A stretch of 64,000 nucleotides of DNA, taken from assembly GCF_000338295.1 (NCBI RefSeq), contig NZ_ANMO01000122.1, forward strand, positions 1 to 64,000, given 5' to 3'. The notes beneath the pieces were generated by a model. The model saw nothing but the letters and a program-made list of their open reading frames with translations, did no database searches and had not been told where the DNA came from. The position numbers and the translations under genes were made by a program. Each line of letters begins with the position of its first letter. Position 1 is the first letter of the stretch. The DNA is from Rhodopirellula europaea 6C. Its GTDB lineage: Bacteria; Planctomycetota; Planctomycetia; Pirellulales; Pirellulaceae. Shown one piece after another: positions 1 through 64,000 of this stretch.

Positions 1-5
1 GTGGA

Positions 6-29
6 ATCAAAAAATTTAAGATTTTTGAT
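6..29. repeat. AT-rich inverted repeat
   Basis: An 8-bp inverted repeat (ATCAAAAA at 6-13, TTTTTGAT at 22-29) encloses an AT-rich loop. It may be the remains of a terminator for a gene left of the window, but no coding sequence is visible to attach it to. Confidence 0.35.
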
Positions 30-59
30 CGCTCACACTTGCCAGATTCATTACGGTCG

Positions 60-86
60 CTCTCCCCCGGCTGCGCCGGGGGAGAG
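60..86. repeat. Perfect GC-rich hairpin, REP-like
   Basis: An 11-bp perfect inverted repeat (CTCTCCCCCGG at 60-70, CCGGGGGAGAG at 76-86) has a 5-base loop CTGCG. It has no T-run, so it is not a typical intrinsic terminator. GC-rich palindromes of this form are common intergenic elements in planctomycete genomes; that comparison is from general knowledge. Confidence 0.55.
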
Positions 87-149
87 GTGACCGAAGACAG
101 AAACCGTCTCAAGAATCTATGCCAATTCCGGTATCAATACCAAAGATCG

Positions 150-240
150 GACAGCCCAGCGTTAGTCCCGGCGGGCGCCGGATCAGCCGCCGCTAACGAG
201 ATACGGCTCATTGAATCAACAGCCCGCTAGCGGTCCACCC
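150..240. repeat. REP-like intergenic element, copy A
   Basis: This stretch downstream of purM shares the words GCGTTAGtCCCGG and AATCAACAGcCCGCTA with the element at 13750-13840, with small substitutions and rearranged order. No convincing gene lies between 1 and 294. I read it as a dispersed palindromic repeat family member rather than as coding DNA. Confidence 0.4.
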
Positions 241-294
241 AACTCGCGAAGGCCGGCCTCGCGAGGTGCAGATAGGACGGCGGGTAACTTTCGC

Positions 295-1374
295 TCAGGC
301 GTCCTTGTACACCACCTTGGAAGACCCTTCGACAATTCGGCCGATGGGTGAGCATTCAATGCCGGCCTTGGCCACTTGGCTGGCGACACTGGCGGCATAG
401 TACTCGTTGATCACCACAGCCATGCCGATGCCCATATTGAAGACGCGTCGCATTTCCGACGTTGCCACGTCGCCGGTTTGTTGCAGCCACTGGAAGATCG
501 GATTGGGAGTCCAAGCGTTTGGATCGATTTCCGCATTCACGCCCGGTGGCAAAATTCGGTCCAGGTTTTCCTCGATGCCGCCGCCGGTGATGTGGGCGAT
601 GCCATGCAGGACTTGCTTGACTCGGTAGTGCGACTGGATCGAACGAATTGCCGAAACATAGATCTTCGTCGGACGCAGGCAGACTTGTGCCAGCGTTTCA
701 GGAGACTTCGTGTCTTGGTTCAGTTCGTCGATCACATCGCTCCATTGATGCCCATGATCGGCGATGATCTTTCGAACCAGTGAAAAACCGTTGCTGTGCA
801 GTCCAGACGCTTGCAGTCCCAACACGACGTCGCCGGGAGCAATCAGATGCCCATCAACCAATCGCTTGCGTTCGACGACGCCCACTGCGAATCCAGCCAA
901 GTCGTAGTCGTCGGTGCCATACATGTCGGGCATGATCGCGGTTTCGCCGCCCAGCAGTGCCAGGTCGCCGTCGACGCAGCCATCGCTGATGCCTTGGACG
1001 ATGCGTTCCAAACGTGCGGGGTCGTCTCGCCCCATCGCCACATAATCGAGGAAAAACAGAGGCTCGGCACCGGTGCAGATCAAATCGTTGACGCACATGG
1101 CGACCAAATCGATGCCGACCGTTTCGTGCTGGTTCATCGTCTGAGCGATTTTCAGCTTGGTCCCGACCCCATCGGTGCCGCTGACCAGGACCGGTTCTTC
1201 GTAGTTGCGAGCGAACAGTTTGCCGGGAAAGTCCAAGCGAAACAGTCCGGCAAAACCACCGTCACTGGGCATGACGCGGGGGCTGAACGTGCGGTGCATC
1301 AGCCGAGGCAAGCGGCTCATCGATTCAGCGTAGACATCCAGATCGACGCCGGCGTCTTTGTAGGTCGAAGCCAT
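295..1374 (-). CDS. purM: Phosphoribosylformylglycinamidine cyclo-ligase
   Basis: AIR synthetase catalyses the ATP-dependent closure of FGAM to aminoimidazole ribotide, the fifth step of de novo purine synthesis, in the cytoplasm. The 359-residue product has the family's SGTDGVGTK nucleotide/substrate motif, the AMCVNDL segment, the LGGETAIMP loop and the [13 protein letters not shown] motif, in the expected order, and matches the usual length of about 345 residues. The ATG at 1374 ([11 protein letters not shown]) is chosen because the family begins with this YKDAGVD segment; the in-frame extension to 1536 has no family resemblance. It is divergent from the gene at 1637, with about 260 bp of shared upstream DNA. 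No other pur gene is nearby, as is common in planctomycetes. Confidence 0.96.
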
Positions 1375-1636
1375 GAACGAGAAATTTGACGGGGAGGACG
1401 GGCTTGGAAACGCCCAATCATGACCGGCGAACCTCGAAATGACGAGACCGGGCCCCGAATTCGCGTGTCTCGATCGGATTCCTGCCTGATTTTCGGATTT
1501 CCTTGCACGGATTCGCTGCCGCGACGTCACTAACAAGGGTGGAGGACATCTCGATCGCGGTGTCTTTCGACCGAATCGCTTGTTTTGACTGATATCTGCC
1601 GCTCCGCCGGCCCGCTTTTTTCACCGGAATTGTCCG

Positions 1637-4327
1637 ATGCGTTTGACCCTTCGAACCTTGCTGGCCTACCTCGACGACATGCTCGACGACCAAGACGAGA
1701 AGTTGTTGAAGCAGAAAATTGACGAAAGCAGCTACGCCACGTCGCTGGTCGCACGAATCCAAGCCGCGATGGACCACCCTGATTTGGGGGCCATGTCACC
1801 GGATGCGGTCGGCCCACTGGAAAACGCCAACGTCATCAGCGAGTACCTGGACAGCACTCTGTCGGCGGAACAAATCGCCGAGGTCGAACGAGTGTGCTTG
1901 GAATCCGACACGACGCTGGCTGAAGCCGCAGCGTGCCACCAAATTTTGACGATGGTGTTGGGCCAACCCGCACGAGTCGGCGATGGGTTGAAGGAACGGA
2001 TCTATGCGTTGCCCTCCAGCGAGGCGCTCCGCAACATGGAACAACAAATCGAGCGAGCCCCCGACGCGAGTCCATCCAAGACGATCGCGAGTGCGGAAAC
2101 GGCTTCCTATTCTTCGCTGGACATTCCCGGCGACGAAAAAGGTGCGACGGAAGTCCCCGGCGAAGTGGCTTCCGTCGATGCGGTCACCATCGGGCAAGAC
2201 GACACGCATTCGGGACAACCAATCTCTCCGGTCGGCCCGAGCGATTCCGGTGTGGCCGATGCTCCCACTCGGCTTCGCAACCCGGTCGGTCATTCCGCAA
2301 CGCCCTCCTCGTCGCGATCCGAAGCCGAGTTGGTGGCTCGGACCACGCGAGCGATGATGCGAGAGGATGGTTATGGCGGCATGGTGCGTCCGTCACGAAT
2401 CACACCTTGGTTGGTTTCGTTGGCCTTGGTTGCCGTCCTGTTGTTTGCACTCGGCAAGATCTTCGCTCCGCTGAGCGACCGTCAAATCGCGGATCGAGAC
2501 AAGTTGAACGACGAAACCGTCAACAACACTGACTTGGACGAAACGCCGACGGCTCCAACGCCCGAACCTAAGAACCAACAAGCGACCTCGCCGACAGCTC
2601 CCGAATCAGCGACTCCAAAACCGAGCACCACCAAAGAACCCGATGCCGGTTCAGACAACACCGACACGGCAGCATCTCTCGATCCAGAAACCTCGACTGG
2701 CGATGCTCCCATGACGGAAACGGAGACTCCCGCAACGACAGAACCCGAGCCGAAGACCGAACCCGCCGGCCCCACTTCGAACGAAACACCAACAACAGCA
2801 GAAGACGTGGCGGACGCTGCCATCGCGGATATGCCTGAAGCGGTCGATGCGGCTCCGCCGATCCCGCCTGGCATGACTCCACCTGAAACAACGCCAACCG
2901 AATCGGTCGCGGCCATCGAAGAAGTCAGCCCGCCGGAATCGCCGGCATCCGAAAGCGTTGCCGACGGAACGCAGGTGGCTTATTTGGTGAACGAGCAAGC
3001 CGTCGTGTTGGCGCAAGACCCGCAAGCCGACGCAGCCGAAAACGATGAGGAAACCACTTCGGCAAATACGGCCGGCTGGCGTCGCCTATGGCCTGCCGAG
3101 AAGAAAGCAGCTGATGACAGCGCAGAAGAAAATGCTGACGCTCCAGCGGACGACCGCCTGCGATTCGTATCGGCCGGTCAAACCGTCTTGGCCCCATCGT
3201 TGTACCGCCCAATCCTGGCGGGCGACCAAGGTCTCGAATGGACACTCGCTGGACCGACACGATTGTCGATCTCGCAAGTGCCAGCGACGCAGCCCGCTGC
3301 ATCGGAAGAAGCAACCGAATCCGAAGAAATGGAAGAAGACGCCGCCCCCGAAGCGGCCACGCTTGCGAAGACCATCACACGATTGCATGACGGCCGATTG
3401 CTGTTGGCATCGACGCAAGAGAACGTGACGGCGGTTTGGGAATTGGGACCTCGCACAATCGAGATGACCATGCCTGAGTCGCAAACGGTCTTGGCAATCG
3501 AAGTGACTCATCTTCGACCGCTGGGAATGGACCCACGCGTGCCGGCCAACCGAATGCCCATTTACCGAGTCATTGCGGTCCAAGGCACCGTCGAACTGAA
3601 GGAGCAACCGCTGGAAGGAGAAAACGACGCAGAAGCCAGCACTGAGCCAGTGACGCTTGAGTCCGGGCAACAATGGCGAGGACGGGGCAAATCGGCCGCC
3701 GAGGTGAGCGACGTGGAACGATTGCCCAACTGGATCGACCCTCCCGAAAAAGCGGACTTGTTGGTCACCTCCGCCCGCGAAGGATTGCTTGAATTCGTCA
3801 GCCGTGACGGTTCGTTCGACGACAAAGAACTCGAGAAAGAATTGCGTGAAGCGATGGCGTTTCGCCGCGTCGAAGTATCTGCCTTGGCCGCACAAACATT
3901 GCTGCTGATCGGTCGAGCCGATGTTTACTTCGGTGCGACGGGTATCCTCAGCACGCCGCGGCACCGGTTGTACTTCACCGAGCACTTTCGACAACTCCGC
4001 CAGCACATGGCATCGGATGCTCAGGCCGCGAAAGCAATCGACGACGCCATTCAACAGGCCGAACAAGCAGACGACGAAATCCTGTTTGAACTATTGGTTG
4101 GCTACAACAACGATCAACTCGAAGCGGGTGCGGACGCGAAGCTGATCGAGTATTTGAATTCAAGCTCGATGTCAGTCCGAGTGTTGGCGATTGAAAACTT
4201 GCGAGACATCGTGGGTGAAACGCTGGGATATCGTCCCGACCAAGAAAACGTGGCTCGTCGAAACAGCGACATCAAAAAGTGGCAAGCTCGATTGCGCCGA
4301 GGCGACATCCGGTACACCGCCGAATAG
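1637..4327 (+). CDS. Single-pass membrane protein with anti-sigma-like N-terminus
   Basis: The function is unknown. Residues 1-110 hold two helical units of the form LLAYLDDMLDDQDEKLL and ISEYLDSTLSAEQIAEVE, which resemble the repeat of zinc-binding anti-sigma (ZAS) domains but lack the HxxxCxxC ligands. One transmembrane helix follows at about 256-276 (WLVSLALVAVLLFALG). A Pro/Thr/Glu-rich linker of some 150 residues leads to a region that may be a FecR-like beta domain, and then to a C-terminal helical, HEAT-like segment with a GYRPD motif. This suggests a cytoplasmic N-terminus and a periplasmic C-terminus. No sigma factor gene is adjacent; the closest is at 9097. The domain names are my reading of motifs, not a search result. 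Confidence 0.8.
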   Translation: MRLTLRTLLAYLDDMLDDQDEKLLKQKIDESSYATSLVARIQAAMDHPDLGAMSPDAVGPLENANVISEYLDSTLSAEQIAEVERVCLESDTTLAEAAACHQILTMVLGQPARVGDGLKERIYALPSSEALRNMEQQIERAPDASPSKTIASAETASYSSLDIPGDEKGATEVPGEVASVDAVTIGQDDTHSGQPISPVGPSDSGVADAPTRLRNPVGHSATPSSSRSEAELVARTTRAMMREDGYGGMVRPSRITPWLVSLALVAVLLFALGKIFAPLSDRQIADRDKLNDETVNNTDLDETPTAPTPEPKNQQATSPTAPESATPKPSTTKEPDAGSDNTDTAASLDPETSTGDAPMTETETPATTEPEPKTEPAGPTSNETPTTAEDVADAAIADMPEAVDAAPPIPPGMTPPETTPTESVAAIEEVSPPESPASESVADGTQVAYLVNEQAVVLAQDPQADAAENDEETTSANTAGWRRLWPAEKKAADDSAEENADAPADDRLRFVSAGQTVLAPSLYRPILAGDQGLEWTLAGPTRLSISQVPATQPAASEEATESEEMEEDAAPEAATLAKTITRLHDGRLLLASTQENVTAVWELGPRTIEMTMPESQTVLAIEVTHLRPLGMDPRVPANRMPIYRVIAVQGTVELKEQPLEGENDAEASTEPVTLESGQQWRGRGKSAAEVSDVERLPNWIDPPEKADLLVTSAREGLLEFVSRDGSFDDKELEKELREAMAFRRVEVSALAAQTLLLIGRADVYFGATGILSTPRHRLYFTEHFRQLRQHMASDAQAAKAIDDAIQQAEQADDEILFELLVGYNNDQLEAGADAKLIEYLNSSSMSVRVLAIENLRDIVGETLGYRPDQENVARRNSDIKKWQARLRRGDIRYTAE

Positions 4328-4491
4328 TGATGCCCTCGTAATAAGTTCGCGAAGGTTCGAACCCGCGAGTGCATGACGGATGCCTCGCGTCTGCGCTGAC
4401 TCGATCGCAAAATTTGTATCGCGCCGGCGTCGTGGATAAGATGCTTCGCCACCCATCCTTCCATCCCCGCCTCCCAATCGAGATCCCCAAC

Positions 4492-5526
4492 ATGAAGTCA
4501 TTTTCGCTTTGTCATCGTCGCGTCGCGTTCGCCGCGATGGCTGCTTCCCTGATGTCCTTGATGACCTGCTGCGGTGCGATTGCTCAAACGCCATCGACCA
4601 TCGGCAACGTCGAACGTCTGGATGACTCGCTCGATCAATACATCGCGAAGGGCACCAAGATCGAAGTGCTTGCCGCTGGCTTCACTTGGACCGAAGGCCC
4701 CGTTTGGGTTCCCGCAAAAGAAGACGGCGGGGAAGGCTCCTTGTTGTTCAGTGACATTCCTCGCAACAGCATTTTCCGTTGGAGTGAAAACAAAGGCATT
4801 GAGCTGTTCTTGCAACCCAGTGGTTACACCGGCAACACGTACTATGGTTTGGAACCCGGCAGCAACGGATTGATGCTGGACGCGAAAGGTCGCTTGGTGA
4901 TGTGCGAACATGGTGACCGCCGCGTGTCGGTTCTGACCACCGATGGTGGCAAACGAACAATCGTCGACAACTATCAAGGCAAACGACTCAACAGCCCCAA
5001 CGACTTGGTGTTTGACCAGGATGGCAACCTGTACTTCACCGACCCGCCTTATGGATTGCCCGAGCGAGCAGAAGACAAGCGACGTGAACTTGATTTCTGC
5101 GGTGTGTACCGGGTCACCAAAACGGGCGACATGACTCTGCTGACGGATTCCATCGCTCGCCCCAACGGCATCGGATTGTCACCAGATGAGCAGACGCTGT
5201 ATGTCGCCCAGAGCGATCCTCAAGAACCGATTTGGATGGCGTTCCCACTGAAGTCGGACGGAACGCTGGGTCAGCGCCGTGTACTTGGCAACGCGAGCGA
5301 AGCGATGAAAGAGTTCCCTGGCCTTCCCGATGGGATGGCGATTCACAGTGACGGAACTTTGTTCGCCAGCGGCCCCGGTGGAATCTATGTGATGACTCCG
5401 GAAGGCAAATTGCTGGGACGAATCATCACTGGCGGACGCACCAGCAATTGCACTTTCGACAGCGACGAAAAGTGGCTGTACATGACCGCCGATGACAAGC
5501 TCTGCCGAATTCGCATTTCAAACTGA
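4492..5526 (+). CDS. Secreted SMP-30/gluconolactonase-family protein
   Basis: This is a six-bladed beta-propeller enzyme of the SMP-30/gluconolactonase/LRE family, which hydrolyses sugar lactones or related esters using a divalent metal. The 344-residue product starts with a Sec signal peptide (about residues 1-28, ending CCGAIAQ). The family landmarks are visible: WTEGPVW (metal-binding Glu), NSPNDLVFDQDGNLYFTDP, RPNGIGLSPD and LPDGMAIHSDGTLF (metal-binding Asp). The ATG at 4492 is chosen because it begins the signal peptide; the extension to 4369 does not look coding. It is probably periplasmic. The substrate cannot be told from sequence. A hairpin lies just downstream at 5546-5612. Confidence 0.9.
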   Translation: MKSFSLCHRRVAFAAMAASLMSLMTCCGAIAQTPSTIGNVERLDDSLDQYIAKGTKIEVLAAGFTWTEGPVWVPAKEDGGEGSLLFSDIPRNSIFRWSENKGIELFLQPSGYTGNTYYGLEPGSNGLMLDAKGRLVMCEHGDRRVSVLTTDGGKRTIVDNYQGKRLNSPNDLVFDQDGNLYFTDPPYGLPERAEDKRRELDFCGVYRVTKTGDMTLLTDSIARPNGIGLSPDEQTLYVAQSDPQEPIWMAFPLKSDGTLGQRRVLGNASEAMKEFPGLPDGMAIHSDGTLFASGPGGIYVMTPEGKLLGRIITGGRTSNCTFDSDEKWLYMTADDKLCRIRISN

Positions 5527-5545
5527 GCGAATCGCGACAGCGATC

Positions 5546-5612
5546 ATGAACATATAAGCAGACTTCGCTCGCCGACTCCTTCAAGATTCCGTTCGCGAGC
5601 GAAGATGTTCAT
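5546..5612 (+). terminator. Long imperfect hairpin after the SMP-30 gene
   Basis: CTTCGCTCGC (5563-5572) pairs with GCGAGCGAAG (5595-5604), and ATGAACAT (5546-5553) pairs with ATGTTCAT (5605-5612). It lies 20 bp after the stop codon. There is no clear T-run, so it may be a stabilising 3' structure rather than a strong intrinsic terminator. Confidence 0.45.
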
Positions 5613-6000
5613 CATGAAATCGCGAAGAGATCGAGGCGGACCGGCTGATCGCCACTCCGCCAACGTGGCAGTCGCTCCCCCCGGAAAATCGAAACATCCG
5701 GCCACGCCAACACGTCCAGAACCGCGTTTTCTCCGTCCCCCAGACGAGTTCGGCCCGGTTCGGAGCCCGATTGGATTAAGATGAGTGGTGGTCGACAACA
5801 CGCTCAACGCCGGTGGGTACATCGTTAGAACGCATTCGTTCTATCTTTACTGGCCCAGAACGCACTGCCGTTTGCGGAACGCACTGAGCCGGTGATTCCA
5901 CCTGGCGGCATCCAGCAGCGATTGGTGTCTGACCACTCCCCGGTTTGCTTTTTCGGCCGGCAGATTGGTCCAATCTTTTCTTCGATTCTCGAGCGTCTTC
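5613..6000. other. Gene-free upstream region of the DUF1549 gene, with direct repeats
   Basis: No gene is supported here. Three copies of GAACGCA(C/T)T begin at 5828, 5858 and 5877. The first overlaps the inverted repeat AGAACG/CGTTCT (5827-5832, 5837-5842). They could be operator sites for the downstream pair, but this is only a suggestion. Confidence 0.35.
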
Positions 6001-7692
6001 ATGAAATCACTCGTTCTGCCTTTCAACGGGCTGCCCTGCAAAGGGTTACTGTTCGCGGGATTCTTCGCGTGTCTATCGGCGATGACGGCTCCCGCCGTGA
6101 ATGCCGCCGGTCCAGCGGCCCCACCTCAGGTGGCGATGATCAACGACTCGATCGAACAGGTATGGCGAGATTTCTCGATCCGCCCTGCTGCGGAAGTCGA
6201 CGACGCGACTTGGTGCCGCAGGGTGTATTTGGATGTCATCGGGCGAATCCCATCGCTCGAAGAATTGTCCGAATTCGTGAGCGATCGCGATTCGAATAAA
6301 CGAGCCAACTTGGTCGACCGTTTGCTCAACGACGACCGCTACACCGAAGAATATGCGAACCATTGGTCGACCGTTTGGACCAACCTGTTGATTGGTCGCA
6401 GTGGCGGCACGGACCGTCGAGATTTGACCAACCGAACCGGCATGCAGAAGTATCTTCGCGACAGCTTCGCGGGAAACAAAACTTATGACCAAATGATGTA
6501 TGAGTTGGTGACGGCCGAAGGTTCCACGACACCTGGCAACGCCAACTTCAACGGAGCGGTCAATTTCCTGGTCGACAAAGTCAACGCCGAAAAAGGCACG
6601 CTCGCAACCAGCAGCGTTTCGCGGATTTTCTTGGGACAACAAGTCCAGTGCACCCAGTGCCACAACCACCCGTTCAACCAGTGGAAGCAACAGAAGTTTT
6701 GGGAGTTCAACGCGTTCTTCCGCCAAACCCGTGCTCTGCGCCGGTTCGTTGACGGAACGCGAGACATCGAGTCGGCCGAACTGGTCAGCCAAGACTTTGC
6801 CGGTGAAGCCAACGACCCCGAAGACGCGCTCGTGTTTTACGAACTGCGAAACGGTTTGCAGAAGGTCGCTTACCCGGTCTTCACCGATGGCACCGAAATC
6901 GAAAAAAGTGGCTTTGTCGAAGACGTCAACCGCCGAGAAGAACTCGGACGACTGATGCTGCAAAGCGAGTACTTGGACAAGATGATCGTCAACCGAATGT
7001 GGTCGATGTTCCTCGGCTATGGATTCACTCGTCCGATCGATGACTTGGGGCCACACAACCCATCGTCGCATCCTGAGTTGCTGGAAAACCTTGGCAAAGA
7101 ATTCCGAGCCAACAGTTATGACCTGAAGAAGCTGATCACCTGGATCACGCTCAGCCGTCCTTACCAATTGGCATCCACGCTGAGTGCCAGCAACGAGATC
7201 GACGATCCAACGATCGGTGAGTCCCCGAAATTCTCACGGTTCTATTTGCGTCAGATGAGTGCTGAACAGCTCTACGCGTCGATGGTCACCGCCAGCAACG
7301 CGCAGTCCAAAGGCAGCTACGAACAACAAGAAGCCGAACGTCGTCGTTGGTTATCACAGTTCGTCGTCGCCTTTGGAAACGACGAGGGAACCGAAACGAC
7401 CACGTTCAACGGTTCAATTCCACAAGCGTTGATGTTGTTCAACGGTGACCTCACTAAGAACGCGATCAGCCTGGAAGCGGGATCGTTCCTCGATCAGCTC
7501 AGCCAAACCGGTCGTTCACCCAAAGATCGCGTGACGCGATTGTTCCTTAGCGGTTTGGCACGTCGTCCGACCAAGAACGAAGTGTCGATCGCCAGCAAGC
7601 TGCTGGTCGCCCGCAAAGGCAACGAGCCCGAGATGTTGCAAGACATGTGGTGGGCGATCCTGAACAGCAACGAATTCATTATGCAGCATTGA
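6001..7692 (+). CDS. Secreted DUF1549/DUF1553 (PSCyt2/PSD1) protein
   Basis: This belongs to the planctomycete-type PSCyt2 (DUF1549) plus PSD1 (DUF1553) family, usually encoded beside a DUF1501 partner as here. The biochemical role of the family is not established; periplasmic degradation of sugars or sulfated sugars has been proposed. The 563-residue product has a signal peptide (to about residue 36, PAVNAAG), the DUF1549 segment with WCRRVYLDVIGRIP, and the cytochrome-like CTQCHNHPFNQW motif with a CxxCH pattern. The DUF1553 half follows, with MIVNRMWSMFLGYG and TRPIDDLG. The ATG at 6001 starts the signal peptide. The gene is followed after 116 bp by the DUF1501 gene and probably shares its transcript. 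Confidence 0.9.
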   Translation: MKSLVLPFNGLPCKGLLFAGFFACLSAMTAPAVNAAGPAAPPQVAMINDSIEQVWRDFSIRPAAEVDDATWCRRVYLDVIGRIPSLEELSEFVSDRDSNKRANLVDRLLNDDRYTEEYANHWSTVWTNLLIGRSGGTDRRDLTNRTGMQKYLRDSFAGNKTYDQMMYELVTAEGSTTPGNANFNGAVNFLVDKVNAEKGTLATSSVSRIFLGQQVQCTQCHNHPFNQWKQQKFWEFNAFFRQTRALRRFVDGTRDIESAELVSQDFAGEANDPEDALVFYELRNGLQKVAYPVFTDGTEIEKSGFVEDVNRREELGRLMLQSEYLDKMIVNRMWSMFLGYGFTRPIDDLGPHNPSSHPELLENLGKEFRANSYDLKKLITWITLSRPYQLASTLSASNEIDDPTIGESPKFSRFYLRQMSAEQLYASMVTASNAQSKGSYEQQEAERRRWLSQFVVAFGNDEGTETTTFNGSIPQALMLFNGDLTKNAISLEAGSFLDQLSQTGRSPKDRVTRLFLSGLARRPTKNEVSIASKLLVARKGNEPEMLQDMWWAILNSNEFIMQH

Positions 7693-7808
7693 CGCTGCGT
7701 TGAATCGACCTCGAGCCCCGTCACCTCGGCGAGTCTCTTCTCAAAACAAACCCGCGGCGGTTCATCCACCGCCTCAAACCGACCACCTTTTCTTTCCCGG
7801 AGTTCACC

Positions 7809-9077
7809 ATGGATCTTTCCACACCAAACGGCATGACGCGTCGCCACTTCATGAGCCACTTGGCAGGGTCATCTGCCGCAGCTGCTGCCGCGTGGACTCT
7901 AGGTGGCAACATCGCCGCGCAAGCCGATGAGATGCGACGCAATCGCAAGTCGGCCATTTTACTTTGGATGGGTGGCGGTCCGGCAACGATCGACATTTGG
8001 GATCTGAAACCCGGTGCTCCGACCGGCGGTCCATTCCGTCCGATCTCAACGACGGGCAACGCTCAGATCTGTGAGCACATGCCGATGGTCGCTCAACAAA
8101 TGAAGCACCTGTCGGTCGTTCGCAGCATGTCGACTCGCGAAGCCGACCACAGTCGCGGCAGTTACTACATGCACACGGGTTACGTTCCCAACCCCAACAT
8201 CGAACACCCCAGCTACGGCAGCGTGATCGCTCACGAACTGATTGAGCAACGCCCCGAGTTGGAAATTCCTCCGTTCGTTTCGGTCGGCGGTGCGGGCGCC
8301 GGACCTGGTTTCCTGGGGATGGCTTGGTCGCCGTTTTCCGTCACCAGCAACGGTCGCGTTCGCAACTTGAAAATGAACTTGGACGATCAACGACTGCTGC
8401 AACGCATGGCGGCACTGAACATGATCGAGAGCGGATTTGCCAAGCGGACCCGCGACACGCCCGCTGCTGAACACGCGAAGGTGTTGGGCAAAACGCTGGA
8501 CCTGATGACCAGCGAGCAAATGGAAGCGTTCCGTGTCGAGAAAGAGCCCGACGAAGTCAAAGAACGCTACGGCACGGATAACTTCGGCCAAGGCTGTCTG
8601 CTGGCGCGTCGTTTGGTCGAAGCTGGGGTGCCGTTCATCGAAGTCGATCTGGGCGGCTGGGACATGCACAACAACATTCACGCAACGCTGAAGGACACCA
8701 AGTTGCCCAACCTGGACCGAGCCATGAGTGCTCTGGTCGAGGATCTGGCACAGCGAGAATTGCTGCAGGACACCGTCGTGATGTGGATGGGCGAATTCGG
8801 CCGAACACCTCGAATCAACGCCAACGCGGGTCGAGATCACTTTGCTCGGGCGTGGTCCTGCGTCGTTGGTGGAGCGGGAATCAAGGGCGGTTTGGCCGTT
8901 GGAGAGACCAATTTCGACGGAACTGCGGTTGAGACGGAACCCTATAGCAGCGAAGATCTGATGACGACGGTCTGCAAAGGCTTGGGAATTTCAACCGAAA
9001 CCACCTTCACCAGTAACAACGGACGACCGATGAAAATTGCTGGCGGCGGAAAGCTCATTCGTGAATTGGTGGCCTGA
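7809..9077 (+). CDS. DUF1501 protein with Tat signal
   Basis: DUF1501 proteins are related to the alkaline phosphatase/sulfatase fold and are regular partners of DUF1549/DUF1553 proteins in planctomycetes. The 422-residue product starts with a twin-arginine signal (TRRHFMSHLAG, then an Ala-rich hydrophobic stretch), which predicts export of a folded protein. Later features are LWMGGGPATIDIWDLKPG, HSRGSYYMHTGY, the VDLGGWDMHNN segment and MGEFGRTPRIN followed by GRDH, which are typical of the family. It lies 116 bp after its DUF1549 partner and 19 bp before the GTG start of the ECF sigma factor, so the four genes from 6001 to 11618 may form one unit. Confidence 0.9.
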   Translation: MDLSTPNGMTRRHFMSHLAGSSAAAAAAWTLGGNIAAQADEMRRNRKSAILLWMGGGPATIDIWDLKPGAPTGGPFRPISTTGNAQICEHMPMVAQQMKHLSVVRSMSTREADHSRGSYYMHTGYVPNPNIEHPSYGSVIAHELIEQRPELEIPPFVSVGGAGAGPGFLGMAWSPFSVTSNGRVRNLKMNLDDQRLLQRMAALNMIESGFAKRTRDTPAAEHAKVLGKTLDLMTSEQMEAFRVEKEPDEVKERYGTDNFGQGCLLARRLVEAGVPFIEVDLGGWDMHNNIHATLKDTKLPNLDRAMSALVEDLAQRELLQDTVVMWMGEFGRTPRINANAGRDHFARAWSCVVGGAGIKGGLAVGETNFDGTAVETEPYSSEDLMTTVCKGLGISTETTFTSNNGRPMKIAGGGKLIRELVA

Positions 9078-9096
9078 GACCCAGGCCAATGGATGT

Positions 9097-9618
9097 GTGA
9101 GTGAACTTTCACCAGCTGAATTGGTTGTCCGCCACCAAGATGGAATTTGGCGGTATTTGCGACTGCTCGGATGTGACGCCGCCACGGCGGACGATTTGAC
9201 GCAGGAGACGTTTCTGCGTGTACTTCGACGAGACAACTTCGTTCAACATTCAGACGAAGCCACCTCAGAATACCTGCGACGGACGGCCTACAACCTCCTC
9301 GTTTCCTATCACCGAAAGTTTGGACGGATCCACCTTTCTGATTCACCTGAGTTGCTGGACGAGAGTTGGCAACGTTGGGCGGGCAAGGATTTGACGGGCA
9401 ATGAAACCGTCGAAGCCCTCCGAGAATGCATGGAGAGCCTGACCGAACGTGCTCGTGACGCCTTGGCGATGCGTTTCGTTCACAACACACCGCGAGTGAA
9501 AATCGGGGAAAACCTCGGCATCTCCGACCACGGGGCCCGAAACCTGATGCAGCGAGCGAAAGCACAACTTCGAGATTGCGTGGAAGAAAAACTCCGCGCT
9601 ATAACCCAACCGTCATGA
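9097..9618 (+). CDS. ECF-type RNA polymerase sigma factor
   Basis: This is a sigma-70 family protein of the extracytoplasmic function group. It would direct RNA polymerase to a small regulon. Region 2 is visible as DDLTQETFLRVLRR, and region 4 as RARDALAMRF followed by a helix-turn-helix (ISDHGARNLMQRAKAQLR). The start is uncertain. A GTG at 9097 lies 19 bp after the DUF1501 stop and gives 173 residues. An ATG at 9037 would overlap the conserved end of the DUF1501 gene by 41 bp, and that overlap region encodes no family residues, so I prefer the GTG. The stop overlaps the start of the next gene (ATGA), so the downstream membrane protein is probably co-translated and may be its regulator. Confidence 0.9.
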   Translation: MSELSPAELVVRHQDGIWRYLRLLGCDAATADDLTQETFLRVLRRDNFVQHSDEATSEYLRRTAYNLLVSYHRKFGRIHLSDSPELLDESWQRWAGKDLTGNETVEALRECMESLTERARDALAMRFVHNTPRVKIGENLGISDHGARNLMQRAKAQLRDCVEEKLRAITQPS

Positions 9619-11618
9619 ATACCAATCCATCTCCCGCTGATCCGCACAACGAAGGACCTGAGAACCAGGGTTCCGACTCGTTGCGTGATGACGCCATGTT
9701 GGACCTGTTATTGCAGGAAGCATTCGGTGGTCCAACACCTCCCGATCAAACCGGAATCATTCTGCAACGTTTGGCGGATGAAGACGAAGGCTCGCACACC
9801 AAACGCACCGGATCCAAGAACGGATCCGTCAGTGCGACTTCGCAACCATCGAAGTACACCTCCAAGCTATCAATCGTCACGCTCCTGATCGGAACCGCCG
9901 CCGCGTTGTTGCTGAGTGTGGGAATCGCCGTTGGGTTGAAGTATCGATCCGATTTGGCGTTGCAAGCTCAGGCAGAAGAAGCTGCCCAAAACGCTCCCAC
10001 GGTTCCGGGACCAGCTCCACTCGTCGAGAATGAGGGCAACGGCACCTCGCCACAACCCAAATCGGCTCCTCGAGAACGTCGTCAACCAATTGAATTGGCC
10101 GGCAATCCGTCGAGCAACAACGCCGACGATCCTGGTTCCCTGACAGATGCCTCGCCGGAATCGCTGGATCAACCAACGATCCAACACGATCGCAATTCAG
10201 GTTCGCCTCCGCCGATCACCTTGGTTTCCAAAACGGTTGATACGCGTTGGCAATCGCACTGGAAGCGGCTCGGGATCAGCCCGACTCCATCGCGAGACAA
10301 CGAATCGATCCGACAAGAGCTTGCCGATCGTTTGGGAATCGAAGTTCCTGCCGATGCAATCGGCGACGCCGCAGCCATTCGAGTTGCCATCCAAAAGCCT
10401 TCCAACAGACAAGCGATCTCCAACCGTCTGCTGGCCTCGTTCCTTGGAAAGAACTCACAGAACGAAAACGCTACCAAGTCACTCAGCGAAGTGCTGAAGT
10501 CAGGAACAGGCGCGGACCGATTGATCGCATCGTGGATGCGTCCTTCGCAAACGACGCCAAAGGCTGGCGATCAAGCCTCCGACTCCAAGACATCCGCTGC
10601 GACGCCTTGGATTCGCATGCTGCAACCGGCGGACTTGCACGAAGTCACGGTCAAGACAGCCGCTTTGACGAATCACCAAGACTTGCGTTGCCAACGTTGC
10701 CACGATGTTCCCAACGCGGGCGATGAGGTTCCGACTCAAGCCGATTACTGGTCCGTCGCTGCTGGATTGGCACCGTTGTTGAATCCTTCGCGTGCCGGGA
10801 AAGATTTGTTTTACGACACGTTGGATGGTCGCCGTCAATTGGCCAGTCCTCCTACCGAAGAACAATCGAAGGCCTGGTCCAAAGATTTAGTCGGTTCGCG
10901 TGAGCTAGCGAAGGGCATCGTGTCCACGTTGTTCACGATGGTCCATGATTCCCCGTCCACGACCAGCCCGTTTGATCTGTCCGTTGCGTCGGCAGCCTCT
11001 GTGCCGCCCGAGACGCTGCGTCCTTTGGTCGATGATTTGATTGCCAGTGATTTCGACGTCCTGCGTTGCCTTTCGATCCTGCTGTCCGATGCCGTGATGA
11101 CTCGCTCGGTACCCGAGGCGATGTCGCCACAGGGCATTGTGGTCGCGGACGATGAGCAGTGGTCCAACGCCGTTTCCGCTGTCCACGCGATGGCGGCTCG
11201 ATCGCCGTTTCGTCGGCCTGAATCCGTCCAACGTCGATTGCAGGTCGCTCAACTGGACGCCAAACCGAATTGGCCCGCCGGCAGCGGTCGCGATGCACTG
11301 CTGGCTCAGCCACTCGGCAGTGAAATGACCACCGACGGATCCGCATCCGGATCGGGCGACCGCCGTCCTGACAAGAACCGAGATCGCAAAACCGTGGTCG
11401 CTTCGACTGGTTACCCAATGCGATCGTCAATGATCGTTCCGGCCTGGATTTCCCGGTTGCCGGACTTTGACAGCCGATTGGACCACGTCGCCCATTTGGC
11501 GGGTCAATTGAAACTCAACACCGCCCAGCGTGAATTGGCACACCAAGCTCTCGCGTCTGGCGACGATGAGGCGTTGATCTTCGAACGTTTATGGTGGATC
11601 ATCCGGCCCAACAGTTGA
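9615..11618 (+). CDS. Membrane protein with CxxCH motif, coupled to the ECF sigma gene
   Basis: The family is not recognised. The 667-residue product has a cytoplasmic N-terminus of about 75 residues with no zinc-ligand pattern, one transmembrane helix (IVTLLIGTAAALLLSVGIAV), a Pro/Asn/Ser-rich linker, then a large predicted periplasmic part. That part contains LRCQRCHD, a CxxCH haem-attachment-like motif, around residue 356. The ATG at 9615 overlaps the sigma factor's TGA by 4 bp, which argues for translational coupling. By position it could be an anti-sigma factor sensing something outside the cell, and the CxxCH could bind haem or act as a thiol redox pair. Both ideas are inference. The in-frame extension to 9576 is unlikely. 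Confidence 0.8.
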   Translation: MNTNPSPADPHNEGPENQGSDSLRDDAMLDLLLQEAFGGPTPPDQTGIILQRLADEDEGSHTKRTGSKNGSVSATSQPSKYTSKLSIVTLLIGTAAALLLSVGIAVGLKYRSDLALQAQAEEAAQNAPTVPGPAPLVENEGNGTSPQPKSAPRERRQPIELAGNPSSNNADDPGSLTDASPESLDQPTIQHDRNSGSPPPITLVSKTVDTRWQSHWKRLGISPTPSRDNESIRQELADRLGIEVPADAIGDAAAIRVAIQKPSNRQAISNRLLASFLGKNSQNENATKSLSEVLKSGTGADRLIASWMRPSQTTPKAGDQASDSKTSAATPWIRMLQPADLHEVTVKTAALTNHQDLRCQRCHDVPNAGDEVPTQADYWSVAAGLAPLLNPSRAGKDLFYDTLDGRRQLASPPTEEQSKAWSKDLVGSRELAKGIVSTLFTMVHDSPSTTSPFDLSVASAASVPPETLRPLVDDLIASDFDVLRCLSILLSDAVMTRSVPEAMSPQGIVVADDEQWSNAVSAVHAMAARSPFRRPESVQRRLQVAQLDAKPNWPAGSGRDALLAQPLGSEMTTDGSASGSGDRRPDKNRDRKTVVASTGYPMRSSMIVPAWISRLPDFDSRLDHVAHLAGQLKLNTAQRELAHQALASGDDEALIFERLWWIIRPNS

Positions 11619-11635
11619 TTGTTTGTGGCCCGTGA

Positions 11636-13444
11636 ATGGATCCGAATGTTTTGAAGACTCCCCCTGCGTTCGGACAAATCCACGTTTCAGATTGCGTTGA
11701 GGGCATGGCTGAATTGCCAGCCGGCTGCATCGATTTGGTGTTTGCGGACCCGCCTTTTAACATCGGATACACCTACGACGTCTACGACGACTCGCTGGAA
11801 TCCGATGAATACATCCAGTGGTCCGAGAGCTGGATTCGCGGCGTGCACCGCGTCCTCGCCGATGACGGAGCCTTCTGGTTGGCGATCGGCGACGAGTACG
11901 CCGCCGAGCTGAAGGTGCTCGCACAACAGATCGGCTTCCAATGCCGAAGCTGGGTCATCTGGTACTACACCTTTGGCGTGCACTGCAAATACAAATTCAC
12001 ACGTTCGCACGCTCACCTGTTTCATTTCGTCAAAGACGCAAAGCACTTCAAGTTCAACGCGGACGATCCAGCCGTGCGTGTGCCTTCGGCCCGGCAATTG
12101 GTCTACAACGACCGCCGAGCCAACAGCAAAGGTCGCATGCCCGACGACACCTGGATTCTGCGACCTCAGGACCTGCCCTACGGCTTCACGGCCGACGAAG
12201 ACATCTGGTACTTTCCCCGAGTCGCGGGCACGTTCAAAGAGCGAGCTGGATTCCACGGATGCCAAATGCCCGAACAGTTGCTCGGCCGCATCATCCGAGC
12301 CTGCAGCGACCCCGGCGACAAAGTGCTGGATCCCTTCAGCGGCAGTGCCACCACCGTCGCCGTTGCCAAAAAGCTCGGTCGCGAATTCATCAGCTTTGAG
12401 ATGAGCGAAGAATACGTTTCGCTCGGAACCGAACGGCTCGAACAAATTCGCGTTGGCGATCCGCTGACAGGTGCCGCAGACCCTCTTCGTAGTGCCCCCG
12501 CCACCAACGGCAAGAAGAACGAAACAAAAGCGGAGAAACTCGCTCGCGAAGAGGAACGACAACGCTGGGCAACCCAACAAGTGGGACCTCAGTTGGAATT
12601 CCAGTTTGAAACCCTGCGTTCCATGACCGATGGCGAATTGATCAACGCCTTCCGCGAAATCCATGATGGCCACTCCGTTGATCGAGTGTTGCTCGATCCG
12701 GTCCTCAGCGAGCGCCTGGAATCCGCCTGTCGCCGGATCTCCGAACGCGAGCCCGCTGCGTCCCTACGCCAGCGACTGATCGAACTTCGCGCGTCCGGTT
12801 CACTCACCGCCGAAGGCATTCACACCGAGCGTCCCACGACGATCCCGACGACCACACTGGAACGGTTCAGCTACGCCGCTGAATTGGCGTGGGCGACCCT
12901 GGTGCAACGTTATCCCGAACACAGCTTGGACGATATCTTCACCGATCCCAAGCTGCTATCAGAATTTGATCGAGAAGCAGTGATGCATGCGGCTGACGCC
13001 GATCCATTGACACTTCGTTGGTGTGCGACCCAACTGCGATCATGGGCCAACGTTGCGCGTGAGCATCAACCCGGCGCGGACGAACCTGAGCGATCGTCCC
13101 CAAAGTTCTCAGCAGCCAAGAAGTGGACGACCACATCCGGCCCGAGTTCCAAAACCGGCTCCGCGAAAGGCGGCCTGTACCAGGTGCTCGCCCAGGACGA
13201 TTCCGTGTTGTTCGTGGGCGAAACGTCCGACTTCTCCGTTCGTTTTGGCGACCAGCTCGCCAGCGAATCGGCAGAACGCTTTTGGCGTAACGAGGCCGGT
13301 GGCCAACCCAAAGTCCGCACCGCATTGATCCAGGACGCGACGGGCCCCGAACGACGCCTCGCGATGTGCCAATGGCTGCAAGAAAATCCGGCAACCTCAC
13401 GGAACCTCGTTTCCTTATGGAAGGATCTTTTCGAAATTCAGTGA
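11636..13444 (+). CDS. DNA methyltransferase with C-terminal GIY-YIG-like domain
   Basis: The N-terminal half is a beta-class amino-methyltransferase (N6-adenine or N4-cytosine), judged by motif IV DPPF at 38-41 preceding motif I DPFSGS at 232-237, with the target-recognition region between them. It would methylate a short DNA sequence using S-adenosylmethionine. Residues 300-500 are a charged helical region of no recognised family. Residues 513-600 resemble a GIY-YIG nuclease core: GLY at 513-515, FVGET at 526-530, an SVRF arginine, and a downstream Glu in GPERRLAM. The 602-residue length is about double that of a simple orphan methylase. No restriction endonuclease gene is adjacent. The recognition sequence is not known. 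Confidence 0.88.
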   Translation: MDPNVLKTPPAFGQIHVSDCVEGMAELPAGCIDLVFADPPFNIGYTYDVYDDSLESDEYIQWSESWIRGVHRVLADDGAFWLAIGDEYAAELKVLAQQIGFQCRSWVIWYYTFGVHCKYKFTRSHAHLFHFVKDAKHFKFNADDPAVRVPSARQLVYNDRRANSKGRMPDDTWILRPQDLPYGFTADEDIWYFPRVAGTFKERAGFHGCQMPEQLLGRIIRACSDPGDKVLDPFSGSATTVAVAKKLGREFISFEMSEEYVSLGTERLEQIRVGDPLTGAADPLRSAPATNGKKNETKAEKLAREEERQRWATQQVGPQLEFQFETLRSMTDGELINAFREIHDGHSVDRVLLDPVLSERLESACRRISEREPAASLRQRLIELRASGSLTAEGIHTERPTTIPTTTLERFSYAAELAWATLVQRYPEHSLDDIFTDPKLLSEFDREAVMHAADADPLTLRWCATQLRSWANVAREHQPGADEPERSSPKFSAAKKWTTTSGPSSKTGSAKGGLYQVLAQDDSVLFVGETSDFSVRFGDQLASESAERFWRNEAGGQPKVRTALIQDATGPERRLAMCQWLQENPATSRNLVSLWKDLFEIQ

Positions 13445-14114
13445 CAACGGTCCAGGACGTGAGATTGTTCAGACATTGTCTTGGTTCAGTAGGAACGGGA
13501 ATCTGCGTTTCTGCGAGTTGAACATTGTGATGGCTTCCTGCCGGTGAACTTGCGATCACGCTATGCAACCTCCGCTGGTTGGAATGGCACGCGATTCTTC
13601 GTTACCCGGCTTGTCGATATTGCTGTAGTGTGGCCACTCTCGTCCGACATCCGCAACTTTGACGGGCAAGAGTGCCTCTCCTACACGCGTTAAAACCTCG
13701 TTGACGACTCAATCGACAAGCGGTAACGCTTCGGGTTAAGATTAAATCAACAGGCCGCTAAGCAGGTCGGCAGGAATGACCGGGCATAATCATGTGAGCC
13801 GTTTGGGCGTTAGCCCCGGTTGTACGTGGGAGCAACGACGTTTACCGAAACAGTCCAAATGCCGAAAGGCTCCTGCCGACCTGCTTCAACGCAAGCGTTC
13901 GCAGTGTCTCAAATGCAATCGGCGTAGCGCAGTCGGCTTTGATGGCCCAGCCCACAAATCGACATCAGATTCAGTGGTTCAATCGAAGTAAGAGGTACGC
14001 CGGGCTGGCACCTCTTCCTGTGAAAACGAGAGCGTCAAACCAAGCCTCAGTTCATTGCGGCCCGTTACTTTTGACTTGGAGATCGCACCCCACTTAGGTT
14101 GCTACAACGAACGA
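13445..14114. other. 670-bp gene-free intergenic region
   Basis: I find no supported gene. A 71-codon open frame at 13776-13991 runs through a REP-like repeat and has no protein-like composition. The region separates the methylase from an AT-richer gene and may be a scar of past insertion. Confidence 0.5.
13750..13840. repeat. REP-like intergenic element, copy B
   Basis: This contains AATCAACAGGCCGCTAA and GAGCCGTTTGGGCGTTAGCC, related to copy A at 150-240 (partly in inverted order). The combination TGAGCCG...CGTTAGC is repeated on the opposite strand of copy A. It is consistent with a dispersed repeat family. Confidence 0.45.
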
Positions 14115-14693
14115 ATGAAAAATGTCACAATAGCTTTACTTCTAGCTATCGCTACGATTGCCTCCGCTTTTCTTGTTCGATCGCATCGTGAAAACCTCTT
14201 GTTGAAATCTGAGGCTGCTAAATTAGCGGGAACTGTCGAGTCCTACGAATGCTTGGTTGAAAGTCGAAATGAGAACTTGGCTCATTCCCGGCTCGGCACC
14301 AGCGTGCTTTGTCGATTGGCTTTGTCCGGAACCAACAACGACGTTTTCAATTTTCTAGACATGACACCAGTAGGATCACTGAATTGCAAGGCGATTGATT
14401 TGGCGGAATCGCCAGACATAAAACTGCTCTGGTATAGTCAAAAGCGGGAATATGAAGAGCGCGAACCGATTTCTTTTAGGGAATCCCAAGCTCTCTTAGA
14501 AGAAGCCAAATCCGTTTTGTTCATTGTTGATATCAAATCGTTTTCTATCGTTGACCACGTGACGATCAAAAATTTCAGTGGGGCATCAATACAAGGCCCC
14601 CCTCCCCATCAATATCGAGTTAGCTGCAATCTACCGAATGGAACGCCGGTAGAATACAAAGTGTTACCGACCGGTTTTGAACGAATTCAGTAG
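14115..14693 (+). CDS. Hypothetical protein, N-terminal signal or anchor, AT-richer codons
   Basis: No family is recognised. The 192-residue product starts with a hydrophobic segment (NVTIALLLAIATIASAFLV) that is either an uncleaved anchor or a signal peptide, then a short coiled-coil-like stretch and a globular region ending YRVSCNLPNGTPVEYKVL. Codon use differs from the neighbours: many ATA, TTA, TCT, AAA and AAT codons, and the DNA is visibly less GC-rich. Together with the repeat-bearing gap upstream this suggests recent transfer. The ATG at 14115 is chosen because it begins the hydrophobic segment. It converges with the prenyltransferase gene. Confidence 0.65.
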   Translation: MKNVTIALLLAIATIASAFLVRSHRENLLLKSEAAKLAGTVESYECLVESRNENLAHSRLGTSVLCRLALSGTNNDVFNFLDMTPVGSLNCKAIDLAESPDIKLLWYSQKREYEEREPISFRESQALLEEAKSVLFIVDIKSFSIVDHVTIKNFSGASIQGPPPHQYRVSCNLPNGTPVEYKVLPTGFERIQ

Positions 14694-14923
14694 TTGCCCG
14701 GGAGTCGTCGGGATTCGTGAGAATTGCTTTGGAGCCTTGTTGACGTACACCGGCTTCAGGTGCCAATCTAAAATGGCTTCGAGTTCACAACCTGCAAGAC
14801 GACATGCGATTCTGCCTGCATTGCACGGACAATCCAACGATGTTTTGCGGTGCAGTGGTTTTGATCGGGTGATTGCAGTCAAAACGGGAACAGGTAATTG
14901 GCCCTCAAGGTGCCAGGCGCCCA

Positions 14924-15991
14924 TCAGGTCACTCGGAAGCGGCGGGCGAGCCACATCGATGGGATCATCAATGCGAAGACGCAGAGCGATGGGATGGCTC
15001 CGGCACCGAGCATCGTGATCGCGGCCATCAGTGGAATGATGGCCATGATCGCGGACTTGATCGTCAACTGAATGCGTTTGGGCGACGGTGATTGCCACGC
15101 CGTCCAACCTCTCGCAAGCGTCGGGACAACCATGAGTGCGATCGTCGCCGGAAAAATGACAGCCGGGTCAATTTGCCAACCTCGCGTCCAATCGACTGGC
15201 ACGTCGGCGCCAGAGAAGACACCTGCGACGCGTGGGGCGAGAGCCAGCACGACTCCGCCTAAGGTCATCCCAAACCAACCCAGCGGCAAATGCATGCTGC
15301 GGTCACCAATCGCTTCGCGACGCGCGAACGTGGTGACGCCGGTGATGTACAGTCCCATACCGATCGCGAAGGCGAACGTGACGGGTGTGATGTGCATCCA
15401 AACGGGTTCGCCCAGGACGGAAACGCGTCCCTGCCACTGCTCGGCGGGGATGACTGAATGTGCCGCAGTGGAACCCAGCAAGGAGCTCAGAACGCGACAT
15501 CCACCCATCAACACTGACGCGATGCGAGTTCGTTTGAATGGACCGTCATAAGCCACAATGCAAACGCTCAAGAGCATGGCGATCACACCAGAAACCACGC
15601 CGACCAATGACGCGAGAATGATCCCAATGACGAGCAAGGTCCAACCGACCAACCGTGCATCGGCCAGTCGAATTTCGCGGCGTGGGAGCGGTCGTTCACT
15701 GCGGGCACGGCGATCAGCTCGGATGTCAAAAACATCGTTGAGAACCATGCCGCCCCAATACAACGCAACGCCTGATGCAACCACCAAAGCCATTGAAGGC
15801 CAAACCGAACCGGCTGTGGCATCTCCGGATCGCAACCAACCGCTGGCACCAAGCACCAGCAAGAACGAGGCTGACACATCGGCGACGACTGTGAATCCGT
15901 TGGGCAGTCGAACGAGCTTTGCCCAAGAAAACAAGCGTGAGGTCAACGTTGTCTCAGACGGAAGCGATGTGCGTGGGTTGTTGGAGTTCAT
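14924..15991 (-). CDS. UbiA-family prenyltransferase
   Basis: This is an integral membrane prenyltransferase of the UbiA superfamily, which transfers a polyprenyl chain to an aromatic or other acceptor. The first Asp-rich Mg-diphosphate motif is clear: NDVFDIRAD at residues 85-93, followed by the characteristic RPLP segment. The second motif region (AYDGPFKRT) keeps the Tyr and Lys typical of the family. About eight hydrophobic helices fill the 355 residues. Its ATG overlaps the stop of the upstream gene (TAATG at 15989-15993 on the minus strand), so the two are probably translated together. The acceptor is not identifiable; no menaquinone, haem O or tocopherol gene adjoins it. Confidence 0.9.
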   Translation of the reverse strand: MNSNNPRTSLPSETTLTSRLFSWAKLVRLPNGFTVVADVSASFLLVLGASGWLRSGDATAGSVWPSMALVVASGVALYWGGMVLNDVFDIRADRRARSERPLPRREIRLADARLVGWTLLVIGIILASLVGVVSGVIAMLLSVCIVAYDGPFKRTRIASVLMGGCRVLSSLLGSTAAHSVIPAEQWQGRVSVLGEPVWMHITPVTFAFAIGMGLYITGVTTFARREAIGDRSMHLPLGWFGMTLGGVVLALAPRVAGVFSGADVPVDWTRGWQIDPAVIFPATIALMVVPTLARGWTAWQSPSPKRIQLTIKSAIMAIIPLMAAITMLGAGAIPSLCVFALMIPSMWLARRFRVT

Positions 15992-17142
15992 TAGCGACGA
16001 AGCAGTCGACTTTGACGTTCCGTGATCGCGATTCCGTAGCGGGACAGATAGCGATCGGTTTCGTTGGAGAAATCAACGTCAAGGTCTTGGTTTTCAAAAC
16101 GAAAACGCCCGATCGGCGGTGGCGAAATCGGACGCAACGAATACAGCTCAATCAAACTGATCAAAGGACAATTCAGCATTCGCTCGTTGGATGTTCGCGG
16201 CTGGGTGGTGGAACCGTCAACCACACTGGCTTCACTGGCACTGGCTTCACTGGCACTGGCATCACTGGCACTGGCATCACCACCGTTGGCGGCATCGGCG
16301 TTATCAGATGCCTGTCCGTTTTGTTGGGCATTTTGCTGGTCGGTTGCCTGCTGACGCACGGGGTCTCCCCAATACTCGATTCGCAAAGGCAGTCCTTTGC
16401 CAAAATCGGATTCAGGGTCGTTGCTTCGCGCGATCAGCACGACGACCTGGGTGGGACAAAGCTCGGGCCAAGTCGTCGTTCCAAACTCTTGTAGCCGCTG
16501 TGCCCGGACATCGTCACGCAACGTCCCTTTGACAATCCAAACGTCTCGGCCTTCGAGCTGTCCGGACTGCAACGTCAGATCATGCTCACTCGCGATCGTG
16601 TCCATCATTTCTGTCCAGGCACCCACTCGCACGCTGGGTTTCAGCGTCGCGGGTGAACGTGAATTTTGCGAACCGCGTCCAAACAGCGATGCGAGTGAGT
16701 CGTTGACCCACTGGTCCAAGCGTCCAACGTCGACACGGCGTAGAGAGATCTGCTCGCCGATTTGTTCTCGCGTCCAAGCCAGCCGGCCATCGCTGACTTG
16801 TTGCAGCGTGTGTTTGCCGTCGCCGTCCAGCATCGTGACTTGCAAATTGAATTGCCCGCTTCCCTGGCCGGCTTGCTCATACGTCCCGACTCCCAAGATT
16901 TCGCGACCGCTGACCCAAACCCTTTGGCGAACCTTTGCATCAAAAGCGGGGCCCATCGCAATTCGCTGGACCGTCTGAGTGATCAACCGGTCAGCCGGAC
17001 CATTTGTTTTGGGCTGAATCGAATTTGATGCAGATGATTGAATTTCGTCCGACGCGACCTTCGCGAGACCTCCGGAAAGCATGCAAATGGCCACACAAAG
17101 AATCAGTTTTCCCAATGTTTTGCGGGGTGAATTGCGGTTCAT
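15991..17142 (-). CDS. Exported protein of unknown function, coupled to UbiA gene
   Basis: The 383-residue product begins with a signal peptide (LGKLILCVAICMLSGGLAKVAS). A beta-rich middle region (RVWVSGREILGVGTYEQ, then LQVTMLDGDGKHTLQQVSDGRLAWT) looks like the LolA/LppX-type lipoprotein-carrier fold. That is a guess from pattern only. A low-complexity Ser-Ala-Glu/Asp repeat lies near residues 285-305, before a conserved-looking C-terminus. The ATG at 17142 is chosen because it precedes the signal peptide; the frame continues to 17223 without signal-like sequence. Translation is probably coupled to the downstream prenyltransferase, so a role in a lipid or quinone process at the membrane is possible. 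Confidence 0.75.
   Translation of the reverse strand: MNRNSPRKTLGKLILCVAICMLSGGLAKVASDEIQSSASNSIQPKTNGPADRLITQTVQRIAMGPAFDAKVRQRVWVSGREILGVGTYEQAGQGSGQFNLQVTMLDGDGKHTLQQVSDGRLAWTREQIGEQISLRRVDVGRLDQWVNDSLASLFGRGSQNSRSPATLKPSVRVGAWTEMMDTIASEHDLTLQSGQLEGRDVWIVKGTLRDDVRAQRLQEFGTTTWPELCPTQVVVLIARSNDPESDFGKGLPLRIEYWGDPVRQQATDQQNAQQNGQASDNADAANGGDASASDASASEASASEASVVDGSTTQPRTSNERMLNCPLISLIELYSLRPISPPPIGRFRFENQDLDVDFSNETDRYLSRYGIAITERQSRLLRR
16228..16290. repeat. 15-bp tandem repeat inside a coding region
   Basis: The unit TTCACTGGCACTGGC and variants repeat about four times. On the minus strand it encodes a Ser-Ala-Ser-(Glu/Asp)-Ala repeat in the exported protein. The 15-bp period keeps the frame, so copy number can change without frameshift. 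Confidence 0.75.
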
Positions 17143-17529
17143 GGCCCACCAGCGCTGCATCCCGGAACCGCACCGGCCATGCAGGTCCAACCAGTCAAGA
17201 CAGTCATGCGGGTGAATCTTCATGGGGAGGTTATGACGATTTTGCCAAAGAAATGCCCCCTCACGTGCCGATGAGCTGAGCAGTGACTGATCCTGACCGA
17301 ACAGTCGCGGGGAAGGATGGCCGATCCTAGGTCGTTTTCCCGCTTCGCGTCCAGCCAGATCTGGTCACAACTGAACACCACTGACTTTCCATTTTGATTT
17401 GATTCAACGATTGAATCACAACCAGTTCTTGTTCCACGCCGCGTGAAACGCGAACGAGTCGATTGTCGACTTGTCCGATTCATCGCGAGTGTTGGGGGAA
17501 GAACCCAGCGACCCAAGACGGGGGAAAAG

Positions 17530-18885
17530 ATGAAACGAATCGTCACTCATTTGGCGCTTGCGGCGGCCACGGCGATCCTCGCCACCGGATGTGTGCCGGT
17601 TCGCCACAACCTGCCTCCGGAACAGCGGATGATGCAACCTGGCCCAGGCGTCGGAGGCCCCGGCCCCGGTGTGTTGGGACCACAGGCCTACGGCATGATG
17701 GGAGCCAACGCTCCTGCTGCTGCAGCAGACACAGAAGGCATGATCACTGAGGGAGCCATCGACGGCGTCCTCGGCGAAGTGCCTTCGAGCATCGTCAAGG
17801 CAGGACAGAACAACCCCGAAATTCAGCAAGTCGGTTTCCGTCAACTCGCCGGTGGCGATTGCGGATGCGGCGGCAGCTGCGGTGGCGGCGGATGTCTCAG
17901 TGGCGGATCCAACATTCCTCCTGGCGGCGGCGTGGCAATGATGCCACCACCCGGCATGATGCCTGGGATGGTTTCGACTGCTCAGGTCACGTTCGGCAAT
18001 CCAGATGGCATGCAAGTTCGCTATGACCAATCCGGTGCCGGCATGTTCGACAGCGAACCCATGGTGGTTCCCGCTCGTCAGAACTTCCCACAAGGCGGTC
18101 TGTATCGCTTGAAGTTGACCAACATTCCTAGCCGTCCCGGTGTGGAACTGTACCCAACCGTTGAATTGGCCTACGCCAACCCACGGACCGGTGCTTACTT
18201 GGCTCACAACTCGGTGCCGATCCAGTTCACCGAAGAAGACTTCGACCAAGTCTTGACCGGTAACTTCGTCACCAAAGTCATCTACCTACCAGATCCCGAG
18301 TTCCAAGGTCCTGCCTTGGCCGGTATCGACACACTCGTCAGCACTCGCCTCGATCCAGGCATCGACCCAATCGTCGAAGCTGACCGTCGCGGTAGCATCT
18401 TGGCCATCATCCGCTTGGGTGACAAAGACATCGAGATGGCTGGCGGCAACGGCGGAATGGCAATGGGCGGCATGATGGGTCCTCCTATCGCTGGCCTGCC
18501 TGCTCCTTTCGCTCCAGCGATGACCGATGGATGCGGTGGACCAAGTGCTGGCAAGTCTGGCACACCGATGGGATTGCCCGGCATGATCGCTGGTGTCAAC
18601 GCTCCTCAGTACGGAATGCCACACACCGGCACGCCGATCGGATTGCCTGGACCACCTCACATTCCATTGGGTGCTCCAGCCGGTTTGCAGAAGCATGTGA
18701 TTCGCAACCACACTCACATGAACATGCCACGACCTGTTGAGAAGATGAAAATCGATGTTCGCCAACAACCTGGCATGAGCTACCCCAACCCGGTCAGCCG
18801 TGTTCGGATCACCGAGCAGAACATCAACCCAGGCATTCCAAATGGCCGACCTCACTACGACAAGGCCAGCCAAGGCGTCTACTAA
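17530..18885 (+). CDS. Lipoprotein, Gly/Met/Pro-rich, paralogous domain 1
   Basis: The 451-residue product has a lipoprotein signal (LAAATAILATGC, lipid-attachment Cys at 21), then a Gly/Pro/Met-rich stretch. Next comes a QVGFR motif followed by a CGCGGSCGGGGC cluster. The core domain, about residues 175-300, runs from GGLYRLKLTNI through GVELYPTVEL and FTEEDFDQVLTG to VTKVIYLPDP. It is clearly related to the protein at 19147. The C-terminal third is low in complexity (GMPHTGTPIGLPGPPH). No function is known. A cell-envelope structural or anchoring role is an inference from the lipid anchor and repeats. The ATG at 17530 begins the lipoprotein signal. Confidence 0.8.
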   Translation: MKRIVTHLALAAATAILATGCVPVRHNLPPEQRMMQPGPGVGGPGPGVLGPQAYGMMGANAPAAAADTEGMITEGAIDGVLGEVPSSIVKAGQNNPEIQQVGFRQLAGGDCGCGGSCGGGGCLSGGSNIPPGGGVAMMPPPGMMPGMVSTAQVTFGNPDGMQVRYDQSGAGMFDSEPMVVPARQNFPQGGLYRLKLTNIPSRPGVELYPTVELAYANPRTGAYLAHNSVPIQFTEEDFDQVLTGNFVTKVIYLPDPEFQGPALAGIDTLVSTRLDPGIDPIVEADRRGSILAIIRLGDKDIEMAGGNGGMAMGGMMGPPIAGLPAPFAPAMTDGCGGPSAGKSGTPMGLPGMIAGVNAPQYGMPHTGTPIGLPGPPHIPLGAPAGLQKHVIRNHTHMNMPRPVEKMKIDVRQQPGMSYPNPVSRVRITEQNINPGIPNGRPHYDKASQGVY

Positions 18886-19000
18886 TCAGTAACGCTCGAA
18901 TTGGAAAGTCGGTGACAAACCGAACGCAGTCAGGCTCCCGAGCCTGGCTGCTCTGAACCACGACGCGGTGTTTTGTCTCGGCAAAACGCCGCATCGTCAC

Positions 19001-19110
19001 TGCCCAGAGCAAAGATCAAACCTGCCCAGAGCAACGATAAAACCTGCTCAGAGCAAAGATCAAGCATGCCCAGAGCAAAGACGAAAACTGCCACGAGCAT
19101 GTTACGTAGC
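19001..19110. repeat. 22-bp tandem repeat, about five copies
   Basis: Copies start at 19001, 19023, 19045 and 19067, each beginning TGCCCAGAGCAAAGATCAAA or a close variant. A decayed copy starts at 19089 and possibly another at 19111. The 22-bp period is not a multiple of three, which argues against coding. The array ends about 40 bp before the start codon at 19147. Confidence 0.85.
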
Positions 19111-19146
19111 TGCCCGAGAACGAATATCGCAACCGGATTGAGACTC

Positions 19147-19932
19147 ATGGCAATCGCACGCATTACTCCGCCCAGCAAATTGCTGAACGCCGGATGGGCT
19201 CTGCCGTCGCTCGCGATTGCCTGCGTGTTGGCAACGAGCACCGCATCCACGGCTGCGGACCCGTCGCAGTATCTTTCGTCCAACGGACAACATCGTTTGT
19301 TCAACGGTGCAATGCCACCGGGTGCGATCGCTGCGACTCGCCAGATGGCCGGACCAGGCGGCACGGCGGCGATGGGAGTGCAAGCTCCCTACTATCAACC
19401 TGTCCAAATCCGAGGCCCTCAGGGCGTTCGATTTGCCTTGCCTCAAATGGGCAGCTTTCAAGATCCTGAACCTGGATTGATGGCAGGGCTGTTGGTTGGC
19501 CAAGTCTACCGCTTTCAAATCAGCGGCATCCGCGGGGCAGAAGGAGCCGAGTTGTTCCCCACGTTGGAAATGGTCGATCGGACCTATCCACCACCGGGAC
19601 TGGCAACGCGTTATCCAATCATCGTCACGATCGACGAAGAAGACCTGCAGGCGGCTCTCGACGGGCAACTGGTCACACGTGTGATCTACCTCGAAGATCC
19701 ACAAACCGCCGTACCACTCGCTCAAGAACCCACAACAGACAGCGACACGGGTGGCGAAACGCCAATCGATGTGTCGCAGTTCCAAGACCCACTGCAAGTG
19801 GCTGATCGCCTCGGCCGAGTCGTCGCGATCCTGCGAATCGGCTCGCTCGCCCCGCCGCGTTCTCATGAACTGGCACCACAGTTTTTCTTTGGCTATCCCA
19901 CGTGGGCCCCTATCTTCAAGCCGGAATCATGA
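19147..19932 (+). CDS. Exported protein, paralogous domain 2
   Basis: The 261-residue product has a signal peptide (ALPSLAIACVLATSTASTAA). Its core resembles that of the lipoprotein at 17530: a GQVYRFQISGI strand, then GAELFPTLEM, DEEDLQAALDG and VTRVIYLEDP, then a Gly-Arg-Val-Val-Ala-Ile-Leu-Arg segment matching Gly-Ser-Ile-Leu-Ala-Ile-Ile-Arg in the paralogue. The start at 19147 is chosen because the frame upstream crosses the 22-bp repeat and has no protein-like sequence. Its stop overlaps the next gene's ATG (ATGA at 19929), so the two are translationally coupled. The function is unknown. Confidence 0.8.
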   Translation: MAIARITPPSKLLNAGWALPSLAIACVLATSTASTAADPSQYLSSNGQHRLFNGAMPPGAIAATRQMAGPGGTAAMGVQAPYYQPVQIRGPQGVRFALPQMGSFQDPEPGLMAGLLVGQVYRFQISGIRGAEGAELFPTLEMVDRTYPPPGLATRYPIIVTIDEEDLQAALDGQLVTRVIYLEDPQTAVPLAQEPTTDSDTGGETPIDVSQFQDPLQVADRLGRVVAILRIGSLAPPRSHELAPQFFFGYPTWAPIFKPES

Positions 19933-21293
19933 TGCAACCTGCTCACCTTTCCGAACTCGCGAGTCAGTCTCAAGCAACGAACCACGCACGTCTGTGCTTG
20001 GCTTGGTTTGCAACTGGAGTCGTCGCTTTGTTGTTCAGTGGATGCGCCACTCCGGTCGCGTCACCGACCAAATCGCTCACGTCTCAACCAGTGCCAACGA
20101 ACTCGCCCGCTCATCAAATCGCTCAATCGCCGACGGGTGCGACTCAGCCGGCATTGGATGTTGCGTCGCTGTACGGGTCAACGTCAGTGACATCGAATGT
20201 TCCCGGTGCAAACGCAACGATCAATCAACCAGCGATCGCACAAGTTGGCTTTCGAGATCGTGCCGCATGCGGTTGCGGAAACACCGCCTGCGCCGGTCAA
20301 TGCGGTTCGGCCGCCGGCATGTCTGGCGATTGCGTTGCTTGCCAGCCGATGCCAGCCGCTCCAATGATGCGAGCACCATGGGGCGTCGACCCGCAGGAAT
20401 TCCTTTGCGACGGCGGCGATCACGATCCGCAAGCTCGATTGACGCGTGGCGATGTCATCGCCGGCCTTCAGCCCGAGGACACAGTAACGCATTACACGAC
20501 GGAAGCCGGTGACATCGAATTCTCGGCCTCCAACCGGGTTTGTCTCTACTCGCCTCGATTCGCGTCGGTGCGACGCATCACAGGAGCCATCGAAAACGAT
20601 CGCTCGATCACGGTGGGCGGAACGTTTCAACCTGTCGGCCCGCTTGGAATCGACCTGGACCAACCTGGATTGGTCATGACCGATACCACCAAGATCGCTC
20701 GCAGCGAACTGACACGACGTGTCGATGCGATGCGAGATCGCAACCGCGGTGTGCCTGTCGAAAACGTCCAACAGATCGAAGTCGCCGAAGACGTCCTCGC
20801 GTTGCTGACCAACATCCGCCGACTCAGCTTGTCTGAATTGGATGAGTCGCAACTGGCTCTCGTTGAACGCTTCGCCAACGCAGCCATCGCTTGGTCGATC
20901 GACGAATCGGTGGAAGTCGAAATCCAAGACTTGAAACCACCAACGTTGACACGTGACCAAAAGGTCGATGCGGTGGTCGTTTACGACTTCCCCGAAGCTG
21001 GACGCGTCAACCTGATCAAGCTGGCCGACAAACAGCACGCTCCAATTGGCGAGACCGTCACCTTCGCACTGCGACTGCAAAATGTGGGTGACTCGCCAGT
21101 CAATGGCGTCGTTGTGACGGACAACTTGACCACGCGATTGGAATACATCGCTGATTCGGAATCAGCAACGATGGACGCGGACTTCAGCATCCAACCGAAC
21201 CAAGCTGGATCGGATCAACTGATCTGGAAACTCACAGAGGAACTCGCCGTCGGCGAAACGGTGACGATCGAATTCCAATGCAAGGTTCGATGA
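19929..21293 (+). CDS. Lipoprotein with DUF11-type C-terminal domain
   Basis: The 454-residue product has a lipoprotein signal with Cys at 39 (ALLFSGC). A QVGFRDRAACGCG motif with further Cys-Gly pairs resembles the Cys-Gly cluster of the lipoprotein at 17530. The C-terminal 110 residues (GETVTFALRLQNVGDSP, VVVTDNLTTRLEY) form a DUF11-type immunoglobulin-like repeat, common in large surface proteins. It overlaps the preceding gene by 4 bp. A second in-frame ATG directly follows the first, so the exact start could be 19932. A surface or periplasmic structural role is likely but unproven. Confidence 0.8.
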   Translation: MMQPAHLSELASQSQATNHARLCLAWFATGVVALLFSGCATPVASPTKSLTSQPVPTNSPAHQIAQSPTGATQPALDVASLYGSTSVTSNVPGANATINQPAIAQVGFRDRAACGCGNTACAGQCGSAAGMSGDCVACQPMPAAPMMRAPWGVDPQEFLCDGGDHDPQARLTRGDVIAGLQPEDTVTHYTTEAGDIEFSASNRVCLYSPRFASVRRITGAIENDRSITVGGTFQPVGPLGIDLDQPGLVMTDTTKIARSELTRRVDAMRDRNRGVPVENVQQIEVAEDVLALLTNIRRLSLSELDESQLALVERFANAAIAWSIDESVEVEIQDLKPPTLTRDQKVDAVVVYDFPEAGRVNLIKLADKQHAPIGETVTFALRLQNVGDSPVNGVVVTDNLTTRLEYIADSESATMDADFSIQPNQAGSDQLIWKLTEELAVGETVTIEFQCKVR

Positions 21294-21305
21294 GTTGGAT
21301 CAGGT

Positions 21306-21360
21306 TGAGGCGAGCAAGGCGGCATCGCGATCCCGAAGGATCGGATGTCGTTTCGCCTCA
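21306..21360 (+). terminator. Branched hairpin after the DUF11 lipoprotein gene
   Basis: TGAGGCGA (21306-21313) pairs with TCGCCTCA (21353-21360), enclosing a second perfect hairpin CGATCC/GGATCG (21328-21333, 21338-21343) with a CGAA tetraloop. It directly follows the stop codon at 21293 and probably protects or ends the transcript. Confidence 0.5.
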
Positions 21361-21400
21361 AACAAAACCATCGGGTTCCTGAGACAACGTTGAAACAAAA

Positions 21401-21438
21401 AAAGAGCGTGACGAAGCAACTGCTTCGCCACGCTCTTT
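21401..21438 (-). terminator. Intrinsic terminator of the 1721-residue gene
   Basis: A 17-bp stem with one mismatch (21401-21417 with 21422-21438) and an AACT loop is followed, reading the minus strand, by a run of seven T. It lies 30 bp past the stop of the minus-strand gene. On the plus strand it ends in TTTGTATTT and could also stop convergent transcription. Confidence 0.9.
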
Positions 21439-21467
21439 GTATTTAGCGTTGGAACTTCGAGTCGAAG

Positions 21468-24400
21468 TTAGTTCCAAAGACCAGCGACATCGTCGGCCAA
21501 CAAGTCGAGCAGATCATCGTCTTCTGAATCGGTGTCCGAGTCGTCGGTAACAACCGCTCCGTTGGCAGATGCATCGGCCGAAGCAACTGCTCCGCCTGTG
21601 ACTTTGCCTTCTGAAGCCAAATCACCAATCGCTTGGTCGGACACGTCACTTGCAAGCGTCTGAATACCGTTGGACAGAGGCTCACCAGCCGGTGCAACCG
21701 CTTCGCCAGCGGAAGCATCGTTGAGGTAGTTGATTACTCGCAATGCATCGAGAGCACTCACACGATTGTCACCGTTGACGTCGTGATAGAACAGCGGCGT
21801 GTTGGCGGATCCAGGTTCACCAGCAGCAGCGGCGTCCAATCGCGACAATTCGTTGATCACCAACAGGGCGTCAATAGCGGTGACAAGGTTGTCACCGTTC
21901 ACGTCAGCAGGCAGGTTGGTGTTCTGCAGTGGCTCACCATTGCCGGTGACCGTGAACGACAGCGAGTCGTAAATGATCTGCGATGGATCGACTCGTTCGT
22001 CACGGTCATCCAACAAAGTGTCTTGGAATGGGAAACGATCCGCTGGCGAGCCTGTGATGGTCGCGGTACCCGGAGCAATTGCTTCGAAGTACAACGTTGC
22101 CAACAAAGGACTGACGCCGGACATGGGTTGTCCGGTATCGCTTCGCAGCGTTCCAAATTCGTCGATCAAACCTGCTCGCGTGTTGACGCCAACAGCCTTC
22201 GATTCGTTGAACTCGTCTGCGAACTCAACATCGAAATCAAAACTATCGTTCGTGATCGTGTCCGATGGAACGACGCGTCCCGCGTCATACAGAACGTCCA
22301 AGAAGCCAGCGAAGACGGGATAAGGATCGAATTGCGTCAAGTCATCCGCAACGATTCGAACACCAAAGCGTTGACCAATCGAGACACTGGAAATTGGGTT
22401 CCCTGATTCGTCGACCAATTCAAAGTCGAATTCAGCCAATGGGTTTTGGTTGGCTCCGACGACCAAAGTCACTTCAGCGATGCTCGTGACGATTCCAAAC
22501 GTTGGGCTGGAAACCGTCGTCACATAAGTGAACGAATCAAAGCCGCTGAAACCGATGTCGGCGGTGTACCCGATGTAATCATCGGACAGATCGCCTGGCG
22601 TGCCGTTGTCGCGGACGATTGCGACCCCGTTGGCAGCACCTTGGTTGATTTCAAACGAGATAACTTCGCCGTTGGTGCCCAACAAATCATTGTCGAGCAC
22701 ATCGAGTGTCGATTCGCTGGTGCTCGTGATGGACGAACCATTGCTGTCGACGCCTTGAGGGAACGAATCATCCAATGCCGATGGGAAGTCTGGTCCCGCG
22801 GGAGCAATCGCAACTTCGACCGAACCGTATCGAATCTGATCAAAGGTGAGTGCCGTGTCCTCTTCGATGAGGACCGTTTCACTCACAGTCGCGTCAGCAG
22901 GATCTGCTTGGAAGATCGCGATCCCTGAACCGATTGCCTGAAGCGTGACCGTGAAGAGTTCTTCTGGTCCAACGTGCGAAGCAACATCATTGGGTCCATT
23001 GACGGATTCCAGGTTCGAGATGGACTGCGAAGCACCAATCTCATCGAGCAAACCAGGTGTCAGCGTGTTGCCAAGCTGGAAGCTCGAAGATTCGAATTTC
23101 GGACCAAACGTGATGTCGAATGGGAATGCATCGCTCGTGTTGGTGTCGACGGTCGTCACCAGTTCACTGGAGTACAACACATCCAGGAATGCCGAGGCGA
23201 CACCCTGCGGTGCCAACGTGGAGAGATTCCGCAGGTCATCGACGCTGACACGCAATCGGAAGATGTCACCTTGTTGCAAGGTTGGACGTGGTGTGTCGTT
23301 GACCGCGTCCAAGATTTCCAGGGTGAAGGATGCTTGATCATCCGCATCCGCATCCGGATTGATCGAAACCGTCACGGTGGCAGTCGAGAAATTGTTCTCG
23401 CTGTCTTGAACCGTGTACATGAACTGCTCTGATCCAGTGAAACCAGCGGGAGGCGTGTAACGCACCGATTGGTTGTTCTGGGTCAACACAACCGTTCCGC
23501 CGGCGGAACCGTTCGTGACCGACGCCAGCGTCAGTCCACCAGGAGCGTCCGAAGCGATGTCGTTGTCCAAAACGTTCAGTGGGAATCCACCACTACTGTT
23601 CGCGTTCGCTGGGATGCGATAGATGTCATCCAAAGCGATTGGATCTTCCGTTTGGAAGGTCACATTGACGCTGACAGTGGCCGTTGCCACGTTGCCTTGC
23701 GTGTCGATGACACGGTACTGGATGAAGTCTTGACCGACAAAGTTGTTTGGCGGCGTGTACAGCAATCGTTGTTGACCGGCCCCGCCCGAACTAATCGTTA
23801 CAACACCTCGTGTAGCGGCCGTTCCTTGGGTGGTGATGGTCAGCGGGTTGGATGCCGAGTTGAAATCGTTCGCCAACACATCGACTGGGAAACCTTGGCT
23901 GTTGCGAGGCACCGAGACGCTGTCGTCGTTGGCCAAGTCACCGTTGTTCAGAAGTCGAACGGCATAGTCTTCCACTTCACCCGCATCAACAAATCCGGTG
24001 GCCGAGATATTGGTGTCTTGGCTCAGACGGAAACGAGCAAACGTGTCCAACAAGCCGCTGACCGGCAAGGTGAAGCTAGGCAGCGTCAACGCAACCGAAT
24101 TGACACCAGTCGTAAGGGCTTGGTTCGAGATGTAACGTTCATCCGAATCGAATGTGCCACTACCATCGACGTCGATCCAACCTTGCAGGTAAGCCTGTCC
24201 GCCGGTTGTGTTGTTAACAGTGACTTGGATCGAACTGGTCGTCCCAGGCACCAACGGTGCGGTGAACTGGATACCATCTTCGTCGGCACCATCACCGGTG
24301 GCATCGGCAGTTGGTTGCCCATCGCTTTCGCGATCCACCGTGGCACCGAGGGTAAGACCACTGAGGATCCCGTGGCTGGCACCATTGGATGCACTGAGCG

Positions 24401-26633
24401 TTCCGTACGAATCCGGAGCGTCACCAAAATCGCGAGACGATCGGCCACCGAAGTTGAAATTCTCTGCTGGTCCGCTACCGGGTGTAACGGTGTATTCGCC
24501 AGACAATGGAACGGTTGCTTCGAATCCAGGCTCCGCGACTTCGCGAATCGCATAGGAGTAGTTCACATCTGGCAAATCGAGTGTATACAGACCGTTCTCG
24601 TCGGTGATCGCCGATGGCTCACCAAGGTCAGGTCGATCATCGCCGTCCAAGTCGGCATAGATGAAAGCACCCGCGACACCAGGTTCACCTGGATCGTAGA
24701 CGCCGTTTTCATTCAGGTCTTCAAACTTCCGACCGGTCACATCCGAAAGCAACTGACGGAAACCAAAGCTTGGCAGGGTGCTGCTGCTACCCAATGTCAC
24801 CGAACGACTGACCGGAGTCGTGGCCACAAAGTTGGAAGGAGTCATCGCGACAACGTTGTAGGTGCCCGATGCACCGAACAAGCTGTAAGTACCGTCCGCG
24901 GCCGTAACCGTCGAAGGATCGGATGGACTCAACACGCCATCGCCATTGACGTCCAAGAACACCGTCACACCACCGAGACCTGAGTCGCCCGTGAACGTGC
25001 CGTTTCCATTGACGTCGTTGAAGATTCGACCGGTTGCAGTCGAACCAACCGTACCTGTTGCCAGCGAGAATGCTGCCGCATGTCCGGTGTAGTTCACACC
25101 AAAGATTCCTTCGGCAGGAGCGAAGACATCTGTGGCAAATTTCACTTGGACGTCGTCAGTCGTACCAAGAATTTGGTCAGGCCCCGTACCAACTCGACTG
25201 TCCAGGACCGTTTGCAGGTTACCGCCCGAGTCCATCAAGTTAGCGGTGAAGTTTGCATTGTCGGTGTGACGCAAACCAAACAAGTGACCAGCTTCGTGGC
25301 TCGCCGTAGCAGCAATCGATGCAGCAAACGCGTCGAACTCACTCAGTGCAGGACTACGCTGGAACAAGTTGGCTGTTGCTCGCAGGTTGTCTAGCAACAA
25401 GACGCCCGTTTCGCGGAGGTCAAAGTTACCGATGTCAACTGATTCCGCGACCCCGTTCACGGGAAGCACGAAGTTGAAGATCGCTTCGGTACCACCGATG
25501 GCCAAACGAGTCACATTTGGATCGCTACCGGGATCGTCGTGATCAAAGCTGTTAAGGATTTCAATGCCGAAATCACCAGGGGCTCCGGTTGAGTCGAAGT
25601 CGCCATTGAATCCATCGGACCCGACCGCGTTGAAGTGTGATTCAACGTTGGCAACGATGCTGCGGATCAAGTTCTCATATTCAGCTGCATTGACTTGGAT
25701 CCCTTGACCGAACAGGGTTTGCTGCAGACTTGGGACGCGATACACACCGCCAATTGGAAGGTTACCGTCACCACCAGCAATAATGTTGAAGCGGTCGATA
25801 TTGAATGAACCACCATCGAAGTCCAGGTACAACTTCTGAGCCTGGCCAACTGGCAAACTCTCTGTCACTGGACGATAGGTACGAAGCCCCAGGGTGTAAT
25901 CGACATTGGTCGACTGGGCCGCAACTTCAACGTAGTACGTACCGGTCTGCGGAATCACTTGTGCAAAGTGTGCGTTGCCAAGAGTCTGCAGAGGCGAGTT
26001 CGAGGGGTAAGTATCTTCCGGTGTGTCGGCTCCGTACCAGATACTGGCTCGACTACCAAACACAGAGACTTCACCCGGATAGGTAATCGCATTGCCACTC
26101 GAATCCAAGCGGGCTTGGCCGTAGACGGTGAACGATGTCGTCCCGCCTAGTGTGGCGATATCAAGAATGTCGCCCGCTTCGAGATCAAAGCGATAGACAT
26201 CGATATCTGTCTCGAAACTTGTCGACGATGCGGATGTGAACCCTGCCGTTCCCGTGACGTCAATCGTGTCCCTCTTTCCAGCTGCGTTTCCAAGCGGCAA
26301 GAATTGAGAGTCGTTCGCGTTGGCAAAGTCGTTCTCGCCAAACTCGCCGCGAGACTCCACTTCCGTGACAGGGAACGAAGCGACGGTTCCAACGTTTCGT
26401 GGACCTTCGTATTCATCCAACGCCGGGGTACTGGGGAAAACGCCGCCGGCGGCCAGGAGTTGGCGTGATTCCAACCCTTCCATCATCAAACGGCGTTTCT
26501 GTGTTCGTTTACTGCGCCGGTCACTACGGCGTTTCGAGCGTCCTTTGCCCGCATTGGAATCGGAAGGATTTCGCTCCGTAGCGGCTTGAGAAGTCCAATC
26601 CGACGACGGTTGAGAAGGCTGACGATGAATCAT
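21468..26633 (-). CDS. Giant exported metzincin-motif, adhesin-like, dockerin protein
   Basis: The 1721-residue product starts with an unusual basic N-terminus followed by GLESRQLLAAGG, the export-associated motif typical of large planctomycete surface proteins. In order I see: a PPC-like domain (about 130-250); a metzincin zinc site HEAGHLFGLRH at 446-456, within an apparent protease domain (about 260-510); two SdrD/Cna-B-like repeats with calcium-type DVNGNG and DLNENG loops (about 530-740); a GEVED-like domain (about 790-890); cadherin-like domains near 900-1100 and 1280-1390; two copies of a 165-residue cohesin-like domain (about 1100-1275 and 1398-1560); and a dockerin pair (DVNGDNLV at 1577, DVNGDNRV at 1618) before an acidic tail. 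It is probably cell-surface or secreted. Protease activity is plausible because all three His ligands and the Glu are present. Confidence 0.88.
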   Translation of the reverse strand: MIHRQPSQPSSDWTSQAATERNPSDSNAGKGRSKRRSDRRSKRTQKRRLMMEGLESRQLLAAGGVFPSTPALDEYEGPRNVGTVASFPVTEVESRGEFGENDFANANDSQFLPLGNAAGKRDTIDVTGTAGFTSASSTSFETDIDVYRFDLEAGDILDIATLGGTTSFTVYGQARLDSSGNAITYPGEVSVFGSRASIWYGADTPEDTYPSNSPLQTLGNAHFAQVIPQTGTYYVEVAAQSTNVDYTLGLRTYRPVTESLPVGQAQKLYLDFDGGSFNIDRFNIIAGGDGNLPIGGVYRVPSLQQTLFGQGIQVNAAEYENLIRSIVANVESHFNAVGSDGFNGDFDSTGAPGDFGIEILNSFDHDDPGSDPNVTRLAIGGTEAIFNFVLPVNGVAESVDIGNFDLRETGVLLLDNLRATANLFQRSPALSEFDAFAASIAATASHEAGHLFGLRHTDNANFTANLMDSGGNLQTVLDSRVGTGPDQILGTTDDVQVKFATDVFAPAEGIFGVNYTGHAAAFSLATGTVGSTATGRIFNDVNGNGTFTGDSGLGGVTVFLDVNGDGVLSPSDPSTVTAADGTYSLFGASGTYNVVAMTPSNFVATTPVSRSVTLGSSSTLPSFGFRQLLSDVTGRKFEDLNENGVYDPGEPGVAGAFIYADLDGDDRPDLGEPSAITDENGLYTLDLPDVNYSYAIREVAEPGFEATVPLSGEYTVTPGSGPAENFNFGGRSSRDFGDAPDSYGTLSASNGASHGILSGLTLGATVDRESDGQPTADATGDGADEDGIQFTAPLVPGTTSSIQVTVNNTTGGQAYLQGWIDVDGSGTFDSDERYISNQALTTGVNSVALTLPSFTLPVSGLLDTFARFRLSQDTNISATGFVDAGEVEDYAVRLLNNGDLANDDSVSVPRNSQGFPVDVLANDFNSASNPLTITTQGTAATRGVVTISSGGAGQQRLLYTPPNNFVGQDFIQYRVIDTQGNVATATVSVNVTFQTEDPIALDDIYRIPANANSSGGFPLNVLDNDIASDAPGGLTLASVTNGSAGGTVVLTQNNQSVRYTPPAGFTGSEQFMYTVQDSENNFSTATVTVSINPDADADDQASFTLEILDAVNDTPRPTLQQGDIFRLRVSVDDLRNLSTLAPQGVASAFLDVLYSSELVTTVDTNTSDAFPFDITFGPKFESSSFQLGNTLTPGLLDEIGASQSISNLESVNGPNDVASHVGPEELFTVTLQAIGSGIAIFQADPADATVSETVLIEEDTALTFDQIRYGSVEVAIAPAGPDFPSALDDSFPQGVDSNGSSITSTSESTLDVLDNDLLGTNGEVISFEINQGAANGVAIVRDNGTPGDLSDDYIGYTADIGFSGFDSFTYVTTVSSPTFGIVTSIAEVTLVVGANQNPLAEFDFELVDESGNPISSVSIGQRFGVRIVADDLTQFDPYPVFAGFLDVLYDAGRVVPSDTITNDSFDFDVEFADEFNESKAVGVNTRAGLIDEFGTLRSDTGQPMSGVSPLLATLYFEAIAPGTATITGSPADRFPFQDTLLDDRDERVDPSQIIYDSLSFTVTGNGEPLQNTNLPADVNGDNLVTAIDALLVINELSRLDAAAAGEPGSANTPLFYHDVNGDNRVSALDALRVINYLNDASAGEAVAPAGEPLSNGIQTLASDVSDQAIGDLASEGKVTGGAVASADASANGAVVTDDSDTDSEDDDLLDLLADDVAGLWN

Positions 26634-27040
26634 CGAGGGTCTCTGGCAGGATGGGCCCCTGGGGACCAGAAAAGGGGAAGCAGTGCTGTCACACGTCTCT
26701 CGACGTTTCGCGACGGTGCGGAAGTGGCCACAAACAGCAAACCGCGACAGCGAGTCTAGTTAGGGGCGATGCGGTGTCAACGAAATGCCTACTTTGTGAC
26801 GTCAACACGATCGACAAAGTTCCCCGAAGGAATCATCCACTTCTCATAACCCGCACAACCATCACCCATTGGAACCTCTGAATCACGCGAATAGGGCGTC
26901 AGTCGTACCGAATTGGCGGACTTTTCCGGTCGCCGGGAGCCGATTCGACCGGAACCATCGACCTAGTCGATGTCTCTCTCGGTTCCGGACAAATCCGTTC
27001 GTCCGCTCCCAGACCTCTTCGCCTCCTGTTTGGATCGCTC
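26634..27040. promoter_or_regulatory. Divergent intergenic region with nested inverted repeat
   Basis: This 407-bp stretch serves the giant exported protein (-) and the kinase (+). At 26950-26987 CGGAACC pairs with GGTTCCG and, inside it, ATCGAC pairs with GTCGAT around a 3-base loop. It sits about 55 bp before the kinase start. No gene is supported here. I cannot call promoter hexamers with confidence. Confidence 0.4.
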
Positions 27041-27922
27041 ATGTTTGGCAAATCCCGCGCGTCATCAAAGCCAACTTCAGCCGCCGAGACGCCCACCTGC
27101 TCCATGAACAGCCCGTTTTCTCAACGAATTCTGGGGATTTGGCGAGTTGGACGTTCCCTCGCAAAAGGCAACGGGACTGAGCTGTTCCTCGCCCAACCCG
27201 CCGACGCAGCCGACAGCCCCCGTTGGGACTACATCCTAAAAACAGTCGCCGCCACCGAAAACCAGGGCGTCCCAGCGGTCCAGTCCACCCGGCGGTTCAA
27301 CCAGATCATCGCATCATCCAGCGTCAAACACCCCAACCTCGTCCCAATCCTGGATGAATCCGCTGGCGGAACATCTCCCTACGTCGTGATGCCGCGTCTG
27401 GACGCTGTGAATCTGAAAAATCGCATTTCACAAATTTCCCAATTTGCTCTGCCCGTCGCTCTGTGGTGGACCAGACAACTTGCGCAAGCAACGGAAGCTC
27501 TGCATCAAAATGGTTGGATTCACGGCGACATCACGCCAGACAACGTCTTGGTCGATTCCCAAGGTCACGTGACCCTGATCGACTTGGGCAACGCCGCTCG
27601 AGTTCATTCACCCATGCCACCACTTTTCCGTGGCACCGCCGAATACGCAGCCCCCGAACTCGCCGCTGGAAACACCGCTGCACTGGCCGCCATGGACATC
27701 CATTCGCTCGGTCGAATCCTGTTGGAAACTCTGGCGTCGACCGAACCGACTCACTCCCGCAGTGTGGAACCGGTCGCGGAATTGATCGAACAGATGATCT
27801 CGCCCGACCCGCTCGAACGCCCCAGCACTCGCCAAGTCGTTTCGCGTTTGCTCAAGCTCGAAATAGACACCCTCGGATGCCACATCGTCCCCGAAGGCCA
27901 AACCACTCGTCGCGCTGCCTAA
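27041..27922 (+). CDS. Soluble Hanks-type serine/threonine protein kinase
   Basis: The 293-residue product is little more than a kinase domain. Visible elements are the glycine-loop region (VGRSLAKGNGTELFLA, a poor match), the beta-3 Lys 67 in YILKTV, the catalytic loop HGDITPDN (His 161, Asp 163, Asn 168; HGD instead of HRD), the metal-binding DLG at 181-183 in place of DFG, and APE at 204-206. Key catalytic residues are kept, so it is probably active. There is no transmembrane helix or sensor domain, unlike most planctomycete kinases. It is divergent from the exported giant protein; no obvious substrate or phosphatase lies beside it. An internal ATG at residue 22 is an alternative start. 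Confidence 0.88.
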   Translation: MFGKSRASSKPTSAAETPTCSMNSPFSQRILGIWRVGRSLAKGNGTELFLAQPADAADSPRWDYILKTVAATENQGVPAVQSTRRFNQIIASSSVKHPNLVPILDESAGGTSPYVVMPRLDAVNLKNRISQISQFALPVALWWTRQLAQATEALHQNGWIHGDITPDNVLVDSQGHVTLIDLGNAARVHSPMPPLFRGTAEYAAPELAAGNTAALAAMDIHSLGRILLETLASTEPTHSRSVEPVAELIEQMISPDPLERPSTRQVVSRLLKLEIDTLGCHIVPEGQTTRRAA

Positions 27923-27973
27923 CTGCACGCAGCCACTACGCATCAGCCAACAAGCTAGCTCGCTGACCGGGGC

Positions 27974-29680
27974 TCAAACGGATGCAGGTCCGGATTGACT
28001 TTCAGGTCCGTGATGCTCGTTCGTTGCGTCAACCTCGTCTGCGGCGATCTTCGGCAAGAAGATTGACCACGCAATCAAGAACGCACCAGTGACCGCGTAC
28101 CCCGCCACGTATTCCATCACAGCGGGAACATACTGAGCCGGCAATCCCAGTGAGCTTGTTTCGTCAAAGAGGAACGGCACGAACAAGCGATTGCCTTCGA
28201 TTGGCGAATGCACCACTCCAAAGCAAGTAAGCATCGCAGCGCCCAGCATCACGACGCCGGCCAGGATCAGCTTGCGATCAATCATCGATGCGAGCATCCA
28301 CGACCACAGCAAACCGGTCACGATGAAGCCGTTGCTGAGCATCCGCAATGTTTGCAAATCGTGCTTCAATGGCCCGCCTTCGAGCGAAGCCATCGTGTAC
28401 CCGCCTTGGATCATCAACGAGTCGCCAAAAATTCGGTCAGGCAAACTCATAGCCAGATATGCGAGTGCGGGCAGGCAAGCGATCACGACCGCCGCATAGT
28501 GTTTTCGAGGTGTCGCCATGAATGTCTGCGAAGTAATCTCCAATCCCACAAAAACCAAAATGGGATAGACCGCCGGCGCGGGTATCCAAGCGTTCAGCAA
28601 GGCGAAGTATCCGACAACACCGGCTGATCCAACCAACAACGCCGTCGCCAAAGTGTAAGCGGCGCGACCGCCCATGGCCTTGTACGCCGGGTGTCCGATG
28701 TAGGGCGTTGTTTGAATGACACCGCCCGACAATCCAGCCAAAAAGGTCGCGACAGCTTCGACTCCGAGAACAGTTCTTGCGTCGTACTCATCGCCGGCCG
28801 ATGCCGCTGATTCAGTGCAGTCAATTCCGCCCACCACCGTTGCTAAAGCGAATGGCAATACGAATGGAAGGAAAGGAACCGCATCGGGAAAAGCTCCCCA
28901 CCAAGTCCCTCGCCAAGACTCCATCCAGTCAGTCGGAAACCATACCGTTGGCTGTGTCGTTGGAAACTCATAACCGGCGACATCAATCCAACACAGTAAG
29001 TAGTAAACGCCGCCGGCAACAATCAACGCACCAAGCGTCCCGGGAGTTCGACCGGGCAATGGAACGTGAGCGATCAACGTCCCAAGAACCATGACGAGAG
29101 CCAACAACCCGGGAAGCGGTGAACCCAAAATATGCGTCAGCGGAAAAAAACTGATCAACACCAACGCAATCGCAGCCAACGACCCCAGAAGGCCCGCCCG
29201 CGGGATCGCATCGCGAACGACTTGTCCGAACGGTGCCAAGATCAGTTTCAAAACCCCACACATCACCGTGCACCAAATCCCGATGTGCCAGGTATGACGA
29301 GCGGCTTCCAATTCGGTCATTCCACCGGCTCGCGCCGCCAAAAAAGCGGGCCCCAACACCAGCAAAATCATTCCGAAGGTCGAGGGCGTGTCCAAACCCA
29401 ACGGCATCGCCGTCACATCATCCCGGTTCTGCTGACGCCCCATTCGCAGGGCAATGAAGAAGAACGCGATGTCGCCCAGCATCACACCGAGCGCCGTTCC
29501 AGGAACCATGTGCGTCACGGTGAACTCAGCTGGCAGACCAAACCCGGCCAACAACGCCGTCATCAGCAACAACCCCGCCACGTTGTCGAGCATCAACCCA
29601 AAGAAGGCATTGATGTCTCCCGACGTCGCCCACCACACCCCTCGAGAGTTCTGGCCTGTTGTTTGCTCTGCACCAGACAT
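27974..29680 (-). CDS. NCS2/AzgA-like permease
   Basis: The 568-residue inner-membrane protein has about 12-14 hydrophobic helices. The GGVIQTTPYIGHPAYKAMGGR region and the DCTESAASAGDEYDA segment resemble the substrate-site regions of nucleobase/xanthine (NCS2, AzgA-type) permeases, which import purines or related compounds with protons or sodium. The substrate cannot be read from the sequence. The ATG at 29680 (MSGAEQTTGQ) is preferred; the frame extends to 29881 but that part is not protein-like. It converges with the kinase gene (51 bp) and is divergent from kdsB. Confidence 0.82.
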   Translation of the reverse strand: MSGAEQTTGQNSRGVWWATSGDINAFFGLMLDNVAGLLLMTALLAGFGLPAEFTVTHMVPGTALGVMLGDIAFFFIALRMGRQQNRDDVTAMPLGLDTPSTFGMILLVLGPAFLAARAGGMTELEAARHTWHIGIWCTVMCGVLKLILAPFGQVVRDAIPRAGLLGSLAAIALVLISFFPLTHILGSPLPGLLALVMVLGTLIAHVPLPGRTPGTLGALIVAGGVYYLLCWIDVAGYEFPTTQPTVWFPTDWMESWRGTWWGAFPDAVPFLPFVLPFALATVVGGIDCTESAASAGDEYDARTVLGVEAVATFLAGLSGGVIQTTPYIGHPAYKAMGGRAAYTLATALLVGSAGVVGYFALLNAWIPAPAVYPILVFVGLEITSQTFMATPRKHYAAVVIACLPALAYLAMSLPDRIFGDSLMIQGGYTMASLEGGPLKHDLQTLRMLSNGFIVTGLLWSWMLASMIDRKLILAGVVMLGAAMLTCFGVVHSPIEGNRLFVPFLFDETSSLGLPAQYVPAVMEYVAGYAVTGAFLIAWSIFLPKIAADEVDATNEHHGPESQSGPASV

Positions 29681-29931
29681 GAAAAACCTGTTGTTGACGA
29701 ATGGAGCCGGTTGTCTCGCTGACGGTGCAATAGTTCTAACCGGATTCCAAACGGCGTGGAGCCATGCTGCGATATTCAGCCCCGTGCGTCTTTGAATCGA
29801 TCCTTGTTGCCGATCCAATGGTGTTTGAATCTGGAAACAGCTTCGTCTCCACGACCACGAACCGGGATTGTCTTCCGCCAATTGCGCCGATCAACTGACA
29901 CCATCCCATCCGATAAGCCAACGGAAGCTCC

Positions 29932-30684
29932 ATGAAGTGCATGATCGTCATTCCAGCTCGCTTGGCCTCCTCTCGCCTCAGTCAAAAACTGTTGTTGCAA
30001 GCGGGTGGCAAATCAGTGCTCCAGCACACCTACGAAGCCGCTCTGAAATCGTCCGTCGCGGAAGAAGTGATCGTTGCGGTCGATGATCCACGACTCGCGG
30101 CCGAAGTCGACTCGTTCGGCGGACAAGCCCGGTTGACCAGCGCCGACTGCCAAAGCGGAACGGATCGAATCGCTGAAGTCGCTCTGATGCACGAAGACAT
30201 CAGCATCTTCATCAACGTTCAAGGCGACGAACCTGAGATCGACCCCAAGACGATTGATGCGGTGGCAAAGCTCTTATTGCAGCACCCAGAAGCCGACATC
30301 GCCACCGCGGCTTGTGCCATCAACGATCGAGAACGAGTCGAAGACCCCAATTGTGTCAAAGCCGTTTTAGGCGACGACCACCGAGCGATCACCTTCAGTC
30401 GCGCCGCCGTTCCGCACCCACGCGATGGTTTGACGGATACCCTGCTCAATGCGGAACCGCCCAACTACTGGCAGCACATCGGACTGTATGCCTATCGTCG
30501 CGAATTTTTGCTTTGGTTCGCCACTCAGCCGCCCGGTCGACTCGAGCAAATTGAGAAACTCGAGCAACTCCGAGCCATCGAAGCCGGCAAAACGATTGTC
30601 GTCGCACCGGTCGAAGCAGCCGCTCCGGGAATCGATACGCTCGAAGACTTCCGTGCCTTCACCTCGCGAATCGAGTCTCAGTGA
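29932..30684 (+). CDS. kdsB: 3-deoxy-manno-octulosonate cytidylyltransferase
   Basis: CMP-KDO synthetase activates KDO with CTP for attachment to lipid A in the cytoplasm. The 250-residue length is normal. Family motifs are all present: IPARLASSRL near the N-terminus, SGTDR, NVQGDEPEI, NYWQHIGLYAYRREFL, LEQLRAIEAGK and the C-terminal GIDTLEDF. A GGAAG lies 6 bp before the ATG, one of the few plausible ribosome-binding sites here. Its presence supports a KDO-containing outer membrane. It stops 11 bp from the stop of a convergent small gene. Confidence 0.96.
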   Translation: MKCMIVIPARLASSRLSQKLLLQAGGKSVLQHTYEAALKSSVAEEVIVAVDDPRLAAEVDSFGGQARLTSADCQSGTDRIAEVALMHEDISIFINVQGDEPEIDPKTIDAVAKLLLQHPEADIATAACAINDRERVEDPNCVKAVLGDDHRAITFSRAAVPHPRDGLTDTLLNAEPPNYWQHIGLYAYRREFLLWFATQPPGRLEQIEKLEQLRAIEAGKTIVVAPVEAAAPGIDTLEDFRAFTSRIESQ

Positions 30685-30695
30685 ACGATCGCGGC

Positions 30696-31016
30696 CTATC
30701 GGCGGCCGAACGGAAGGATGCGACTGGTTCCAGACGGACTCCCGTCAGTGCCGATCACGACGCGGCGAAGCGGGCGATATGTAAGTGGAGTCTGCTCAGC
30801 ACTATCAACCCAGCGAACCGTGTTCCCATACACGTGGAACAAACGTCCGGGACGTTCCGTGATGGGTGTCGCCTGGATCTGAGCTCGGTATTCGCCGGTC
30901 GGCACAACAACGGGACTCCAATCTTCCGCGGCGACATCGGCGGGACCGCTCACCACGGAGGCTCCAAAACTGACTGCTACCAACAAAGCCAATACAGAAC
31001 CGGACATAGAACGCAT
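30696..31016 (-). CDS. Small exported protein
   Basis: The 106-residue product has a signal peptide (SGSVLALLVAVSFGASVVSG, cleavage near ADVAAED). The mature part of about 75 residues is beta-rich with VPTGEYRAQIQATPI and RLFHVYGNTVRWVD. No family is recognised. It lies downstream of the terminator of the respiratory operon and so has its own promoter. Coding status is supported by the signal peptide and GC-rich third positions only. Confidence 0.65.
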   Translation of the reverse strand: MRSMSGSVLALLVAVSFGASVVSGPADVAAEDWSPVVVPTGEYRAQIQATPITERPGRLFHVYGNTVRWVDSAEQTPLTYRPLRRVVIGTDGSPSGTSRILPFGRR

Positions 31017-31187
31017 CGCTGTTTTTCTCCTGAGGGAATGTCTGAACCTGCAAACATACGTCAGGAAAACAGTTTGCGCTGATTAGGTCAAGCATTCGAT
31101 CAAATTTCTTGCAGCTGCGCCTTACACACTCTGAAAACTGGGCGAATCCAGCCAACACGGCTGAGTGGCCACGCCGGTTCAGCCAAG

Positions 31188-31212
31188 AAAAAACCCGGCA
31201 ATGGATGCCGGG
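31188..31212 (-). terminator. Intrinsic terminator of the ACIII-caa3 operon
   Basis: A perfect 7-bp stem CCCGGCA/TGCCGGG (31194-31200, 31206-31212) with a 5-base loop is followed on the minus strand by six T (31193-31188). It lies about 65 bp after the ctaF stop and is the only strong terminator seen in the 15-kb operon. Confidence 0.9.
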
Positions 31213-31278
31213 CGTACAGGATGTGCAGCGTCGCCTTTGCAACTCAAATCAACGTTGCCTAGCTACATCTCGTCCTCG

Positions 31279-31665
31279 TTACATCTCGGCTGCTGCTGCC
31301 GGAGGAGCATCATTTGGATTGTTCTCAAACGCTTCAGAGGTCATGTTCGCATCGCTCAGCGTGATAATCACAAATAACGCTACGAAAACAAACGATGAAA
31401 GGAATACGATCAAGTTGAAAGGCTTGTCGAACGCCAAGTGCATGAAGAACAATCCGACCAGGACCGCTTTGATCGTTGCAATGAACATCACCACCGCGAT
31501 GTCGAAACTTCCCAAGTCGTAATTCGCTTGGGCAACAGTGACGATCGTCAAAAACACCAATGCACCAAAAACGCCGAACAACATCGGCAATGGCAATGGG
31601 TGAGCGAAGTCGCCCTCAGCATGGCCGTCGTGCGAGTCAGCGGTGGAATGTCCGTGATCAGACAT
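31279..31665 (-). CDS. ctaF: Cytochrome c oxidase subunit IV
   Basis: This small membrane subunit of caa3-type oxidase stabilises the complex. The 128-residue product has a His/Asp-rich N-terminus (SDHGHSTADSHDGHAEGDFAHP) and three hydrophobic helices with the prokaryotic COX4 signature AVVMFIATIKAVLVGLFFMHL. It ends in an Ala/Pro-rich tail. The ATG at 31665 is chosen because it begins the His-rich segment; the frame runs to 31767 across the ctaE end. It is the last gene of the respiratory operon, 62 bp after ctaE. Confidence 0.92.
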   Translation of the reverse strand: MSDHGHSTADSHDGHAEGDFAHPLPLPMLFGVFGALVFLTIVTVAQANYDLGSFDIAVVMFIATIKAVLVGLFFMHLAFDKPFNLIVFLSSFVFVALFVIITLSDANMTSEAFENNPNDAPPAAAAEM

Positions 31666-31727
31666 ATTGCAACTTTCGAGGGGTCGTAATTTGAGAGAGT
31701 GTGCGGAAAAACGAATCGGCGAACGTA

Positions 31728-33020
31728 TCAGCGAATCAAATACAACAGCGGGAACAGGTAAATCCAAATCAAGTCAACCAAGTGCCAGTACAGACCGACG
31801 TAGTCTACCGGGCCAAAGTACTGACGATTGAAATCCTGACGAACCGCACGAATCAACAGCCAGACCAGAACTCCAATCCCGGCCAGAATGTGAATCGCGT
31901 GAACACCGGTCATGCAGTAATAGATACCGAAGAAAACACCGGCCTGACGGGGTGTGTTCACCTCGCTTTCAACGGTTGAGATACCTACGTCGCTGGCTGC
32001 AGGATCAGTCAGCACTTTGCCAGTCGCGATCGACTGCTGCGTTCGCTCTGCCGCAACCAAGTCTTTCAGCCCCGTGTTGGTTTCGTTTTCGGCCAACAAC
32101 TTCACTGCGGCGTAGTCATCACCCAACGGTGATTCCACCATCGTCGCCCCATCTTCGTCAGCCGATGCCTCTGAGTGGTCCGAAGCAATCGAGTGCGAGT
32201 GACCGCTGTCTCCGTGATCATCGCCTGAGTGTTCGCCATGCTCCGCGTCAGAATGATCTCCGGCCGCTGCAACATGTTCGCCTTCGTGGTGCTCACCACC
32301 TGATTCCAGAATCATGCCCAGCCCAACGCCGCCAAAGAAGCTCAAGGCAACTACCAACAAAGGCTTTGCACAAGCATATTGAAACGCGTTGCCCGAAACT
32401 TTGGCCACAATTAGCCATACGAGTACAGCAACGGCAACCAAAGCAAATGGGGCGCAAATGAAGTACAAGCTGTTCGTCAGGAAGTAAGCCATCGACTCCG
32501 AAAAGCCGTGAATTTCAACCAGCTGTTGTGCGGTCGGATGTTCATTGGCGGCACTATAGAAGTACGAGCCAGGAGGAAGCAGACCCATTCCCCATTTGTG
32601 AGAGTACTCGATCGACTTCACACCCAAGAAGACCATCGCACAGGAGAGCGTCGTCGCAATCAACGCGACCAACTTCTTGTGCTCTTCCGTTTGCGAGCAT
32701 CGAACGGCCCACGCCATCGTCAGCGAACTGAACAGCAGAACGCCGGTGTTGATCGCACCCAATTTCGTATTAAGGAACTGACTGCATCCCTCGAAGACTT
32801 CCGGGCGAAGCATCCGAAAGATCGCGTAGGCACAGAACATCCCACTGAAGAACAAAATTTCGGTGACCAGAAAAAGCCAGATCCCTAGCTTGCCACTGTC
32901 AAATTGCTGCTCGGGGGTATCGAAATGGTGCGCCAACCATGATGGGTGATCGTGATCGTGCCCATGCGAATCATCCGCGTGAGCATCGGTGGAAGTGGTT
33001 ACTGAGTCGATCGTTGCCAT
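31728..33020 (-). CDS. ctaE: Cytochrome c oxidase subunit III with His/Asp-rich insertion
   Basis: This is the seven-helix subunit III of the haem-copper oxidase. TEILFFSGMFCAY at about 53-65 and the penultimate-helix YYCMTGVHAIHILAG at about 367-381 are diagnostic. The protein is 430 residues, well above the usual 200-270. Two parts account for this: a His-rich N-terminus (DDSHGHDHDHP) and an inserted hydrophilic region at about 241-358, rich in His, Asp, Glu and Ser (GEHHEGEHV, EHGEHSGDDHGDSGHSHS). That insertion lies between helices, in a loop. It may bind metal or protons, or have no direct function. The reading frame is unbroken and the flanking helices are normal. Confidence 0.93.
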   Translation of the reverse strand: MATIDSVTTSTDAHADDSHGHDHDHPSWLAHHFDTPEQQFDSGKLGIWLFLVTEILFFSGMFCAYAIFRMLRPEVFEGCSQFLNTKLGAINTGVLLFSSLTMAWAVRCSQTEEHKKLVALIATTLSCAMVFLGVKSIEYSHKWGMGLLPPGSYFYSAANEHPTAQQLVEIHGFSESMAYFLTNSLYFICAPFALVAVAVLVWLIVAKVSGNAFQYACAKPLLVVALSFFGGVGLGMILESGGEHHEGEHVAAAGDHSDAEHGEHSGDDHGDSGHSHSIASDHSEASADEDGATMVESPLGDDYAAVKLLAENETNTGLKDLVAAERTQQSIATGKVLTDPAASDVGISTVESEVNTPRQAGVFFGIYYCMTGVHAIHILAGIGVLVWLLIRAVRQDFNRQYFGPVDYVGLYWHLVDLIWIYLFPLLYLIR

Positions 33021-33154
33021 GAGCGGTGGGCCGACGTGTGGACTGGTTCAAAACGGAAAGCGGCACCAAAAGGATGCCGCGGGATTTATAACAACTGCAA
33101 CCGAACGCCGCACGATCCAAGTAGATGGACAATTCGACGCAGGGCAAATTTGAA

Positions 33155-34897
33155 CTACTTCTGGCCGCCAGCGTGGACGGGAACCTCTTCGGGCGTCGAT
33201 TCAGGAACCAGTTTGCGTTCTGGCTCCGTTGTCACGTAACGCTCGTTCTCGGCGTCCCATTCCAGATTGTGGAAATCATAGGGGTCGCCAACAACCGGCG
33301 GACGCTCGAAGTTGTAATACGGTGGAGGACTAGTGCATTGCCATTCCAAAGTCACGCCACCCCATGGATTGGCAGGTGCGCGTCGGCCTTTGACCAGGGA
33401 GACCATCAGCACGACAAAAGCATAGAGCAGCCCAACGCCGAGCAACAACGCACCGAATGTGCTCAGTTGATGCAAGAAAGCGAATTCCGGATCGTAGGTG
33501 GCGTAGCGACGAGGCATCCCGCGACTACCCAAAACGAACTGTGGCAAGAATGTGCCATTGAATCCGAGGAACACCAATAACGCGGCGATTCGGCCGTGAG
33601 TTTCATTATAAAGCTTCCCGACCATCTTCGGCCACCAGTGGAACACGCCACCGAGGAAAGCGATCAACGTTCCACCGACCATCACATAGTGGAAGTGAGC
33701 GACCACAAAGTACGTGTCGTGAAGGTGCAAGTCAGTCGCGAGCGTTCCGAGGAACAACCCGGTCAAACCACCGATCGTGAACAAGAAGATGAACGAAATC
33801 GCATAGCACATCGGCGTCGTCAGGCTGATCGAGCCCTTGTACATCGTCGCCAACCAGTTGAACACTTTGATCGCCGACGGCACCGACACGGTGAACGTCA
33901 ACGCAGAGAACACAATGGTCGTCAGCGAGCTCATGCCCGCGGTGAACATGTGGTGTCCCCAAACCAAAAAGCCCAGCAGAGCGATCGCGATCGAGGAATA
34001 GGCGATGAAGCGATAGCCAAAGATGTGTTTGTGACTGTGGACGCTGATCAGCTCACTGATGATGCCGAAGGCTGGCAAAATCATGATGTACACAGCGGGG
34101 TGGCTGTAGAACCAGAAAAAGTGCTGGTAAGTGACCGGGTCACCGTTGAACTCCGGATCAAAGATCCCAATGTGCATCGTGCGTTCGGCGATCAACAACA
34201 GCAACGTGATACCGAGCACTGGTGTGGCCAAGACTTGGATGATGCTGGTCGCGTAGGTTGCCCACAGGAACAAAGGCATCTTGAACCAAGTCATCCCTGG
34301 GGGACGCATGGTGTTGATCGTCACGATGAAGTTCAATCCGGTAAAGATCGAGCTGAAGCCCAGGATGAACGCACCCAAGGTCGCCAAAATCACCGACGTG
34401 TCAGTGGTCGTGCTGTAGGGCGTGTAGAACGTCCAACCGGTGTCCAAGCCGCTGCTGAAAAGCGCGGTGACGAAGAACAAAGCTCCGAAAACCCACAAGT
34501 AAAAACTACTCAGGTTCAGCCGGGGGAAGCCAACATCCTTTGCCCCCAACATCACCGGAACAAGAAAGTTCCCCAATGCCGCTGGGATACTCGGAATGAT
34601 GAACAAGAAAACCATGATCGCCCCGTGAAGGGTGAACACTTGGTTATAGATATTGTTCGCTTCAGCACCCGAGAACATCCAACCGTTTGGATCCAGCAAG
34701 TGCAAACGAATGGCAAGCGCGAGCAAACCACCGACAGCGAATGCACTCATCACGCCGATCAAATACATCAAACCGATGCGTTTGTGATCCAGCGTGAACA
34801 TCCAGCTGAGGATGCCCGAGGAGTTGGTCAGGTAGTTTTCGCGTTCGGTTGGATAACCGGGGTCGCGAGCGCCCGCTGGGAGTGTTGCGTTGGACAT
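33155..34897 (-). CDS. ctaD: Cytochrome c oxidase subunit I, A2-type
   Basis: This is the catalytic haem-copper subunit, which reduces O2 to water at the haem a3-CuB centre. Ligands are in place: His 91 (low-spin haem), His 266 with Tyr 270 in YSHPAVY, His 315-316 (CuB), and HFH at 401-403 (haem a3 and haem a). The helix-VI glutamate of A1 oxidases is absent and is replaced by the YS pair (264-265), the mark of A2-type oxidases such as caa3. The length of 580 residues and twelve or more helices are normal. It follows ctaC by 100 bp and precedes ctaE by 134 bp. Confidence 0.96.
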
Positions 34898-34997
34898 ATT
34901 GGCGTCCCTTCTGGAGACCGTAAAACGTGTCGGTGATTGTGTGCTTTTGACAAGGCTTTCAGTCAGTTTACCGAATCAGCCCGCTTTTCTAAACGAA

Positions 34998-36179
34998 TTA
35001 TTCCGCCGATTCTTCTTCCGATTCAGCCTCGGCACCCGCCGGTTGTGTCGGCGCGTTTGAGCTGATCGATTTTAGGTAAGCGATAATCGAATCAATATCG
35101 TCGTCGCTAAGCTGCCCCTTGTAGCTCGGCATGACGGGCTGATACCCAGCCACCACCTTCGCCTTAGGAGCAATGATCGATTCGCGAACGTAGTTCTCGT
35201 CCACGAGCTGGTTCTCGCCAGTCGTCAACGCGTGCTGGCTGCCGTAAAGATCCAAGAACGATGGTCCAACCAATTTCGATCCATCGACGGAGTGACAGCC
35301 GGAGCAACCGCGGCGGGCGTAGAGCAACTCGCCCCACTCTTCCATCGGAATAGGACCGCGACTGCTGTTCGCTTTGATCCATGCCTCGAGTTCAGCTTGT
35401 GTTTCGTGAACCACGACAACCGTTTGCATTTCCGAGTGGTTCTTACCGCAGTACTCGGTGCAGTACAAATCGAAGAACGTGTAACCCTCTGGGGTAACTT
35501 GTAGCTCTCGCTCGCCATCCTCGGTCTGGATCGTGTGGACTTTGTCGTAATCCCAGGTGGTTCCTTCGTTTTGCTTTTTCAGCTTGGCGAGTGCCTCGTC
35601 GCTGATCTTTTCGCTGGCAACTGTGGGTTTGAACCACATGTAGTTGTACCGGCCTGGCACGATGTCTTTCTTCGCCCGGAACGCAGGGACAAACAGGCTG
35701 TGAATGACGTCCGTGCTTCGCATCGAAAGCTTGGTCGGCTCATCCTTGACGATGTGCAATTCAGGATGGAACGTGCCGTTCCCGTAATCCATCGTCCACC
35801 CCCATTTGAAGGCTTGGACGCCGATGTCGTAGGAACCTTCCGGCGGTGTCCGCATGTCCAAAAACGAAATCGAGCCTTGGACAAACATCCAAACCAACAA
35901 CACCGAAGGACCGATCGACCAAGTCAGCTCCAGCGTGGTGTGGTGCGAAATTTGGCTTTCCGCCTTCGTTCCGCGAGCCTTGATGTACTTGAACAGGCAC
36001 CAAACCATGAACGCCATCATTGGCACGAAGAATGCCAAGCTGATGTATAGGATCAGGTCGTAAACCCAATCAACTTCTTCGGCGAACGATGAACCTTGGA
36101 TGGGAAACCAAAAGTCCGCGTTCGTGTCAGCCAACAAAGTTGGAAACGTCATAGCGAGCGATTCGATTGCAGGAAACAT
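34998..36179 (-). CDS. ctaC: Cytochrome c oxidase subunit II fused to cytochrome c
   Basis: This caa3-type subunit II accepts electrons through its own haem c and the CuA centre. Two N-terminal helices anchor it. CuA ligands are His 160, Cys 240, Cys 244, His 248 and Met 251 (CTEYCGKNHSEM). The C-terminal cytochrome c domain carries CSGCH at 292-296, with a VMPSYKG methionine ligand near residue 358. The 393-residue length fits a subunit II-cytochrome c fusion. A second in-frame ATG at 36152 (residue 10) is possible. The fused haem means that no separate soluble cytochrome c is strictly required between ACIII and the oxidase. Confidence 0.95.
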   Translation of the reverse strand: MFPAIESLAMTFPTLLADTNADFWFPIQGSSFAEEVDWVYDLILYISLAFFVPMMAFMVWCLFKYIKARGTKAESQISHHTTLELTWSIGPSVLLVWMFVQGSISFLDMRTPPEGSYDIGVQAFKWGWTMDYGNGTFHPELHIVKDEPTKLSMRSTDVIHSLFVPAFRAKKDIVPGRYNYMWFKPTVASEKISDEALAKLKKQNEGTTWDYDKVHTIQTEDGERELQVTPEGYTFFDLYCTEYCGKNHSEMQTVVVVHETQAELEAWIKANSSRGPIPMEEWGELLYARRGCSGCHSVDGSKLVGPSFLDLYGSQHALTTGENQLVDENYVRESIIAPKAKVVAGYQPVMPSYKGQLSDDDIDSIIAYLKSISSNAPTQPAGAEAESEEESAE

Positions 36180-36246
36180 TTGAGTGAATGATTTTCAGGT
36201 CGCAGTGGATTCGGTTGTCTGGTGTCGCGAAATTCGCAAGCGATGG

Positions 36247-37263
36247 TCAGTCGGCATTTCCGGACAAATGCCACTGCGTTGGTTTCAAAGGTGCTGATCC
36301 CGACGCATCATCGGAACCGGCGGTCGAGCTGACGTTTCCGTCGTGTGTTTCTTCGCCAGCTGCATTCGATGGCGAACCTTTCCGGCCCAGCCAGTAAGGC
36401 AACAGAGCAAGTCCCAGCAACGTGATGGTGATCAGGCCGCCCGCTCGCATCATCTTCCAAGCTTGTGGCACATAGCTGTTTTCGTTTGGGTCGTAGCTGT
36501 AACACCACAGCACAAACTGATCGACGATGTCACCAACGTTGCCTTGGCCAGCCTCGACCAATGCCAACTTCATTTGATCAGGTGGGAACGCAACGCCGAG
36601 TGAGTACCGAGTGATCACACCGTCAGGTGAGACGAACGCCAGCATCGCCGGGTGTGCGTATTCTTTGGTGCGAGGGTTGTACTTGTACGAGAAACCAACT
36701 TCCTTGGCCAATCGTTTCACATTGGCTTGGGTGGTACGCGTGAACGACCATCCCTCATCGGCTTTCGAATGCGATGGCACTTGTTCAACGTAACGCTGCT
36801 TGGTTTCGCGAAGGCGTAAATCGGTTTCAGTCGGATCAATGCTAACGCTGAGCAACTGGAAGTCCTCACCGATCTTCAAATCGTCCATCTTGTCGAGGGA
36901 CTGCGCCAACTGGTTGAGCTGAACATTGCAAAGCATCGGGCAATTGCTGTAGTTCAGCGTCAAAATCAATGGCCGTTCTCCATCCAAGTAGTGACTGAGC
37001 GTCAACTTGCGTCCCTTCGAGTCGATCAGCTTCATATCGCCGGGCAATTGGTTGCCCAAACGCTGTTCGACCGTCACGTTCTCGACTCCCTTCGGAATAC
37101 CGTCGTTCAACAGAACATCGGCACCTTGGTCGTCCGCACGTGTGCTGGGTTGAGCCCAGGTTTTCGATTCACCACCGACCAAAAGCACCACCCAAGCAAC
37201 GCCGAGCATCCAACTTGCCGCTGGCAAGTGGCTGGTCGTTCGGCTGGTGAAGTGCGTTTTCAT
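36247..37263 (-). CDS. SCO1/SenC-family copper chaperone
   Basis: SCO proteins deliver copper to the CuA site of subunit II through a thioredoxin-like fold. The copper ligands are Cys 108 and Cys 112 (SNCPMLC) and probably His 204 (KEYAHPAM). An N-terminal hydrophobic segment (residues 18-30) exports it, and a C-terminal helix (GGLITITLLGLALLPYW) adds a second membrane anchor, as often seen in SCO proteins of ACIII operons. The ATG at 37263 gives 338 residues; a TTG at 37278 is less likely. It lies directly upstream of ctaC, its expected client. Confidence 0.92.
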   Translation of the reverse strand: MKTHFTSRTTSHLPAASWMLGVAWVVLLVGGESKTWAQPSTRADDQGADVLLNDGIPKGVENVTVEQRLGNQLPGDMKLIDSKGRKLTLSHYLDGERPLILTLNYSNCPMLCNVQLNQLAQSLDKMDDLKIGEDFQLLSVSIDPTETDLRLRETKQRYVEQVPSHSKADEGWSFTRTTQANVKRLAKEVGFSYKYNPRTKEYAHPAMLAFVSPDGVITRYSLGVAFPPDQMKLALVEAGQGNVGDIVDQFVLWCYSYDPNENSYVPQAWKMMRAGGLITITLLGLALLPYWLGRKGSPSNAAGEETHDGNVSSTAGSDDASGSAPLKPTQWHLSGNAD

Positions 37264-37303
37264 CAAAGTGGTTTTCAAGTGAACGGTGGGAGGATCGGAA
37301 ATC

Positions 37304-37600
37304 TCAGGCTTCGTCGTGCGAGCCAGCTTCCTTGACCATTTTTTTCATCGCGTCTTCAACGGGGATAGTCACATTCCCGGTATCTGGATCCACGCCATAA
37401 CGCGAAATTTCGTCGGATTGCTCCGCCAGCACCGCATTTTGCCGCGTGTACGAAGCCGATTGAACCTTTCGTCCATCGACAATGTCTGCCATCGCGAAAT
37501 ACAGGACCTGGACCGCTAACACGGTAACCGCAGTGACCAAGATCGAGATCACGCTAATGACCGCGATTCGTTTGACATTGAGGTCGTCGTAGGCTGCCAT
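37304..37600 (-). CDS. Small membrane protein in the ACIII-caa3 operon
   Basis: The 98-residue product has one N-terminal transmembrane helix (IAVISVISILVTAVTVLAVQVLYF) and a hydrophilic C-terminus with DPDTGNVTIPVEDAMKKMV. I do not recognise a family. It sits between actF and sco, only 40 bp from the latter, on the same strand, and planctomycete ACIII operons often carry a small membrane gene at this place. It may be an accessory subunit or assembly factor. Confidence 0.8.
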   Translation of the reverse strand: MAAYDDLNVKRIAVISVISILVTAVTVLAVQVLYFAMADIVDGRKVQSASYTRQNAVLAEQSDEISRYGVDPDTGNVTIPVEDAMKKMVKEAGSHDEA

Positions 37601-37672
37601 GAGTAAGGATTCAGTAGAAAGGAGATGGGTGGTGTCCGACCAGCGGCAAATTGCCGCAAAACGCAGAACGGT

Positions 37673-38914
37673 TTAGAAATTTTCGAATGCCAGCGACTCA
37701 CCCAATCGAGGGTCGCGAACTGCAACAACACGAGTTCCGGCGGCCAATTTGAGCATCAGGCCCAACATCAATGCGACCATTCCGATCACGCAGACCAACG
37801 TCGCGATGATCCCGGTTGCGCCGCCCAGCCCCACGCCAGCTTCGGGCATGATGATCCAATACAGATCAATCAGGTGCAAAACCAGAATGTAAGCGGCCCA
37901 GCTTGTGATCAACCAAGGGCGGCGACGAACGTGGCGGCTCATCGTGCCGGCAAATGGTAGGCCCCAGTGAAGGACCATCAGCAGGACCGAAACGTTGAAC
38001 CATCCATCGGTCGAACGGGTGTAGAACCAGTGCGTTTCTTCAGGAATGTTGGCGTACCAGATCAGCATGTATTGGCTGAAGGAGATGTATCCCCAGAAGC
38101 AAATGAATCCGAAGATCAGTTTGCCCAAGTCGTGATAGTGTTCCACGGTGACTTCGTCTCGCATCGCACCAGCACGTTGCAGCAAAAAGCTGAACAGGCA
38201 GATCGCACAGTGAGCGGACAAAATGCTGCCGGTGAAGATGTAAACGCCGAACATGGTCGAAAACCACATCGGAGCGAGGCTCATCACCCAATCGAAAGCA
38301 GCAAATGACGTGCAAAACGCGAATGCGATGACAGCGGGACCGCTGCGAGCCTGCAACTTTTCGGTAATCGTGATTTCGCCGGTTTCATCCTGTCGTTGGC
38401 TACCGCGGTAATACCACGCAGCGATTCCACACCAAACGGTCAAATAAATCAGCGAACGAAAAACAAACCAATTCGGGTTCAACCAGAGCGATTTCTCTTT
38501 CCAAATTGCATCCGGAATTCCATGGTCGGCTTGGTATCCCTCGACAGACCAAGCGTACAGCGAACCGGTGTATGCCGAGACCGCGATGGGAATGAACAAC
38601 AAAGCGAGTGGGATGACCATGATCATCATCAGCTCAGCAACTCGTCGAACCACAACGCTCCAACCCGCACGCGTGAGGTGCTGGATCAAGACGAAGAACA
38701 GCGACCCAATCGCGAGGGTCAGACAGTACATGTAAGCCACCAAGTACGATGACATCCCAAATCGGCCGCCAATGGCAGAGTTGGAGAAGAACGCACCGCC
38801 GACCAGTGCCACGATGCCACCGATGATCATGGGCAGCGACAACCCGGCCAAAGAGGCGGGAAGTTGGAATGCCGGGTCATCGGCAGGCTTGATAGCGACC
38901 GCTTTATGTGACAT
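37673..38914 (-). CDS. actF: Alternative complex III subunit ActF
   Basis: ActF is a polytopic membrane subunit of the quinol:electron acceptor oxidoreductase (alternative complex III), related to ActC/NrfD but lacking part of its quinol site. The 413-residue product has about ten hydrophobic helices, with typical segments AFDWVMSLAPMWFSTMFGVYIF and FSQYMLIWYANIPEET. The ATG at 38914 (MSHKAVAIKP) is used; the frame continues upstream to 39034 without family-like sequence, and that part abuts the actDE stop. Its place after actDE is the canonical order. Confidence 0.92.
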   Translation of the reverse strand: MSHKAVAIKPADDPAFQLPASLAGLSLPMIIGGIVALVGGAFFSNSAIGGRFGMSSYLVAYMYCLTLAIGSLFFVLIQHLTRAGWSVVVRRVAELMMIMVIPLALLFIPIAVSAYTGSLYAWSVEGYQADHGIPDAIWKEKSLWLNPNWFVFRSLIYLTVWCGIAAWYYRGSQRQDETGEITITEKLQARSGPAVIAFAFCTSFAAFDWVMSLAPMWFSTMFGVYIFTGSILSAHCAICLFSFLLQRAGAMRDEVTVEHYHDLGKLIFGFICFWGYISFSQYMLIWYANIPEETHWFYTRSTDGWFNVSVLLMVLHWGLPFAGTMSRHVRRRPWLITSWAAYILVLHLIDLYWIIMPEAGVGLGGATGIIATLVCVIGMVALMLGLMLKLAAGTRVVAVRDPRLGESLAFENF

Positions 38915-39034
38915 GGGAAATGTGAGGGCTGAGACTAAGTGATGAAATGACTGTTTTCGTTGCCGGATTGTCCGGCGTCGGGCGTTCTTTGTTCTCGGCA
39001 AAAGCGGTGCCCCGCCAGCCGACCACAGGAACAA

Positions 39035-40567
39035 CTACTCGGCACTGGCGGCTTCTGCCGCCTTGGCTGCTTCGGCTTCCGCGGCGGCTTTCAATTGAGC
39101 CTGAACTTCGGCCTGTTCTCTTTCAATTTTTGTTCGTTCGGATTCAGGAACGTCTTCCAACGATGCGTTTTGACTAACCTGCAATGCTCGCACGTACGCG
39201 ACGATTGCCCAGCGGTCCTTCGCCTTGATTTGCGACGCGTAACCCGGCATTTTGCGAACACCGTTGGTGATCGTGCTGAACAACTTGCCGTCGGGGTAAA
39301 CGTCCGAGTACAGCGTCGGGTCGTGCATGTTCGATGGTGGCGTCCAGGTCGTCGCCAAGATCTTCTGAGCACGACGATTGACCAATCCGTTTCCTCGACC
39401 GTTCATGCCGTGGCAAACCGAGCAGTAAATATTGAATTGCTGTTGGCCGCGAGCCAAAGCTTCTTCGCTCAGCTCAAGCGGGTTCTCGCTCAACCAAGGT
39501 GTGTTGTCAGCGGTGACGGGAGCCGCACTCGTTTCCGCAGTTGGCTCGGATGCCTCGGCTGCTTCACCGTCCTGTTCTTCCGCTGGTTCGTCGGCACCGG
39601 CTTCTGAAACCACTTCGTCTTCTCCATCCACGGCGACGTCGGATTGCATGGCAACCAACTGGGCCGCTCGAGGTGGATCGATGCTGGCCAATTTATCCAT
39701 GTCGATGCCGGTCTTGAAGTTCAAGTCCCAATCCATCTCGCCACGGCGAACCGTTCCCGGAACATCAGGACGCATCGCACGACCATCCGCAAACAAAGTC
39801 GTCGTTTGCTGCGCGTCTTTCGAAGGCGAGAAGTCCATGTCGGGGAAGATGTGGAAACGAGGCGAACTACTTTTAGTCACCCGCATCCGCAATACAGCCA
39901 GTGCAGGAATCGAAGAAAGGCAAATTACTGTCGCCAACGCGATCAACAATCCCTTTGGAATGACCTTGGACGAATCGTCTTCCAATACCGGCTCGACATA
40001 TTCGCCACCGAGTTCACCCAGCAACGCTTTCGCTCCGGCTTCGTCGAATCGCGAATCTTTGGCATCCAGGAACAGGAAGAACGTGTCGTCGGTCACACGA
40101 TCAAAACGTGGACTGGTGAACATCGGGTTGCTGAACCGCGGCAAGCCATTCAACGCCCACATGCCGAAGAACGTTCCGAACGATGCGAGCAGAATCGTCA
40201 ACTCAAAGGTGACCGGGATAAAGGCCGGCAACGAGATGAAGGGCTTGCCCGAGATGATGTATGGGTACTGAATGCCTTCGAACAAGTCGGTTTGACCATT
40301 CAAGCTGATCTGCATCAACAGTGCGATCGTGGTACCGCTCAAACCAGCCGCTAAAGCAATCCACGGCAAAATGGTTGGTTTGATCCCCAGCGCCGTGTCG
40401 ATCCCGTGAACCGGGAACGGCGTGAACGCATCCGCCTTGGTGTAGCCCGCGTCGCGAACACGACGACAGGCTGCCAACAGCGAATCGACATCCGTGAATT
40501 CAGCGACGACACCGTGGACCTTTTTGTCGTCGGCGACCGTCTGCGGTTTGGGTTGGGATTCAGTCAT
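39035..40567 (-). CDS. ActD-ActE fusion: DUF3341 protein with cytochrome c domain
   Basis: Residues 1-190 are ActD-like (DUF3341), with HGVVAEFTDVDSLLAACRRVRDAGY at the start and two helices around 78-98 and 121-145. A third helix lies at about 208-228. A strongly acidic linker (Glu/Ala-rich, about 310-350) leads to a monohaem cytochrome c domain with CSVCH at 382-386 and a later KMPGYASQI methionine ligand, the part normally made by the separate ActE. A charged Ala/Glu tail ends the 510 residues. The continuous frame shows a natural fusion rather than an error. It would relay electrons from the multihaem ActA toward the oxidase. Confidence 0.92.
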   Translation of the reverse strand: MTESQPKPQTVADDKKVHGVVAEFTDVDSLLAACRRVRDAGYTKADAFTPFPVHGIDTALGIKPTILPWIALAAGLSGTTIALLMQISLNGQTDLFEGIQYPYIISGKPFISLPAFIPVTFELTILLASFGTFFGMWALNGLPRFSNPMFTSPRFDRVTDDTFFLFLDAKDSRFDEAGAKALLGELGGEYVEPVLEDDSSKVIPKGLLIALATVICLSSIPALAVLRMRVTKSSSPRFHIFPDMDFSPSKDAQQTTTLFADGRAMRPDVPGTVRRGEMDWDLNFKTGIDMDKLASIDPPRAAQLVAMQSDVAVDGEDEVVSEAGADEPAEEQDGEAAEASEPTAETSAAPVTADNTPWLSENPLELSEEALARGQQQFNIYCSVCHGMNGRGNGLVNRRAQKILATTWTPPSNMHDPTLYSDVYPDGKLFSTITNGVRKMPGYASQIKAKDRWAIVAYVRALQVSQNASLEDVPESERTKIEREQAEVQAQLKAAAEAEAAKAAEAASAE

Positions 40568-40650
40568 GGGAAAATTTCAATGAACAGTTTTCAGTGATCA
40601 GGATTCAGCACGTCAAAGAGGCGTCGACCGCGAGAACGCGGCTAACAAAC

Positions 40651-42072
40651 TCAGTGGTCGCCCTCGTGCGAATGGTCGGCATGAGCCATGTGCAATTCTT
40701 TAGCGAGTGTCGCCTTGGTTTCTGCCATGTTGACGATCGGCATCAATCGGCAGAACAACAGGAACAGGGTGAAGAACAATCCAAACGAGCCAATCAACAT
40801 GCACCAATCGACCCACGTTGGGCTGAAGTAAGCCCAAGCACTTGGCAAGTAGTCACGCGAAAGACTCGTGATCGTGATGACGAAGCGTTCGAACCACATC
40901 CCGATGTTCACGAAAATCGAGACTACGAACATGATCCAAGGCGTTGTCCGTGCCTTCTTCGACCAAAAGATATTGGGCGAGATCACGTTGCAGGCGATCA
41001 TCGTCCAGTAAGCCCACCAGTAGGGGCCGAAGGCTCGGTTGACGAACGCGAATTTTTCCTCAGGGACTTGGCCAAACCAAGCGATGAAGAATTCGGTTCC
41101 GTACGCCAAACCGACGATCAGTCCGGTCGTCAGGATGATCTTGCACATGTTTTCCAAGTGCCGGATCGTGATCAACTTTTCGATATTGAAGATCGAGCGA
41201 GCAGGGACCATCAGCGTGATCACCATCGCGAAGCCGGAAAAGATAGCCCCGGCAACGAAGTACGGTGGGAAGATCGTCGTGTGCCAGCCAGGAACTTGCG
41301 AAACCGCGAAGTCAAAGGACACGATCGTGTGCACCGACAAAACCAGCGGAGCAGCGAAAGCGGCGAGCAAGGCGTAAGCCTTCTCGTATCGCATCCAGTG
41401 CCGCGACGATCCACTCCATCCGAGTGCAAGAACACCGTAGGCAGCACGTCGGAAAGGATTTTTGCTGCGGTCACGGAAGGTTGCCAAGTCGGGAACCATC
41501 CCCATGTACCAAAACAACAACGAAACGGTCGCGTAGGTCGAAACCGCGAAAACGTCCCACAAAAGTGGACTTCGGAATTGAGGCCACATCCAAAGGTTCA
41601 AACTGGGGTAAGGGGCCAACCAAAATGCGAGCCAAGCTCGACCGACGTGAATGCCCGGGAACGTGCCCGCACAAACAACGGCGAAAATCGTCATGGCCTC
41701 GGCGGTCCGGTTGATACTTGTTCGCCACTCTTGTCGGAACAAATACAAAATCGCACTGATCAGCGTTCCAGCGTGACCGATACCGACCCAGAACACGAAG
41801 TTGACAATCGGCCAACCCCAGAAAATCGGCGCTCGGTTACCCCAAACACCAACCCCGGTGTAAATCAGGTATGCGATGCACAAACCCAACATGGTCGCCA
41901 AGTGGACGGATACCAAAAACCCGATCACCCACGCGCGAGACGGCGGTTGCTCGGCGATCTTGCAGACCGCTTCGGTGATCGAGTGATAATTCGTATCGCC
42001 TAGGACCAGCGGTGCACGCTGACCGGGCCGATCGTTCGAATTATCCAGTCCGTTTGGGATTGCGAGAGACAT
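40651..42072 (-). CDS. actC: Alternative complex III subunit ActC (NrfD-like)
   Basis: ActC is the NrfD/PsrC-type membrane subunit that binds and oxidises quinol. The 473-residue product has about ten hydrophobic helices. Typical segments include [29 protein letters not shown] and [25 protein letters not shown] (shown in part). It ends with a His-rich tail ([12 protein letters not shown]). It follows actB after 61 bp and precedes actDE. Assignment to ACIII rather than to another NrfD complex is set by the neighbours. Confidence 0.94.
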
Positions 42073-42133
42073 GGAAAGGGCTGAAAAAGGAGGGTTGATT
42101 TCGGAGTAGGAATGCGGGGCAGGGAGTGAATCC

Positions 42134-45100
42134 CTAGACGATTGGCAACTGGAACGGACGAGTCATGTTCCTGGTGTGCTCTTCTTCGCCATGAGCGTGA
42201 TCGTCATGACCGTGTTCGCCTTCGCCATGGCCGTGATCGTCGCTGCCGTGAGCATCGTGACCATGCTCGCCATGGCCGTGATGCGGTTTCTCGAGCGACA
42301 AATCGTCAATTTGCGAACGAGTCATCAACGCGAAAGGAGTGTTGCGAATTCGAGCCTTGTAAGTCGTTCGCGGTTTGACGTTGAGCTGGCTCAACATGCC
42401 ATAACTGCGAGGGTCGTCCTTTGCGATTGAAACAGCGGATTCCGGATCCCCAACGTTGCCAAATTCGATCGCGTTGGTTGGGCAAGCAGCTTGGCAAGCG
42501 GTGACGATCTCGCCATCGCGAACCGGACGGCCGCCATCCTTGCGAGCATCGATCTTGGCGTGCTCGATGCGTTGAACACAGTAGGTGCACTTTTCCATGA
42601 CCCCACGACCGCGAACGGTGACATCGGGGTTGAGCACCAATTGTTGCAATTTGCGGTTGGCGTTTTCGATTGATCCGGGGTAAGCATCGATACCGTAGCC
42701 AACACCAACTTCTTTGTTGTAATTGAAGTAGTTGAATCGGCGAACCTTATAGGGACAGTTGTTCCCGCAGTACCGAGTCCCGATGCATCGGTTGTAGGTC
42801 ATCGCGTTGAGACCTTCGTCGGTGTGAACCGTCGCCGCGACAGGGCAAACCTGTTCGCAAGGTGCGGTTTCGCAATGCATACAAGCGACGGGTTCTTGGA
42901 CGACATCTGCGACGTCTGGATCGCCTTGGAAATAACGGTCAATCCGCAACCAGTGCATCTCACGACTGTTGCCGACTTGTTCCTTTCCAACGATTGGCAC
43001 ATTGTTTTCGCTTTGGCACGCAATCACGCAACCGTTGCAGCCCAAGCACTTGGTCAAGTCAATCGACATGCCCCACTGGGGAATCTTTTCTTTGGTTTCT
43101 TCGATCGTGTTGATCGGTTCTTTCCAAAGCGAACCTTCTTCGCCAACTTTCGGGACGTGGGGTCCCTTGGCTTCCGTGAATTCAGGCAGCTTCTTGAGCA
43201 GCTCCAAGGTGCCTTCGCGAATCAGGCTGAAACTGCGGGTTTCAGCTTCGTCACGTCCAAGCTCATCAATCGCCCAGTGATCCTGGGTCGTGACCAATTC
43301 ATACTCGGTGTATCGAGGACGAGCTTCGACGGGGTGAGCGTACAACATCGAGTCCGTCAACCGGACTGGCGAAACGTTGACGCCGACTGGGTCGACTCCC
43401 ATTTCGTCCGAACCGCCAACGGCACCCACGCGAGTCCGGCCGTAGCCGATCTGGGTGGTGATCACGCCGGGTGCACAGCCAGGCATTTCGTAAACGGGCA
43501 ATTCAACGGAAGCATCGTCTCGACGAATCGCGACCATCAAACCGTGTTTGACTCCCAAACTCTTCGCGGTACGAGGGCTCATGACCGCCGCGTTGTCCCA
43601 AACCAACTTGGTCAGGGCTTGTGGCAGTTCTTGCAACCAACCGTTGTTTGCGAAACGCCCGTCGTAGAGAGCTTCCGATGCGGTGAAGATCACTTCGATG
43701 TCGTCTTGATCGACGTCCAGTGTGATCTCAGGAAGTTCACCTGGCAGCTCGACCGAAACGTCGCCAGCGGAAACTTCTTCAGCGGAAACAACGACGTCTT
43801 CTGAGAAACCGTCGTGCAACAGCTTTCGCCATTGACGATCGCTGATAGCCGATCCGGAAACCGAATCCGCGGTGCGGCGGACCAGTTTCTCACCGTCGGT
43901 CACTTCTTGGCCCAGCATCAACGCGAGGACTTCTGCGACGGAGCGACCACCGAGAAGTGGCATGATTTGTGGTTGGCAAATGCCGTAGTGACCATCGATT
44001 CCGACGCAGTCACCCCAGGATTCCAGAGGGTGGCTCATCGGCAACGACCAACCGCACTTCTCAGCGGTCTCATCGTCGTAAATGCCCAAGTAAATCGAGT
44101 GTTCGACTCGCTCAAGAGCCTTGGCGAAGTTCAAATCACCAGGAGCGGTATGAACGACGTTCGTGTCAACAAACAGGACCGTGCTCAAATCGCCGCTGTT
44201 GATTCGACCATACGCGTCTTTGAGCGAGATCTGATTCTTCAGTTCCGATCCGGCAATCGGACGGAAGGTTTGGATCGAACTCAGCGAACCGAGTTTTGAG
44301 TTCATATCGATGCCCGCGACGATCGCGTCGGCACCCAATGTTTCGCCGACAACCACGACTCCCTTGTCGCCAGCGGCGGCCAAGTCGGCTGCGGCTGCGT
44401 TCAGGAATCGATCCAATCGAGCCGCGGCGTCGATTTCGTTGTACGCAGCACCGTCTTCGGGAAGGTTTTCAAGGTCGTACTGTTCGCCCAGTGTTTCGCC
44501 GGCTTTCACCTTTTCAACACGGCGTCCGAGCTCCGCCAACACAGCCTTCATCTGGCTGGGACGAATCGCGATGCGAACATCGGCGGCGGCTCCGGTGGTC
44601 GTGTACCCGCCTTCGGCGACGTACAGACGACTCATCTCGCCCTTCGTTTCTTCCTGCATCGGATCGCGTTTGGCCGCGAACGTGCGTGAATTGTTTTGAC
44701 TTCCAGCATCATTGCCCAGGAAATCCGACTGGAACGAAACGATGACTTCCGCTTCGGTGAAATCAAACTTCTGAGCAGCTGGTTTGCCGAAGACACGCTG
44801 GGTGGCTTCGTTCATCAAGCCACCATCGATCGGGTCGTAGACGCAAACCGATGCGGCGGGCAATTTCTTTTGCAACTCACCGATCATTCGCAACGTGGTG
44901 GGCGAGGTCGTTGGCGACATCATCACGGCGACCGACTGGCCATCGCCAACCGAACGCAGCAACGCTTGACCGTAGTTTGCAAACGAGTCCCAGTCGGTTT
45001 CGATGCGACGCTTTTCAGTTTTGTCGAACTGAATCGGCACACCGGCTTCGCCGCGGGCTCGATCCGGATCGTACAACCCGAGGACGCATGCTTGCGCGTA

Positions 45101-45532
45101 AGTTCCAGCTCCGCCGCCTGCGGGGTGAGTCGTATTGGGCTCGGCTTTGATCGGGCGACCGTCAACGCAAGTGATCAGCAGATGCTGGACCTCACCGGCG
45201 AGTTCGAAATTGGTTGCTGCTTGATACGTTTCGCCTGGAACCCGATCAGCGGGACGCAGCACAAATGGCGCAATCAGTTCTTCTGGATAACGACACCCAG
45301 CTGCGCCGGCCATGGCCAGCGAAGCACCCATGATTTGCATCCATCGACGACGCGACACACCCTCGGGGAATTCCGACGCCGCGACCGGAAATTCGCGATG
45401 CAGAAAATCGTTGACGAACTTGTCGTCTTGACGATATTCCGACAAGCTTCGCCAGTACTGCGGTTTGCCAGCAGCGGACGAGGAGGAGGCTTCGGAGGAA
45501 TCGAAACCGGCGTCTTGGGTCGAAGTGGTCAT
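42134..45532 (-). CDS. actB: Alternative complex III subunit ActB (fused molybdopterin-like and Fe-S protein)
   Basis: ActB joins a molybdopterin-oxidoreductase-like domain, which binds no cofactor in characterised ACIII, with a ferredoxin-type domain. The N-terminus has a Tat-like signal near residue 60 ([21 protein letters not shown]), with a Cys at a lipobox-like position. Cysteine clusters start near residue 828: [35 protein letters not shown] and CTYC...CQAAC, giving up to four Fe-S centres. The C-terminus is strikingly His-rich ([18 protein letters not shown] and more). The ATG at 45532 ([10 protein letters not shown]) is chosen because the 70 codons upstream look non-coding. It is 1132 residues long. 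Confidence 0.95.
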
Positions 45533-45602
45533 GGAGGAAAGTCTTCTCAGTTCAGTTTGCGGTGAGTCAGCCGAATTCAGCGGGCCAGTTGTTCTCGATG
45601 GA

Positions 45603-46307
45603 CTATCGGTGACAAACCGCACAATGGACTTGTGGATTGATGTTGTGTTCTTCTCGATGGGCTTTCGCGAATTCTTCCTGGTTGGCGAATTCACCCCAAT
45701 CGTGGTCTTCCGCTTTCCAATCGAGCTTCGTGACAAACTCAACCGGGCGCAGGTGTTCGTTCGGGTTGCGGTGACAAGTGATACACCATGCCATCGACAG
45801 TTGCTCGTGTTGGTACACGACTTCCATTTGGTCGATGCGTCCGTGGCAGGAAACGCAACTGACGCCAGAATTCACGTGTGCGGCGTGATTGAAGTAAACG
45901 AATTCAGGCAGGTTGTGAATTCGCTTCCAAGCAACGCTGCGGCCGGTTTTCCAGCTTTCATGGATTGGTGCCAAGCTGGCTTTGTCGGTGTGAACCGCAC
46001 CCAAAGCGGTTTGACCGTTCTCAGCGGCAGGCGAGTGACAGTTCACGCAGGTTGCCGTTGGAGGCACAGCAGCGTGGGCGGCATCAAAAACGGTGTTATG
46101 GCAATACCGACAATCCATTTTCAACTGTCCCGCGTGAATCGCGTGACTAAATGGGACCGGTTGAGTCGGTTGATAGCCCACGTTGAGAGTCTGAGGGTCC
46201 GTGACCAATCCACCCATGGCAGCGGCGTACACGCCTCCGCCAACAATGGCCAGTCCTAGAACGCCCAAGAAGGGATTGACCCAACGTGGAAACAAAAAAC
46301 GTTTCAT
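45603..46307 (-). CDS. actA: Alternative complex III subunit ActA, pentahaem cytochrome c
   Basis: ActA is the multihaem cytochrome that takes electrons from the Fe-S subunit ActB. The 234-residue product has one N-terminal helix (PFLGVLGLAIVGGGVYAAAM) and five CxxCH motifs at residues 66-70, 87-91, 141-145, 165-169 and 229-233, the last directly at the C-terminus. It is the first gene of the operon; the next gene starts 70 bp on. About 467 bp without a gene lie upstream and should hold the operon promoter. Confidence 0.95.
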   Translation of the reverse strand: MKRFLFPRWVNPFLGVLGLAIVGGGVYAAAMGGLVTDPQTLNVGYQPTQPVPFSHAIHAGQLKMDCRYCHNTVFDAAHAAVPPTATCVNCHSPAAENGQTALGAVHTDKASLAPIHESWKTGRSVAWKRIHNLPEFVYFNHAAHVNSGVSCVSCHGRIDQMEVVYQHEQLSMAWCITCHRNPNEHLRPVEFVTKLDWKAEDHDWGEFANQEEFAKAHREEHNINPQVHCAVCHR

Positions 46308-46774
46308 GATCGATCCAAATCACACGCCAACGGAAACCAAACCCGAACCGCATTTCTCACCTGAGGGATCACCCCGAGTGCAACACGACCGAGCAACGTT
46401 GACGAGACAAGAAAAAGTAATAGAGCATCCGCGCAACTCTTCCGAGCGCGGGCCGGGATTATCAGTCGGAAACACCTGCGAGGGCAAGGCCAGCGAACGA
46501 TCAGCGACATTGTGTCGCACAAAAAACCGAACCTCGGTCGACAATATCGGCCATTGACTGCCCGACTCACCCGTCTACGCATCTGCGCAGCACTCTCCGC
46601 AAGCATCCAAACCGAAACCTGGGGCAATGAGGCAATCTCGGGAACTCGCAGAGACAGCCTTTCCGCTACGCAGAATTGATGAGCAGCATCGCTGCACGAG
46701 GTGAACGCAGGAGCCCCTTATCCCTGCGATGGAGCCAACTTCTCGCCGAACAGGGGCGCCCGGCGTCTCCCCCC
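46308..46774. promoter_or_regulatory. Gene-free region upstream of the ACIII-caa3 operon
   Basis: No gene is supported between pyrF (which ends here on the minus strand) and actA. The promoter of the 15-kb respiratory operon is expected in the part nearest 46308, but I cannot point to convincing hexamers or an operator. No terminator for pyrF was recognised, but pyrF reads toward this region. Confidence 0.4.
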
Positions 46775-47680
46775 CTAGCCCTTCAGCTGTTCATTCATCT
46801 GAACGGTTGCCGCTCGGACCGCGTCCTGCCAATTGCTTTCGTCCGCAGCGACCGAGAACTCTTCCCGTTTATGAGCGAAGATGATGTGCCGCGAACTGTT
46901 CACGACTGCCCCGGCCCCATTGGAATCCATCGCCGCACGCACATCGTCGGCCGATCCGCCCTGAGCCCCAAACCCGGGCACCAACAGAATGCTATGCGGC
47001 ATCGCTTTTCGCAGCTCAACTAGCTGTTCGGGGTAAGTCGCTCCCACGACCGCACCAACCGGCCCGTAGCCATCGGCGTCCAGTCGAGACTTGTTCAGCT
47101 CGGTGACCAACTCAGCCACGGACTGATAGATCGTCTTTCCATCGACGCTGAGATCCTGCAGGTAGCCGCCGCCGGGATTTGACGTCTTCACAAGAACGAA
47201 GATGCCCGCCGCTCGTCGGTCACACACCTCTACAAAGGGTTCCAGGCTGTCTCGTCCCAAATAGGGACTGACCGTCAACGCATCACTTCCCCATGGCGAT
47301 CGCTCTGGTTCTGCACTGCCCAAATAAGCGTCCGCATAAGCCGTTGCGGTACTGCCGATATCGTTCCGCTTGCCATCCGTGATAACGATCAATCCGGCTC
47401 GATTCGCGTGGGCAATGACTTCGCCGAGCGAAACCATCCCGGCCGGGCCGAGCTGCTCGAAAAAAGCCGCCTGAGGCTTCACGCAGGGCACCAAACCCGC
47501 GACCGCGTCGATGATCTCACAGCAAAACTGCGTGTAGGCAGCCGCGACGGAATCCTTGCGGTTCTCGGAAACGCTTTCTCGAAGCGGCTTGGGCAGCTGC
47601 TCCAATCGCGGGTCCAACCCCACGCAAGTCACCGATCCGGTCCGCAAGATTGCCGCATTGAGCTGCGTGGCAAATGTCAT
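46775..47680 (-). CDS. pyrF: Orotidine 5'-phosphate decarboxylase (type 2)
   Basis: This enzyme decarboxylates OMP to UMP, the last step of de novo pyrimidine synthesis, in the cytoplasm. The 301-residue length marks the longer type 2 form. Motifs are VGLDPRLEQLP at the N-terminus, CVKPQAAFFEQLG, the catalytic DGKRNDIGSTA (Asp/Lys/Asp triad) and LVPGFGAQGG at the phosphate site. The ATG at 47680 is used; the codon before it is TTG. Confidence 0.95.
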   Translation of the reverse strand: MTFATQLNAAILRTGSVTCVGLDPRLEQLPKPLRESVSENRKDSVAAAYTQFCCEIIDAVAGLVPCVKPQAAFFEQLGPAGMVSLGEVIAHANRAGLIVITDGKRNDIGSTATAYADAYLGSAEPERSPWGSDALTVSPYLGRDSLEPFVEVCDRRAAGIFVLVKTSNPGGGYLQDLSVDGKTIYQSVAELVTELNKSRLDADGYGPVGAVVGATYPEQLVELRKAMPHSILLVPGFGAQGGSADDVRAAMDSNGAGAVVNSSRHIIFAHKREEFSVAADESNWQDAVRAATVQMNEQLKG

Positions 47681-47789
47681 CAATTACACCCCGTTGAAGT
47701 CTGAATCCAAACAATCGGAATGCTATCGGATTTCGGGCAAACTGTCGGCCCAGCTTCCGCGACTTTTCACCCAAGACGCACAAAGGCGA

Positions 47790-48395
47790 TCAAGCAGCAG
47801 CCAAACCAGACTGCTCGGTCGTACGCTGCAACAACCGCCCGTCATCCAGCCATTCGCTAACAAAGGTCTGGCCCTGCAGAGCCTCCAACTCGACTCGCAC
47901 TGGCACTAGCTCCGGCAACGCATCGCCCGCGGCACACTCTCGTTCGCGAAAACCGCCGCCGATGCTGCCTTCACATTTGGTTGCCAGCGTCAACTTCATG
48001 CCGGCGGTGGTCAGAGGATCGACATTCTGCGGGAACAAATCCGCCTCCGGATCGGCCGAAGCGACATCCATGGCATGCCAACGGCCGTCAATGAACTTCA
48101 CCCAAACCTTGATTCCCAACAATGCGTTGGGCAAGGAACTGTTGTTCACGATCGCCAAGTTCAGCCAGTACTTCAGCACGATTTCATTGTCGCCAGGCGC
48201 CACCCGCCGATAGGTCGCGGTGTCCTCCATCGCCATCAACATCGTGCCACGCAGACCCGTGACGGTGCAGGCGGCTAATTTGGCACGTTCGCGATTGGCA
48301 CGAACCAACCAGAAATAGAAGGTCGACGCGACGGCAAAGAAGGATGCCATCAACGACAAACCTTCACGAGCCATTCCCATGTCATTCCAAGGCAT
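47790..48395 (-). CDS. Hypothetical protein with N-terminal membrane anchor
   Basis: The 201-residue product has one N-terminal hydrophobic segment (GLSLMASFFAVASTFYFWLV) and a soluble, beta-rich domain. VLKYWLNLAIVNNSSLPNALLGIKVWVK resembles the start of an immunoglobulin-like fold. No family is recognised. It lies between pyrF and leuD on the same strand. Confidence 0.65.
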   Translation of the reverse strand: MPWNDMGMAREGLSLMASFFAVASTFYFWLVRANRERAKLAACTVTGLRGTMLMAMEDTATYRRVAPGDNEIVLKYWLNLAIVNNSSLPNALLGIKVWVKFIDGRWHAMDVASADPEADLFPQNVDPLTTAGMKLTLATKCEGSIGGGFRERECAAGDALPELVPVRVELEALQGQTFVSEWLDDGRLLQRTTEQSGLAAA

Positions 48396-48496
48396 CTGCG
48401 TTCTCCCGCGATTCGAACTCTCAACGCCTCCGGTCTACCGAAGGTGAATGAGAGAGCGAAAGAGAGAAACGCGTCAACGCATCGATAAGGCGATGC

Positions 48497-49087
48497 CTAG
48501 CCGCGGGCTTCTTCGAAAGCGGTGATTTTCTCTTCGTGCAACAACGTTTGCGCGATGTCATCGAGACCGTGCAGCATGTTGTGGCGGCGACTTTCGTCGA
48601 CTTCGAACGAACGCTCGAAGCCCTGGCCATCTGTGATGACCTGGTTTTCCAAATCGACGGTCAACTGGTAGGGATTTCCCTTCTCGGCTCGCTGAAACAA
48701 CTCTTCGACGTCTTCTTCGGACAACGCGATCGGCAGAACGCCGTTTTTGAAGCAGTTGTTGAAAAAGATGTCCGCGAACGAAGGAGCGATCACGGCACGA
48801 AAACCATAGTCATCGAGCGCCCAAACGGCGTGCTCGCGACTGCTACCGCTGCCGAAGTTCTGACGCGTGAGCAAGATCGACGCCCCTTTGACGTTGATGC
48901 GATTCAGCTCAAATTCAGGGTTCTCGGTCTCGCCATCTTCCAAGAATCGCCAGTCGAAGAACAAGAACTGGCCGAAACCGGTTCGCTCGATGCGTTTCAA
49001 GAATTGCTTGGGGATGATTTGATCGGTGTCAACGTTGGCACGATCCAGCGTTGCCACAACGCCTTGGTGTACGGTGAAGTTTTGCAT
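48497..49087 (-). CDS. leuD: 3-isopropylmalate dehydratase small subunit
   Basis: With LeuC it isomerises 2-isopropylmalate to 3-isopropylmalate in leucine synthesis. The 196-residue product has the swivel-domain signature: [16 protein letters not shown] near the N-terminus, [15 protein letters not shown], and [20 protein letters not shown]. It is encoded 172 bp after leuC on the same strand. Because a hairpin with a weak T-rich tail (49195-49226) separates the two, they may be partly uncoupled. Confidence 0.95.
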
Positions 49088-49194
49088 GATGGAAGCCTGC
49101 GGCTTCAGCTATGAGCGATTGGCTCTTAGCTGTTAGCGATGAAGGGATGGTTTAGTCGCCGCGGGGTGCTCGCCCCGGTGCCGGCGTGAAGACA

Positions 49195-49226
49195 GAAAAC
49201 AAAAGGCTAGCAGTGTGTCGCTAGCC
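49195..49226 (-). terminator. Hairpin between leuC and leuD
   Basis: GGCTAGC (49205-49211) pairs with GCTAGCC (49220-49226). Read on the minus strand it is followed by TTTTGTTTTC. It could attenuate transcription between leuC and leuD, or be a mild terminator with leuD using its own promoter. Confidence 0.5.
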
Positions 49227-49259
49227 GCTCATGGTCGAGCTGAATCACCGGTTGGCAAC

Positions 49260-50717
49260 TCAGCGATAATCCCAATCGCGAATGTCGACGAAGTGACCGT
49301 TGATCGCGGCCGCCGCAGCCATCGCGGGACTGACCAAGTGTGTTCGGCCACCTTTGCCTTGGCGACCTTCGAAGTTGCGATTGCTGGTGCTGGCACAACG
49401 TTCGCCCGGAGCCAATTTGTCCGGGTTCATCGCCAAACACATGCTGCAACCGGCTTCTCGCCAATCGAAACCCGCATCGGTGAAGATCTTGTGCAAACCC
49501 TCTTCTTCGGCTTGCAACTTCACCCTGCCACTGCCGGGCACGATCATCGCGTTGACTTTCTCGCTGCAGTGATGCCCCTTGATCACGGCCGCTGCTGCTC
49601 GCAAATCTTCGATGCGGGCGTTGGTGCAAGAACCAATGAACACTCGATTGATTTCGATTTCGGTGATCGGCGTGCCGGCCTTCAGATCCATGTACTGAAG
49701 CGCCGAAGCGGTCGATTTCTGAACGTTGACGTCGGTGCTGTCACCCGGTGATGGCACCACCGAATCGACACTGCAAACCTGACCCGGGTTGGTTCCCCAG
49801 GTCACCTGAGGCCGGATGTCCGAGCCCTTGTAGACATTGCTTCGATCGTAAGCCGCACCGGGGTCCGATGGCAGTTTCTTCCATGCTTCCACCGCGGCAT
49901 CAAAATCAGCGGGGCATTCTGGGCGCCCACGCAGATAGTCGAACGTGGTTTGATCGGGAGCGATCATGCCGGCGCGAGCCCCGGCTTCGATCGACATATT
50001 GCAGACCGTCATTCGCTCTTCCATCGTCAGGTTGCGAACGGCGTCTCCGGTGAACTCAAGGACGTAGCCTGTTCCGCCCGCGGTTCCGATTTGGCCAATC
50101 AGATACAGGATCATGTCCTTCGCGGTCACTCCGCGGGCCAATTCGCCATCGACGCGAAGTTCGAACGTCTTCGGCTTGAACTGCAGAAGCGTTTGCGTCG
50201 CCAAAACGTGCTCGACTTCGCTGGTCCCGATGCCAAACGCGAGCGAACCAAACGCGCCGTGCGTTGCGGTGTGAGAGTCGCCACAAACGATTGTCATGCC
50301 CGGTTGGGTGTAACCGTTTTCGGGGCCGATCACGTGCACGATTCCTTGGCGCACGTCATCGATGTCGAACAGCTGAACGCCGAACTCCTTGCAGTTCTCT
50401 CGCAGCGTTTCGATCTGTTTGCGGCTGATCGGGTCAGCGATTGGCAGACTGCGATCGGAAGTGGGAACGTTGTGATCGGGGGTCGCGATGGTGCGTTCGG
50501 GACGACGAACGGGGCGGTTGTTGATCCGCAATCCCTCGAACGCCTGGGGGCTGGTCACTTCATGGACCAGGTGCAGATCAATGTAGATGATCGCGGGCCC
50601 GGACTCGGGAGCGTGAACCAGATGCTGGTCCCAAATTTTGTCCAGCAACGTTCGGCTGCCGGTGGATTGAGAAGTGGCTCCCGCCTGGCTGGGAGCGGTC
50701 GAAGAAGCGTCAGACAT
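49260..50717 (-). CDS. leuC: 3-isopropylmalate dehydratase large subunit
   Basis: This aconitase-family subunit carries the catalytic [4Fe-4S] cluster. The 485-residue product shows the cluster cysteines in FIGSCTN and CSMC, the active-site region [28 protein letters not shown], and the C-terminal [12 protein letters not shown]. The ATG at 50717 ([10 protein letters not shown]) is used; upstream codons to 50795 do not look coding. A Ser/Ala/Thr-rich leader of about 25 residues precedes [10 protein letters not shown], which is where the family normally begins. Confidence 0.96.
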
Positions 50718-50887
50718 GGATCGTGAGACGAGCGTGGGTGGGGAAAACTGGGATTTCAATCCCGGGAACCCGACACTGTCGACACTGAGGGGCAACCTGT
50801 CAACTCAAAGCAGAGACAGAAGTTGTGATCCTAGGCCACCACCCACCTTGCCCAGGATCAACCTCGCTGTGGAGGCCGATCTTCGGA

Positions 50888-51085
50888 TCAGACGGGTTCT
50901 TCGATGAATTCTTGAACCGGTTGCTGGCCAGGAACGATTCGCGTGATGCTGACCTTGGTTCGGCGTAGTTCGTCCACCTCTTCCAAGAGATTGTTGATCA
51001 AATCCGCGATCTCGGCTCCCGCCGTTTCGCCAATGTGGACCATGAGTGCTTTGCGTGAGTTGTAGCTCAAACCCCGATCGTTCAT
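50888..51085 (-). CDS. Small hypothetical protein
   Basis: The 65-residue product (MNDRGLSYNS at the start) is mostly helical: HIGETAGAEIADLINNLLEEVDELRR could form a short coiled coil. It is acidic at the C-terminus (EFIEEPV). No family is recognised. It lies between glmS and leuC on the same strand, with about 120 bp separating it from glmS. A TTG start at 51106 is possible. Coding status rests on composition only. Confidence 0.55.
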   Translation of the reverse strand: MNDRGLSYNSRKALMVHIGETAGAEIADLINNLLEEVDELRRTKVSITRIVPGQQPVQEFIEEPV

Positions 51086-51208
51086 CTCAGGAGAACTCCG
51101 CTGCAAGTGTTAAAAGGAATGAAGTCAGAACCGCCGCCAATGAGACTAGGAGCAATGTTCTGGTTAGTGAAACCCTAGTTGGGATGTGAAATCGCTTGAC
51201 CGTGAAAT

Positions 51209-53062
51209 TTACTCAACCGTCACACTTTTCGCCAAGTTACGGGGCTTATCAACGTCACAACCCCTCAAAACGGCAATATGGTAGGACAGCAATTGAAGAG
51301 GAATGGCCGAAACAATTGGCTGCAGGAATTCGGGGACTTCCGGAATCATAATGACCTCGTCGGCGATCCGGCGAATCTGAGCCTCTTCGTGGCTGGCGAC
51401 GGCAATCACGGGGCCTCCGCGAGCCTTGACCTCTTCCATGTTGGACATGACTTTGTCGTAAGTCGTTCCGCGTGGCATGATGAAAACGCTGGGGGTATCT
51501 TTGTCCACCAGCGCGATCGGGCCGTGTTTCATCTCCGCCGCCGGGTAGCCTTCGGCGTGGATGTAGCTGATTTCTTTCAGCTTCAGAGCCCCCTCGAGGG
51601 CCGTCGGGAAGTTGTAACGGCGTCCGAGGTACAAGACGTTGGAGGCTTCCGCATACTTCGATGCAATCCGGCGAACTTCAGAATCGCAGGTCAACGCTTG
51701 CTCCACCGCCGCAGGCAAACGCCGCAACTCTTCGATGATCCGGCCGCCGGATTCGAAACTCATGTGACGCATGCGGCCAAAGTAGAGCGACAACATCGCC
51801 AGCACACAGCACTGACTGGAATATGCCTTGGTACTGGCCACGCCAATTTCTGGGCCGGCGTGAAGGTAAACCCCGCCGTCTGCCGCCTGGGCGATTGAAC
51901 TGCCGACGACGTTGCACAACGCCAACGTCCGGTGCCCCTTCCGTTTGGTCTCGTTCAGAGCCGCGAGCGTGTCGGCCGTCTCGCCACTCTGGGTGATCCC
52001 AAAGACCAAGGTGTTGTTCTCGATTGGCGGGTTCCGGTACCGCAGCTCGCTGGCGTATTCCACACAAACGGGAATTCGTGCGAATTCCTCGATCATGTAT
52101 TCGCCGACCAGAGCCGAGTGCCAACTGGTTCCGCAACCGGTCAAGATGATCCGCTCAACACCCCGAAGTTGCTGAGGCGTCAGGTTCAATCCACCAAAGA
52201 CCGCCGTCGCATCTTCGTCGTTCAAACGGCCACGCATCGCGTTGCGAAGCGAATCAGGCTGCTCATGAATTTCCTTGAGCATGTAGTGCTCATAGCCGTT
52301 CATGCTGACTTCGCCGGTGTCTTCGGCCAACGGCTGAATGTTCACTCGCACCTTGCCGCTGTCGCGATGAAGCACCGTGAATCCATCAGCGGTCAAGACG
52401 GCGATCTGATGATCGGCGAGATAGACGATGCGGTCAGTGCGACCGGCAATCGGCGATGCGTCGCTGGCCACGAAATACTCGCCACGCCCAACGCCCAACA
52501 CCAACGGGCTGCCGAACCGAGCCGCGATCAACAACCCCGGTTTTTCGCGAAAAGCGACAGCCAAACCATAAGTGCCGCGCAGCTGAGCGATCGCCCACTG
52601 CACCGCGGTGACGTAGCGCATGTTCGGCTGAGTCGGATCGGCCGGTGTGCTCTTCAAACCTTCCGCGACCAAGTGTGCAATCACTTCGCTATCGGTCGCC
52701 GATTTGAATTGATACCCCTTCGCGATCAATTCATCTTTGAGCACCTGAAAATTCTCGATGACTCCGTTGTGGGCCAGCACGACTTCGCCGGTTCCGCCGA
52801 TGTGCGGGTGAGCGTTTTCTTCGGTGGCCGGACCGTGCGTGGCCCACCGGGTGTGACCGAGCCCCAAGGTGCCCTCGGTTGGCGTCCCCAAGCGATCGGC
52901 CAACGCCTGAATCCGACCGACCGATCGTGTGATTGAGATGTCGCCGCCGCCGTGAATGGCGACACCCGCACTGTCGTAGCCTCGGTATTCCAATCGGCGA
53001 AGTCCATCGATCAGGAATTCAGCTGCTTGGTCCGCACCGACGTATCCAACAATTCCACACAT
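51209..53062 (-). CDS. glmS: Glutamine--fructose-6-phosphate aminotransferase
   Basis: GlmS makes glucosamine-6-phosphate from fructose-6-phosphate and glutamine, the entry to amino-sugar synthesis for lipopolysaccharide and cell-wall polymers. The ATG at 53062 gives MCGIVGYVG, so Cys 2 becomes the N-terminal nucleophile after Met removal. That fixes the start and excludes the frame extension to 53209. The glutaminase domain (GYDSAGV, HTRWATHG, HNGVIENF) is followed by two SIS domains (GCGTSWHSAL, ITQSGETADTL, PAAEMKHGPIAL) and the C-terminal PRNLAKSVTVE. The 617-residue length is normal. No glmS ribozyme-like sequence was recognised upstream. Confidence 0.97.
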   Translation of the reverse strand: MCGIVGYVGADQAAEFLIDGLRRLEYRGYDSAGVAIHGGGDISITRSVGRIQALADRLGTPTEGTLGLGHTRWATHGPATEENAHPHIGGTGEVVLAHNGVIENFQVLKDELIAKGYQFKSATDSEVIAHLVAEGLKSTPADPTQPNMRYVTAVQWAIAQLRGTYGLAVAFREKPGLLIAARFGSPLVLGVGRGEYFVASDASPIAGRTDRIVYLADHQIAVLTADGFTVLHRDSGKVRVNIQPLAEDTGEVSMNGYEHYMLKEIHEQPDSLRNAMRGRLNDEDATAVFGGLNLTPQQLRGVERIILTGCGTSWHSALVGEYMIEEFARIPVCVEYASELRYRNPPIENNTLVFGITQSGETADTLAALNETKRKGHRTLALCNVVGSSIAQAADGGVYLHAGPEIGVASTKAYSSQCCVLAMLSLYFGRMRHMSFESGGRIIEELRRLPAAVEQALTCDSEVRRIASKYAEASNVLYLGRRYNFPTALEGALKLKEISYIHAEGYPAAEMKHGPIALVDKDTPSVFIMPRGTTYDKVMSNMEEVKARGGPVIAVASHEEAQIRRIADEVIMIPEVPEFLQPIVSAIPLQLLSYHIAVLRGCDVDKPRNLAKSVTVE

Positions 53063-53562
53063 GACTCTTGCCGCTACCGAATGACAGAAAAGGGGTCCAC
53101 GATTCTTGTTGTGTCCCGCGCAACCGTGGCCGACGTCAAGAGACGACCAGCCGCATTCGCGTTGCCCGCCGAGAACGGAACCTCTGGTTTGGCCAGAATT
53201 CACCGGCACAGGTCTTTATTCGGCTTTTGCGGCACATTCGATCCAACCCTTTGGCTGCCAGGGATTTGGATGATTCCATCGAACGCAAACAACCCAATCA
53301 ATCGATTCATCTTGCCAGATCCGCGGGAGCCATGCGGCTCGCAAAACAGCTTTTTCCCTGGCAACGCCTCTTTCGGGAACAACACATCGCGATGGTGCAA
53401 TCCACTCAGCAAATTGTCTCACCTTGCAACTTGATGTCAATTTGACGAACGGTCCAGACAATTCGGTCGATCTTTAACAGGCCACTGTCTTCTCTGCCCC
53501 ACAGCGAGATACGCCTAGTTGCAAACGCAAGACTGCCCCGCCGTGAACAAAAGACCGCCACC
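53063..53562. other. Gene-free divergent region between glmS and the histidine kinase
   Basis: No gene is supported in these 500 bp. Several short open frames are present on both strands but none has a signal, motif or consistent codon bias. It should hold the glmS promoter (-) and the kinase promoter (+). Confidence 0.45.
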
Positions 53563-55056
53563 ATGCCCCAATCCAGCAAATCACGCCCGACAACCGACCG
53601 GTCCCGCCGATCCACTCGTCGCCCGCAGCGAAGAGCTCCCGCAACCGGGATGGATTCACCAGCCGATCCACTTGGTGCCGCGGTCCGATTGCTGAGCGAA
53701 ACGGCACACGACCTGAAATCGCCCTTGGCCGGCATCGCGGCCACGATGGAAGTCATTCGTGACGGCAGCCTTGGTGACGTGACTCCGTCTCAGGTCGAAT
53801 TTCTACAAGCAGCGATGACTCAGTGCGAATATATCGATTCGCTGATCGGAGAGTTGTCTCGAGCTGAACGTTTACGATCCGGCACACCTCGGGTCCGCCG
53901 CGTTGCCACCAAACGAACCGCAATTCGCGAAGCAGTGACTTTGACCACCCGTTCGCTACTGAGCGACAAACAAATCGACCTGCACTGGGACGGTGCTGAA
54001 CCGAGCTCTTCTGACACGCTGGTCGACTCAACCATCCTTTCACGTCTGCTCACCAATCTGATCGTCAACGCGGCACGCGCCAGCAAGCCTGGTTCGCCTA
54101 TTTTGGTCCGGGTGGAAGACGATTTGAGCCGCGGAGTCGCGGTCTGGTCAGTGATCGATCGCGGTCGAGGAATTTCACCGCAACGTTTGCAACAACTCAG
54201 CGGCACGCACCGGATCGCTTCCGATCTGGGTGGCGAAGGCCTCGGATTGCTGATTTCGCGACAAATGGCATCGCTGCACTATTCCACGCTGACACTGCGA
54301 AGCCGACTAGGAAGCGGCACCGACGCGGTGTTCGAGACGCCGCTGGCAACTCCGGCCGGTATTGCCACCAGTTTCGCACGATTCCGTGCTGAAAGACGAG
54401 GCCCACGTTCACGTCCACAAACGATCCAACAATGGAAATCTGACGAATCGGAGGCGATCGAACGCGAACTTCGTGGTGGCAATCGTGTACGGATTGAAAG
54501 CAAGCCGCACACTTCGTCCTGGCATGAGATCCAATTGCAATCCGATGACATTCGTCCCGTCCGCGCCGATCGCTTGGCCCTGGGGCGAGTGACCGCGGAC
54601 GTCGAATGCACGATGGAGATGGCTGATCGTTTCGACGAAACACTGCAGTACAACCTCAGCCCATTTGAACTGGCCTACCGAACTTCTCGAAGAAGCTGGG
54701 TCTGCGCCCTGGATGCGGATCACCACAGCATGCCAACTCGGATGCAACAAATCGAAATGATGTCGCAACGCGTCGCCCCAGCGACACAACTCCAATGGAG
54801 CGAACCGTCGATCGTGCCGGTCCAGGAGCGCAGCCTTCAGTGTTTGTTAATCGACGCAATGACCACCCGCTCACTCGCGGAGGCTGCCGGAACCATTCCC
54901 GATGTCGATTCCGTTCGCTTGGGAACGCCTGAAATCTCGTTTTCTCCCGTCGCAGCCGCTCGGCTCGACGAAGAACTTCGCAGGATGAGCGAGAGAATGA
55001 AGGCGCAATCGATTCGCCTTCGAAGCCAAGCCGCCTCTCTGCGACCGCGGGCCTGA
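53563..55056 (+). CDS. Soluble sensor-less histidine kinase with extra C-terminal domain
   Basis: The 497-residue product has a HisKA domain with the phospho-accepting His 49 (AHDLKSPLAG) and a HATPase domain with N-box NLIVNAARAS (165-174), G1 DRGRGIS (199-205) and G2 GEGLGL (224-229). These would autophosphorylate and pass the phosphate to a response regulator. There is no transmembrane helix, PAS or other N-terminal sensor, only a basic 30-residue leader. The C-terminal 230 residues match no family I know. No response regulator gene is adjacent. It lies upstream of the DUF3127 gene, with a 138-bp gap. Confidence 0.88.
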   Translation: MPQSSKSRPTTDRSRRSTRRPQRRAPATGMDSPADPLGAAVRLLSETAHDLKSPLAGIAATMEVIRDGSLGDVTPSQVEFLQAAMTQCEYIDSLIGELSRAERLRSGTPRVRRVATKRTAIREAVTLTTRSLLSDKQIDLHWDGAEPSSSDTLVDSTILSRLLTNLIVNAARASKPGSPILVRVEDDLSRGVAVWSVIDRGRGISPQRLQQLSGTHRIASDLGGEGLGLLISRQMASLHYSTLTLRSRLGSGTDAVFETPLATPAGIATSFARFRAERRGPRSRPQTIQQWKSDESEAIERELRGGNRVRIESKPHTSSWHEIQLQSDDIRPVRADRLALGRVTADVECTMEMADRFDETLQYNLSPFELAYRTSRRSWVCALDADHHSMPTRMQQIEMMSQRVAPATQLQWSEPSIVPVQERSLQCLLIDAMTTRSLAEAAGTIPDVDSVRLGTPEISFSPVAAARLDEELRRMSERMKAQSIRLRSQAASLRPRA

Positions 55057-55194
55057 CGTTCATCGTCGCTTCATGTGACGGTTTAGGACCTTTAGCCGTT
55101 TGCGATCAACGTTTACACTTCGCCGCTGTGATTGCTCCCGTCGGTTTTGGACGGAGCAGACGATTTTGCGAGAAACATGCGGGCGAGTAGCTAG

Positions 55195-55566
55195 ATGAGT
55201 GATTCAACAGTTCGAGGCGTTGTGAACGTGATCGAAGAAACCAAGACCTACGGTCAAAAAGGGTTTCGCAAACGATTGGTGGTTCTCGAACAAGACAAAG
55301 GTAGCTTCAGCAACTACATCCCCATCGAATTCACCCGCGACGCTTGCGACAGCGTTGACGAGATGAACATGGGCGACGAAATCGAAGTTGCGTACCGGTT
55401 GAACGGCCGAAAATGGCAGCGAGATCCGCAAAGCGAAGTCAAATACTTCGTCAGCGTCGAAGCTTTGTCATACAAAGTCGTCGGTGCTTCCGGCGGAAAC
55501 GCGGGAGCAGGCGCGGACGCGGCCAATGACGCCTTCAACGAAGTCGACGACGAAGCTCCGTTCTGA
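55195..55566 (+). CDS. DUF3127 OB-fold-like protein with SSB-like acidic tip
   Basis: The 123-residue product begins VRGVVNVIEETKTYGQKGFRKRLVVLEQ, the typical DUF3127 opening, followed by IPIEFTRDACD, GDEIEVAYRLNGRKWQ and YFVSVEALSYKVV. DUF3127 is predicted to be an OB-fold, and its function is unknown. The disordered Gly/Ala-rich C-terminus ends in DDEAPF, which closely resembles the DDDIPF-type tip by which single-stranded DNA-binding protein recruits partners. This raises a possible nucleic-acid role. It is followed by a terminator at 55601-55636, so it is probably a single-gene unit. Confidence 0.85.
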   Translation: MSDSTVRGVVNVIEETKTYGQKGFRKRLVVLEQDKGSFSNYIPIEFTRDACDSVDEMNMGDEIEVAYRLNGRKWQRDPQSEVKYFVSVEALSYKVVGASGGNAGAGADAANDAFNEVDDEAPF

Positions 55567-55600
55567 ACCGATTGCTGGTTCTCGACTGGAAAACGATCCG

Positions 55601-55636
55601 AAAAGCTCGCAAAACAATTGTGTTTGCGGGCTTTTT
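55601..55636 (+). terminator. Intrinsic terminator after the DUF3127 gene
   Basis: AAAAGCTCGCAAA (55601-55613) pairs with TTTGCGGGCTTTT (55623-55635), with one weak T-G position and a short A/T-rich loop. It ends in TTTTT, 34 bp past the stop codon. Confidence 0.8.
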
Positions 55637-55923
55637 GCGTCGGCGGTCGCTTCAGAGCCGAATGCGAGCATCCCCGCGATCGCACGCAAATCGAATTGAC
55701 TGCACTGCAATCAACTTGGCACCAGTCATCTGGGGGACTAAAAACAGTCTCCAGACGACTCGTCTTGCCCAATCGCGTCCGCTCATCGCGGCAACCGCGT
55801 TCGGCTGGCCCCCCCTCTACGGAATCGCCCTCGGCCCTGAATTCTTCACGCCGAACGAATGTTGGATGCTCGATGTTTGTCTGAGTCGCCTGTTTCAATT
55901 CAACCGCAGGGAATCCGTTCATC
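55637..55923. other. Upstream region of the GH3 gene
   Basis: No gene is supported. The region lies between a terminator and the GH3 start, so it should contain that gene's promoter. A long open frame (55572-56549) crosses it but is a shadow of the GH3 gene over most of its length. Confidence 0.4.
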
Positions 55924-57603
55924 ATGTCACCTCATCCAATGACGCTGCTGCGGCGTTCGATGCTGCGATACAAGATCGGTCGACTGCAACGTTATCTTTC
56001 CAATGCGGAACGGGCTCGCGAACTTCAGCGAGAAAACTTGCTGTGTCGCATCCGCCTGAACGCGGACACCGCCTTCGGACGCGACCACGGCTTTTCCGAA
56101 ATCCGAACTCTCGAAGACTTCCGCCGTCGAGTTCCAATCGCGGGCTACGAAGCGGCTCGACCCTATGTCGACCGAGTCATCCAGGGCGAGACGACGGCGT
56201 TGTTCCCAGAGAACACCAAGGTCGTCATGTTCGCGACGACATCCGGGACGACCGATCACCCAAAGATGATTCCGGTGACAGAGGATTTCTATCGCCAATA
56301 CAAAGCCGGCTGGCAGTACTGGGGCACGGGCGTTTACCGCGACTACCCACATCTGCTGCAGATGAAATCACTGCAGTTCTCAAGCCACTGGAACGTCACC
56401 CAAACACCGTCGGGTGCTCCCTGCGGCAACATCAGCGGACTGGCGGCGGAGACGCGGCCGTTCTACATCGGCTCGCTGTTTGTGCTGCCCGCCTGCGTCA
56501 TTCAAATCACGGAACATTTGGCCAAACACTACACCGCTTTGCGACTTAGCCTCGCTTGCGATCGTGTCGGAAAAATTGTGACGGCGAACCCCAGCACTTT
56601 GGTGGAAGTCGCCAAGTTCGCCGACGCAATGAAAGAAACCTTGATTCGTGATATCCATGACGGGACACTCACAGGCAATCAGCCCATCCCAGACGCGATC
56701 CGCCAACAACTTCGATCGCGATTGCGTCCCAACCCCCGCCGCGCTAGACAACTGCAGCAAATCGTCGACCGCACCGGTCACCTCTATCCCAAAGACGCTT
56801 GGCCGGACCTCACGTTGCTGGCCGTTTGGACCGGAGGCTCGGTTGGACTCTATCTGAATCAGTTGCCGGAATACTACGGCGACGTCGCCGTTCGAGATCA
56901 CGGGCTGTCGGCCAGCGAAGGTCGCATGACCGTGCCGCTGCAAAACGGCTCACCCTCCGGCATGCTCGACTACAGCAGCCACCATTTCGAATTCATTCCT
57001 GAATCAGAACGCGATAGCAGCACACCCAACGTGCTGGAAGCATCCGACCTGACCGAGGGCGAGAACTACTTCATCGTGCTGACGACGGCCAGCGGTCTGT
57101 ATCGGTATGACATCCATGACCTCGTTCGATGCGATGGTTTCTGTGGTCAAACTCCCATGCTCTCGTTCCTTAACAAGGGCAAGAACTTCTGCAGCTTCAC
57201 CGGTGAAAAGCTAAGCGAACACCAAGTCATGCAGGCGATGCAACAAACCCTGCAATCCATCAACGCTCCCTCCTGCACTTTCACGCTCGCACCCACGCTT
57301 GGCGAACGACCTCGATACAACTTGGTGCTCGACGACTCTTCTTTGCCAAACCTTTGCGAACGCATCGGCCAGGAATTGCAAAACCAACTGTCACAAGTCA
57401 ATTGCGAGTACGCGGACAAGTGTGCCAGCGGACGCATCGAACCAATCCAAGTCACTCGCGTTCCCGCGGGAACATGGGAAAAACTGAGGGCCAGCAAAAC
57501 GTCCAAGCGAGGCAACTTCGAGGAGTACAAGCACCCGTGCTTGACCAACGACCCAAACTTTTTGCAAAGCCTCAGCAAGCTGGATTCGACGCCACCCAGC
57601 TGA
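55924..57603 (+). CDS. GH3-family acyl-adenylate-forming enzyme
   Basis: GH3 enzymes adenylate a carboxylic acid and join it to an amine; the plant members make amino-acid conjugates of hormones such as auxin. The bacterial substrates are unknown. The 559-residue product has the nucleotide loop TTSGTTDHPK near 105-114, KMIPVT, the SEGRMTVPL active-site region and the YRYDIHDLVRCDGF segment near residue 392, in the family's order. The next gene on the same strand is the KPR-like gene, 179 bp on, and after it an ATP-grasp gene. This suggests a small amide- or peptide-like biosynthetic group. Confidence 0.9.
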   Translation: MSPHPMTLLRRSMLRYKIGRLQRYLSNAERARELQRENLLCRIRLNADTAFGRDHGFSEIRTLEDFRRRVPIAGYEAARPYVDRVIQGETTALFPENTKVVMFATTSGTTDHPKMIPVTEDFYRQYKAGWQYWGTGVYRDYPHLLQMKSLQFSSHWNVTQTPSGAPCGNISGLAAETRPFYIGSLFVLPACVIQITEHLAKHYTALRLSLACDRVGKIVTANPSTLVEVAKFADAMKETLIRDIHDGTLTGNQPIPDAIRQQLRSRLRPNPRRARQLQQIVDRTGHLYPKDAWPDLTLLAVWTGGSVGLYLNQLPEYYGDVAVRDHGLSASEGRMTVPLQNGSPSGMLDYSSHHFEFIPESERDSSTPNVLEASDLTEGENYFIVLTTASGLYRYDIHDLVRCDGFCGQTPMLSFLNKGKNFCSFTGEKLSEHQVMQAMQQTLQSINAPSCTFTLAPTLGERPRYNLVLDDSSLPNLCERIGQELQNQLSQVNCEYADKCASGRIEPIQVTRVPAGTWEKLRASKTSKRGNFEEYKHPCLTNDPNFLQSLSKLDSTPPS

Positions 57604-57782
57604 TCGTTCGCACCGGACATGACAACCGAATTCACGGGATGTCGCCGCGTCGAGACACCTGGGTTCCGGCGGCAAGCTTCGATTCAACGAGCGTCACTTA
57701 AAGAGCCGTCGCCCGGTCGTTATGATGTTGCATCCACGTTAATGCGCCGGCCTTTTCCAACTCTCATGACCGACATCGTGCT

Positions 57783-58829
57783 ATGAAAATCAGTGTTCTC
57801 GGAGCCGGCGCGATCGGCACCATGCTTGGCGGCTTGATCCGCGACAACGATCCGACTTGCGAGGTCGTCTTGCTCGGTCGCGGACCTCATATCCAAACGA
57901 TTCGCGACTCCGGCCGCGTCCAACTGCAAGGTCCCTGGCCAGATCGCGACGTTCCAATCATCGGAACCGATGATCCAGCCGACATCGCCGGTTCGGACAT
58001 GGTGCTGGTGACCGTCAAATCTCAAGCCACGGCGGAAGCCATCTCGGCCGCCGCACCCTACCTCGGATCCGCAATCGTTGTCTCGGTTCAAAATGGTTTC
58101 AACGACGACGCCTTGTTGCAACATGTCGACGAAAAACACTTGGTCATGGGAATCACCGCAACCAACGTGACCGTCCCCCAACCCGGCACCGCCAGCCTTC
58201 AATTCAACGGCACCATTGTTCTCGGCCCGAATGCCCAAGGTACCAATGCCGCTTCCGCCACGGCGGCGACAAAGATACTTGAAAAAACCGGCTTTCGAGT
58301 CTTCGAAGAAGCCAACGTGGAAGGTGTCCGGTACAACAAACTTGCCATCAACTCTCCCGGCTACGCCGCTTCACTCTCGCAATCCAACTTCATCACCGAA
58401 GCCGTTTGCCATCGCGGTTGGCGTGGCGCCGTTGGCAAACCTCTGGCGGATGAATGCTTGCAAGTCTTCGACACCGCAGGCGTCAAACTGGCTCGGATTC
58501 CAAAGCTCCCTGACATCCGAAAGCTACGTGGCTTCTTTGGAAAACTCGACTCGCCTTTGCTAGGACCGATTGTCGGAACCGGCGCCAAACTGATCTTCAA
58601 TCGACGCCCAATCCAGTTCTCGCTGTACCAAGATCTGCTCAAAGGCAAAGGCACCGAAGTCGACCACACTCTCGGTGAGATCGTTCGCTTGGCAGAGCGA
58701 AATGGCACCACGGCTCCGTACAACCAAATGGTCATCGACTTGGCCCGGGAGATTGAAAATCGCGGAGCCGGAAAGTTCTTCACCCGCGAAGAAGTCATCG
58801 ATCGCTTCCGACAAATCGAATCGCGATGA
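57783..58829 (+). CDS. Ketopantoate reductase-like oxidoreductase
   Basis: The 348-residue product is related to 2-dehydropantoate 2-reductase (PanE/ApbA): an NAD(P)-binding Rossmann motif LGAGAIGTMLGG at the N-terminus, VTVKSQAT and VSVQNGFND in the loop regions, and the catalytic lysine in RYNKLAINSP. The family covers enzymes other than PanE, and this copy is longer than the usual 300 residues, so a role in pantothenate synthesis is not secure. Its stop overlaps the start of the next gene (ATGA at 58826), giving translational coupling with the ATP-grasp protein. That favours a shared pathway. Confidence 0.88.
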   Translation: MKISVLGAGAIGTMLGGLIRDNDPTCEVVLLGRGPHIQTIRDSGRVQLQGPWPDRDVPIIGTDDPADIAGSDMVLVTVKSQATAEAISAAAPYLGSAIVVSVQNGFNDDALLQHVDEKHLVMGITATNVTVPQPGTASLQFNGTIVLGPNAQGTNAASATAATKILEKTGFRVFEEANVEGVRYNKLAINSPGYAASLSQSNFITEAVCHRGWRGAVGKPLADECLQVFDTAGVKLARIPKLPDIRKLRGFFGKLDSPLLGPIVGTGAKLIFNRRPIQFSLYQDLLKGKGTEVDHTLGEIVRLAERNGTTAPYNQMVIDLAREIENRGAGKFFTREEVIDRFRQIESR

Positions 58830-60112
58830 GCGACTCGCGGCGCATCTTATTGACGGAAGGATCCAGCACATCAGCTCGCCAAACGCTGCATTGCCTTGGC
58901 GGCCGGCACACGATCGACGTCATGGATTCGGCCGCTCTCAGCCAAGGTCGTTTCAGCACGTTTGTCCGGCATTGGCACCGATGCCCGCTTTCTTCGGCCG
59001 ACCCAATCGCCTATCTGCGACGACTGAAAGAACTGATCGACGAGCACCACTACGACGTTGTGGTTGCAACGCATGAACAAGCCTACTTGCTCAGCCGCGT
59101 GCGAGATCAACTTCAAAACCATGTTGGTGTGGCGTTGCCAACGTTTGACGCGATCGACCGTCTGCAAGACAAAGCCAACTTCGCGCGAGCGATGGAAGAG
59201 TTGGGCTTGCCGCAACCGCACACTCGCATCGTTGACGGGACATCCGCCCAGTCACTGCAGAAAGGCTGCTCTGCACAATCCGAATTCCCTTGCTTTCTGA
59301 AAACGGCTCACGGAACTGCAGGCAGGGGAGTTGTCGCTATTCATGACTCCGCGGAGATGCGTGAATGGGTCAAAGAACAAACCGCAAGCGACGCGTCTCT
59401 TCCCAACCAAGAAATCGTCCTGCAGTCGGCCGCACCCGGTGAACTGTCGATCCTGCAAGCCATCTTCGATCGTGGACGCATGGTTGCTTGGCACGACGCC
59501 ATGGGACAGCGTCGTGGAGTGGGCGGCGCACCGATCGTTCGCGTCAGCACACACCGTGAAAACGTTGCTGACGACGTTCGCAAACTCGGCGAGTCACTCG
59601 ATTGGCACGGAGCCCTCTTCGCCGAATACTTCTATGACCAAACAACTGGGCATCATCAATTCATCGAAGCCAATCCGCGAATCGGCGAAACGGTCAACGC
59701 GATGCTGGCCGGCGTCAATCTGTGCGAATTTTTGGTCAAGGTTTCACTGAATGAAATCCCCGATTCGGCGCCGGTTGCTTCGGGCGTCGCTGGGGTTCGT
59801 TCTCACCAATTCCTCACCGCGTTGCTCGATCAGGCCATGCAAACCGGATCGCGGGCGGCGGTGTGGCAAGAGATCACCAACCGGATCCGTCACAAAGATG
59901 GCTACCGCGATTCACAGCCCGAAATGATGCGGCTTAAACAGGACTTGCTTAGCGGGATCCCGCCACTGGCCGTTGCAATGGAACTGTTGCTATCTCCCAA
60001 ACGCTCGCACAAAATGGTGCGATCCACTGTCGCAAACTACGGCATGAACGCCGACGCGGTCGCCAAGATTGCCAGCCTGCCCAGCCAGGAACTCTCGGCA
60101 ATCTTCGAGTGA
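58826..60112 (+). CDS. ATP-grasp domain protein
   Basis: The 428-residue product has an ATP-grasp core: DKANFARAMEELGLPQP, FLKTAHGTAGRGVVAIHD (ATP-binding loop), EYFYDQTTGHHQFIEANPRIGE with the metal-binding Glu-x-Asn, and a small N-terminal pre-ATP domain (ILLTEGSSTSARQTL). Such proteins form amide or peptide bonds through an acyl phosphate, or carboxylate a substrate. It is translationally coupled to the ketopantoate-reductase-like gene and lies downstream of the GH3 gene. The substrate is unknown. A C-terminal helical extension beyond the ATP-grasp core is not recognised. Confidence 0.87.
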   Translation: MSDSRRILLTEGSSTSARQTLHCLGGRHTIDVMDSAALSQGRFSTFVRHWHRCPLSSADPIAYLRRLKELIDEHHYDVVVATHEQAYLLSRVRDQLQNHVGVALPTFDAIDRLQDKANFARAMEELGLPQPHTRIVDGTSAQSLQKGCSAQSEFPCFLKTAHGTAGRGVVAIHDSAEMREWVKEQTASDASLPNQEIVLQSAAPGELSILQAIFDRGRMVAWHDAMGQRRGVGGAPIVRVSTHRENVADDVRKLGESLDWHGALFAEYFYDQTTGHHQFIEANPRIGETVNAMLAGVNLCEFLVKVSLNEIPDSAPVASGVAGVRSHQFLTALLDQAMQTGSRAAVWQEITNRIRHKDGYRDSQPEMMRLKQDLLSGIPPLAVAMELLLSPKRSHKMVRSTVANYGMNADAVAKIASLPSQELSAIFE

Positions 60113-60230
60113 TACAAAGCTTGCGCCGCATTGAACGGATAAGTCTGTACAATTTGCAGGCGGTGCAATTCGATTTGCGCCCATTGGATAGTCACGCTCT
60201 TTCGCTCCACTCCCCGAAATGGATCACAAC

Positions 60231-60689
60231 ATGAATCGCTTTTTTGCCTCGACCGTCCTGACTCTCGCATTTGCCACCATCGCCTCGGCACACTGCCAAG
60301 TTCCTTGCGGAATTTATGGTGACCAACGTCGCTTCGAAGAAATGCTGGAAGATGAACACACAATTTCCAAGGCACAGAACGAAATCAATTCACTTGCGGG
60401 CAAAGCCGACGCCCAATCCGTCAACCAAGCCGTTCGCTGGGTGACGACCAAGGAAGATCACGCCACTCGCATTCAGAACACCATTGCCGCCTACTTCATG
60501 GCTCAGCGGATCAAGACCGACGATCCCGCCTACGGAAAGAAGCTGATGGCCGCTCACAAGGTCATGGTCAACGCGATGAAGGCGAAGCAGTCTGCGGATC
60601 CCGCGACCGCGAAAGCTCTGGAAGAATCAATCTTTGCTTTCTACGAAGCATACGAAGGCAAGAAACCTGACTTCGATCACGAGCATTGA
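60231..60689 (+). CDS. sodN: Secreted nickel superoxide dismutase
   Basis: Ni-SOD converts superoxide to O2 and H2O2. The protein begins with a Sec signal peptide of 20 residues (MNRFFASTVLTLAFATIASA). Cleavage after ASA leaves His at position 1 of the mature chain and HCQVPCGIYGD as the nickel hook: His 1, Cys 2, Cys 6 and Tyr 9 in mature numbering. The mature part is 132 residues, helical, close to the 117 of Streptomyces Ni-SOD. An ATG at 60219 would add four residues. No sodX protease gene is next to it, which fits maturation by signal peptidase instead. It ends in a hairpin shared with the convergent gene. Confidence 0.95.
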   Translation: MNRFFASTVLTLAFATIASAHCQVPCGIYGDQRRFEEMLEDEHTISKAQNEINSLAGKADAQSVNQAVRWVTTKEDHATRIQNTIAAYFMAQRIKTDDPAYGKKLMAAHKVMVNAMKAKQSADPATAKALEESIFAFYEAYEGKKPDFDHEH

Positions 60690-60693
60690 TCAC

Positions 60694-60724
60694 TTGGGCT
60701 GACCACGAAATTCGATCAGCCCAA
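60694..60724. terminator. Bidirectional hairpin between sodN and the JmjC gene
   Basis: TTGGGCTGA (60694-60702) pairs perfectly with TCAGCCCAA (60716-60724). It lies in the 55 bp between two convergent genes and has no strong T-run on either side. It is likely to help end both transcripts. Confidence 0.7.
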
Positions 60725-60744
60725 CACACCACCGAGATTCAACA

Positions 60745-61674
60745 TCAGGCCGCCTTCTGGGCGGCCTGACTCGTTTGAAGCAGACCGCTGAGGATTTTCT
60801 TTCCCTTCATGACGGTCTTGGCTTTTCGGATCAATGTTGGAATCGCCAAGATCACCATTGGACTGCGGATCACTTCCTTTGCAACGCGACTGATCCCTCG
60901 CCCCACTGAAACGTCTTTCGTCAACGTCTTCAGCGCGGGCTCTCCCGCTCCCGCAAAGTTATCCAGCATCCACTTCACGCCGGAGGGCATTGCGAATCGA
61001 GTCTTATCCAACAACCAAAGGATCTCCGACTCGCGAGCCGCGATTTTGGTTGCCGCTGGCTGTTGCTTTGGCATCAACACCCAGTTCACGTTGACGTTCA
61101 GTTCACCAACCGAATGAACATGGTGGAACCAATACCGAGGCAGGAACACCATATCGCCTTCGCACAAATCGAACTCGTAAACACGTTTGCCTTTCAGCGA
61201 GTTCTCCTCGAACAAGCAGGTCTTCGAGAATGGCATGTTGGGAAGCGGCGTTTCGGGAGCGACAATCGTCCAGCGTTTCTTGCCTTTGAGCTGCAAGTTA
61301 AAAACGTGCAACGAGTGACCGTCGTAGTGCCAAGGCGTGGTGTGACCGCCCGAGTTGAACCAGACTCGAACGCAGTTGTCTCGCAGAAACGCGGTGTCCG
61401 GATTCATCGATTCCGTCACGACCGGCGGCGTCGTGCAAACATCATCAATCATCTCTTGCCGCACGTCGTACCAAAGCAAACGCTCTGTCACCGATGCGTC
61501 GACCGCAATCTTGTCACAAAGCGCACGACAAACCTCTTCCGCGCCACCGTCCGCGTGAGTCACTCCCCGAAAAATGACGGGCTGTTCGGTGGCGTAGTAA
61601 TCGCGAAAAAATGTCTCGGCATCATTGGCATCCAACGACGGGATTTCGCGAGAGGCCGGGGTGGATGTGGTCAT
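60745..61674 (-). CDS. JmjC/cupin-8-like dioxygenase
   Basis: The 309-residue product has the iron-binding HxD...H facial triad of the JmjC/cupin-8 group: HYDG at 116-119 and a His in FHHVHSVG near 184-187. A WTIVAPE strand and FLPRYW follow the cupin pattern. Such enzymes hydroxylate proteins or small molecules using 2-oxoglutarate. The C-terminal 100 residues are basic and partly hydrophobic (SPMVILAIPTLIRKAKTVMKGKK) and could contact membrane. The ATG at 61674 (MTTSTPASRE) is used; an ATG at 61695 adds seven residues. It is followed at once by the amidohydrolase gene upstream (18 bp from that stop), so the two may form an operon. Confidence 0.85.
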   Translation of the reverse strand: MTTSTPASREIPSLDANDAETFFRDYYATEQPVIFRGVTHADGGAEEVCRALCDKIAVDASVTERLLWYDVRQEMIDDVCTTPPVVTESMNPDTAFLRDNCVRVWFNSGGHTTPWHYDGHSLHVFNLQLKGKKRWTIVAPETPLPNMPFSKTCLFEENSLKGKRVYEFDLCEGDMVFLPRYWFHHVHSVGELNVNVNWVLMPKQQPAATKIAARESEILWLLDKTRFAMPSGVKWMLDNFAGAGEPALKTLTKDVSVGRGISRVAKEVIRSPMVILAIPTLIRKAKTVMKGKKILSGLLQTSQAAQKAA

Positions 61675-61691
61675 GGTGCTATCTTGTGGGA

Positions 61692-62999
61692 TCAATCCAA
61701 GGAATGCTGTTTCGCAAACGCTTCGACACGTTCTCGAACGCCGGGGATCAGTTTGACGGCATTCTCATAATACAATTTGCGGAGCACCTTGGGAGGAAGG
61801 TTCACGCCGTCGATTTGCCACAATCCTTGCGGTGGAGGCTCCTTTTCGCTGTAAGGAAACGCCTCATCATCGGTCTCGAAGAACCGCCAATAGTAACGCA
61901 AACGCTGTTCCGGCCACGGTCCGTCGGTCCCAAACAGCAAACGATCCTGGTACCGAATCAAAAATTCACGAGCAGCTCGAGGCTGCCTTCCCAGCTCGTT
62001 GATTCGCGAGGCGGGCTCCAACCAAAGATTCGGATACTGATCCATCCACTCACTGACCGTCGCGAGATCTTCCGGATTGTTCGCAATATGCGCCCCAATG
62101 AACTGAGTGTTGGGATGCTTTGCGATCATGCGATTCCGGGCGGCAAAGAGCTCCTCACGGGAAGGAAATTCGTCGCCGTGAAAACTCCAATCGGGATGCC
62201 GTGAAAGTTCCTCCCATCGCTCGTTGCGCTCATCGATCGGATCAAAGAACGCTGCCGGATCGGCGGTGTGAATGATGATCGGAATTTGAAGCTCACCGCA
62301 CGCCGCCCAAATCGGATCCCAACGCGGATCATCGATCTTCATCAACGATCCATCCGGGTATCGATACCCCAAACCAAAACGCTTGAACAACTTCAGTCCT
62401 GAAGCACCTTGCTCGACCGCTTCTCGCAATTGTTCGACCGTCCGCTCGGCAAAACCGGGCCGGTAACACGCCCAAGTCGCGGGGTCATCACTCGCACCGT
62501 CTCCGCGCCAATCGATGTTGGCATACAACACAAATCGACCACGGTGCTCTTTCCATAGATAATCCTTTTGCTCCTGAAACTGAGTCCCGAGCTTTCCATC
62601 GAGCGAAACGCAGACGGCAATGTGGTTGCGGTCCATCGCGCCGACAAAATCTTCGAGCGCATCTCGATTAAGCCGCAACCGATAGAAGAAATGCGTGTGC
62701 ACATTGACCACCGGAAAGGCGGCATGCTTTACGTCGGTGACCTTCGTCTTCAACTGTGACTTCGGGTTGTAGTGATGCACCGACAAATCGCGGCCGTCAC
62801 GACCGTCGAGTGGTGTCTCATCGGCCTGATGAGATTCAACACTGGTCGCACGATCGTCACGTGACTTTTGGATCGGCTTCATTGATCCCCGCGTCTTCAC
62901 CACGGCATGAAGTTCACTGGGTTTCTGAGCGGTCGCAGCTTGCATCAGCAAAGAGGCACCAACCCAGGCAAAAAGTAACAACAAGCGTCGAAGAGTCAT
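61692..62999 (-). CDS. Exported amidohydrolase (amidohydro_2 family)
   Basis: This is a metal-dependent hydrolase of the amidohydrolase-2 superfamily. The product is 435 residues, with a signal peptide (LLLLFAWVGASLLMQAATA). Metal-site motifs are NVHTHFFYRL (HxH), PIIIHTADPAAF, FIGAHIANNPED and LLFGTDGPW, which keep all the usual His and Asp ligands. A basic, low-complexity leader lies after the signal peptide (residues 25-75). The substrate is unknown; homologues act on aromatic carboxylates or on lactones. It lies just upstream of the JmjC gene on the same strand. Confidence 0.9.
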   Translation of the reverse strand: MTLRRLLLLFAWVGASLLMQAATAQKPSELHAVVKTRGSMKPIQKSRDDRATSVESHQADETPLDGRDGRDLSVHHYNPKSQLKTKVTDVKHAAFPVVNVHTHFFYRLRLNRDALEDFVGAMDRNHIAVCVSLDGKLGTQFQEQKDYLWKEHRGRFVLYANIDWRGDGASDDPATWACYRPGFAERTVEQLREAVEQGASGLKLFKRFGLGYRYPDGSLMKIDDPRWDPIWAACGELQIPIIIHTADPAAFFDPIDERNERWEELSRHPDWSFHGDEFPSREELFAARNRMIAKHPNTQFIGAHIANNPEDLATVSEWMDQYPNLWLEPASRINELGRQPRAAREFLIRYQDRLLFGTDGPWPEQRLRYYWRFFETDDEAFPYSEKEPPPQGLWQIDGVNLPPKVLRKLYYENAVKLIPGVRERVEAFAKQHSLD

Positions 63000-63206
63000 G
63001 GACCATGCAAATATCAGGGATGTATTTTTGTCGCGAATTATAGCGTCGCGTCAGCCGCACTCGATTGAAGATTCGATGAGGAAAGCCGGTATCCAATCGC
63101 GAAGCTGCCTCGACTGACCAGAGGCCTTGCCCGCAAAACAGAGGCCAACACTGCCCGGCAAACGCAAGGCAGTGCGGCGTCAAACGATGCAATTCAGATA
63201 GCCGCG
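63000..63206. promoter_or_regulatory. Upstream region of the amidohydrolase gene
   Basis: This 207-bp stretch separates the amidohydrolase start from the end of the sialidase-like gene. No gene or clear terminator is seen. It should hold the amidohydrolase promoter. Confidence 0.35.
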
Positions 63207-64000
63207 TCAGTCCAGCTTCACTTGTGCGACGTAGATCGCCGTCGTGAAATCCGTCTCTGTTTCCTCGTCCAGCGATTCATGCTGTGAGTAATAGCTCACC
63301 CAGAGCCTGTTGTCATGGAACACCAAACCGGCATAGCTCGTGTCCCCTCCAGACGGCAAGGCCAGGAACTCCTCCAATTCACCTGTCTCGGGATCCACCC
63401 AACACAGCGATGTCCGGACCTTCTGATCATAGAGCCGGACTGCGGCCACGAACCGGCCATCAGGCAGACGAATCATGTGCGGGCCGCCGATGCGAACGCC
63501 CATGTCATGCCACGTCCAATCCGTGTAGGGCGGCTTGGCTACACCCCACATTCCGGTCTTGCTGCCAGCATCTCGACGAAGCATGCAGTAGGCCGTGTCA
63601 TCTTCCATGAACAGAATGGAAGACTCATTCGGATAGCCTTCGATCCCAAGATTGTCGACCAACACATCGTAACGACGCCCATCATCACTTTTGTATAAAC
63701 GCACGCGACGATCTGCTGGATCACCGGTGTGATAGCCAACGCTGTATGCCTTCCCGTCGTTGGACCAAGACGTCCGCCACAACCAATCGCTGCGTTTACC
63801 GGCATCAGCGGGGTCGGTCCAAGTCACCCCGTCGTCTGAAAACCAGTTGTAAGATTGGTGACTACCTTCGCTCGGATCATGCAACGCACCGGCACCGCTC
63901 AGCATCAACTTCCCATCGGGAGTCACCGACAACTTGGCGTCGCGAAGATCCGAGTCGTCGCTTTCAATCAGAGCAACCGACCCCCACTTCGATCCATCTT
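63207..64000 (-). CDS. Sialidase-like beta-propeller protein (partial)
   Basis: The 3' part of a gene that starts beyond the window is present. The frame is open to base 64000, so the visible 264 codons lack the N-terminus. The sequence shows repeated Asp-box-like SDDGVTW and YKSDDGRRYD segments, and PNESSILFMEDDTAYCMLRRD and GGPHMIRLPDGRFVAAVRL, the pattern of the sialidase/neuraminidase-like six-bladed propellers common in planctomycetes. It would act on glycans, probably outside the cytoplasm, but catalytic residues of true sialidases (the Arg triad, Tyr/Glu) are not all in the visible part. Confidence 0.8.
   Translation of the reverse strand, partial: DGSKWGSVALIESDDSDLRDAKLSVTPDGKLMLSGAGALHDPSEGSHQSYNWFSDDGVTWTDPADAGKRSDWLWRTSWSNDGKAYSVGYHTGDPADRRVRLYKSDDGRRYDVLVDNLGIEGYPNESSILFMEDDTAYCMLRRDAGSKTGMWGVAKPPYTDWTWHDMGVRIGGPHMIRLPDGRFVAAVRLYDQKVRTSLCWVDPETGELEEFLALPSGGDTSYAGLVFHDNRLWVSYYSQHESLDEETETDFTTAIYVAQVKLD

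Follow-up and report, generated by a model that had tools for sequence, protein, structure and literature searches.

A GH3 enzyme, a ketopantoate-reductase-like protein and an ATP-grasp ligase in Rhodopirellula europaea 6C: candidate parts of a polyketide-fed aminolipid pathway

What might a GH3-family enzyme, a ketopantoate-reductase-like (KPR) protein and an ATP-grasp ligase, encoded in a row in the planctomycete Rhodopirellula europaea 6C, make together? We addressed this question in a stretch of 64,000 nucleotides of contig NZ_ANMO01000122.1, here called the window. Its open reading frames (ORFs) and their Pfam matches bear out a preliminary description of the row, in the order GH3, KPR, ATP-grasp, with all genes on one strand and the last two overlapping by 4 bp:

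55924..57603, + strand, predicted GH3-family acyl-adenylate/amide synthetase, 559 aa (Pfam domains, motifs, aligned relatives)
57783..58829, + strand, KPR-like NAD(P)-dependent reductase, 348 aa (Pfam, alignment of 7 sequences)
58826..60112, + strand, ATP-grasp ligase-like protein, 428 aa (Pfam, predicted fold)
58826..58829, + strand, overlap of the KPR-like gene end and the ATP-grasp gene start, 4 bp

The spacer between the GH3 and KPR genes is 179 bp, and the 4-bp overlap, found identically between the KPR and ATP-grasp genes of a related locus (L107), makes translational coupling of the last two genes possible. Around the trio, promoter-like and terminator-like sites occur at chance level (1 versus 1.7 and 7 versus 7.6 in shuffles), and base composition marks no island there (GC 0.54-0.59). 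Next downstream of the trio comes a gene for a nickel-superoxide-dismutase-like protein, unrelated to it. In a comparison of the glmS flank with two same-genus genomes (G045, G091), in which an empty site was sought, glmS was 82-86% identical, a likeness that at least anchors the window contig in the genus; the other 10 window genes compared had no match in the fetched G045 and G091 stretches.

The window GH3 matches the N-terminal, central and C-terminal domains of its family (Pfam PF03321, PF23571 and PF23572) with 255.3, 78.1 and 71.2 bits (cut-offs 23.6; E-values 9.7e−76, 5.3e−22 and 1.6e−19). At low identity but over nearly its full length it is homologous to the plant acyl acid amido synthetases JAR1, GH3.5 and GH3.12 (4b2g, E = 2.6e−28; JAR1, E = 1.2e−25), whose substrates are hormones and benzoates according to structure names and the available text of PMC12493201. 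Motifs I (T106SGTTDHPK114), II (327-GLSASE-332) and III (391-GLYRYDIHD-399) are intact and lie at the same aligned places, and K536 is invariant among the aligned relatives. As in OlsH, the motifs diverge from the JAR1 strings (SSGTSQGRPK, YGSSE and GLYRYRLGD; PMC12493201), and the motif-I serine corresponds to S115 in the OlsH numbering of that paper. From these motifs and by analogy with OlsH we infer that the window GH3 is an acyl-adenylating amide synthetase.

The preliminary description had held that GH3 proteins outside plants lack an established substrate, a view now out of date since OlsH of Singulisphaera acidiphila has been described, in the text available of PMC12493201, to convert free fatty acid, ATP and ornithine to N-acyl-ornithine with no need for CoA or ACP. 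Could the window GH3 likewise make N-acyl-ornithine in a plain OlsH-type ornithine lipid system, its neighbours being unrelated? In the literature searched, a known substrate was found for no bacterial GH3 other than OlsH, whose model (NF052613) is the closest curated model to the window GH3, and an alpha/beta-hydrolase accompanies both types. However, the score of 93.1 bits is far below the cut-off of 620, which the S. acidiphila OlsH itself passes with 991.1, and S. acidiphila carries both GH3 types, its window-subfamily member lying at 7.80 Mb, far from the OlsH gene, and scoring 84.6 bits. Nor are the operon partners OlsI and OlsG found beside the window GH3, where the adjoining genes are those for KPR and ATP-grasp, and a Pfam scan of the trio's neighbours revealed no methyltransferase. 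In the olsH operon (L203), recognised by the length and order of its genes (a 526-aa GH3, then 192-aa and 316-aa genes) from the accessible text of PMC12493201, the gene at the OlsI position bears only a distant similarity to the cluster hydrolase (24.8 bits), and the 353-aa hydrolase gave no hit. By these scores the window GH3 belongs to a subfamily other than OlsH, so that its identification as OlsH was dropped, and we consider the ornithine lipid reading distinctly unlikely.

Which genes, then, accompany this subfamily? We fetched the best 80 of the 131 relatives found with a GH3 alignment and tallied their neighbours at score thresholds that we set; genes outside the window were called as plain ORFs, and some of these start too far upstream, such as the GH3 in L105. 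In a quick tree, whose outgroup sits on very long branches and whose rooting we do not rely on, the window GH3 falls in a clade of 15 rows (SH-aLRT 100), one of them on a short contig (L111). A type I polyketide synthase (PKS) lies within the fetched locus in 11 of these 15, and the sister GH3 group adjoins stand-alone ketosynthase pairs; we know of no PKS partner of the plant enzymes. Among the best 80 of 131 loci we counted a type I PKS in 11, a stand-alone KS or CLF in 34, an epimerase in 21 (with a hydrolase in 19), an OleD-like gene in 9, KPR in 7 and ATP-grasp in 4, set against a simple arithmetic expectation by chance, for any one single-copy gene, of ~0.3% (20 kb out of 7.2 Mb). No ketosynthase was nearby in 14 of the 42 loci with at least 8 kb on each side. 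In Pirellulales relatives, the window subfamily usually stands beside a highly reducing type I PKS with terminal thioesterase (PKS-TE), an OleD-like reductase, an epimerase of the enolase superfamily and an alpha/beta-hydrolase, and KPR and ATP-grasp sometimes join this set. The OlsH/OlsI pathway has in common with it a planctomycete GH3 with recognisable nucleotide-binding motifs and an alpha/beta-hydrolase companion, and works with ATP and free fatty acids (PMC12493201, text in part); the window type differs in its PKS-TE or KS/CLF pair, epimerase, OleD-like reductase and, sometimes, KPR and ATP-grasp.

Relatives of all three window genes share one locus in 4 of the best 80 of 131 cases beyond the window (L101, L102, L107 and L109). 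The preliminary description had asked whether the linkage extends beyond the genus, and it does recur in these other genera, but the trio is missing from both same-genus genomes sampled. Arrangements vary: KPR is positioned between PKS and GH3 in L105 and L112, the three relatives are on one contig in G007 (L105) with ATP-grasp ~11 kb from GH3, and in L101, L102 and L081 the gene next to ATP-grasp encodes a fatty acid desaturase. In L107, genes for an MMPL exporter and an OleD-like protein line up with those for KPR and ATP-grasp, and this row is apart from GH3. No PKS adjoins GH3 in L101 and L102, whose genomes, like that of the window, carry full-length PKS-TE relatives (47-48%) elsewhere.

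Co-occurrence was followed across 100 family genomes, the window's own included, counting as orthologues high-identity groups whose limits we drew. A window-type GH3 orthologue (47-54% identity) is present in 6 genomes, and an epimerase orthologue (55-62%, E < 1e−140) in exactly those 6, the next match being at 31%. ATP-grasp orthologues (40-41%, E < 1e−80) occur in 5 of the 6 and KPR orthologues (41-51%, E < 1e−70) in 3 of the 6, both with 0 of the 94 others; naive hypergeometric probabilities, which ignore phylogeny, are 8e−10 for epimerase, 8e−8 for ATP-grasp and 1e−4 for KPR. Three genera (g1, g33 and g39) each have a single sampled genome with orthologues of GH3, epimerase and ATP-grasp, none of which occur in the other congeners sampled, and GH3, KPR and ATP-grasp orthologues are all absent from G045 and G091. 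Loci L105, L106, L107 and L110 are contigs of sampled genomes (G007, G066, G038 and G054, respectively), as equal lengths and corresponding positions show, and are therefore not independent of these counts. At the looser limit of E ≤ 0.001, any match was found for GH3 in 19, ATP-grasp in 62, KPR in 10 and the enolase superfamily in 99 of the 100 genomes. Left out as orthologues were thus the more distant GH3s of 13 genomes (best G020, 31%, E = 1.2e−66) and weaker matches to ATP-grasp in 57 (best E = 4.3e−15), to KPR in 7 (best 28%, E = 2.9e−16) and to the enolase superfamily in 93 (best 31%, E = 2.8e−30). Orthologues of GH3, epimerase and ATP-grasp are all present in genome G084; in this assembly (72% complete, 980 contigs) no full-length PKS-TE match was found, the best piece being 41% over 284 residues, and no PKS adjoins either GH3 fragment. 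Its congener G032 carries one of the distant GH3s.

The window's genome holds the whole set, spread over three places, the window and two other contigs:

contig C116, L095:10925-18340, highly reducing type I PKS with terminal thioesterase (Pfam)
contig C28, OleD-like reductase (NCBIfam scores)
contig C28, enolase-superfamily epimerase (alignment, solved relatives)
contig C28, alpha/beta-hydrolase

Because these three blocks are unlinked, the case for a single pathway in this genome rests on co-occurrence; in Planctomycetota, according to PMC12479983, the components of a biosynthesis are frequently scattered across the genome. The guess of the preliminary description, a single conjugate- or peptide-making pathway, gains support from linkage and co-occurrence but was incomplete, as the set also has PKS-TE, OleD-like reductase, epimerase and alpha/beta-hydrolase. 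The C116 PKS has all seven domains, KS-AT-DH-ER-KR-ACP-TE, in its Pfam matches. Among 11 PKS ORFs, the KS string DTACSS, the AT string GHSVGE and the ACP are present in 11/11, malonyl-type HAFH, DH and ER in 10/11 each, TE in 10/11 (none in L103) and the KR glycine string in 9/11; this last string was not found in the PKS of the window's own genome or in that of L109. In the epimerase, K179, K181, D209, E235, D260 and K287 are invariant among 10 aligned proteins, which are the KxK, D, E, D and opposite K positions of the MLE subgroup of the enolase superfamily. Among solved structures its nearest relatives include 2p88, a dipeptide epimerase and an L-Ala-D/L-Glu epimerase, and the L101 epimerase passes no curated NCBIfam cut-off for an epimerase, racemase or cycloisomerase (mucon_cyclo 110.1 versus 335, A_G_epim 90.6 versus 500, DgcA 88 versus 400).

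The reductase and hydrolase bear on an Ole-like beta-lactone or olefin pathway, in which a beta-keto acid from the PKS would undergo OleD-like reduction and GH3 would adenylate it in place of OleC, itself an adenylate-forming enzyme. The two models of OleD (2-alkyl-3-oxoalkanoate reductase) are the top NCBIfam models for the reductases of C28 (NF042422, 136.5 bits; NF042423, 133.4) and L101 (156.7 and 166.6), and the set does include an alpha/beta-hydrolase. Yet all these scores fall short of the cut-off of 580, and the single cluster hydrolase scanned has weak lipase-type matches only and none to an OleB model; across the 8 proteins scanned, the hits listed include neither an OleA nor an OleB model. 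Moreover, the cited GH3 enzymes of known function make amides, and we know of no place in the Ole pathway for an epimerase, a KPR or an ATP-grasp enzyme. An Ole-like role thus appears very unlikely to us.

How closely do KPR and ATP-grasp belong to the set? The window KPR has both Pfam domains of its family (ApbA, 4.4e−25; ApbA_C, 1e−16), and N104, K186, N190, S280, E292 and D294 are invariant in the 7 aligned sequences, window included; K186 and E292, which we take to be the catalytic positions of ketopantoate reductases, align with K and E of the solved KPR 3hwr. Against the PanE model TIGR00745 (cut-off 141.35) the window KPR scores 132.8 bits and its L101 orthologue 149.6. A second KPR in the genome (C117) exceeds two NCBIfam cut-offs (424 versus 360; 233 versus 141), so that the window gene is not the only panE-like one, a possibility that the preliminary description had raised against a shared pathway. 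The ATP-grasp protein matches CPSase_L_D2 (E = 2.2e−10, 40.8 bits versus a cut-off of 19.8), with PF02222 below its cut-off (24.0 versus 27 bits) and no NCBIfam cut-off reached (top PRK06849, 80.8 versus 406). Its structure model (pLDDT 87.3) gives Z scores of 26.1 to 2pn1, 25.9 to PurK, 24.9 to PylC and 24.1 to L-amino acid ligase; with the CPS-like, PurK, PylC and L-amino-acid-ligase folds within 2 Z units, the comparison favours no particular ligase class. A scan of genome contigs with this single protein gave 23 pattern matches and no relative.

Present in 7 and 4 of the 80 GH3 loci and in 0/34 of the type II loci among these best 80 of 131, KPR and ATP-grasp are accessory at best. Conceivably they make up a small module of their own, serving for instance to make a cofactor or dipeptide, that merely travels close to GH3 genes: both are missing from most of the best 80 of 131 loci, the L107 row stands apart from GH3, and in G066 the ATP-grasp gene is on a different contig. 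We nevertheless judge such a module unlikely, given that the ATP-grasp orthologue follows GH3 (5/6 with, 0/94 without) even when on different contigs and has a desaturase neighbour in three loci, and that KPR lies between PKS and GH3 in two. That panE, a stray ligase and GH3 are accidental catabolic or housekeeping neighbours would agree with the unrelated gene downstream and the two same-genus genomes that lack the trio; with C117 above its cut-offs, the window KPR missing TIGR00745 and linkage repeated across genera, this is highly improbable, and repeated linkage and co-occurrence already disfavour it.

Rather, we think it probable, with some reserve, that the trio supplies the acyl activation and tailoring at the end of an aminolipid pathway, for an N-acyl amino acid or lipodipeptide, the other genes of which lie elsewhere in the genome. 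Alongside the observed linkage and co-occurrence of the set, we propose the following chemistry. The iterative highly reducing PKS of C116 would build a chain that its thioesterase frees as a fatty acid, and the OleD-like reductase of C28 could then reduce a keto group of the free acid. GH3, by its motifs and by analogy with OlsH, would adenylate the acid with ATP and transfer it to an amino acid's amine to form an amide; that OlsH works on free fatty acids with neither CoA nor ACP fits a PKS that releases its product by a thioesterase. The enolase-superfamily enzyme of C28 may epimerise a centre, most likely the amino acid alpha-carbon. In the least certain step, the KPR-like enzyme might provide a 2-oxo or hydroxy building block, or reduce one, and the carboxylate might be joined to a second amine by the ATP-grasp ligase. 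Finally, the alpha/beta-hydrolase of C28 could trim the product or O-acylate it, a role like that of OlsI in the making of ornithine lipids. The set would hence build a fatty chain and join it to an amino acid, and may represent a membrane lipid or lipopeptide pathway of a new kind. A bolder and doubtful version is an NRPS-free lipopeptide route in which GH3 caps an amino acid with the free fatty acid from the PKS-TE, the dipeptide-epimerase-like enzyme inverts a stereocentre, ATP-grasp adds a second residue and KPR provides a non-standard block, with genes dispersed in the window's genome and clustered in relatives, with a sister version, mainly in Isosphaeraceae and Gemmataceae, that has stand-alone KS/CLF and dehydratase genes for the type I PKS.

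The preliminary description knew of no pathway with the three families, and we likewise found no description of the set in the literature searched, whose coverage leaves outside many subscription journals and all bioRxiv preprints; as a whole it is apparently undescribed. The words ATP-grasp, ketopantoate and Pirellul are absent from the main text of PMC12493201, GH3 and ATP-grasp have 0 mentions in that of PMC12479983, and the available text of a planctomycete secondary-metabolite review (PMC12078418) likewise has 0 mentions of either. The fungal E-64 pathway is alike in being NRPS-independent, with an ATP-grasp enzyme followed by another enzyme that forms an amide bond, but begins with epoxysuccinate, and the abstract describing it mentions no PKS, epimerase or GH3 (PMC12568646). 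Stieleriacines are N-acyl amino acids of Planctomycetota too but involve the N-acyl amino acid synthase NasY together with a putative adenylyltransferase/cyclase and a nitroreductase (PMC12479983, text in part). The window-type GH3 is thus set apart from OlsH, the sole bacterial GH3 of known substrate in the literature searched; a widespread planctomycete subfamily gains partners and a testable role, pointing to a PKS-fed amide-lipid pathway in a phylum with little-known lipids and natural products. An olsH deletion in S. acidiphila has already been published, and since this species also carries a window-subfamily GH3, a genetic test is feasible.

Three same-strand open reading frames encode a GH3 protein, a ketopantoate-reductase-like (KPR) protein and an ATP-grasp ligase, and the coordinates and gene overlap of the preliminary description were borne out by the ORFs and their Pfam domains. 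The trio is thus confirmed as an observation, and its reach is wider than had been stated.

The trio in the window (domains above Pfam gathering scores)
55924-57603, + strand: GH3 gene, ORF with three GH3 domains
57783-58829, + strand: KPR-like gene, ORF with both KPR domains
58826-60112, + strand: ATP-grasp gene, ORF with a CPSase_L_D2 domain

A gap of 179 bp separates the GH3 and KPR-like genes. The GH3 gene is the one such gene found by searching the window's genome; the solved-structure relatives of its product are plant amido synthetases (4b2g, 2.6e-28; JAR1, 1.2e-25). Motifs I-III are all present, including a motif-I serine matching S115 of OlsH, an ornithine lipid enzyme of Singulisphaera acidiphila; replacing S115 by alanine abolished OlsH activity according to the excerpted text of PMC12493201. 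Given OlsH, as described in that excerpt, the earlier claim that bacterial GH3s lack an established substrate is out of date. OlsH is the nearest curated model of the window GH3, but the match, at 93.1 bits, falls short of the 620-bit cut-off, and S. acidiphila carries both types, OlsH at 2.01 Mb (991 bits) and a separate member of the window's subfamily at 7.80 Mb, so that an assignment of the window GH3 as OlsH is ruled out. OlsH and OlsI are the nearest to the window set in function, although OlsH represents another GH3 subfamily.

Some GH3 match was found in 19 of 100 sampled genomes of the window's family, and GH3 at 47-54% identity in the window's own genome, G007, G038, G054, G066 and G084, the last with the gene split across two contigs. 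All-against-all comparison of the orthologous loci revealed five further shared families, identified with Pfam as a type I polyketide synthase with a terminal thioesterase (PKS-TE), an enolase-superfamily MR/MLE protein (here, epimerase), an alpha/beta-hydrolase, a 3-beta-HSD-like NAD-dependent reductase and an MMPL transporter. A single stretch of about 18 kb in G038 (L107) holds the PKS, GH3, hydrolase, epimerase, MMPL exporter, KPR, ATP-grasp and reductase genes, with the 4-bp KPR/ATP-grasp overlap of the window. In the window's genome, further members lie on two other contigs:

Partner genes elsewhere in the window's genome
C116:50924-58336: PKS with KS, AT, DH, ER, KR, ACP and TE domains by Pfam
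C28 (L097:8483-11527): reductase, epimerase and hydrolase genes, together

The core set is therefore present, split over three contigs; C116 is 150 kb long and has the PKS 51 kb in, and C28, of 97 kb, has its block about 17 kb in, so that both lie away from contig ends. A second, larger PKS ORF (3666 aa, 31-38% identity to the cluster PKS) was observed at C94:78867-89741 (L098).

The epimerase orthologue (55-62%, E < 1e-140) occurs in 6 of the 100 genomes, exactly those with a close GH3 and including the window's, where it is unlinked to GH3; 93 other genomes have weaker enolase-superfamily matches alone (best 31%, 2.8e-30). Beside the window's own, ATP-grasp orthologues (40-41%) were found in G007, G038, G066 and G084, that is, in five of the six GH3 genomes (missing from G054) and 0 of 94 others, 57 of which have weaker matches. 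KPR orthologues (41-51%) were found in G007 and G038 beside the window's own, or three of six against 0 of 94, with weaker matches in 7 of the 94. A naive hypergeometric calculation that ignores relatedness gave co-occurrence values with GH3 of 8e-10 (epimerase), 8e-8 (ATP-grasp) and 1e-4 (KPR). In each of the genera g1, g33 and g39, one sampled genome carries GH3, epimerase and ATP-grasp orthologues and its sampled congeners carry none; G032, of g33, has a distant GH3 (29%). None of the three trio orthologues was found in the same-genus genomes G045 and G091, whose best PKS matches are a partial one at 39% and one at 45% that stops at residue 2168, short of the thioesterase, which Pfam places at 2211-2465.

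By co-occurrence and linkage, the proposed single pathway is well supported for GH3, epimerase, hydrolase and reductase, moderately for the ATP-grasp ligase and weakly for KPR. One result counts against this reading: no full-length PKS-TE was found in G084, a genome 72% complete in 980 contigs, where the best piece is 41% identical over 284 residues. Subject to this gap, the inclusion of the PKS-TE is well supported.

A scan of genome contigs with the GH3 alignment provided a wider view, for which the best 80 of 131 relatives were taken (76 of the 80 named as planctomycetes). These 80 loci include type I PKS in 11, a stand-alone KS or CLF in 34, epimerase in 21, epimerase with hydrolase in 19, reductase in 9, KPR in 7 and ATP-grasp in 4; in the 42 with at least 8 kb on both sides, a ketosynthase of some kind is present in 28 and missing from 14. 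In a quick GH3 tree, the window's clade (15 rows, SH-aLRT 100) takes in all 11 type I PKS loci, and its three other non-window rows are L111, on a short contig, and L101 and L102, whose genomes encode elsewhere full-length relatives of the window genome's PKS (47-48%; residues 7-2464 and 15-2465 of 2471). Of the 11 PKS ORFs, at least 10 carry each of the active-site strings for KS, AT, DH, ER, ACP and TE; the KR glycine string was present in 9 and not found in the window genome's own PKS, whose Pfam KR domain scores 214 bits. The 34 loci of type II arrangement (among the best 80 of 131), mainly from Isosphaeraceae, Gemmataceae and unclassified planctomycetes, have a KS/CLF pair, and all of them also have an alpha/beta-hydrolase of the 353-aa type; examples show ACP, FabA-like and SDR genes upstream. 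The second GH3 of S. acidiphila, at 7.80 Mb, stands in a KS/CLF-GH3 row (L114:4009-17326) of the kind seen in 34 of the 80 loci: upstream of it are genes for a FabA-like dehydratase, a CLF, a KS and a hydrolase of 345 aa, and downstream the epimerase-hydrolase pair. No PKS or KS pair was found near the distant family GH3s in the fetched stretches, several of them short, of 12 loci (L035-L046). In L035 (6017-8715), 2 bp separate a GH3 31% identical to the window's from a remotely related MR/MLE gene (156 bits), a hint that the GH3-epimerase pairing is older or arose twice; this is possibly an independent pairing.

The best-supported logic, by analogy, is that the PKS thioesterase would set free an acid, which GH3 would activate with ATP and couple to an amine, since OlsH is reported, in the excerpt of PMC12493201, to act on free fatty acids without requiring CoA or ACP. 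The set would thereby fall under known GH3-dependent N-acylation. An N-acyl amino acid is a plausible substrate of the epimerase: the KxK, D, E, D and K residues of this enzyme do not vary across the alignment, and among its nearest solved relatives are a dipeptide epimerase, L-Ala-D/L-Glu epimerase and 2p88, an N-succinyl-amino-acid racemase. The reductase resembles OleD (133-167 bits, below the cut-off of 580). The predicted ATP-grasp model (pLDDT 87) is about equally close to the CPS-like 2pn1, PurK, PylC and an L-amino acid ligase, and allows, but does not prove, that the enzyme makes a second amide bond. A fatty acid desaturase gene adjoins the ATP-grasp gene in L101, L102 and L081, so a lipid setting is kept even where ATP-grasp is unlinked from GH3. 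The role of KPR is the least clear in the set; in L105 (of G007) and L112 its gene is placed between PKS and GH3. There is a real chance that the set constitutes an NRPS-free lipopeptide route. The present gene set was not found described in the literature searched. The fungal E-64 route offers a parallel, in that a second amide synthetase acts after an ATP-grasp enzyme (excerpt of PMC12568646). The stieleriacines, from the phylum of the window's host, provide a case of N-acyl amino acids and of dispersed pathways but use NasY (excerpt of PMC12479983).

No tie was found between the trio and the genes downstream of it. Directly 3' of the trio, at 60219-60689 (+), lies a nickel-superoxide-dismutase-like gene for a 156-aa protein whose N-terminus looks signal-like by eye; it matches Sod_Ni at 120 bits and the curated sodN model at just 34.5 bits against a cut-off of 90, and its sequence makes an exported NiSOD variant possible. 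Cupin/JmjC-type and amidohydrolase genes follow on the opposite strand (60745-62999, -); they overlap by 4 bp and perhaps form a coupled pair.
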